The notes under the pieces were generated by a model. It worked only from the letters and a program-made list of their open reading frames with translations, did not search any database and had not been told where the DNA came from. A program made the position numbers and the translations under genes. This document shows positions 1 to 29,302 of a stretch of DNA of 29,302 nucleotides, one piece after another. This stretch comes from Bacillota bacterium (lineage in GTDB: Bacteria; Bacillota_E; JAJZYS01; JAJYTV01), in contig JAJZVM010000042.1 of the NCBI GenBank assembly GCA_021845645.1, forward strand, positions 1 to 29,302, written 5' to 3'. Position 1 is the first letter of the stretch; every line of letters starts with the position of its first letter.

Positions 1-1
1 G

Positions 2-349
2 AAGGTGCGGGTGTCGGACGATCCGGCCCCGAACCTCGCCGCCGGGCTGCCCGCGGGCGGCACGTCGCTGCTGCAGGCGCGCACGGTCAACGAGGTGGTC
101 AAGGCGCAGACCAACAAGGTGCGCCTCGCCCGCCTCAAGGGCGAGCTGGTCGATCGCAACCAGGCCATCGCCCACGTGTTCAAGCTCGCGCGCACCGAGC
201 GCGACGCTTGGCTCAACTGGCCGGCGCGCATCTCGGCGCAGATGGCGGCCCGGCTCGGCATGGACGCACACGCGCTGCACGTCGCGTTGGAGGCGGCGGT
301 GCGCGAGCACCTCGCCGAGCTCGGTGAACTGAAGGTCCGCGTCGATTGA
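2..349 (+). CDS. Phage terminase small subunit, 5'-partial
   Basis: The reading frame is open through the left edge, so the N-terminus, where a DNA-binding domain would be expected, lies outside the window; the GTG at 5 need not be the start. The visible C-terminal 115 residues contain the stretch LARLKGELVDRNQAIAHVFK followed by RTERDAWLNWPARI and an alpha-helical tail. This resembles the C-terminal half of lambda Nu1-type small terminases, which recognise the packaging site and hold the large subunit. Position directly before a GpA-type large terminase supports the call. The stop TGA overlaps the ATG of a mini-ORF (TGATG). Similarity is from memory of the family, without a search, so the assignment is likely rather than certain. 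Confidence 0.7.
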   Translation, partial: KVRVSDDPAPNLAAGLPAGGTSLLQARTVNEVVKAQTNKVRLARLKGELVDRNQAIAHVFKLARTERDAWLNWPARISAQMAARLGMDAHALHVALEAAVREHLAELGELKVRVD

Positions 350-420
350 TGAAACACATCCCTGTGTTTCACCCTGCCGGGCGCGCTGGCGCGCGTCCAA
401 ATTCGTTCCCGACGAATTTG
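347..420 (+). repeat. Junction cassette, copy 1 (three hairpins between TGATG junctions)
   Basis: This 74-nt unit lies between two TGATG motifs (347-351 and 421-425). It folds as three consecutive hairpins. Hairpin 1 has TGAAACAC (350-357) and GTGTTTCA (364-371) around the loop ATCCCT. Hairpin 2 has GGGCGCGC (379-386) and GCGCGTCC (391-398) around TGGC. Hairpin 3 has CAAATTCGT (398-406) and ACGAATTTG (412-420) around TCCCG. A second copy at 3070-3143 keeps all three loops and the whole central hairpin while both outer stems differ but remain paired. That pattern points to selection or copying at the RNA/DNA structure level. Function is not known. Confidence 0.8.
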
Positions 421-423
421 TGA
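349..423 (+). CDS. 24-codon mini-ORF coupled to terminase genes (cassette copy 1)
   Basis: The ATG at 349 overlaps the small terminase stop (TGATG) and the TGA at 421-423 overlaps the ATG of the large terminase (TGATG), so one ribosome could pass through all three frames by termination-reinitiation. The peptide begins MKHIPVF, contains GRAGARP and ends in PTNL. Copy 2 at 3072 encodes MQNIPVL, GRAGARP and PEVL with the same length. The core codons are identical even at wobble positions, so nucleotide structure rather than peptide function is probably what is kept. Whether the peptide is made or has any activity is unknown. Confidence 0.45.
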   Translation: MKHIPVFHPAGRAGARPNSFPTNL

Positions 424-2387
424 TGGACGACTTCGTCTACGAGGGCTTCGACGCCATCGAGCGCGCCTGGCGCGAAGGACTGACGCCCGATCCGCTGCTC
501 TCCGTCTCCGAGTGGGCCGACCGGCACCGGATGCTCTCCAGCAAGTCCTCGGCCGAGCCGGGCCGCTGGCGCACCAGCCGCACGCCGTATCTCAAGGCGA
601 TCATGGACTGCCTGTCGCCGACCTCGCCGGTCGAGCGCGTGGTGTTCATGAAAGGCGCACAGGTGGGCGCCACGGAAACCGGCTCGAACTGGATCGGCTA
701 CGTCATCCACCACGCGCCTGGGCCGATGATGGCGGTCTGGCCCACCGTGGAGATGGCCAAGCGCAACTCCAAGCAGCGCATCGACCCGCTGATCGAAGAG
801 TCGCCGGTGCTCTCCGAGCTGATCGCCCCGGCACGCTCGCGCGACTCGGGCAACACCATCCTCGCCAAGGAGTTCCGCGGCGGCGTGCTGGTGATGACCG
901 GCGCGAATAGCGCCGTGGGCCTGCGCTCGATGCCGGTGCGGTATCTCTTCCTCGACGAAGTGGACGGCTACCCGCTCGACGTCGAGGGCGAAGGCGATGC
1001 GATCTCGCTCGCCGAGGCGCGCACGCGCACCTTCGCGCGGCGCAAGATCTTCATCGTCTCGACGCCGACCATCGCCGGGGCGAGCGCCGTCGAGCGCGAG
1101 TACGAGGCATCCGACCAGCGCCGCTACTTCGTGCCGTGCCCGCACTGCTCCCACCGCCAGTGGCTGCGCTTCGAGCAGCTGCGTTGGGAGAAGGGCCGGC
1201 CGGAGACGGCGGCCTATGTGTGCGAGTCCTGCGATACGCCCATCGCCGAGCATCACAAGACCTGGATGCTGGAGCACGGCGAGTGGCGCGCGATGGCGCC
1301 GGAGAACGGCGTCAAGACGGCGGGCTTCCATCTCTCGTCGCTCTACAGCCCGGTGGGCTGGCGTTCGTGGCGCGACATCGCGAGCGCGTGGGAGAGTGCG
1401 GTCAGCAAGGAGTCCGGCTCGGCCGCCGCGATCAAGACCTTCAAGAACACCGAGCTCGGCGAGACTTGGGTCGAGGAAGGCGAAGCGCCCGACTGGCAGC
1501 GCCTGATCGAGCGGCGGGAGGACTACCGCATCGGCACGGTCCCCATGGGCGGCCTGCTGCTGGTGGGCGGTGCCGACGTGCAGAAGGATCGCATCGAGAC
1601 CTCGATCTGGGCCTTCGGGCGCGGCAAGGCGTCCTGGCTCGTCGAGCACCGCGTGCTGATGGGCGACACCGCGCGGGATGCGGTGTGGAAGCGGCTGTCC
1701 GAGCTGATCGACGAGACCTGGACGCACGAATCCGGCAACCAGGTTCCGCTGGCGCGCTTCGCGCTCGACACCGGCTTCGCCACCCAGGAGGCCTACGCCT
1801 TCGTGCGCGCCTGCCGGGACAGTCGACTGATGGCGATCAAGGGGGTGCCGCGCGGCGCGGCCCTGATCGGCACGCCCACCGCCGTCGATGTCTCGCAGGG
1901 CGGCAAGAAGCTGCGCCGGGGCATCAAGGTGTACTCGGTGGCGGTGGGGCTCGCCAAGCTCGAGTTCTACAACAACCTGCGCAAGAGCGCGGATGTGGCC
2001 GACGACGGCACCACGCCGATCTACCCGGCGGGCTTCGTCCATTTGCCCAAGGTCGACGCCGAGTACATCCAGCAGCTCTGCGCCGAGCAGCTGATAACCC
2101 GCCGTGACCGCAACGGCTTTCCGGTGCGGGAGTGGCAGAAGCTACGCGAGCGCAACGAGGCGCTGGACTGCTACGTGTACGCCCGCGCCGCCGCGGCAGC
2201 GAGCGGTCTCGACCGCTTCGAGGAGCGCCACTGGCGCGAGATGGAAAGACAACTGGGCATCGCCGCACCGCCCGAGCAGGACGAACACACCGTAACCGCA
2301 GAAGACGCCCCCGACTCCGGGGGCGTCGTCGTTTCGGGCCGACGCATCCGGCGCCGGTCCGTCGTCAAGAGTCGTTGGATGAGCTGA
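423..2387 (+). CDS. Phage terminase large subunit (GpA family)
   Basis: This is the DNA packaging motor: an ATPase that pumps DNA into the prohead plus a nuclease that cuts the concatemer. The product is 654 residues, close to lambda gpA. Visible motifs are the early LSVSEWADRHRML segment, a GpA-type Walker A region KGAQVGATE (about 77-85), a Walker B YLFLDEVDG (about 174-182), and a zinc-binding-like CPHC...CESC pair (C239, C242, C267, C270). The C-terminal nuclease part includes LALDTGFATQ near 440. I chose ATG 423 over the adjacent GTG 420 because it forms the TGATG overlap with the mini-ORF stop. No Shine-Dalgarno sequence precedes it, so translation probably depends on coupling. A strong hairpin lies near its 3' end. 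Confidence 0.95.
   Translation: MDDFVYEGFDAIERAWREGLTPDPLLSVSEWADRHRMLSSKSSAEPGRWRTSRTPYLKAIMDCLSPTSPVERVVFMKGAQVGATETGSNWIGYVIHHAPGPMMAVWPTVEMAKRNSKQRIDPLIEESPVLSELIAPARSRDSGNTILAKEFRGGVLVMTGANSAVGLRSMPVRYLFLDEVDGYPLDVEGEGDAISLAEARTRTFARRKIFIVSTPTIAGASAVEREYEASDQRRYFVPCPHCSHRQWLRFEQLRWEKGRPETAAYVCESCDTPIAEHHKTWMLEHGEWRAMAPENGVKTAGFHLSSLYSPVGWRSWRDIASAWESAVSKESGSAAAIKTFKNTELGETWVEEGEAPDWQRLIERREDYRIGTVPMGGLLLVGGADVQKDRIETSIWAFGRGKASWLVEHRVLMGDTARDAVWKRLSELIDETWTHESGNQVPLARFALDTGFATQEAYAFVRACRDSRLMAIKGVPRGAALIGTPTAVDVSQGGKKLRRGIKVYSVAVGLAKLEFYNNLRKSADVADDGTTPIYPAGFVHLPKVDAEYIQQLCAEQLITRRDRNGFPVREWQKLRERNEALDCYVYARAAAAASGLDRFEERHWREMERQLGIAAPPEQDEHTVTAEDAPDSGGVVVSGRRIRRRSVVKSRWMS
2304..2327 (+). 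promoter_or_regulatory. Perfect 10-bp hairpin inside 3' end of terminase gene
   Basis: GACGCCCCCG (2304-2313) pairs perfectly with CGGGGGCGTC (2318-2327) around the loop ACTC. It lies in the last 30 codons of the large terminase gene. No run of T follows, so it is not a convincing intrinsic terminator. It could slow ribosomes, stabilise the upstream mRNA end or be the remnant of an inserted repeat. Only the pairing is observed; the role is open. Confidence 0.5.
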
Positions 2388-2389
2388 AC

Positions 2390-2863
2390 ATGAGCGTGAT
2401 CGAAGGCATTTTTCACAACCCGGAGACCGGTCTCGACGAGCGACGGCCGATCGCCTGCGACGCGTTCGGGCGACTGCTCGCCGCCGACGGAGCCGGCGCG
2501 GTGGCCGCCTCCCGAGTCGAGGTCTTCACGATCGGCGCGCTGGCACGTGCAGCCTCCGTGACCACCGACCCGGTCGACCTCGGCGTCGGGTATCCCTACA
2601 CGCTGGTCGTCGCCCGCAAGGCGGGGGCCGCCTCGCGCAACGAAGCCATGGAGATCCAGAGCTCGATCGACGGCGTGCGTTGGTTGCCCGCGGCGGGCAT
2701 CCATCCGGATGCGAATGTCGCCTGGTACGAACCCAACGGCGGCAGCGATTACTTCACCGTCCAGGGCCGGCCCATCGGTCGCTTCGTGCGCATCGCCTTC
2801 AAGAACGGCAACACGGCCCAGACCGAGCTGGTCCTCGAGTTGGCCGCATTGGCGGGCGTCTGA
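2390..2863 (+). CDS. Phage protein of unknown function, head module
   Basis: The product has 157 residues and starts MSVIEGIFHNPETGLDERRP two bases after the terminase stop. It is read in the same direction as its neighbours and is separated from gpW by only two bases, so it belongs to the packaging operon. No catalytic motif, signal peptide or membrane segment is visible. The second half (EIQSSIDGVRWLPAAG, then GRFVRIAFKNG) alternates hydrophobic and polar residues like a beta-sandwich, such as phage decoration or carbohydrate-binding folds, but that is only a guess. I do not recognise the family with confidence. Its place between large terminase and gpW suggests a capsid-associated or accessory packaging protein. 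Confidence 0.8.
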   Translation: MSVIEGIFHNPETGLDERRPIACDAFGRLLAADGAGAVAASRVEVFTIGALARAASVTTDPVDLGVGYPYTLVVARKAGAASRNEAMEIQSSIDGVRWLPAAGIHPDANVAWYEPNGGSDYFTVQGRPIGRFVRIAFKNGNTAQTELVLELAALAGV

Positions 2864-2865
2864 CC

Positions 2866-3072
2866 ATGGCCTACACGGCGGCCGATCGCGAGGCGCTGGA
2901 GCGGGCATTGGCGCGTGGCGAGCGGCGCGTCACCTTCGGCGACAAGACGGTGGAGTACCGCTCGGTGGATGAGCTGCGCGCGGCCCTGCGCGAGGTGGAT
3001 GCGGCGCTCGCCCGCGAGGCGGGCCGACCCAAGCTGCGCCAGATCCGGGTCACCACGGGCAAGGGGCTGTGA
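2866..3072 (+). CDS. gpW-like head-tail joining protein
   Basis: This short protein of 68 residues matches the lambda gpW family in size and pattern: an N-terminal helix starting YTAADREALERALARGERRV, a beta hairpin with FGDKTVEYRS, then a helix DELRAALREVDAAL and a basic tail ending RQIRVTTGKGL. In lambda, gpW sits in the portal channel after packaging, stabilises the packaged DNA and prepares the head for gpFII and the tail. Gene order (large terminase, unknown, gpW, portal) supports the call. The stop TGA shares its A with the ATG of the second cassette mini-ORF. Confidence 0.88.
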   Translation: MAYTAADREALERALARGERRVTFGDKTVEYRSVDELRAALREVDAALAREAGRPKLRQIRVTTGKGL

Positions 3073-3143
3073 TGCAAAACATCCCTGTTTTGCCCCCTGA
3101 CGGGCGCGCTGGCGCGCGTCCAAAACCTCTCCCGGAGGTTTTG
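3070..3143 (+). repeat. Junction cassette, copy 2 (covarying stems, buried ribosome site)
   Basis: This is the second copy of the 74-nt unit, again between TGATG motifs (3070-3074 and 3144-3148). Hairpin 1 has GCAAAAC (3074-3080) and GTTTTGC (3087-3093) around ATCCCT. Hairpin 2, GGGCGCGC/TGGC/GCGCGTCC (3102-3121), is identical to copy 1. Hairpin 3 has CAAAACCTC (3121-3129) and GAGGTTTTG (3135-3143) around TCCCG. Compared with copy 1, both outer stems change on both arms so pairing is kept. GGAGG at 3134-3138, 7 bases before the portal ATG, lies almost wholly within hairpin 3 and faces the complementary CCTC. Confidence 0.85.
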
Positions 3144-3146
3144 TGA
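3072..3146 (+). CDS. 24-codon mini-ORF coupled to gpW and portal (cassette copy 2)
   Basis: The ATG at 3072 overlaps the gpW stop and the TGA at 3144-3146 overlaps the portal ATG, the same geometry as at 349-423. The peptide starts MQNIPVLPP, contains GRAGARP and ends PEVL. Ribosomes translating it must run through hairpin 3, which holds the portal gene's GGAGG. Translation could therefore expose that site just before reinitiation. This is inferred from the sequence layout; peptide production has not been shown. Confidence 0.45.
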   Translation: MQNIPVLPPDGRAGARPKPLPEVL

Positions 3147-4636
3147 TGGGCTTCTGGAGCCGCCTCAAGCTCGCCTTCGGCGCGACCCCCACCTACGACG
3201 GCGTGGGCGCCGGGCGACGCGCGCTCGCCTGGATGCCGGGCAACCCCGGCGCGGTGGCCGCGCTGCTCACGACTCAGACGGAGCTGCGCGCCAAGAGCCG
3301 TGACCTGGTGCGCCGCAACGCCTGGGCGGCCGCCGGCATCGAGGCCTTCGTGGCCAACGCCATCGGTACCGGTATCAAGCCGCAGTCGCTGATCGAGGAC
3401 CCGGGCCTGCGCGAGACGATCCAGGCCCTCTGGCGCGACTGGACCGAGGAGGCCGATGCCCAGGGGCTCACCGACTTCTACGGTCTGCAGGCCCTGGCCT
3501 GTCGCGCCATGCTCGAAGGCGGCGAGGCACTGGTGCGGCTGCGCTACCGGCGGCCGGACGACGGGCTGGCGGTGGCGCTCCAGATCCAGGTGCTGGAGCC
3601 CGAGCACCTGCCGGTGACGCTCAACCGGCTGGCCGACAACGGCAACGTGATCCGCGCCGGCATCGAGTTCGACCGGCTCGGCCGGCGCGTGGCCTACCAC
3701 CTGTACCGCTCGCACCCGGAGGACGGCCTGCTCGCGCCCATGTCCGGTGGCGGCGGCATGGAGACGGTGCGCGTGCCCGCCGCCGAGATCGTGCATCTGT
3801 TCCGGCCCTTGCGTCCCGGGCAGATCCGCGGCGAGCCCTGGCTCGCGCGGGCCTTGGTGAAGCTCAACGAGCTGGACCAGTACGACGACGCGGAACTGGT
3901 GCGCAAGAAGACCGCCGCCATGTTCGCCGGCTTCGTCACCCGCGACCAGCCGGAGGACGCACTGATGGGCGAAGGGCCGGCCGATGCCTCGGGCGTGGCG
4001 CTGGCGGGGCTGGAGCCGGGCACCCTGCAGATCCTCGAACCGGGCGAGGACGTGAAGTTCTCGCAGCCGGCCGACGTGGGCGGCTCCTACGCCGAGTTCA
4101 TGCGTCAGCAGTTTCGCGCGGTGGCCGCCGCGATGGGCGTGACCTACGAGCAGCTCACGGGCGACCTCACCCAGGTGAACTACTCCTCCATCCGCGCGGG
4201 GCTGCTGGAGTTTCGCCGCCGCTGCGAGGCGATCCAGCACGGCGTCATCGTCCACCAGCTCTGCCGCCCGGTGTGGCGCGCGTGGATGGCGCAGGCGGTG
4301 CTGGAGGGACGGCTCAAGCTCCCCGGCTTCGCCCGGGACGCCGCGCGGCGCCGCGCCTGGCTCGCCTGCAAGTGGATTCCCCAGGGCTGGCAGTGGGTCG
4401 ATCCGCAGAAGGAGTTCAACGCGATGCTCACCGCGATCCGGGCGGGGCTCTTGTCCCGCTCGGAGGCGGTGTCCTCCTTCGGCTACGACGCCGAGGACGT
4501 GGATCGGGAGATCGCCGCCGACAACGCCCGCGCCGATGCGCTCGGCCTCGTCTTCGATTCCGACCCGCGCCACGACCGCAACCCACCCGCGGCGGCCTCC
4601 GACCCGGTGCCGCCGCAAGACATCCAGGACCTCTGA
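3146..4636 (+). CDS. Phage portal protein (lambda gpB family)
   Basis: The portal is the dodecameric ring at one capsid vertex through which DNA enters and to which the tail is joined. The product has 496 residues, a usual length for lambda-type portals. Family features are the N-terminal segment DLVRRNAWAAAGIEAFVANA with IGTGIKPQS (about 50-80), the middle segment EIVHLFRPLRPGQIRGEPWL, and MGVTYEQLTGDLTQVNYSS with LLEFRRR in the C-terminal half. I chose ATG 3146 rather than GTG 3143 because of the TGATG overlap with the mini-ORF and because GGAGG sits 7 bases upstream. A protease/scaffold gene starts one base after its stop, as in lambda. Confidence 0.95.
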   Translation: MGFWSRLKLAFGATPTYDGVGAGRRALAWMPGNPGAVAALLTTQTELRAKSRDLVRRNAWAAAGIEAFVANAIGTGIKPQSLIEDPGLRETIQALWRDWTEEADAQGLTDFYGLQALACRAMLEGGEALVRLRYRRPDDGLAVALQIQVLEPEHLPVTLNRLADNGNVIRAGIEFDRLGRRVAYHLYRSHPEDGLLAPMSGGGGMETVRVPAAEIVHLFRPLRPGQIRGEPWLARALVKLNELDQYDDAELVRKKTAAMFAGFVTRDQPEDALMGEGPADASGVALAGLEPGTLQILEPGEDVKFSQPADVGGSYAEFMRQQFRAVAAAMGVTYEQLTGDLTQVNYSSIRAGLLEFRRRCEAIQHGVIVHQLCRPVWRAWMAQAVLEGRLKLPGFARDAARRRAWLACKWIPQGWQWVDPQKEFNAMLTAIRAGLLSRSEAVSSFGYDAEDVDREIAADNARADALGLVFDSDPRHDRNPPAAASDPVPPQDIQDL

Positions 4637-4637
4637 C

Positions 4638-5879
4638 ATGCAGCTCGTACACCTGGCGTCCCGTCTCTACGGGACGCCACTTCTCATCGCGCGTTCGAAG
4701 CTGGACGTGATCCTCTCCGTGCTCGGTCCCCGCATCGGTCTGCCCGACGTTGAAGCCGCCGTACCGGCGGTGATGCCCGCGAGCCCGGAGGTGGCGGCAC
4801 CGCCCGGCATCGCCGTGATTCCGATCCACGGCACGCTGGTGCGCCGCACCCTGGGGCTGGAGGCCGCCTCCGGCCTCATGAGCTACGGCGAGATCGGCAC
4901 CCGTCTGGATGCTGCGCTCGCCGACCCTGCCGTGTTCGGCATTCTGCTCGACGTGGACTCCCCCGGCGGCGAGGCGGGCGGCGTGTTCGAGCTCGCCGAG
5001 CGCATTCGTGCGGCCGACGCCGTGAAACCGGTCTGGGCGATCGCCGCCGACTCCGCCTTTTCGGCCGCCTACGCCATCGCCTGCGCCGCCTCGCATCTCG
5101 CCGTCACGCGCACCGGCGGTGTGGGCTCGGTCGGGGTCATCGCCATGCACGTCGACCAGTCGGTCCGCGACGCCCAGCAGGGCTATCGCTACACGGCGAT
5201 CACCGCCGGCCGGCACAAGAACGACTTTTCGCCCCACGAGCCGCTCGACCACGAGGCTTTGGTGCGCCTCCAGGCGGAGGTGGACCGCCTCTACGGCCTG
5301 TTCGTCGGGCACGTGGCCGCGATGCGCGGGCTGGACCCCGACGCCGTGCGCGCCACCGAGGCCGGGCTCTTCTTCGGCGAGGAAGCGATAGCCAGCGGGC
5401 TCGCCGACGCCGTGGCGAGCCGCGACCAGCTGCTCGCCGTCTTCGCGACCTTCTTGAACCCGCAGGGCCGTTCGCGGAACCCGGCCCCCCGCACGCGTCC
5501 CGGTTCCGCCTACGCCAAACAGGAGAACGACCCGATGCAATCCCCCGATCCGACCCCCGAAGTCCCCGAGACGGCCCTCATCGCCGCTGCTGCCTCTGCG
5601 GCGCCCGCGCCCGAGACGCCCGCCACCACCGTGACGGACCGGCGCGAGGCCGTGGCCATCGCCGAGCTGTGCCAGCTCGGCGGCTGCCCGCAGCGCACCG
5701 CCGAGTTCCTGGCCGCAGGCCTTTCGGAAACCGATGTCCGCCGCGCGCTACTCGCCGCCCGCACCCAAAGCCCCGAGATCGGTTCGGCGATCCATCCGGA
5801 TGCGCACGCCGCGCACCGCGCTTCCCCCGAACACAACCCGCTGATCAAGGCGGTCAAGCACCTCACCGGAAAGGAGTGA
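4638..5879 (+). CDS. S49-family prohead protease with C-terminal scaffold domain
   Basis: This is a ClpP/SppA-fold serine protease that matures the prohead, corresponding to lambda gpC. The product has 413 residues. The protease domain spans roughly 55-270 with GILLDVDSPGGEAGG (about 101-115), the nucleophile Ser142 in DSAFSAAYAIA and the general-base Lys194 in GRHKNDFSP, matching the Ser-Lys dyad of SppA enzymes. A linker rich in Ala and Pro follows from about 300, then a charged, helical C-terminal part ending in LIKAVKHLTGKE. An internal start at 5535 would give that part separately as a scaffold. It begins one base after the portal stop and precedes the decoration and capsid genes. Confidence 0.93.
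   Translation: MQLVHLASRLYGTPLLIARSKLDVILSVLGPRIGLPDVEAAVPAVMPASPEVAAPPGIAVIPIHGTLVRRTLGLEAASGLMSYGEIGTRLDAALADPAVFGILLDVDSPGGEAGGVFELAERIRAADAVKPVWAIAADSAFSAAYAIACAASHLAVTRTGGVGSVGVIAMHVDQSVRDAQQGYRYTAITAGRHKNDFSPHEPLDHEALVRLQAEVDRLYGLFVGHVAAMRGLDPDAVRATEAGLFFGEEAIASGLADAVASRDQLLAVFATFLNPQGRSRNPAPRTRPGSAYAKQENDPMQSPDPTPEVPETALIAAAASAAPAPETPATTVTDRREAVAIAELCQLGGCPQRTAEFLAAGLSETDVRRALLAARTQSPEIGSAIHPDAHAAHRASPEHNPLIKAVKHLTGKE
5535..5879 (+). CDS. Candidate nested scaffolding protein (Nu3-like internal start)
   Basis: In lambda, scaffold Nu3 is made from an internal start within gene C. Here an in-frame ATG at 5535 (MQSPDPTPEVPET) is preceded by AGGAG at 5521-5525 with 9 bases of spacing, an unusually good ribosome site inside a coding region. 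The 114-residue product would start exactly after the protease domain and its basic linker, and consists of an acidic Ala/Pro-rich segment and a helical C-terminus. The layout is seen in the sequence; independent expression and scaffold function are inferred from the lambda precedent. Confidence 0.6.
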   Translation: MQSPDPTPEVPETALIAAAASAAPAPETPATTVTDRREAVAIAELCQLGGCPQRTAEFLAAGLSETDVRRALLAARTQSPEIGSAIHPDAHAAHRASPEHNPLIKAVKHLTGKE

Positions 5880-5882
5880 ACC

Positions 5883-6257
5883 ATGCCGACCCTAGTTGAA
5901 CCGATGAATCTGGGTGACCTGCTGAAGTACGAGGCACCCAACCTGTACTCGCGCGACTTAGGCAAGGTCGCCGCCGGCCAGAGCCTCATCCTGGGCAGCG
6001 TCGTCGGCCGCGAGACCGCCACCAACAAGCTGAAGGCGCTCGATCCGGCCGCCACCGACGGCACTGAGCTGCCCGCCGGCGTGCTGATCGTCGACGCCGA
6101 CGCCACTACCGCCGACCTCGATGCGGTCATCGTCGCGCGCCACGCCATCGTCGCCCGCCATGCGCTGGTCTGGCCTGCAGGGCTGACGCCCGCGCAGCAG
6201 TCCGCCGCCATCGCCGCCCTCGAAGCGCGCGGCATCCTTGTTCGTGAAGGAGCCTGA
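5883..6257 (+). CDS. Head decoration protein (lambda gpD-like)
   Basis: The product has 124 residues and belongs to the head decoration family that caps the three-fold positions of the expanded capsid and stabilises it. Typical features are the N-terminal LGDLLKYEAPNLYSRDLGKV, the segment VAAGQSLILGSVVGRET and GTELPAGVLIVDADAT, then VARHAIVARHALVWPAG and a C-terminal LEARGILVREGA. A strong AAGGAG (5871-5876) lies 6 bases before the ATG, as expected for a protein made in hundreds of copies. The gene stands between the protease/scaffold and the major capsid protein, as in lambda. Confidence 0.92.
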   Translation: MPTLVEPMNLGDLLKYEAPNLYSRDLGKVAAGQSLILGSVVGRETATNKLKALDPAATDGTELPAGVLIVDADATTADLDAVIVARHAIVARHALVWPAGLTPAQQSAAIAALEARGILVREGA

Positions 6258-6259
6258 CC

Positions 6260-7264
6260 ATGCAGAATCCCTTTTCCAATCCCGCCTTCTCGATGGCGAG
6301 CCTCACCGCCGCCATCAACCTGATCCCCAACCGCTACGGGCGGCTGGAGACCCTGGACCTGTTCCCCATCAAGCCGGTGCGTACCCGCCAGGTCGTGGTG
6401 GAGGAGATGCACGGCGTGCTGAACCTGCTGCCGACCCTGCCGCCCGGCTCGCCCGGCACCGTGGGCAAGCGCGGCAAGCGCGCGATGCGCGCCTTCGTCG
6501 TGCCGCACATCCCGCACGACGACGTGGTGCTGCCCGAGGAGGTCCAGGGCATCCGCAGCTTCGGGCAGGAGACCGAGACCGAAAGCGTGGCCGGCGTGCT
6601 CGCCCGCCACCTGGAGACCATGCGCAACAAGCACGCCATCACCCTGGAGCACCTGCGCATGGGGGCGCTGAAGGGCGAGATCCTCGATGCCGATGCCACA
6701 CCGCTGGTCAATCTCTACACCGAGTTCGGTATCACTCCCAAGACCGTGAACTTTGCCCTCGGCAACGCCAACACCAACGTCAAGGGCAAGTGCGCCGAGG
6801 TGTTGCGCCACATCGAGGACAACCTCTCGGGCGAGTTCTCGACCGGCGTGCACTGCCTGTGCTCGCCCGAGTTCTTCGACGCGCTGACCGGCCACGCCAA
6901 GGTCGAGGAGGCCTACAAGAACTGGCAGCAGGGCGCGGTGCTCATCAACGACATGCGCCGCGGCTTCACCTTCGGCGGCATCACCTTCGAGGAGTACCGC
7001 GGCCAGGCGAGCGACGCCTCCGGCACCACCCGGCGCTTCATCGCGGCGGGCGAGGCCCACTGCTTCCCGCTCGGCACCGTCGACACCTTCGCCACCTACG
7101 TCGCGCCCGCCGACTTCAACGAGACGGTCAACACCCTGGGCCTGCCGCTCTACGCCAAGCAGGAGCCGCGCAAGTTCGACCGCGGCACCGACCTGCACAC
7201 CCAGAGCAACCCGCTGCCCATGTGCCACCGGCCCGGTGTGCTGGTGAAGCTGACGGCAGCGTGA
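6260..7264 (+). CDS. Major capsid protein (lambda gpE family)
   Basis: This is the main HK97-fold shell protein. The product has 334 residues, near lambda gpE (341). Family features include the N-terminal NPFSNPAFSMASLTAAINLI, NRYGRLETLDLFPIKPVRTR, VPHIPHDDVVLPEEVQGIRSFG, LRMGALKGEILDADATPLVN, and the C-terminal KFDRGTDLHTQSNPLPMCHR. GAAGGAG at 6246-6252 lies 7 bases from the ATG, one of the best ribosome sites in the window. The stop overlaps the next start (TGATG) directly, with no inserted cassette. Confidence 0.95.
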   Translation: MQNPFSNPAFSMASLTAAINLIPNRYGRLETLDLFPIKPVRTRQVVVEEMHGVLNLLPTLPPGSPGTVGKRGKRAMRAFVVPHIPHDDVVLPEEVQGIRSFGQETETESVAGVLARHLETMRNKHAITLEHLRMGALKGEILDADATPLVNLYTEFGITPKTVNFALGNANTNVKGKCAEVLRHIEDNLSGEFSTGVHCLCSPEFFDALTGHAKVEEAYKNWQQGAVLINDMRRGFTFGGITFEEYRGQASDASGTTRRFIAAGEAHCFPLGTVDTFATYVAPADFNETVNTLGLPLYAKQEPRKFDRGTDLHTQSNPLPMCHRPGVLVKLTAA

Positions 7265-7545
7265 TGACGCAGGTGACGGATCTTTACGAGGCCGCCGGCC
7301 GCGCCGGGCTGCTCACCGACGTCATGGTGGGTTCGCTCACGGTGCAGTGCGTCTTCAGCGCCCCGGATGAGCTGGCGCTCGACGGGCTCGCACTGAACCG
7401 CGACTACCACCTCGAGTACCCGAGCGCCTGGCTCACCCTCGCCGCCGGCGACACGGTGGAGATCGCGGGAAGCCCATATCGGGTGCGCGAGGTCCGCCAG
7501 CTGCGCGACGGCTCCGAGATGCAGGCCAAGCTGACCCGGCTATGA
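7264..7545 (+). CDS. Head-tail attachment protein (gpFII-like)
   Basis: The ATG overlaps the capsid gene stop (TGATG). The product has 93 residues and matches lambda gpFII-type attachment proteins in size and place: after the major capsid protein and before the tail terminator. The segments GSLTVQCVFSAPDEL, DYHLEYPSAWLTLAAGDTVEI and SPYRVREVRQLRDGSEMQAKL resemble the beta-barrel core of that family, which forms the connector ring between gpW and the tail. No start other than the overlapping ATG is needed to explain the frame. Confidence 0.75.
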   Translation: MTQVTDLYEAAGRAGLLTDVMVGSLTVQCVFSAPDELALDGLALNRDYHLEYPSAWLTLAAGDTVEIAGSPYRVREVRQLRDGSEMQAKLTRL

Positions 7546-7970
7546 CGTCCTCCGTCCGCGAGCGCCTGGTCCGGGCGATCGTGGCGCGTATCGGTCCCGC
7601 GATCGCACCGACGCCGCTGCATCGCCAGCCCACCGTGCCGCTCCCGCGCGAGGCGAGCCCCGCGATCCTCCTGTTCATCGAAGGCGATCAAGTCCTCGCG
7701 CAAGCGAACGACCGGTGTGAGCGTGCCCTGACGCTGAGGCTGGTCGCGCTCGCGCGCGAAGGCGACGCCTTCGACGTGGCCGACGCGCTCATCGTCGCGG
7801 CGCACGGCGCGCTCATGGCCGAGCCGAGCCTCGGCGGGCTGGCCCTGGGCGTGCGCGAGATCGACTGCGAGTGGGACGCGGAGGACGCAGACAGCCAAGC
7901 CCTGGCCGTGCCCGCGCGCTACGAGATCCGCTACCGCACCCTGGCCTCCGACCTCACCCAAAAAGGATAG
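7542..7970 (+). CDS. Minor tail protein, probable tail terminator
   Basis: The product has 142 residues and overlaps the previous gene by 4 bases (ATGA). The N-terminus MTSSVRERLVRAIVARIG, the middle hydrophobic strand PAILLFIEGD and the C-terminal ALAVPARYEIRYRTLASDLT are typical of small proteins at the tail-terminator/neck position in lambda-like phages (gpZ/gpU place). The final strand with YEIRYRT is common in terminator-like proteins that cap the tail tube. Assignment rests on position, length and this pattern; neck/minor tail protein is the safe level. Confidence 0.6.
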   Translation: MTSSVRERLVRAIVARIGPAIAPTPLHRQPTVPLPREASPAILLFIEGDQVLAQANDRCERALTLRLVALAREGDAFDVADALIVAAHGALMAEPSLGGLALGVREIDCEWDAEDADSQALAVPARYEIRYRTLASDLTQKG

Positions 7971-7975
7971 TCACC

Positions 7976-8170
7976 ATGCACATCGAACTCATCGAACCAC
8001 ACACCCACGCCGGCCGACTCCACGCCCCCGGCGAGATCCTCGATCTCGACGAGGCAGCGGCGGAATGGTTGATCGAGCGCGGGACCGCGCGGGGGCTGAT
8101 CGAGCGCGGAGCCGCGCGGCCGGCCGACCCCCAACCCCAGACCCCGATCAAGACCCGTAAAGGAGACTGA
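7976..8170 (+). CDS. Small conserved phage tail-region protein
   Basis: The product has 64 residues: MHIELIEPHTHAGRLHAPGE followed by ILDLDEAAAEWLIERGTARG. The pattern of a beta strand, an HAPGE turn and a DEAAAEWLIERG helix is common in short proteins placed before tail tube genes; function is not established. AAGGA (7963-7967) lies 8 bases before the ATG. The C-terminal half carries a 9-residue tandem duplication (LIERGTARG then LIERGAARP). It precedes the tail tube gene by two bases. Confidence 0.65.
   Translation: MHIELIEPHTHAGRLHAPGEILDLDEAAAEWLIERGTARGLIERGAARPADPQPQTPIKTRKGD
8069..8122 (+). repeat. Two-copy 27-nt tandem duplication within small tail gene
   Basis: Two consecutive 27-nt units (8069-8095 and 8096-8122) encode LIERGTARG and LIERGAARP. 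They differ at only a few bases, so the duplication looks recent. Because the period is a multiple of three the frame is kept. Confidence 0.7.
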
Positions 8171-8172
8171 CC

Positions 8173-8925
8173 ATGCCTTACTTTTCCGGACAGGGGCGCG
8201 TCTACATCGGCGCCCGCGACGCACTCGGCAACCCGCAGGGGTTGGCCTACGTGGGCAACGTGCCCGAACTCAAGGTCTCCCTCTCGGTGGAGACCCTGGA
8301 GCACCAGGAGTCGGTGAGCGGCCAGCGCCTCACCGACCTGCAGCTCATCAAGACCAAGAAGGGCGAGTTCGCCTGCACGCTGGAGGAGCTCATCGCGACC
8401 AACCTGGCGCTCGCCCTCTACGGCGCCACCACCGCCCAGACCCCGGGCACGGTCACCGCCGAGGCGCTGCCGAACCCGGTCACCCCCGGCAGCCTCTACC
8501 TGCTCGCCAAGCAGGACGTCTCGTCGGTGGTGGTGAAGGACTCCAGCGCCACCCCGAAGACCCTGCCGGCCGCGCAGTACTCGGTGAACGCCAAACACGG
8601 CTCGCTCACGATCCTGGACGCCACCACCGGCGGACCCTACGTCGAGCCCTTCAAGGTCGACTACGCCTACGGCACGGCCTCGGTCACCGCGATGTTCACC
8701 CAGCCGCTGCCCGAGCGCTGGGTGCGCTTCGAGGGACTCAATACCGCCGACGGCAACCGCGAGGTGGTGATCGATCTCTACCGCGTGGCCATCAATCCGG
8801 CCAAGGAGCTCTCGGTCATCACCGACGAGCTGCTGAAGTTCGAGCTTTCGGGCCAGGTGCTGGCCGACACGCTCAAGCCCGCCGCCGGCGACCTCGGCCA
8901 GTTCGGCCGCGTCGTGCTGCTGTGA
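8173..8925 (+). CDS. Phage tail tube (major tail) protein
   Basis: The product has 250 residues. MPYFSGQGRVYIGARDALGN, GLAYVGNVPELKVSLSVETLEHQES, a 75-residue insertion ending in VDYAYGTASVTAMFTQPLPERW, then VRFEGLNTADGNREVVIDLYRVAINPAKELSVI and KFELSGQVLADT match tail tube proteins of lambda-like siphophages. These stack as hexameric rings around the tape measure. A strong AAAGGAGA lies 7 bases before the ATG, fitting high production. The next two frames are a chaperone pair, as expected. Confidence 0.88.
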   Translation: MPYFSGQGRVYIGARDALGNPQGLAYVGNVPELKVSLSVETLEHQESVSGQRLTDLQLIKTKKGEFACTLEELIATNLALALYGATTAQTPGTVTAEALPNPVTPGSLYLLAKQDVSSVVVKDSSATPKTLPAAQYSVNAKHGSLTILDATTGGPYVEPFKVDYAYGTASVTAMFTQPLPERWVRFEGLNTADGNREVVIDLYRVAINPAKELSVITDELLKFELSGQVLADTLKPAAGDLGQFGRVVLL

Positions 8926-8935
8926 GGGGATGACG

Positions 8936-9325
8936 ATGAGTGCTTCCGATCTGGATGTTCTCGTGCCGCAGCCTCAAGTTGTGGATCTGGCCGGCCAACG
9001 CCTCGCGATCAGCCCGCTGGTGCTCGGCGAGCTGCCGGCGATGCTCAAGGCCGTGCAGCCCTTCGCGCAACGACTGGCGGGCGAGCCGGACTGGCTCGCC
9101 TTGCTCTCGGACCACGGCGATGCCTTGCTCACCGGGTTGGCGATCGCCAGCCGCCAACCGCGCGAGTGGGTGGACGCGCTGGCTCTCGACGATGCCATCA
9201 CCCTGGCGGCGACCGTGTTCGAGGTGAACGCGGATTTTTTCGTGCGCCGGATCGCGCCGAAAGTCGGCGATCTGGCGCAGCGTCTGAACGGCCGTCTGGC
9301 TGGGCTGACGCCATCGCCCGCCTGA
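8936..9325 (+). CDS. Tail assembly chaperone, G-type
   Basis: The product has 129 residues. I chose ATG 8936 over ATG 8930 because GAGGGG at 8924-8929 abuts the latter but is 6 bases from the former. The protein is helical, with LAGQRLAISPLVLGELPAML and DDAITLAATVFEVNADFFVRRI, a pattern typical of gpG-like chaperones that coat the tape measure before tube assembly. A heptamer T TTT TTC in frame at 9235-9241 could send a fraction of ribosomes into the -1 frame, which holds the T-like part. Position between tail tube and tape measure supports this strongly. Confidence 0.82.
   Translation: MSASDLDVLVPQPQVVDLAGQRLAISPLVLGELPAMLKAVQPFAQRLAGEPDWLALLSDHGDALLTGLAIASRQPREWVDALALDDAITLAATVFEVNADFFVRRIAPKVGDLAQRLNGRLAGLTPSPA
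9235..9241 (+). promoter_or_regulatory. Candidate -1 ribosomal frameshift site (T TTT TTC)
   Basis: In the chaperone frame the codons are GAT TTT TTC, giving the X XXY YYZ heptamer with X and Y both T. A one-base slip back leads into an open frame to 9537. No equally good heptamer is visible nearer to the G stop at 9323. A GC-rich stretch follows that could fold as a stimulator, but I did not find a clear pseudoknot. Confidence 0.55.
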
Positions 9326-9537
9326 TACGGGGCGGTCACCGCTACCCGGACATCCTCGGCTACACGTTGGGCCAGCTGAACGCCTTCCTCGCCGCCGATC
9401 GCCGCCTCGAACACGAACGGCTCGCCACCCGGCTTGCCGTCATGACCGCTGCCGCCCAGGGCAGTCGCGACGGCATCCGTGAACTCCAGACCGAACTCCA
9501 TCGGGGCATGCGTGATGAAGATCGATCTGGTCGCTGA
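9241..9537 (+). CDS. Tail assembly chaperone, T-type extension (made by -1 frameshift)
   Basis: This frame has no plausible start of its own near its conserved part, which begins WADAIARLIRGGHRYPDILG and continues YTLGQLNAFLAADRRLEHER. That motif (a GHR..DI..YTL.Q...FL pattern) is typical of the second tail chaperone, normally fused to the first by programmed frameshift (lambda G/GT). Starting from the slip site the fusion would be about 200 residues: 102 from G and 98 from here. The first 20 shifted codons are Arg/Ser rich, so a slip nearer the G stop cannot be excluded. The end overlaps the next gene by 23 bases. Confidence 0.65.
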   Translation, partial: RAPDRAESRRSGAASERPSGWADAIARLIRGGHRYPDILGYTLGQLNAFLAADRRLEHERLATRLAVMTAAAQGSRDGIRELQTELHRGMRDEDRSGR

Positions 9538-10162
9538 GGGCTTGCTGGATCGGCGGCGCTTCAGCGCCTGGCAGGGCGACACCCGCAAGGCGATCCACAC
9601 CGCCGTGGCCCGCGCGATGCGCGACACCGGCAAGGTGATGGCCGAGCGGGCGCGGGGCGAAATGCGCGCCGGTTTCAAGGTCGTGAAGCCGAAGTTCCTC
9701 CGCTCGATGCACGCCAAGGTGTTCGACCGCAAGGCCAAGGAATTCCCGGCCCTCTACATCGGCTCGAAAGTGCCCTGGCTGGGTATCCACGAACAGGGCG
9801 GAACGATCCGGGGGCGGATGCTCGTCCCGCTGCTGCCGCAGCACCGGCGCATCGGGCGCAAGGCGTTCGCTCGGGTGATCGATGCCCTGATGCGCTCCGG
9901 CAATGCCTTCTTCATCGAGAAGAACGGCCGGCAGATCCTGATGGCCGAGAACATCGCCGAGAACGCCCGGCCGCTCGCGCGCTTTCGTCGTGCCGAGCGG
10001 GAGCGCACCGGCGCCAGGCGCGTGCGGCGCGGCCAGGAGATTCCCATCGCCGTGCTCGTGCGACGCGTGAGCTTGAGAAAACGGTTCGACCTCGCCCGCT
10101 CGGTGCGAGGCGATCTTCCCCGCCTGACGGCGGCCATCCGTAAAGCAATGTCGAAGGTTTGA
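9515..10162 (+). CDS. DUF6441-like tail-region protein
   Basis: The product has 215 residues, starts MKIDLVAEGLLDRRRFSAWQ and is strongly basic. It has a helix TRKAIHTAVARAMRDTGKVM, the segment VKPKFLRSMHAKVFDRKAKE, and ALYIGSKVPWLGIHEQGG, followed by an Arg-rich C-terminal half. This resembles DUF6441 phage proteins found between tail chaperones and tape measure; their role is not known, though position suggests a tail completion or minor tail protein. I chose ATG 9515; GTG 9512 is an alternative. It ends two bases before the tape-measure junction cassette. Confidence 0.65.
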   Translation: MKIDLVAEGLLDRRRFSAWQGDTRKAIHTAVARAMRDTGKVMAERARGEMRAGFKVVKPKFLRSMHAKVFDRKAKEFPALYIGSKVPWLGIHEQGGTIRGRMLVPLLPQHRRIGRKAFARVIDALMRSGNAFFIEKNGRQILMAENIAENARPLARFRRAERERTGARRVRRGQEIPIAVLVRRVSLRKRFDLARSVRGDLPRLTAAIRKAMSKV

Positions 10163-10163
10163 G

Positions 10164-10247
10164 ATGAATCAGCCCCCACGCTCACTCCGTTCGCTGCCCC
10201 CCGAGGGGGCGCAGGCCTCCTTTGGGGCGGCCCGGCAGGAGGCCTGA
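10164..10247 (+). CDS. 27-codon mini-ORF coupled to tape measure gene
   Basis: ATG 10164 lies one base after the previous stop (TGAGATG) and its TGA (10245-10247) overlaps the tape measure ATG (TGATG). The peptide runs MNQPPRSLRSLPPEG to AARQEA. The DNA resembles a GC-rich intergenic repeat that I recall from Burkholderiales genomes, here placed in a frame that stays open to the next start. It contains two hairpins, one holding the next gene's ribosome site. It is unrelated in sequence to the cassettes at 347 and 3070 but has the same architecture. Peptide function is unknown and may be nil. Confidence 0.4.
   Translation: MNQPPRSLRSLPPEGAQASFGAARQEA
10196..10246 (+). promoter_or_regulatory. 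Tandem hairpins, second one hiding the tape measure Shine-Dalgarno
   Basis: Hairpin 1: GCCCCC (10196-10201) pairs with GGGGGC (10205-10210) around CGA. Hairpin 2: CAGGCCTCC (10212-10220) pairs perfectly with GGAGGCCTG (10238-10246). The AGGAGG at 10237-10242, 4 bases before the tape measure ATG, lies almost completely in the 3' arm of hairpin 2, facing the complementary CCTCC. Opening by ribosomes on the mini-ORF is the obvious mechanism, inferred from layout. Confidence 0.7.
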
Positions 10248-13200
10248 TGGCCGGTAACCGTGCCCAGATCCTCATCACCGCCGTCGATGAGACGCGACGG
10301 GCCTTCCAGTCCGTACAGGGAAATCTCGCCCGCCTGCGCGGCGAAGCCGCCCAGGTCGGCCAGGTGCTCTCCCGCATCGGCGGCGCGATCGGCCTTGGGC
10401 TGGGGGTGCGCGAACTGGTCGAGGTCGCCGACCAGTACAAGAACCTGCAGGCGCGCCTCAAGCTCGCGGTCACCTCGCAAGAGGAGTTCAACCGCGCCGA
10501 CGCGGCCCTCTTCGAGATCGCCCAGAAAAACCGCGCGCCCCTGGCAGAGACCATCACTCTCTATGCGCGGCTCGCACCCTCGGTGCAGGCGTTGGGGCGT
10601 TCGCAGGCGGACGTGCTGGCGGCTACCGACGCCATCGGGCAGGCCGTGTCGCTCTCCGGCGCATCCAGCGACGCGGCGGCCGGTGCCCTGCTGCAGCTGG
10701 GGCAGGCCTTCGCCTCGGGCCAGCTGCGCGGTGAGGAGTTCAATTCCGTCATCGAGCAGACGCCGCGCCTGGCGCAGGCCATCGCCGACGGCATGGGCGT
10801 GCCGCTCGGCTCACTGCGGGCCCTGGCGCAGGAAGGCAAGATCACCTCGAAGGCCGTGCTCGACGCCTTGCTTAAGGAGCGGACGCGCCTCGCCGAGGAG
10901 TACGCGAGCCTCCCCGATACGGTGTCGGGTGCGCTCACCCGCCTCAGGAACGCCTTCCAGCGAGCCTTCGGCGAACGCGACGCGAGCTCGGGTCTGACGG
11001 CGGGACTGGCGCAGGCCATCCAGCTCGTCGCCGGGCATCTCGAGCTGCTGATCGACTTGGCCGGTGTCGTGCTGGTTGCCGCGTTCGGGCGGATGGCCGG
11101 CGCCTTCGCGACCAGTGTTGCTGCCGCCCGGGCGGAAGCGGCCGCGCGCCTGGCCAACCTGCGCACGCTGGAAGCCGAGGCGCTCGCCCGGGTGCGGCTC
11201 GCCGATGCCGCCTTGGCTCAGGCACGTGCGCAAGGGCTTGCCACCGGCGCGCTGGTCGCGGATGCGGCCAAGGCCCGGCTGCAAGCCACCGCTGCTTCCG
11301 GTGCCGTGGCTCAGGCAGTAGCGTCCACGTCCCTGCTCGGTCGCGCCGCGGGTCTGTTGCGCGGGGTGCTCGCGCTCCTGGGCGGGCCCATCGGCGTCAT
11401 CGTGACCGCCGTGGGGCTGCTCGCGGGCGCACTCTATTCGGCGCGCGACGCCGTGGTCGAGTTCGGCGGCAGGACCGCCTCGATCAAGCAGATCGTCGCC
11501 GCCGCCTGGAACCTGGTCGTCGAGAAGGTCGGCGAAGTCGTCAGCGCCTTAGGAAGGCTGGTCGGCACCAACGATCTCTCCTGGGCCCGCGTGCGCGCGG
11601 CGATGGTCGGCGCGCTGAACGCCATCGGCACGGCCGTCCGCGCGATGGTCAACGTCGTCATCGGCGCGTTCAACGCCATCGGCAGCGTCGTGGGCATCGC
11701 GGCCGCCTTCCTGGTCGAGCGCTTTCGTAACGCCTTCTCCGACATCGGAGAGCTGGCGAAGGCCTTGGGCCAGGACGTGGCAGCGGCCTTCAGCGGCGAC
11801 TTTTCGATGCAGGCGCTGCGCGCAGCACTCGGCCGCCAGCTCGGCGAGGTGCGGGATTTCGGGAAGGAGCTGGCTGGAGCCGTGCGCGACGCCGTCTCGC
11901 GCGACTACGTCGGGGAGGCCGCGCAAGCCATCGCTCGGCGCATCCGCCCCGAATCAACCCAGGCGGGCGTCTTCGGCCGTCCGCAGCCGCAGGCCTTGTC
12001 CGCCCCCGACAAGGCAGGCGAAGCAGCGAAGCTCGCCCTCGTGCAGGCCCAGGCCGAGGCCGAATTCAAGCTCCTCAAGGACGCGTTGGACCGTCAGGCG
12101 CGGGCGCTGGACGCATCCCTCGAAGACCGGCTGATCTCGCTCAAGGACTACTACGCGGCCAAGACCCGGATCGAGCAGCAGGAGATCGATGCGGAGATCC
12201 GGCGCGTGCAGGTCTCGCTCGCGGAGCAGCAGCGCCTGCAAAAGACCGGCAAGGACGAACCGGCACGCCTCAAGGCGAAAGCCGAGGTCGCCAAGCTCGA
12301 AGCGGAGCTCACCGTCCTCAACAACAAGCGCGCGGACGTCGAGGTCGCCAATGCCCGCAAGGCCGCCCAGGCCGAGCGCGAGCTGCGCGAGGAGCTTGCC
12401 AAGGTGCGCGACGAACTGCTCGACCTCACCGGGGCGGCGACCAGCCAGGATCGACGCGCGGCGATCGAGCGGCAGTACCAGACGCTGATCGAGCGGCTGC
12501 GTGCCGAGGGCGACACCGAAGGCGTGGCCACGGTCGGGCGCCTCATCGACGTCAAGTCGGCGGCCGCCGATCTCGCCGACTACGAGCGCCAGTTCAACGA
12601 CGCGCTCGCCCGGATGCGTGCATCCGAGGAGTCGATCAACCTGCAGCGCCAGTCGGGGCTACTCACCGAATCCCAGGCACGAAGCCAAATCCTTGCGCTG
12701 CATCGCCAGGCGGGCGAATCGCTCGATGCGCTCCTGCCGCAGTTGGAGGCCGCCGCCGCGGCCATCGGCCCGGAGGCCGTCGCCCGGGTACAGACCTGGA
12801 AGAACGAGATCGCGCAGGTGAAGCTCGTGGTGGACGACGTGGCGGTCGCCATCGACGGGGCGGTGCAGGACGGCTTCGCGCAGATGTTCGAGGCCATCGG
12901 CAGCGGCGCCAAGTCGGCCAAGGACGCCTTCGCCGACTTCGCCCGCTCGGTGCTCGCCGCCATCAACCGCATCGCCTCGCAGAAGCTCGCCGAGGCGCTG
13001 TTCGGCAGTCTGTTCGGGGGCGGCGGTGCGGGCGGGTTCAGCCTGGGATCGCTGGTCTCGTCGTTGTTCCAGGGCTTCGCCGGCGGCGGCTACGTCACCG
13101 GCCCGGGCACATCCACCAGCGACTCGATCCCGGCACGGCTCTCCGCCGGCGAGTACGTAGTCAACGCCGCCGCCGTGAAGCGCGTGGGCGTGGCGTTCCT

Positions 13201-13438
13201 GGAGGCGATCAACGGCATCGAAGGCGGACCGCGCATCCAGGGGCCCCGGCTCACCTTCGCCGCCGGCGGGCTGGTGCCCGAGACGCCGCCCCCGCCGGCC
13301 CAGGGCCAGTCCGTGCGCATCGTCAACGTGATCGATCCGGCGATGGCCGCCGACTACCTCAACTCGTCCGCAGGCGAGAAGACCATCCTCAACATCCTGC
13401 AACGCAATGCGGGAGCCGTCAGACAGGTGCTTGCGTAA
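10247..13438 (+). CDS. Tail tape measure protein (lambda gpH-like)
   Basis: The product has 1063 residues and sets tail length; it is ejected ahead of the DNA at infection. The N-terminal tape-measure domain (about 55-215) contains DQYKNLQARLKLAVTSQEEF, SGASSDAAAGALLQLGQAF, SGQLRGEEFNSVIEQTPRLA and GKITSKAVLDALL. Hydrophobic segments occur near 265-290 and 368-395 (LLRGVLALLGGPIGVIVTAV). A long charged, coiled-coil-like stretch spans roughly 580-790. The C-terminal part has ASQKLAEALFGSLFGGGGAG and GGYVTGPGTSTSDSIPARLS with GEYVVNAAAV, typical of lambda H-type C-termini. The ATG overlaps the mini-ORF stop, and its ribosome site is in a hairpin. Confidence 0.95.
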   Translation: MAGNRAQILITAVDETRRAFQSVQGNLARLRGEAAQVGQVLSRIGGAIGLGLGVRELVEVADQYKNLQARLKLAVTSQEEFNRADAALFEIAQKNRAPLAETITLYARLAPSVQALGRSQADVLAATDAIGQAVSLSGASSDAAAGALLQLGQAFASGQLRGEEFNSVIEQTPRLAQAIADGMGVPLGSLRALAQEGKITSKAVLDALLKERTRLAEEYASLPDTVSGALTRLRNAFQRAFGERDASSGLTAGLAQAIQLVAGHLELLIDLAGVVLVAAFGRMAGAFATSVAAARAEAAARLANLRTLEAEALARVRLADAALAQARAQGLATGALVADAAKARLQATAASGAVAQAVASTSLLGRAAGLLRGVLALLGGPIGVIVTAVGLLAGALYSARDAVVEFGGRTASIKQIVAAAWNLVVEKVGEVVSALGRLVGTNDLSWARVRAAMVGALNAIGTAVRAMVNVVIGAFNAIGSVVGIAAAFLVERFRNAFSDIGELAKALGQDVAAAFSGDFSMQALRAALGRQLGEVRDFGKELAGAVRDAVSRDYVGEAAQAIARRIRPESTQAGVFGRPQPQALSAPDKAGEAAKLALVQAQAEAEFKLLKDALDRQARALDASLEDRLISLKDYYAAKTRIEQQEIDAEIRRVQVSLAEQQRLQKTGKDEPARLKAKAEVAKLEAELTVLNNKRADVEVANARKAAQAERELREELAKVRDELLDLTGAATSQDRRAAIERQYQTLIERLRAEGDTEGVATVGRLIDVKSAAADLADYERQFNDALARMRASEESINLQRQSGLLTESQARSQILALHRQAGESLDALLPQLEAAAAAIGPEAVARVQTWKNEIAQVKLVVDDVAVAIDGAVQDGFAQMFEAIGSGAKSAKDAFADFARSVLAAINRIASQKLAEALFGSLFGGGGAGGFSLGSLVSSLFQGFAGGGYVTGPGTSTSDSIPARLSAGEYVVNAAAVKRVGVAFLEAINGIEGGPRIQGPRLTFAAGGLVPETPPPPAQGQSVRIVNVIDPAMAADYLNSSAGEKTILNILQRNAGAVRQVLA

Positions 13439-14371
13439 ATGGCGTTCGAAATCGGCACGGCCAGCGATTACCGCGATCTGCTGGACCGCTTCCATGCCTT
13501 CCTCACCACTCACCCGAATCTGGTCGCCGCGGGCCAGCAGTGGCAGGCGCTGCGCTGGACGACGGACGCCGCTACGAAAGAGCTCATCCTCAAGGCGCCC
13601 GGCCTGGCCGGTGCCGAGGAGATCTACTGCGGCATCCGGGCCTACGAGAACGCCACGGCCGGCTACTACATGTGGGACCTGAACGGCTTCATCGGCTTCA
13701 ACCCGGCCAACGACTTCTATACGCAACCGGGCGCGATCAGCGGCTGGCTGCCGATGATGTCGCTCTGGAACACAGCGATCCCGTACTGGTTCGTGGCCAA
13801 CGGCCGGCGTGCCGTGGTGGTGGCGAAGATCTCGACCGTCTACCAGGCGGCGCACCTGGGCTTCGTCCTGCCCTACGCGACGCCGGGTCAGTACCCGTAC
13901 CCGCTGCTCGTCGGCGGCTCGATGACCGGCCAGCGGGGCCGCAACTACAGCGTGACCTCGCCCAACCACCGCCATTTCGTCGACCCGGGCGAGGATGGAC
14001 AGAACAACGCCAACACCGCCTGCATGCTGCGCGGCCCCTCGGGCGCTTGGCTGCCGTTCCAGAACGTCGCCTACTCGTCGTCCGAGTATCGCTACGACGG
14101 GCCGCGCCCGGTCTGGCCGACGAACTACACCTACCTCGGCAACCTGCGCGAGGCGCCGGACGGCACCTACGTGCTCTCGCCCATCGTGCTCACGCAATAC
14201 AACTCCGGCACCGATCACGACCTCTTCGGCGAGCTGGAAGGCGTCTATCACGTCTCCGGGTTCAACAACGCCGCCGAGAACCTGATCACGGTGGGCGGCG
14301 TGGACCACCTCGTGGTGCAGAACGTGTATCGCACCAGCGTGCGCGACTACTGGGCGCTGCGCCTTTCGTGA
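13439..14371 (+). CDS. Virion structural protein, paralogue 1 (tail tip region)
   Basis: The gene starts at the base after the tape measure stop. The product has 310 residues, begins MAFEIGTASDYRDLLDRFHA and is rich in aromatic residues, Asn and Gly, as in beta-rich virion surface proteins. It shares a layout with the next gene: MA[FY]xxGTA/S start, LLD helix, an LRW strand near residues 35-40, a hydrophobic strand (RAVVVAKISTVYQAAHLGF, matching the neighbour's LIMLVAEVSPGVYHHLAFG), and a final Y/WAxRL. No enzyme motif is seen. Position between tape measure and tip proteins suggests a tail tip or fibre-associated component; exact role unknown. Confidence 0.8.
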   Translation: MAFEIGTASDYRDLLDRFHAFLTTHPNLVAAGQQWQALRWTTDAATKELILKAPGLAGAEEIYCGIRAYENATAGYYMWDLNGFIGFNPANDFYTQPGAISGWLPMMSLWNTAIPYWFVANGRRAVVVAKISTVYQAAHLGFVLPYATPGQYPYPLLVGGSMTGQRGRNYSVTSPNHRHFVDPGEDGQNNANTACMLRGPSGAWLPFQNVAYSSSEYRYDGPRPVWPTNYTYLGNLREAPDGTYVLSPIVLTQYNSGTDHDLFGELEGVYHVSGFNNAAENLITVGGVDHLVVQNVYRTSVRDYWALRLS

Positions 14372-14377
14372 CCGACC

Positions 14378-15370
14378 ATGGCCTACCAGACTGGTACCTC
14401 CGCCAACCCCGATCAGCTGCTCGACGCCCTGCGCGTGTTCGCGGTGGCCAACGGCTGGACCCAGCTGCGCTGGGCCCCCGACGGCACCGGGCAGACCCTG
14501 TCGCTCGCCAAGGGCGGGCTCTACGTCCATCTGCGCTCCGCGGTGAATGAGCGCCTCTCCACACGCTACAACACCATCACCGGCATCTGGCTGATCGGCT
14601 CGACGGGATTCGATGCCGGCAAGCCCTGGTGGGATCAACCCGGATCGATCGTCAACGCCAGCTACGTGAGCAACACCACGAGCTACCGCGCCGAAGCCTG
14701 CGGCCTGTTCGAGGTGGGCACCGCCAACACCTACCACCTACTCTCGGCCGCCACGCCCGAACTGATCATGCTCGTCGCCGAGGTCTCGCCCGGCGTCTAT
14801 CACCATCTCGCCTTCGGGGATCTCACGAAGTTCGGCAGCTACGGCGGCGGGGCGTTCGTGTCGGGCGCGTTCGGCCCGGACGCCTACACCTATACGTACA
14901 GCGGCTTCACCGACTACGTCTTCGGCTACGACCACGACCGGCACTTCGGCCTGCCGTTCAACGATTACAAGTACTACGGCGGCGCGAACTTCGTCCTCGC
15001 CGAGGTGGACGGCGCCACCGACTGGCACTCGGTCTGCAAGGACTGGGCGCTCACCGGCAAGCGCGCCAAGGCGCTGTGGGAACGGGGCACGGGCACGCCG
15101 CGCGACAGTCTGGCGCGCTACTGGTGGGGTCACGTGCCCAACACCTTGAACGGCGTGACGCCGATGCTGCCGTTCTACCTGTTCGTGGCGCGGCCTTCCG
15201 GCTTCTTCTCGCCCTTCGGCTTCACGCCGCACCTGCGCTATCTCAACATCACCCACTACGCGCCGGCGGAGGTCTTCGCGTTGGGCGCCGAGCAGTGGAT
15301 GGCCTTCCCGGCCCACTCCAAGAACGGCAAGAGCGGCGTGCACGGCTATGCCGTGAGACTCATCCCCTGA
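14378..15370 (+). CDS. Virion structural protein, paralogue 2 (tail tip region)
   Basis: The product has 330 residues, starts MAYQTGTSANPDQLLDALRV, and appears to be a diverged copy of the preceding gene. Shared points are the GTS/GTA start, QLRW, the VAEVSPGVYHHLAFG strand, and the ending GYAVRL. Tyr/Gly-rich loops (SYGGGAFVSGAFGPDAYTYT) and EQWMAFPAHSKN near the C-terminus are typical of phage virion proteins of this kind. It lies six bases after its neighbour in the same operon. Function is not known; tail tip or receptor-contact protein is an inference. Confidence 0.78.
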   Translation: MAYQTGTSANPDQLLDALRVFAVANGWTQLRWAPDGTGQTLSLAKGGLYVHLRSAVNERLSTRYNTITGIWLIGSTGFDAGKPWWDQPGSIVNASYVSNTTSYRAEACGLFEVGTANTYHLLSAATPELIMLVAEVSPGVYHHLAFGDLTKFGSYGGGAFVSGAFGPDAYTYTYSGFTDYVFGYDHDRHFGLPFNDYKYYGGANFVLAEVDGATDWHSVCKDWALTGKRAKALWERGTGTPRDSLARYWWGHVPNTLNGVTPMLPFYLFVARPSGFFSPFGFTPHLRYLNITHYAPAEVFALGAEQWMAFPAHSKNGKSGVHGYAVRLIP

Positions 15371-15377
15371 GCGGATC

Positions 15378-17069
15378 ATGCCGACCTTTCCCGGTTCCAT
15401 CCTGCCTGGTGCCGCCCGCCAGGAGCCGCCGACCTGGTCGCGCTCGCCGGAGGTCTCCGAGCGCGTGCCGGTCGCCTTTCCGTTCGACCCGAGTGCGAGC
15501 TCGGTCATGCGTCCGGGCGCGCGGCTCGACACCCAGCCCGTCGACGAGCTGCGGCTCGGCGTCAACGGCGCTCTGCTGCCCACCTTTGGGGCCGACTGGT
15601 ATCACCGCATCCACGTCATCCCTTCGACCATCGATCTCGGCAACCTGGTGAGTCCGGTCGAGCGGGTGCTGGAGGTGTGGAACGCTCGGTTCGACGCGCA
15701 GACGCTCGATGCCATCGACGAGACCGGAACGGACGGGCTGCTGCTCTCGGGCCAGCCGGCGCCGCCGCTCGCCTTCGGGCCGCTGCAGTCGCGCCTCTAC
15801 ACCTTCGCAGCGGGCACGCGCGGGGCGCCGGTGATCGACGCCGCCTACCGCTTCGTCTTTGCCGGCGGGCTCACCGCGCTGCTGGTGGTCACCGGCCGCC
15901 GCGTGGTGGTCTTCGGCATGCGTCCGGACTGGTCGCAAGGGATCACCGAGCGGCTGGAATGGCTCACCGAGGTGCTGGAGGCCTACGACGGCACCGAGCA
16001 GCGGGTGCGCCTGCGGCAGCTGCCGCGACGCGGTTTCGAGTATGGATTCCTGATCGAGGGCCGGGACGCCCAGGTGCTGGATCACCTGCTGTTCGCCTGG
16101 GGCGCACGCATCTACTGCCTGCCGGTGTGGACCGACGTCTCCACCCTTGCGGGCGAGGCCGCCATCGGCAGCACCGCGCTCACCGTGCAGGATGCCGCCA
16201 ACAGCGACTACCACGCGGGCGGTCTGGCGGTACTGTGGCGCTCCAACACGCGGCACGAGGCGGTGGAGATCCTCTCCATCGCCGGCAACACGCTGACCCT
16301 CAAGCTCCCCTTGGCCGGGAGCTGGCCGGCCGGCACGCGGGTGTTTCCGGCGCGGCTCGCCCGCCTCGAGGGCGAGGTGGCCGTTACGCGTCCCACCGAC
16401 ACCATCGCCGTCGGCCGCTGCCGTTTCGGCATCGAGGACATCACGGCGCCCGCGGTCGCCGACTATGGCCCGGCCTATCAGGGCTACCGGGTGTTCGACT
16501 GGCGGCCCAACCGGAGCACCGACCTTGAGGACAGGTGGCTTCGGCGCCTCTCCATCATCGACTACGGGACGGGACTGCCGACCTTCGACGACGAGTCGGG
16601 CTCCCCGCTCATCGGACGCACGCTGACCTGGCTGCTCACCGACCGGAGCAAGGCGACCGCCTTCCGGGGCTGGCTCGCCGCACGCGCGGGACGGGCGAAT
16701 CCCTGCTGGTTGCCGACCTTCGAGTCCGACCTCGAAGTCAGCCGCACGGTGGCGGCCACGGATGCCGGCCTCGTCGTCCGCAACGTCGGCTACGCCCGCT
16801 TCGTCGCTGCCGATCCCTTGCGGCGCGACCTCCGGCTCCTCACCACGGCCGGCACCTTCCATCGCCGTATCACCGGGGCGAACGAGATCTCCGAGGACGA
16901 GGAACTGCTCTCCCTGGACGCGCCGCTGGGCGTGACCCTCGAACCCCAGCAATTCCTGCAGGTCTCGTACCTGGAGTTGGCCCGGCTCGACCAGGACGCG
17001 GTCGAGCTGCATTGGGAGACGGACACCACGGCGCGCGTGCAGCTCTCCACCCGGACGTTGAGATCATGA
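15378..17069 (+). CDS. Tail tip protein, 563 aa, role uncertain
   Basis: The product begins MPTFPGSILPGAARQEPPTW and has no membrane segment. Notable stretches are FGPLQSRLYTFAAGTRGAPV, a central WSQGITERLEWLTEVLEAYD with LRQLPRRGFEYGFLIEGRDA (a pattern shared with N-terminal parts of tip/hub proteins), and VFDWRPNRSTDLEDRWLRRL with FRGWLAARAGRANPCWLPTF in the C-terminal half. The last pattern resembles phage proteins placed before DUF2163 genes in non-lambda tail tips. It may combine distal-tail-like domains. The call of a baseplate/tip component rests mainly on its place between virion proteins and DUF2163. Confidence 0.7.
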   Translation: MPTFPGSILPGAARQEPPTWSRSPEVSERVPVAFPFDPSASSVMRPGARLDTQPVDELRLGVNGALLPTFGADWYHRIHVIPSTIDLGNLVSPVERVLEVWNARFDAQTLDAIDETGTDGLLLSGQPAPPLAFGPLQSRLYTFAAGTRGAPVIDAAYRFVFAGGLTALLVVTGRRVVVFGMRPDWSQGITERLEWLTEVLEAYDGTEQRVRLRQLPRRGFEYGFLIEGRDAQVLDHLLFAWGARIYCLPVWTDVSTLAGEAAIGSTALTVQDAANSDYHAGGLAVLWRSNTRHEAVEILSIAGNTLTLKLPLAGSWPAGTRVFPARLARLEGEVAVTRPTDTIAVGRCRFGIEDITAPAVADYGPAYQGYRVFDWRPNRSTDLEDRWLRRLSIIDYGTGLPTFDDESGSPLIGRTLTWLLTDRSKATAFRGWLAARAGRANPCWLPTFESDLEVSRTVAATDAGLVVRNVGYARFVAADPLRRDLRLLTTAGTFHRRITGANEISEDEELLSLDAPLGVTLEPQQFLQVSYLELARLDQDAVELHWETDTTARVQLSTRTLRS

Positions 17070-17086
17070 GCTAAGACCATGAGCTA
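17066..17086 (+). repeat. Duplicated start region ATGAGCTA
   Basis: ATGAGCTA occurs at 17066-17073, overlapping the stop of the 563-aa gene, and again at 17079-17086 as the true start of the DUF2163 gene. The first copy encodes only Met-Ser-stop. It looks like a small tandem duplication of a former ATGA-type stop-start overlap. Confidence 0.5.
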
Positions 17087-17876
17087 TCTGGGCATCGAAC
17101 AGTCCGCCCACGGCGGACAACCGCAGGAGCTCTACCGCTTCTCCCAGGGCGCGCAGCGCTGGCTCTACACCTCGGGGCAGGTGGCGGTGGACTACCAATC
17201 CGAGACCTATCAGCCGGCGACGATCTCGCGCGGCGGCCTCGAGCAGAGCAACGAGCTCGCGCGGCTGGGGCTGGAGATCCGCATGCCGCGCGACCTGGCC
17301 GTGGCGAGTCTGTTTCTCGCCGCCCCGCCCGAGGGTGTGGTGAGCGTGACCATCTACCGGCGCCATGTCGGCGACGCCGAGTTCATCACCTACTGGAAGG
17401 GGCGGATCACCGGCGCGCGGCTGTCCGGCGCCGAGGCCACCCTCAAGTGCGAGCCCATCGCCTCGAGCCTGAAGCGGCCGGGCTTGCGTGCCCGCTACCA
17501 GCTGCTGTGCCGCCACGTGCTGTACTCCAGCGGCTGCGGCGCATTGAAAGACAGCTTTCGGGTGGACGGCACCGTAGCGGCAGTGAGCGGCGTGACCGTC
17601 CAGGTCGCCGTCGCCGCCAGCCGGCCGGACGGCTACTTCGTGGGCGGCATGCTCGCCACCACCGCCGGCGCGCGCATGATCGTCGGTCACGCCGGGATCG
17701 ACCTCACGCTGGTCGCGCCCATGGTCGGCCTCACGGCGGGCGATGCGGTCCAGCTCTATGCCGGCTGCGACCACACCATGGCGCATTGCAAGGACAGGTT
17801 CGGCAACCTGGACAACTTCGGCGGCTTCCCCTTCATCCCGGTGAAGAACCCCTTCACCGGCGACGCCATCGTGTGA
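17079..17876 (+). CDS. DUF2163 tail tip protein (gene-transfer-agent-like hub component)
   Basis: The product has 265 residues. The N-terminal half (ELYRFSQGAQRWLYTSGQVA, YQPATISRGGLEQSNELARL) and the C-terminal signature CDHTMAHCKDRFGNLDNFGG with FPFIPVKNPFTGDAIV match the phage DUF2163/BR0599 type. Relatives in gene transfer agents and siphophages are tail tip hub components; Cys residues near 145-153 and 228-235 are conserved-looking and could bind metal or a cluster. Its neighbours are a 563-aa tip protein upstream and short conserved tip proteins downstream, which fits a hub assembly set. Confidence 0.82.
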   Translation: MSYLGIEQSAHGGQPQELYRFSQGAQRWLYTSGQVAVDYQSETYQPATISRGGLEQSNELARLGLEIRMPRDLAVASLFLAAPPEGVVSVTIYRRHVGDAEFITYWKGRITGARLSGAEATLKCEPIASSLKRPGLRARYQLLCRHVLYSSGCGALKDSFRVDGTVAAVSGVTVQVAVAASRPDGYFVGGMLATTAGARMIVGHAGIDLTLVAPMVGLTAGDAVQLYAGCDHTMAHCKDRFGNLDNFGGFPFIPVKNPFTGDAIV

Positions 17877-17885
17877 GGCTTTCCC

Positions 17886-18125
17886 ATGTGGCAACAAATC
17901 ATCATCTGGGTCGTCACCACGGTCCTGTCGGCGCTGCTCGCGCCGCGCCCCAAGGTGCAGGACGCCCAGCCCGGCCAGATCGGCGACAAGGACGTGCCCA
18001 TCGCCTCCCAGGACGCCCCCATCCCGGTGCTGTTCGGTACGCGGGTGATCTCCGGGCCAAACGTGGTCTGGTACGGCGACGTGCAGGTGCGGCCGATCCG
18101 CAAGTCCTCCGGGGGCAAGAAGTAA
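17886..18125 (+). CDS. Short tail tip protein with N-terminal hydrophobic segment
   Basis: The product has 79 residues. It starts with a single hydrophobic helix, MWQQIIIWVVTTVLSALLAP (about 3-19), then DKDVPIASQDAPIPVLFGTR and GPNVVWYGDVQVRPI, and ends in a basic tail. The LFGTR...GPNVVWYGD pattern is common in small proteins encoded just before J-like tip genes, and the same strand pattern occurs at the start of many J-like proteins. It may be a detached N-terminal piece of the tip protein or a membrane-inserting factor. The function is not established. Confidence 0.75.
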   Translation: MWQQIIIWVVTTVLSALLAPRPKVQDAQPGQIGDKDVPIASQDAPIPVLFGTRVISGPNVVWYGDVQVRPIRKSSGGKK

Positions 18126-18129
18126 CGGC

Positions 18130-18504
18130 ATGAGCAGTAAGCAGGGGCCCCACGAAGTGGGGATGTGCACGACCGCGAATGCCGTCAGCCGGCGAATCCC
18201 GGATGTCGGATCGACCGGCGGTCGTTCTGAGCCGGCAGAGGTCATCGCTCGATTGGAGCATGCCCGCGCCCTGGGCTACTGCGCCCGCGGCATGCGTCGC
18301 TGGTTCGAGGGGCGCAGCCACACCTGGGCCGAATTCGTGGAGCGAGGTGTCCCGGCCGATTGGCTGCGCGCCACGGGTGACGCGATGGCGATCCGCGTCG
18401 CCGAGGAAGCCGACAAGGCCCAAAGGGCCGCAGGACAGCACGAAGTGCTGGTCCTGAGCGAAGCGAAGGATGCGCGAAGCGCACAGAAGGAGCAGGCAGG
18501 ATGA
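18130..18504 (+). CDS. Small conserved tail-region protein with hairpin-encoded ends
   Basis: The product has 124 residues. The core, about 36-97, reads AEVIARLEHARALGYCARGM, RRWFEGRSHTWAEFVERGVP and ADWLRATGDAMAIRVAEEAD; such short proteins (GYC...R.WF....W..F...G) occur next to J-like genes in many siphophages, with unknown role. The first 35 residues and the last 27 are unlike that core and are encoded by DNA dense in hairpins with GAA loops: CCCCAC/GTGGGG at 18148-18162 and stems around 18432-18482. These ends look acquired. An ATG at 18163 is an alternative start. The stop overlaps the next start (ATGA). Confidence 0.7.
   Translation: MSSKQGPHEVGMCTTANAVSRRIPDVGSTGGRSEPAEVIARLEHARALGYCARGMRRWFEGRSHTWAEFVERGVPADWLRATGDAMAIRVAEEADKAQRAAGQHEVLVLSEAKDARSAQKEQAG
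18432..18485 (+). repeat. GAA-loop hairpin cluster at 3' end of small tail gene
   Basis: AGGACAGCAC (18432-18441) pairs with GTGCTG-G-TCCT around a GAA loop with one bulged G. TGCGC/GCGCA around GAA follows near 18470-18482. The gene's 5' end has CCCCAC/GTGGGG around GAA (18148-18162). The CACGAAGTG core is common to both ends while the outer stem differs, the same logic as the cassettes at 347 and 3070. Confidence 0.55.
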
Positions 18505-20702
18505 GCGGCGGCGGCAAAGGCAGTCAGGAGTACACGGTCGGCTATTGGTACGGCCTCGGCGCCCACCTCGCCCTGTGCCACGGCCCGCTGGACGCCATCA
18601 CCGAGATCCGGGTGGGCGAGCGCGTCGCCTGGTCGGGCAACGTCACCGGCAACACCACGATCACCATCGATAACCCCAATCTCTTCGGCGGGGAGGAGCG
18701 CGAGGGCGGCGTGCAGGGGCCGGTGGACATCCTGATGGGCGGGCCGACCCAGGGACGGAACGCCTACCTGCAGGAGCGCCTCGGCGCCGACATCCCGGCC
18801 TTCCGCGGCGTGGTGTCGCTGATCCTGCGCCGGGTGTGGGTGGCGGCCATGAACCCCTACATCAAGCCCTGGTCGGTGCGCGCCAAGCGGGTGCCGAGGC
18901 AGTGGTACGCGGCCAAGGCCGAGATCTCCGGCGACGCCAACCCGGCCCACATCGTGCGCGAGTGCCTCACCAACGGCGAGTGGGGCATGGGTTACCCGAC
19001 GAGCGACATCGACGATGCCAGCTTCATGGCGGCCGCCGACACGCTCCATGCCGAGGGCTTCGGGCTGTCGCTGCTGTGGAACAAGGAAGAGACCATCGAG
19101 GACTTCATCCTGTCGGTGCTCCGGCACGTGGACGGGCTGCTCTACGTCCATCCGCGCACCGGGCTCTTCACCCTCAAGCTCGCGCGCGCCGATTACACGC
19201 TCTCCAGCCTGCCGACCTTCGATCCGGGCAACATCCTGCGCATCGAGGAGTTCACGCGGCCCTCCTGGGGTGAGATCACCAACCAGGTGACCGTCGTCTA
19301 CCGCGACGGCGCCACAGACAAGGACGGCAGCGTCACGGTGCAGGACATCGCCGCCGTGCAGCTCAACGGCGGCGTGGTGGCGACCACGGTCAACTACCCC
19401 GGCATCAGCCGAGCGGAGCTGGCCAACCGGGTGGCCATGCGCGAGTTGAAGCAACTCGTAAGCCCCCTCGCCAAATGCACCTTCGTCGCCAACCGCCAGG
19501 CCTCCGGCCTCAACATCGGCGACGTGGTGAAGCTCTCCTGGCCGCCCTACGGCATCGACCAGATGGTGATGCGCGTCGCGCGCATCGCCTATGGGGAGCT
19601 GGCGAACGGGGCGGTGCGAGTGGAGTGCGTGCAGGACATCTTCGGCCTGCCGCAGTCGGTCTATTCGGCGCCGCCCCCCTCGGGCTGGACGGAGCCGACC
19701 AGCCTGCCGGCGCCGTGCCCCCACCAGACCCTGTTCGAGGTGCCGTACTGGTCGGTGGTCAAGGACTTCACCGGCGAGTCCCAGAGCCTGCTCGGCGACA
19801 TCGACGATCTCGACGGCCTGGTGGCAGCCTGCGGTTCGCGCCCCTCGTCGGACGCCTTCGGCTTCAAGGCACTGGCCCGCGTCAGCGGCAGTTTCACCGA
19901 GAAGGGCTTCGGCATCTTCACGCCCACCGCGCTCCTCACCGCAATGCTGCCGCAGTCGGCCGCGCAGGTGAGCGTGGGGCTGACCTCCGGCATCGACCTC
20001 GAGGAGGTGACTGCCGGAGGACTCACGGTGATCGACGGCGAATGGCTCAAGGTGGTGTCGCTCAACCTCGCGACCCAGACCGTCACCTTGGAGCGCGGGA
20101 TGCTCGATACGGTGCCGGCGAGCCACCCCGCAGGCAGCCGCATCTGGTTCGTCGACGGCTTCCGCCACTACCTCACGCCCGAGTACGTCGCCGGCGAGAC
20201 GGTGCGCGTGAAGCTCCTCACCCGCACGGCACGCGGCACGCTGCCCGAGGCGGCGGCAACGGAGATGAGCCTGCCACTCGACAAGCGCTTCATCCGTCCG
20301 TACTGCCCCGGCAACGCCCAGATCAACGGCAAGCGCTATCCGACGGTCGTGGCCGGCGAGATCAACGTAAGCTGGGCCACGCGCAACCGCCAGTCCCAGA
20401 CCGCCTACCTCGTCCTGCAGACCGAGGGGGCGATCACGCCGGAGGCGGGCCAGACCACAACCGTGCGCTTCTACAACGAGAATGGGCAGCTCGCGCGCAC
20501 GGTGAGCGGCATCACGGGTAACGGTACCACCTGGCCGCTGGCGCAGGAGCTCGCCGACTCCGGCCTCGGGCGCGTCAACGCGCACGTCAAGGTGGAGATC
20601 GAGGCGAGCCGCGACGGCCACGTGTCCTGGCAGAAACACGTCATCGAATTCGACCGTACCGGCTACGGCCTGCGTTACGGCGACTACTACGGAGGTGCCT
20701 GA
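18501..20702 (+). CDS. J-like tail tip / host specificity protein
   Basis: The product has 733 residues. It begins MSGGGKGSQEYTVGYWYGLG, then HLALCHGPLDAITEIRVGER, VDILMGGPTQGRNAYLQERL, FRGVVSLILRRVWVAAMNPY and PWSVRAKRVPRQWYAAKAEI, a conserved N-terminal order of phage tail proteins related to the lambda J / Phage-tail_3 type. The middle has EFTRPSWGEITNQVTVVYRD and GLNIGDVVKLSWPPYGIDQM. The C-terminal third looks beta-rich (EINVSWATRNRQSQTAYLVL). Such proteins form the trimeric central hub or fibre. AAGGAG (18486-18491) precedes the ATG by 9 bases. Confidence 0.9.
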   Translation: MSGGGKGSQEYTVGYWYGLGAHLALCHGPLDAITEIRVGERVAWSGNVTGNTTITIDNPNLFGGEEREGGVQGPVDILMGGPTQGRNAYLQERLGADIPAFRGVVSLILRRVWVAAMNPYIKPWSVRAKRVPRQWYAAKAEISGDANPAHIVRECLTNGEWGMGYPTSDIDDASFMAAADTLHAEGFGLSLLWNKEETIEDFILSVLRHVDGLLYVHPRTGLFTLKLARADYTLSSLPTFDPGNILRIEEFTRPSWGEITNQVTVVYRDGATDKDGSVTVQDIAAVQLNGGVVATTVNYPGISRAELANRVAMRELKQLVSPLAKCTFVANRQASGLNIGDVVKLSWPPYGIDQMVMRVARIAYGELANGAVRVECVQDIFGLPQSVYSAPPPSGWTEPTSLPAPCPHQTLFEVPYWSVVKDFTGESQSLLGDIDDLDGLVAACGSRPSSDAFGFKALARVSGSFTEKGFGIFTPTALLTAMLPQSAAQVSVGLTSGIDLEEVTAGGLTVIDGEWLKVVSLNLATQTVTLERGMLDTVPASHPAGSRIWFVDGFRHYLTPEYVAGETVRVKLLTRTARGTLPEAAATEMSLPLDKRFIRPYCPGNAQINGKRYPTVVAGEINVSWATRNRQSQTAYLVLQTEGAITPEAGQTTTVRFYNENGQLARTVSGITGNGTTWPLAQELADSGLGRVNAHVKVEIEASRDGHVSWQKHVIEFDRTGYGLRYGDYYGGA

Positions 20703-21052
20703 TGGCTTTGAATGACCCGAACCTCGGCCTCGCCTACGGCTGGGCCCAGGGCGAACACAACTGGAACGGCGGCATGGACGCCAACCTGAAGCGGCTCGGC
20801 GCCGTGGTGGGCCTGTCGGTCAAGGACCGCGATCTCGCCACCCCACCCGCGACACCCGTGGACGGCGATCGCTACATCGTCCCGGCAACCGCCACCGGCG
20901 CCTGGGCGGGTCGCACCGACCAGATCGCCGTGCGCATCGCCGGTGCGTGGGAGTACCACGCCCCCAAGATCGGCTGGACCTGCTTCGTCGAGGACGAGGG
21001 CGTGCTCTCCGCCTACAAAGCGACCGGCTGGAGCCCCGGCATCGCCGTCTGA
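20702..21052 (+). CDS. DUF2793 tail-associated protein
   Basis: The product has 116 residues: NLGLAYGWAQGEHNWNGGMD, a GLSVKDRDLATPPATPVDGD turn with RYIVPATATGAWAGRTDQIA, and WEYHAPKIGWTCFVEDEGVL. This is the DUF2793 pattern found at the tip of siphophage and gene-transfer-agent tails, often as the N-terminal part of fibres. It overlaps the J-like gene by one base (TGATG without a cassette). It is the last gene of the tail operon; a terminator-like hairpin follows. Confidence 0.85.
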   Translation: MALNDPNLGLAYGWAQGEHNWNGGMDANLKRLGAVVGLSVKDRDLATPPATPVDGDRYIVPATATGAWAGRTDQIAVRIAGAWEYHAPKIGWTCFVEDEGVLSAYKATGWSPGIAV

Positions 21053-21078
21053 TCGCATTCTCTTTACTGCATCCACCG

Positions 21079-21106
21079 AACCCGCCGCCCGGCGGGTTCT
21101 TCGTTT
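21079..21106 (+). terminator. Probable intrinsic terminator after tail operon
   Basis: AACCCGCC (21079-21086) pairs with GGCGGGTT (21091-21098) around the loop GCCC, followed by the T-rich CTTCGTTT. It lies in the 67-bp gap between the DUF2793 gene and the lysis cassette, the only intergenic space of this size in the late operon before the lysozyme. The T tract is interrupted, so partial termination or an mRNA 3' processing site is also possible. Confidence 0.6.
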
Positions 21107-21119
21107 CTGGAGACCAGCA

Positions 21120-21410
21120 ATGAGCCCACCCACTCTGCAAGACGGCATGGTCGTCATGCCGCGCGACGAGTTCGAGGAGCTGCTCGCACGCGCAGCCGAA
21201 CGCGGCGCGAGGCGCGCCCTTGCCGACGTCGGCCTTGACGGCGAGGACGCCGCCCACGATATCCGCGAGCTGCGCGGCCTGCTCGAAGCCTTCAACGCCG
21301 CCAAGCACACCGCCTGGCAGACCGTGATCCGGCTCGTCACCACTGGCTTCCTCCTGGCGCTGGTCGCGGGCGCCGTCATCAAGCTCAAGCTGATGGGAGG
21401 TGGCCAATGA
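21120..21410 (+). CDS. DUF6127-like single-pass membrane protein, lysis region
   Basis: The product has 96 residues. A soluble helical N-terminal part (MPRDEFEELLARAAERGARR, HDIRELRGLLEAFNAAKHTA) is followed by one membrane segment near 70-90 (VIRLVTTGFLLALVAGAVIK) and a short tail. This matches DUF6127-type proteins found before holin genes. It could be a holin regulator or an accessory holin. GGAG at 21109-21112 lies 7 bases before the ATG, directly after the terminator-like hairpin. The stop overlaps the next start. Confidence 0.75.
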   Translation: MSPPTLQDGMVVMPRDEFEELLARAAERGARRALADVGLDGEDAAHDIRELRGLLEAFNAAKHTAWQTVIRLVTTGFLLALVAGAVIKLKLMGGGQ

Positions 21411-21883
21411 TCGAGACCCTGCTCGGTGGGCTGCTGGGCGGAGCCTTCCGTCTGGCACCGGAGATCCTGAAGTGGCTGGACCGCAAGGGCGAGCGCAGCC
21501 ACGAACTGGCGATGCAGGACAAGGCGCTTGAGTTCGAGAAGCTGCGCGGCGCCCAGCGCATGGCCGAGATCGGCGCGAGTGCAGATGCCGCGTGGAACAC
21601 CGGGGCCATCGAGGCCTTGCGCGAGGCCGTGGCCGGCCAGGGACAGCGATCGGGCGCCCGCTGGGCCGATGCGCTCTCCAGCAGCGTCCGCCCGGTGATC
21701 ACCTACTGGTTCATGGCGCTGTACTGCGCGGCCAAGACTGCCGCCTTCGTGGGTGCCATCGAGGCCGGGGCGGACTGGATCCCCGCCATCCAGGCGGCCT
21801 GGACCGAGGCCGACCAGGCCCTGTGGGCCGGGGTGCTGAACTTCTGGTTCCTCGGCCGCGTGTTCGACCGGGTGCGGCCGTGA
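21407..21883 (+). CDS. Holin-like protein (3TM type)
   Basis: The product has 158 residues and overlaps the previous gene by 4 bases. The N-terminus GGLLGGAFRLAPEILKWLD is hydrophobic, a charged coiled segment (RKGERSHELAMQDKALEFEK) follows, and two C-terminal hydrophobic stretches (RPVITYWFMALYCAAKTAAF; ALWAGVLNFWFLGRVFDR) are seen. This is the layout of 3TM holin-like phage proteins that permeabilise the inner membrane for endolysin release. The lysozyme gene starts in its stop codon (GTGA). Function rests on context and pattern. Confidence 0.78.
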   Translation: MIETLLGGLLGGAFRLAPEILKWLDRKGERSHELAMQDKALEFEKLRGAQRMAEIGASADAAWNTGAIEALREAVAGQGQRSGARWADALSSSVRPVITYWFMALYCAAKTAAFVGAIEAGADWIPAIQAAWTEADQALWAGVLNFWFLGRVFDRVRP

Positions 21884-22341
21884 TCCCCGTGCCGCAAGCG
21901 GCCATCGAGTTGGCCAAGCGCTTTGAGGGCTTCCACCGCGTGCCCAAGCACGATCCCAACCGCGCCTATCCGTACATCTGTCCGGCCGGCTATCCGACGA
22001 TCGGCTATGGTCACCTCTGCGATCCGAAGCACCCGCCGATCACCGAAGCAGAGGCCGAGGCCTACCTCGCCCAGGATCTGAAGGTGGCGCTCGCCGCCAC
22101 GTTGCGCTACTGCCCGGTGCTGGCCACCGAGCCGGAAGAGCGGCTCGCGGCCATCGTGGACTTCACCTTCAACCTTGGCGCGGGGCGGCTGCAGACCTCG
22201 ACGCTGCGGCGGCGGGTCAACCAGCGGGATTGGACGACTGCCGCCGCTGAACTTCGCCGGTGGGTGCACGGCGGTGGGAGGGTATTGCCAGGACTTGTTG
22301 CTCGACGGGAAGCCGAGGCGCGTCTTCTCGTGCACGGGTAA
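21880..22341 (+). CDS. Phage lysozyme (GH24 endolysin)
   Basis: The product is a 153-residue muramidase that degrades peptidoglycan at lysis. GTG 21880 overlaps the holin stop. The active-site region has Glu16 in KRFEGFHRVP and Thr40 in GYPTIGYGH, with Cys34 five residues before the Thr where T4 lysozyme has an Asp. The Glu-Cys-Thr arrangement occurs in some phage lysozymes. The stretch between Glu16 and Cys34 is longer than in T4 lysozyme. DFTFNLGAGRLQTSTLRRR and a VARREAEARLLV end are typical. No signal or SAR segment is present, so export would rely on the holin. No spanin gene was recognised. Confidence 0.92.
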   Translation: MIPVPQAAIELAKRFEGFHRVPKHDPNRAYPYICPAGYPTIGYGHLCDPKHPPITEAEAEAYLAQDLKVALAATLRYCPVLATEPEERLAAIVDFTFNLGAGRLQTSTLRRRVNQRDWTTAAAELRRWVHGGGRVLPGLVARREAEARLLVHG

Positions 22342-22422
22342 CAGATCCGGGAGTATGGCCGTGTATGCGCTACGTGCATTGACGTGATAGATTATGCTCT
22401 TAACGCATCAACGGCTAAGGCA

Positions 22423-22758
22423 ATGGCGATCACCAGCGTTGGAGAACTGGTCAGGGCCGCTCGCAACGGGCGCAGCCAGAAGGAGTTCGCTGCCTTCCTG
22501 GGCGTGAAACAGTCCTCCGTGAGCCGCTACGAGAGCGGGAAGGCAAGCCCGCCGATCCGAGTGATCGAGCAGTGCATGCAGCTGGTGCATGCGGCAAAGG
22601 CGGAAGACGCCCCCACCGCCGACCAACTGGCAGAACGCATCCGCGCCGCCCTGGCGGACCCCGACCTGCGGCAGGCGCGCTTGGCGCTATCTCGGTTGGT
22701 GGATGCCTTTGTGTCCGAACACACGCAGACTCGCGTTACGCGTGCTGCGCCTCAATGA
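22423..22758 (+). CDS. XRE-family helix-turn-helix regulator
   Basis: From ATG 22423 the product has 111 residues. An XRE domain covers about 5-50: VGELVRAARNGRSQKEFAAF, with the recognition helix GVKQSSVSRYESGKASPP, then a helical C-terminal half (APTADQLAERIRAALADPDL). The frame extends back to a GTG at 22384 (124 residues), but the added residues are not domain-like and overlap an AT-richer 5' region. Neither start has good Shine-Dalgarno spacing. It lies between the lysozyme and the DUF5131 gene, so it may control that gene or a late lysogenic function; it is unlikely to be the main repressor, which normally lies near the integrase. Confidence 0.75.
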   Translation: MAITSVGELVRAARNGRSQKEFAAFLGVKQSSVSRYESGKASPPIRVIEQCMQLVHAAKAEDAPTADQLAERIRAALADPDLRQARLALSRLVDAFVSEHTQTRVTRAAPQ

Positions 22759-22773
22759 TCACTGGAGGCTGAC

Positions 22774-23529
22774 GTGGCGACTCAATCGACCATCGAGTGG
22801 ACTGAGCAGACGTGGAACCCGACCACCGGTTGCACCAAGGTTTCACCGGGGTGCAAGAACTGCTACGCGGAAGTGATGGCGCGCAGGCTCCACGCCATGG
22901 GTGCGCCTGGCTACGAGAACGGGTTCAAGCTCACCTTGCATGAGAGCCGGCTCGAACAGCCACTGCTACGCAAAAAGCCGACGACGTACTTCGTCAACAG
23001 CATGAGCGATCTGTTCCACGAGGCCGTTCCGGACGCCTTCCTGGATCGTGTGTTCTCGATCATCGAGCGCACCCCTCACCACACGTACCAGATCCTCACC
23101 AAGCGAGCGGAACGGTTACCGGAGTATTTTGCTCGCCGTGCCTGCCCGAGAAATGTTTGGCTTGGGGTGTCGGTCGAAGACAAGAAGTACGGTGTTCCGC
23201 GCATTGCACACCTGCGCAAAGTAGATACGCACATTCGATTCTTGTCCGTCGAGCCGCTGCTGGAAGACCTCGGGCGGATCGACCTGCGCGACATTCACTG
23301 GGTCATCGTCGGTGGCGAGTCCGGGCACAAAGCCCGGCCAATGCGAGAAGAATGGGTGGCGAACGTACAGGCCCAGGCCGAGGCCGCTGGTGCGGCATTC
23401 TTTTTCAAGCAATGGGGCGGCTGGGGTGCCGACGGTGTCAAACGCCACAAGAAGGCAAACGGCCGCATCTTCCGGGGCCGCACGTGGGACGACTACCCGC
23501 ATCAAGCGACGGAAGCGACACAGCTATAA
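22774..23529 (+). CDS. DUF5131 (phage Gp37/Gp68 family) three-Cys-motif protein
   Basis: The product has 251 residues. The N-terminus WTEQTWNPTTGCTKVSPGCK continues NCYAE; Cys20, Cys27 and Cys30 form the three-Cys motif resembling a radical-SAM-like iron-sulfur site. Other family marks are FVNSMSDLFHEAVPD, YQILTKRAERL, NVWLGVSVED, RFLSVEPLLEDLG, WVIVGGESGHKARPM and FFFKQWGGWG. Family members are common in phages and accompany TcmP; the reaction is not known. I chose GTG 22774 because GGAGG (22764-22768) is 5 bases upstream. It ends in a 6-bp tail-to-tail overlap with the TcmP gene on the other strand. Confidence 0.9.
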   Translation: MATQSTIEWTEQTWNPTTGCTKVSPGCKNCYAEVMARRLHAMGAPGYENGFKLTLHESRLEQPLLRKKPTTYFVNSMSDLFHEAVPDAFLDRVFSIIERTPHHTYQILTKRAERLPEYFARRACPRNVWLGVSVEDKKYGVPRIAHLRKVDTHIRFLSVEPLLEDLGRIDLRDIHWVIVGGESGHKARPMREEWVANVQAQAEAAGAAFFFKQWGGWGADGVKRHKKANGRIFRGRTWDDYPHQATEATQL

Positions 23530-24435
23530 CGTGTCCAGAATGTCATTGGCGATCTTCGTTGCCAAGCCATGTGCTTTGGGTGCTGGATTGGACGCCGCGA
23601 AGTAGAGCGCGAATAGTGGCGCTCCGCTCGGATTCTTGGCATCGCCGCTTTGATACAGAACCTTGGGGTCGGTGACGGCAGGAAACAGCCCCTTCAATCG
23701 CTTCGAGACAAACTGCAGCATCTGGCGGTGATCGGTGTTGCGCACATCGCCATTGTTGCTGCCGAACAGATCGGATTGCGGATTCTGGGCGTAGAACGCC
23801 TGACGCCATTCATCGGTGCCAAGCACGCGCGTCAGAGATGCCTCCTTGTCAGCATCCAGCGCATCCGCATTCTTGGCGGCTTGCCGATACAGTCCGGCAT
23901 ACGGAAACAGATACCAGACATCAACTGCGCCGGTCTTGGCAATCGCTTCCAGCGTTGACCATTCGACGTGCATTCCGAACGGATCAAGGAACAGCACGGC
24001 CCGCTCGCTTCGCCACTGGTATCGGCCGCAGAGGGTTTTCAATGCCGCATTGGCATCGCTCTTGATCACTTCGATGGTCTTGTCAGGGTATTCCGCACCA
24101 AGCGCATTCAGCGCGGCCAGCTTCTTGGTGCGGAGTTCGATAAAGTAGAACTTGTGGAACGCGGGGTTGGTGGCCAATGCCCTTCGCGCGGAGCCGTCGA
24201 CGGTTTTCTTCTCGCCCTCAACCTTGATGTCGCAACGGCCTGTACCGGCGAACGCGTCGATATAGAGCCGCGTGAAGCTCTGCTTGCTGAGCGCGGTATT
24301 GAATGCCACGAGGTACTTCTCAAGCGCCTCCAACTTGATGCGAGTCCAAGGCCCACCGAAGGAATGCTGATCGTCTAACTTGTCGAATTCGTCGTTGTCA
24401 AGCAGACTGTCGTCCCCATCGATCAGCTTTCCCAT
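23524..24435 (-). CDS. tcmP: Three-Cys-motif partner protein TcmP
   Basis: The product has 303 residues with methyltransferase-like motifs: GPWTRIKLEALEKYL early, RLYIDAFAGTGRCDI (motif I, binding S-adenosylmethionine) near 55-70, and VLFLDPFGMHVEWSTL (motif IV position) near 145-160. This order fits TcmP, the recurrent partner of DUF5131. I chose ATG 24435 because GAGGA lies 9 bases upstream; a TTG at 24471 and ATG 24450 are possible earlier starts but lack ribosome sites. It is the last gene of the leftward operon, following the helicase by 26 bases, while its usual partner lies convergently downstream. Target substrate is unknown. Confidence 0.87.
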   Translation of the reverse strand: MGKLIDGDDSLLDNDEFDKLDDQHSFGGPWTRIKLEALEKYLVAFNTALSKQSFTRLYIDAFAGTGRCDIKVEGEKKTVDGSARRALATNPAFHKFYFIELRTKKLAALNALGAEYPDKTIEVIKSDANAALKTLCGRYQWRSERAVLFLDPFGMHVEWSTLEAIAKTGAVDVWYLFPYAGLYRQAAKNADALDADKEASLTRVLGTDEWRQAFYAQNPQSDLFGSNNGDVRNTDHRQMLQFVSKRLKGLFPAVTDPKVLYQSGDAKNPSGAPLFALYFAASNPAPKAHGLATKIANDILDTL

Positions 24436-24461
24436 CGGGTTTTTCCTCATTTGACTGCCCG

Positions 24462-26519
24462 TCAGCCCCAAGCCGCGCTCATCAGCGTGGCGAGATCTCG
24501 CCGCGAGAGCACTTCTGTAAACTCGCGCCAGTCCTTCTCCGGCGGCATCATCGTGCCGGTGTAACGCAGATCAAAACCTGTCGCTTTCTTCTGGGCGTTG
24601 ATGTACTCGTCCAGCTTCTCACCGAGGGATTCGATGTCCTCGATCCATTCATCTTTGATGGTGTCGGGCAGGGACCCGAACAGGTCGTAGCGATTTCGCA
24701 TCCGCTCGGACAGCCGCTCGTAGATCTTCTCGTCCACGGTCTGCTCGAACACCAGGTTGAGCATGTCGACAGTCTCGCGCCTCTGGCCGAAGCGCTTGAT
24801 TCGTCCGATGCGCTGTTCCAGGCGCGTCGGGTTCCAGGGCAGGTCCACGTTGATCAGCGTGCCGAGGGTTTGCAGGTTGAGACCTTCGCACGCGGCATCG
24901 GTGGCTACCATGATCCGGATTTGGTGCTCGGCCACCATGCGCTTCAGGGTCTCGCGCTCCACCGCGACGCTGTCACCACGCTGATAGAGGCGGCTACGCC
25001 CCGCTCCGGCGTAAAGACCGATGGCCTCATCTGGATAACGGACCGCCAGTTCATCCGCGAGCCATTTCGCGGTGTCGTAGTACTGACTGAAGATGATCAC
25101 GCCGAGTTCGAGCCACCTCTCCTTATCCAGGAAGTGGATGACGGCCTCCATCTTGGGGTCCGCGTCGAGCCGTTGAAGTCTGTCGATGAGACGTTCGAGA
25201 ACTTCACGTTCCTCCTGCGTTTCAACGGCCAGGTCGGCTTCGAACTCGTCTCTCTCTTCATGCACGGCCTCCCCTTGCAACAGTCGTCGAGCTGTCGCGA
25301 GTCCGGCTTGGATGCTGGAGCAAATGCGCTGCTCCAGCATGTTCTTCATGAACCCGCTGCCCTTGCCGCGTTTGGCGAGTGCCTTGCCAAAGGCGCGTGC
25401 CTGGCTATAGGCCTCGCGGAAGTCTTCTGAAGTTCGAAGCGCCTTGCCCTCGAACAGGACGTCGAAGATCCGCGGTTCGGCCACCTTGGAGCGATCCGGG
25501 TGAATCTCGACCCCGACCCGCGTGAGCAGGTTCGCGTCTTCCAGCTGCTGTCGTTTACGAAGCACGACGTGCCTGACCAACGGGTTCTCACGTTGGAACA
25601 ACGTTGCTCCGGCGATGCGCCGCTCTAGTTCCTCTTCCAGGATCTCTCGCGTCTCCTCGGCGAGATCGGTCAAGGGGCGATTGGTTTGCCATTCTCCGTT
25701 GGTTAGCCCCAAGTCTTGCCGGATGGCCGAGAACAGTTTACGGGCACGTGGCTCGCTGGTGGACTCGACGCGCGGCAGCGGAGATCGCAGCAACTCCCAG
25801 GCATGGCCGGGGTCCAGTACCTCTTGCCGACCGGCCAAGATCTCCAGCACTTCATCGGGCCGATGCCATGCCGCCAGGTCATGCCCTAAGACGAAGTGGC
25901 CTCGACCTTGGTGCAGGATACCCAACAGGTCCCAGAGGTCTCTCGGATCAGTTTGGATGGGCGTCGCCGTGCCAAGCAACACATGGTCCGCACGGGCGGC
26001 GACTTCGCGCATGAACGCCAGCAGTTCGTTCGGCGTTCCTGCGTCCCTGCCAAAGCCTTGGCGCGTGCGCGCCTTGTGGGCTTCGTCCAGGATGACGACA
26101 CCGAACCTCAAGCCCAGCAGATGCTGCTTCTCCAACGAGTCCCGCATCATCAGTCCAGTGGACACGATGCCGATGCGAAGCGGACAGCGTGCAATCTGCT
26201 CGCGGCCCGCCGGAGAAATGGCGCGCTCGTCCGCATCTAGCCACACCTTGCGCACGGTGTCCCACCGCGCAGCAGGTATGCCGAGCTTGTCCAGCATCTC
26301 GGTCTGCCACTGCTCGGTGAGTGTCGCCGGCGCAAAGATCACGACAGGGCGTCGTGGCCCGTTTTCGCGATCAGAGAGCAGACACAGCGTCAATGCTGCG
26401 GTGGCCAGCGATAGCGTCTTGCCCAGTCCTACCTCATCGGCCAGCAACAGCCTCACCACGCCGTAGAGCCGGTGGTGGCGCAAACACTCGGTCAAGAATC
26501 CTTGCTGCCATGGCTGCAA
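24462..26519 (-). CDS. SNF2/DEAH-type helicase of defence operon (frame continuous with PLD gene)
   Basis: From the TTG at 26519 the product has 685 residues with a full superfamily 2 motor: ADEVGLGKT (Walker A, 27-35), DEAH (145-148), LLGTATPIQ (motif III), VIIFSQYYDTAKWLADEL (IV), IMVATDAACEGLNLQTLGTL (V) and RLEQRIGRIKRFGQ (VI). No motif is damaged. The first in-frame ATG is residue 75, after Walker A, so translation needs TTG 26519, a GTG codon near 26459, or readthrough of the TAG at 26529-26531. AGGGG ends 6 bases before the TTG. In related proteins the PLD domain and motor are one chain, so this is probably the C-terminal part of a split or interrupted gene. Confidence 0.85.
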   Translation of the reverse strand: MQPWQQGFLTECLRHHRLYGVVRLLLADEVGLGKTLSLATAALTLCLLSDRENGPRRPVVIFAPATLTEQWQTEMLDKLGIPAARWDTVRKVWLDADERAISPAGREQIARCPLRIGIVSTGLMMRDSLEKQHLLGLRFGVVILDEAHKARTRQGFGRDAGTPNELLAFMREVAARADHVLLGTATPIQTDPRDLWDLLGILHQGRGHFVLGHDLAAWHRPDEVLEILAGRQEVLDPGHAWELLRSPLPRVESTSEPRARKLFSAIRQDLGLTNGEWQTNRPLTDLAEETREILEEELERRIAGATLFQRENPLVRHVVLRKRQQLEDANLLTRVGVEIHPDRSKVAEPRIFDVLFEGKALRTSEDFREAYSQARAFGKALAKRGKGSGFMKNMLEQRICSSIQAGLATARRLLQGEAVHEERDEFEADLAVETQEEREVLERLIDRLQRLDADPKMEAVIHFLDKERWLELGVIIFSQYYDTAKWLADELAVRYPDEAIGLYAGAGRSRLYQRGDSVAVERETLKRMVAEHQIRIMVATDAACEGLNLQTLGTLINVDLPWNPTRLEQRIGRIKRFGQRRETVDMLNLVFEQTVDEKIYERLSERMRNRYDLFGSLPDTIKDEWIEDIESLGEKLDEYINAQKKATGFDLRYTGTMMPPEKDWREFTEVLSRRDLATLMSAAWG

Positions 26520-26528
26520 CTGCTGCCC

Positions 26529-26531
26529 CTA
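26529..26531 (-). other. In-frame TAG separating PLD and helicase domains
   Basis: Read on the minus strand the codons are CGG TAG GGG CAG CAG TTG CAG, with the PLD frame before and the helicase frame after in the same phase. Only this codon divides a 911-codon frame. A change of CAG to TAG would be enough to create it. It falls exactly at the domain boundary, leaving both halves intact. Confidence 0.9.
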
Positions 26532-27197
26532 CCGGGACAGCGGGGACTCGATCAGCGCGGCCGGCGCAAGGTTCTCGTCCTCATCAATCTCGTCGAAGAC
26601 CACTTCGCGGCGATAGCCACGGCGATGCACTTCTCGGATGACCGCCTGGGGCAGCGGCTTGGCCGCATTCCACAGGAAGTCGAACTCCTCCTCGATCCAG
26701 GCCACCCCCTCGGGGGACTCGTCCTCCCACAGGATCTCGTAGTGCCGCTGCCAGCCACTGCGGGTTTCGTTCATAGACCCGATGAAGCCGAGCCTGCGTC
26801 CGTCTGCCAGCGTGATCACCCCCGCCTTGCCATGCACAAAGCCGCAGATGTCGTCCGGTGCCACCCGCACGGCCTGGCCGTGCTGCTGTAGGAAGGCATC
26901 CAAGCGGCGGTAACGGTCACGGTGCAGGAGCGCTTCGGCTTCCAGAGCGCGCTCATTCCAGCGACCCAGCATCTTGCTTTCGCGCAACTGGGCTACCTTG
27001 AGGTCATCCGGATGGATATCGACGTTGCAGACGATCTTGACCTCGGGGATGCCCTCCAGCGCCTCGCCGGCCACCTCGAACAGGGAGCTGGTGAAGTAGC
27101 CGGCAATGCGCTTGTAACTGCGTGCGCCAGCCAGATGCTGCAGCAGGAAGCTGGCATCCAGCCGATGAGTGCGTGAAGAAAAGCGCCGGATGCTCAT
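26529..27197 (-). CDS. Phospholipase-D-like protein of defence operon
   Basis: The product has 222 residues: RLDASFLLQHLAGARSYKRI, AGYFTSSLFEVAGEAL and VKIVCNVDIHPDDLKVAQLR at the start, then the HKD-type site VHGKAGVI...GFIGSMNETRSGW (His and Lys two residues apart; near 120-148), and WIEEEFDFLWNAA with PLPQAVIREV later. PLD-fold domains in such loci act as nucleases or phosphohydrolases on DNA. ATG 27195-27197 lies 10 bases after the methylase stop, with GAGGG overlapping it. It ends at a TAG beyond which the frame continues as the helicase, so it may be the N-terminal part of one protein. Confidence 0.85.
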   Translation of the reverse strand: MSIRRFSSRTHRLDASFLLQHLAGARSYKRIAGYFTSSLFEVAGEALEGIPEVKIVCNVDIHPDDLKVAQLRESKMLGRWNERALEAEALLHRDRYRRLDAFLQQHGQAVRVAPDDICGFVHGKAGVITLADGRRLGFIGSMNETRSGWQRHYEILWEDESPEGVAWIEEEFDFLWNAAKPLPQAVIREVHRRGYRREVVFDEIDEDENLAPAALIESPLSR

Positions 27198-27207
27198 CCG
27201 CCGGCCC

Positions 27208-29301
27208 TCAGGCGCCGAAGCGCAGGTTCTTCAAGCGCGCGCCCAGCACCTCGGCGGCGCTGCGCACGTTTGGTTCCGTGGACTTGCGCTCGATGAAGGC
27301 CAGCATGTCCACCAGTAGAGGACGCACCTCCAGGAAGTCGGCCATCTCGTTCTTGATCTGTTCGACGATGACCTGCGGCTCGGTGTCCTTCAGTATCTGC
27401 TGCAGGGCAATGATGATCCGGCCCAGCTTGGTGACGCCGATCTCCGTGGACTCGGTCAAATCGCGGGAGGCGAACTCAGTCACGCGCTTGAGCCGCGCGT
27501 GATTGGGGCGCATGTCGCCCATCACGCGGCTGTAGTCCTCCACACGGAAGGCTTTGGCGAAATTCTGGTAGTTGTCCAGCTTGGTCGAACCGGTCGTCTC
27601 CATGTCCAGCATGCGCAACACGAAGCGCTCGATGCCGGTGAGCTTGGCCCAGGTGTCCGGGGCAAGGCCTTCGGGCACCAGCAGGCTCGACGCCGTCTCT
27701 GCCGCCTGTTGGACGATCTCGTCCACGACCGTCACTTCTCCGCGCGAGCGCGGGCGCAGAGCAAACGTCGTCACGTCCTCGCCGCCGATGTGGGTGTAGG
27801 CGGTGAGCACCTTGAGCGCCGCCGCATAGCCCGCCATTTGCAGGTCGGAGTCGTTGAACACCGGCTCGCCGTGATGTGCCCTCACCGTGTCGTTGAGGTG
27901 CATCATGGTTTCGATCTGCCGCGCCACCTCCTGCCGCACGGCAGGCAAGATACGCTGCTTGAACCCCGTGCGCTCGCCGGCGGGTCGCTTCTTGAGCATC
28001 AGGATCACCGTGCCCTGCACATAGCCGCCTTTCTTGAGTTCGGAGGTCGTCTCGGTGGCGATGTACCAGGCGGCCACCACCTGTAGGCCCGCCGCCCAGA
28101 AGATGCCGATCAAATCGCTCCACACCCCAGTGTCCTGGTGCGTGAACATCACGCACTGCAGGCCGTTGTCGGGCATGTGCTCGGCCATCGCCCGGTAGGC
28201 GGCCACCATGCCGCGCCGGAAGTCTTCGCCAGAACCCTTGATCGCCAGCGCGCGCCGGGAATCCCATACCCATTCGTCGAACGGCTTGGGCGGGTTCTTG
28301 CGCATCCAGGCGATGAAATACTCGGTGATTTCATGATAATTCACCGCGTCTGCATACGGCGGATCAGTAATGAATATCTCCGCGTTGCACTCAATCTCGT
28401 TCGCGGGGCGAGATTGGATTTGCACGTTCCTCGCAAAAACTTCTCTGTCCCGAAGCGTCATATTTCGGGAATGACAGAACACATAGCCACTTCGGGTAAG
28501 CCAATCGACGTTGGTGTCCAATGCTTGGTCCGTCATGGCGTTAAGCGCGGTAAGCGAGATGCGATCCCAGCGCACTTTCTTGGAGTTCCAGTCAGCCTGG
28601 CCACAATGAAGGAGCGCAAGGTCAGGCGTCCTCGCATGCTTCTTTATTGTCGCCATGAGAAGCAGATTTCTGGGTGTGTACAGATGATGCCAATGCGTCC
28701 AGCCGCGCGTGCGGATTAGCTCGTCTGTCTTGTCGCCCGGCTCAATGGTCATGTCCGGCACCAAGCCTTCTTCCTGCCAGCGGGTAAGGTTCTTGGCGAC
28801 GATGGTCTCCACCTTGCGCTCACGTTCCAGGTCCGCCTCGGTGGGCTCGGCAAACCAGGTCTCTTGGCGGGCGGCGTCGATCGTTTCCTTCTTGATCCAC
28901 TGGATGCAATAGAGCCGCTCCTGGAAGATGTCTTCCGGGCGCGGCTTGAAATCGTGTTTTTCCCAGCGGCGCAGCCGATTGCCCGTGCTGCCATCAGGCA
29001 GCCGATAGTCCCCGCGCAGGGTCTTGATGGGGGTGCGATAGCTCTTGCCGTCGATTTCGTAAACAAGATCGCCTCCCTGCACAGTTCCCTTCCTGGCCTC
29101 GCTTAGCAAGTCATTCGAGACGCCTTCGATGACCTTGATGTTGAATCGCCGATTAGCATGATCTGGTTCCAACACAGCGATGACGGCGCGATTCTTGGAA
29201 ATGATCCGGTCCTGGATCATTGGCACTTTCCAGCCTGTTTCCGGGCAGCGGGTTTCGAGACAATATAGATATGCCTTGGCCCGATTGCCTTGCTCGTCAT
29301 G
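27208..29301 (-). CDS. DUF1156-type adenine-specific DNA methylase, 5'-partial
   Basis: The frame is open through the right edge, so the N-terminus is missing; 697 residues are visible. A GTG at 29226 is only internal, since the preceding residues (YLYCLETRCPETGWKVP) are a typical zinc-ribbon-like part of DUF1156 methylases. Other marks are RTRGWTHWHHLYTPRNLLLM, the catalytic ITDPPYADAVNYHEI (DPPY encoded by 28354-28365, an N6-adenine motif IV), and FTHQDTGVW. It would modify host DNA and protect it from the linked effector. It is the first visible gene of the leftward operon; an ATPase gene (DUF499-type) would be expected to the right. Confidence 0.88.
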   Translation of the reverse strand, partial: HDEQGNRAKAYLYCLETRCPETGWKVPMIQDRIISKNRAVIAVLEPDHANRRFNIKVIEGVSNDLLSEARKGTVQGGDLVYEIDGKSYRTPIKTLRGDYRLPDGSTGNRLRRWEKHDFKPRPEDIFQERLYCIQWIKKETIDAARQETWFAEPTEADLERERKVETIVAKNLTRWQEEGLVPDMTIEPGDKTDELIRTRGWTHWHHLYTPRNLLLMATIKKHARTPDLALLHCGQADWNSKKVRWDRISLTALNAMTDQALDTNVDWLTRSGYVFCHSRNMTLRDREVFARNVQIQSRPANEIECNAEIFITDPPYADAVNYHEITEYFIAWMRKNPPKPFDEWVWDSRRALAIKGSGEDFRRGMVAAYRAMAEHMPDNGLQCVMFTHQDTGVWSDLIGIFWAAGLQVVAAWYIATETTSELKKGGYVQGTVILMLKKRPAGERTGFKQRILPAVRQEVARQIETMMHLNDTVRAHHGEPVFNDSDLQMAGYAAALKVLTAYTHIGGEDVTTFALRPRSRGEVTVVDEIVQQAAETASSLLVPEGLAPDTWAKLTGIERFVLRMLDMETTGSTKLDNYQNFAKAFRVEDYSRVMGDMRPNHARLKRVTEFASRDLTESTEIGVTKLGRIIIALQQILKDTEPQVIVEQIKNEMADFLEVRPLLVDMLAFIERKSTEPNVRSAAEVLGARLKNLRFGA

Positions 29302-29302
29302 T

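Follow-up and report, generated by a model that had tools for sequence, protein, structure and literature searches.

The two 74-nt units in the window (the whole 29,302-nucleotide stretch of DNA analysed here) are very probably insertions, both from a single family of tiny hairpin-forming mobile DNA elements that are non-autonomous and would be moved by machinery encoded elsewhere, probably by a single-strand route, and tolerated at gene joints. The units and their surroundings are as follows.

5..349, + strand: gene upstream of copy 1, its position alone suggesting the small terminase subunit; no match in Pfam
348..421, + strand: copy 1 of the putative mobile hairpin element; 74 nt, inserted where terL meets the gene preceding it; R1 match of 92.5 bits; empty sites in L022, L183 and others
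349..423, + strand: mini-ORF of copy 1, MKHIPVFHPAGRAGARPNSFPTNL (ATG at 349 to TGA at 423); 24 codons, open
350..371, + strand: terminal hairpin 1 (copy 1), a 9-bp stem with the loop TCCC and GGA on the opposite strand
372..397, + strand: GC-rich middle (copy 1), folding into one or two small hairpins depending on program parameters
398..420, + strand: terminal hairpin 3 (copy 1), a 9-bp stem with the loop TCCCG
423..2387, + strand: terminase large subunit, terL (PF05876, PF20454)
2866..3072, + strand: small gene preceding the portal gene; gpW-like judging by its position alone, with no match in Pfam
3071..3144, + strand: putative mobile hairpin element, copy 2; 74 nt, of a stem subtype other than that of copy 1; R1 match of 84.4 bits; empty sites in L102, L001, L182 and L183
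3072..3146, + strand: mini-ORF of copy 2, MQNIPVLPPDGRAGARPKPLPEVL (ATG at 3072 to TGA at 3146); 24 codons, open
3074..3093, + strand: terminal hairpin 1 (copy 2), an 8-bp stem with the loop TCCC
3121..3143, + strand: terminal hairpin 3 (copy 2), a 9-bp stem with the loop TCCCG
3146..4636, + strand: portal protein (PF05136)

The sequence-only reading had described two equal-length units between TGATG motifs, and coordinates and alignment bear this out: stop-start overlaps bound copy 1 at 347-351 and 421-425 and copy 2 at 3070-3074 and 3144-3148, and because TGATG stands on both flanks the ends of copy 1 are ambiguous by up to 5 nt. The copies share 83% identity across 80 nt, with differences that are paired changes. 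Hairpins common to both copies, together with covariation, uphold the claim of compensatory stem changes with pairing kept. The central hairpin had been called entirely identical, but this part of the unit differs between the copies (CCTGCCGG versus CCTGACGG), and the loop given as ATCCCT is better read as TCCC plus a closing A-T pair, which is G-C in L006 and L060. Compared with dinucleotide shuffles, folding of both copies on both strands gave z-scores of -7.05 to -8.19 as DNA and -4.29 to -5.12 as RNA, and none of 200 shuffles folded as well for any strand or copy in either form. Each unit also spells a 24-codon mini-ORF, absent from the earlier description, whose start and stop overlap the neighbouring genes as TGATG. 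The 23 nt of copy 1 hairpin 3 occur identically in L012, Klebsiella DNA between ndk and rlmN.

Mobility was read from filled versus empty sites. The search for empty sites in related phages that had been proposed found the same junctions with exactly 74 nt missing, in 17 records in all for the site of copy 1. Both sites are filled in the window and in G001, only the first in L001 and neither in L182 or L183. The window's 74-nt unit recurs, identical and at the same base, in L004/L076, L011 and L364; two phage backgrounds share it, while the adjoining 100 nt are 85% identical upstream and 86% downstream. On a junction tree, unit presence is scattered and requires seven changes, at least four of them forced by well-supported branches. 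Phage recombination could also move junctions. Of the two origins first suggested, mobility is thus favored by the empty sites, the identical unit in diverged backgrounds and the many chromosomal copies described below, whereas duplication within the operon is less likely because the two sites are occupied independently and hold different stem subtypes.

Phage copies were also found within genes. L103 carries a 72-nt in-frame copy within the portal gene that is absent from the window and from L102, and in-frame copies directly after an ATG, both open through the unit, were identified in L264 (75 nt) and L265 (72 nt); copies after a start codon or within the portal gene have the opposite orientation. 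In-frame insertion of the kind known from Rickettsia palindromic elements (RPEs) was therefore observed, with L103 supplying the comparison to an empty homologue. When the N-terminal extension of L265 was used as a protein query, two weak matches were obtained among four candidates. TGATG at both ends combined with an open 24-codon frame occurred 14 times in the fetched loci (several being the same record), in addition to the window's two. In a named phage collection, none of the 27 records matching copy 1 covered 80% of the query, and the consensus gave no match. The element can evidently enter essential phage operons without breaking them.

A covariance-model search, also proposed by the sequence-only reading, recovered many further copies in proteobacterial genomes and some in phages. 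Among prophage-bearing genomes, 22 of 38 had a match at E≤0.1, and in 18 of them it was strong; matches also occurred in 56 of 78 genomes of one family and in 29 of 38 of another, with up to 64 copies per genome; the family is patchy, and 116 of 117 genomes from the order of G001 had no strong match. Across 98 distinct sites, elements are 45–91 nt long (most commonly 72) and consist of two hairpins, left and right, each with TCC in its loop, on either side of a GC-rich middle. Stems vary with compensation and loops are nearly fixed. In a MAFFT alignment of seven sequences, both partners had changed in 11 of 18 pairs and 97.6% of cells were paired, a level reached in none of 500 shuffles; the 98 distinct copies gave 456 double-change cells versus 134 when shuffled, in an alignment fitted to the model. 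Covariation thus establishes conserved hairpins, but not RNA as their working form: copies lie in both orientations relative to genes, and a DNA hairpin fits at least as well. Copies nest in other repeats (ERIC and one another) and form tandem arrays; the last base of the left flank tends to be T, and C or G follows the element at 90 of 98 sites. tRNA genes adjoin some copies, and tRNA-Ser flanks are among the sites.

Tens of copies of one tiny hairpin element thus appear in some proteobacterial genomes without a covering Rfam family. Across the whole window nothing exceeded the Rfam gathering threshold, and in nine loci the only matches above it were two tRNA genes beside copies. A literature search, with most subscription journals outside its reach, found no published name for the element, and we know of no enzyme for it. 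The claim that no described family fits largely stands: it holds against Rfam, but the E. coli relatives are ~70-nt inserts inside ERIC repeats, of which one empty at that exact position was found. Wilson and Sharp reportedly described a ~70-bp insert inside ERIC elements of enterobacteria in 2006. This insert is homologous to the window copies in both terminal hairpins and in length, and E. coli and Salmonella inserts align over their whole length with the family and share covarying hairpins. Unlike it, the window copies are free-standing at phage gene joints, and the family reaches well beyond enterobacteria. Around the window copies the ERIC consensus scored 10 and 9, compared with shuffled means of 9.5 and 9.3. 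The copies also lack the ERIC hallmarks of a 127-bp imperfect palindrome and TATA-type ends; the consensus compared is the one in PMC2759123.

Under the insertion model, an enzyme encoded elsewhere would recognise the hairpins, most likely as single-stranded DNA, cut after T and insert the element without target duplication. In phage structural operons, selection would retain only harmless insertions. At T^GATG, the unit's 5' GATG and 3' T would rebuild TGATG on both sides and, as the unit is open as a 25-codon frame (stop included), translation could run on from one gene into the next; for copies within a gene, a length that is a multiple of three would keep the frame. The enzyme, once found, would explain the ERIC insert and could yield a very small insertion tool.

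Element ends set the family apart from miniature transposons. MITEs such as ERIC, Correia and YPAL are likewise non-autonomous and multicopy with exact empty sites, whereas this element has neither terminal inverted repeats (2.49 matches per 10 versus 2.44 permuted) nor general target duplication, and a classical MITE was rejected on both counts. A bounding repeat of at least 3 nt is absent at 78 of 98 sites (77% with permuted flanks). Target duplication may still occur at some sites: direct repeats of 4–6 nt bound 11 of the 98, a small excess (~5.7 with permuted flanks), and 6-nt repeats bound four (versus ~0.15), three of which are CTTTGG...CTTTGG in Methylocaldum; the window's TGATG pair could itself be read as a 5-nt target duplication. 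Landing in the loops of older hairpins was rejected as a general rule, with flanks pairing over at least 7 bp at 9 of 92 sites (permuted mean 2.7, maximum 7 in 200), but is real for some sites with CGTC-like hosts (L315, L329). RPEs are also palindromic DNA placed in frame inside genes and measure 105-146 bp according to PMC2229807; this element, which also occurs at gene joints and in phages, was set apart from them by description, not by sequence.

An alternative that we regard as unlikely is a CsrA/Rsm-binding RNA module, in which the terminal hairpins in GGA-strand transcripts would bind a CsrA dimer and titrate CsrA or regulate the adjoining mRNA, with mobility spreading the sites. On one strand the loop on the left is an ANGGAN hexaloop on a stem and fits the consensus for CsrA/RsmE binding: hairpin 1 on the GGA strand reads C[ANGGAN]G, the high-affinity RsmE hexaloop of PMC4005645, and is close to the CsrA SELEX consensus RUACARGGAUGU of PMC7652899, although long stems such as these may disfavour binding according to the latter, and hairpin 3 loops mostly miss the leading A. 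CANGGANG occurs in 73 of 98 distinct copies versus a mean of 4.25 over 20 rounds of dinucleotide shuffles, and in 0 of 98 on the other strand, a count partly built in because the loop itself contributes to the model's score. GGA-loop hairpins are likewise a feature of the Csr/Rsm small RNAs (rsmX, CsrB), and one tandem array (L383) weakly matches Rfam rsmX, at 40.6 bits, below the threshold of 56. CsrA is present in all 10 genomes with at least four copies (E≤0.1, of 38), and all 19 genomes without CsrA have two copies or fewer, but this correlation follows taxonomy and nine CsrA-bearing genomes have 0 or 1 copy. Copies next to csrA may be due to the tRNA-Ser gene there. GGA lies on the non-mRNA strand in both window copies, and in rough gene calls that used a simple codon-position score, chromosomal copies flanked by genes of the same direction were GGA-sense in 12 cases versus TCC-sense in 22, and those inside ORFs 19 versus 13 (no clear bias), giving no strand bias toward GGA.

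Still less probable is a 'nomadic CsrA site', a mobile element of ~72 nt with terminal hairpins that would act as CsrA/RsmE ligands whenever the GGA strand is transcribed; moving among chromosomes, ERIC repeats, tRNA-Ser flanks and phage operons, the element would rewire or titrate the Csr network. If so, dozens of copies would act jointly as a dispersed sponge on that network; the near-fixed GGA loops make the Csr link directly testable.

We give little credence to a REP-type palindrome, either a GTAG REP/REPIN moved by a RAYT or a CGTC REP. Like REPs, the element is small, hairpinned and multicopy, has no gene of its own and forms dimers and arrays; unlike GTAG REP/REPINs, it has no GTAG tag (GTAG/CTAC lies near an end at only 1 of 98 sites, and a plain GTAG REP was rejected) and no RAYT association was seen. 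PF01797 (Y1 transposase) was sought in nine genomes and found at 18 loci in seven; searches reaching up to 1.5 kb turned up no R1 match at any of these loci, and a RAYT/Y1 transposase was rejected as the mover; 16 of the 18 had no TCC-loop hairpin of at least 7 bp near the gene, L389 having one and L401 nine of another type. CGTC REPs are said in PMC3733652 to lack a dedicated transposase. TGTC or CGTC directly precedes hairpin 3 in 54 of 98 copies, near the CGTC tag reported there, and in many copies the stem that follows YGTC has 9 bp and a loop of 5 nt. In this element, however, the tag is internal, CCA directly follows hairpin 3 at only 2 of 98 sites, and each unit has at least two hairpins, gained or lost together at empty sites.

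That the unit is a translational device useful to the phage, its mini-ORF coupling terL or the portal gene to the gene upstream and tuning their ratio, is very improbable. TGATG at both ends and the open 24-codon frame at the two junctions would suit it, yet most related phages lack the unit (among loci from a TerL search, of which a few contigs start inside terL, 77 of 80 viral and 80 of 80 genome loci have no copy at this joint), and members of the same family occur in ERIC, next to tRNA genes and at other chromosomal places where no such role exists. Least credible is an old duplication within the operon that many phages later lost or that gene conversion copied. Both copies do share one operon of one phage group, but they differ in stem subtype between independently filled sites, the identical unit lies within diverged flanks, and subtypes similar to the window's occur in the Methylocaldum chromosome (L307, L308, L310 and L312).

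The window is the late operon of a phage or prophage, and its two 74-nt units lie precisely at two TGATG overlaps, one directly ahead of terL and the other directly ahead of the portal gene, bearing out the placement that a sequence-only reading had given to two equal-length units at stop-start junctions. The two units (copies 1 and 2) are 83% identical to each other, each contains an open mini-ORF of 24 codons, and both fold strongly, as DNA and as RNA, on either strand.

Features of the window
348-421, copy 1 of the unit
423-2387, TerL (PF05876/PF20454)
3071-3144, copy 2 of the unit
3146-4636, portal (PF05136)
22774-23529, DUF5131 gene, adjoining the likely defence cluster
23524-29226, reverse strand, likely cluster of defence genes neighbouring the phage genes, with matches to PADLOC PDC-M41A, PLD_Helicase and DUF1156_MTase
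26519-26532, reverse strand, PADLOC PLD_Helicase model (905 positions) split over two adjacent ORFs (1-220 and 225-905), either a split gene or two genes

Relatives were fetched by TerL from viral contigs (80 loci) and genomes (80 loci), and by portal from viral contigs (80 loci). Both copies are insertions, and the empty sites that the earlier reading had proposed to seek in related phages occur at both junctions. The copy-1 junction reads ...CGATTGATGGACGAC... in loci L022 (TerL 97% identical) and L183 (98%), with exactly 74 nt missing, and the copy-2 junction is empty in L102, L001, L182 and L183. The window and genome G001 carry both units, L001 only the first, and L182 and L183 neither. 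Copy 1 is present in nine distinct records (window, L001, L004=L076, L006=L060, L007, L009, L011, G001 and G274) and missing from 17 with a like junction, among them L182 with TAATG; these counts give no frequency, as filled records were partly retrieved by searching for the unit itself. In the TerL searches, the unit stood at the terL joint in 3/80 viral and 0/80 genome loci, a few contigs (for example, L210) starting inside terL and so being unable to reveal it.

A unit letter-identical to that of the window occurs in L004/L076, L011 and L364, where the flanking 100 nt are only 85% (before) and 86% (after) identical to the window; together with the exact empty sites, this upholds the earlier description of the element as mobile, and the comparison indicates that the window unit moved alone. 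On a junction tree of 27 rows, whose bootstrap is not fully settled, the filled or empty state required seven changes, at least four of them forced by well-supported branches (shuffled labels average 7.8). Phage recombination can add to this scattered pattern.

Matches found with blastn place hairpin 3, the right terminal hairpin, identical or nearly so, in intergenic DNA of Klebsiella and Salmonella, and a pattern scan added two phage contigs with the unit. Seven sequences were aligned (both window copies, L060, L264, L265, Salmonella and E. coli), the Klebsiella row being excluded because MAFFT had misplaced its gap. The compensatory stem changes first seen between two copies extend across this alignment: 11/18 pairs are altered on both arms and 97.6% of cells are paired, falling to 36–48% when the partner is shifted by one base.

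A covariance model (R1), the check suggested from sequence alone, found further copies in phage contigs and in genomes of several proteobacterial groups. Among 117 genomes of G001's order, it matched two strong copies in G001 and only weakly in four others. Matches at E ≤ 0.1 occurred in 22/38 genomes carrying a TerL relative (best E < 1e-7 in 18 of the 22), most numerously in Methylocaldum (52), a Rhodanobacter MAG (29) and Methylococcus capsulatus Texas (15). At E ≤ 0.001, matches occurred in 56/78 genomes of G306's family (at most 41 copies per genome, under stricter filters) and in 29/38 of G272's family (at most 64). A match is also present in 604/5426 E. coli genomes. The family is wide but patchy, and the named phage collection yielded no full copy. 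A chromosomal subtype in Methylocaldum (ATGAAAAACATCC...; L307, L308, L310, L312 and L333) looks nearest to the window copies and might be the source pool of the phage insertions.

From 80 fetched stretches, 111 matches were read, yielding 98 distinct copies. These typically comprise a left hairpin, a GC-rich middle and a right hairpin, with TCC in the left loop of 92/98 and the right loop of 94/98. C or G directly follows the unit at 90/98 sites, and T is the commonest letter within three bases before it. Across the 98 sites we found neither inverted-repeat ends nor a GTAG tag; bounding direct repeats of at least 3 nt were no commoner than with permuted flanks, those of 4–6 nt being enriched (11/98 versus about 5.7). 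Copies also form exact tandem arrays (L344 and L383) and nest within one another (L331) or within CGTC-like hairpins (L315 and L329). Seven checked stretches share a GGGATT/CGAACC-type setting, six of them near a tRNA-Ser gene and the seventh, L375, near a tRNA-Glu gene.

The comparisons establish that the unit is present or absent at exact positions, that its hairpins and loops are conserved, and that T tends to precede it and C or G to follow. The unit is of the same general kind as REP and MITE repeats but lacks defining traits of both. Very probably it represents a genuine family of mobile hairpin DNA that is wide and for the most part unnamed, our confidence being slightly lowered by the small excess of 4–6 nt bounding repeats and by the fact that named phages gave no full copy. 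Movement would involve an enzyme acting in trans on the unit's single-stranded hairpins, for which an HUH-type protein is a possible, rather doubtful candidate; no such enzyme was found, and the Y1 transposase genes looked at show no association with the unit.

Phage gene joints are a new setting for the family. Insertion at T^GATG lets the unit's own ends recreate TGATG twice. Since chromosomal sites varied, placement at gene joints would reflect selection rather than targeting of stop-start sites. In L103, judged against the empty homologues in the window and L102, the portal gene is 24 codons longer through a copy lying within it in the opposite orientation. Read from the filled record alone, copies in L264 (75 nt) and L265 (72 nt) immediately follow ATG and leave the reading frame open along their whole length, and a phage or prophage copy lies at an ATGA joint, at the start codon (L256, 2397-2468). 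Another phage or prophage site is L046 4366-4435, and a third, distinct subtype occupies one spot common to related prophages, well upstream of terL (L076 237-310, L182 1035-1108 and L183 1322-1395).

In each of the four E. coli loci read (L266 and L402–L404), an ERIC element hosts the unit, with GGGGAT on one side of it and TCACTC on the other, and L267 holds an ERIC without it at that position. Klebsiella L012 is also ERIC-hosted, Salmonella L013 is only partly ERIC-like, and the surroundings in Klebsiella plasmid L405 are not ERIC-like at all. A Salmonella plasmid (L406, ybtA–ybtP gap) has the unit at a second internal ERIC position. Wilson and Sharp (2006) reportedly described ~70 bp inserts at specific ERIC sites.

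One lead is that the unit's GGA-strand hairpins may be CsrA/RsmE ligands. On that strand hairpin 1, the left terminal hairpin, reads C-ANGGAN-G, a loop type stated to be of high affinity for RsmE (PMC4005645) and close to the CsrA SELEX consensus (PMC7652899); CANGGANG occurs in 73/98 copies against 4.25 expected from shuffling. All ten genomes with at least four copies encode CsrA (19/38 overall), but this split tracks taxonomy, and the nine other CsrA-bearing genomes have no copy or one. Orientation also argues against the lead, with GGA on the antisense strand in both window copies and a mixture elsewhere (12 GGA versus 22 TCC co-directional; 19 versus 13 inside ORFs). Three genomes (L344, L380 and G277 C25) have copies no more than ~1 kb away from csrA, and a tRNA-Ser gene between or beside them may explain the closeness in L344 and L380. 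At another locus (L401), nine short ATCC-loop hairpins (GTCGGCA-ATCCNT-TGCCGAC and alike) surround a Y1 transposase gene, perhaps a REP–RAYT set with loops like those of the unit.
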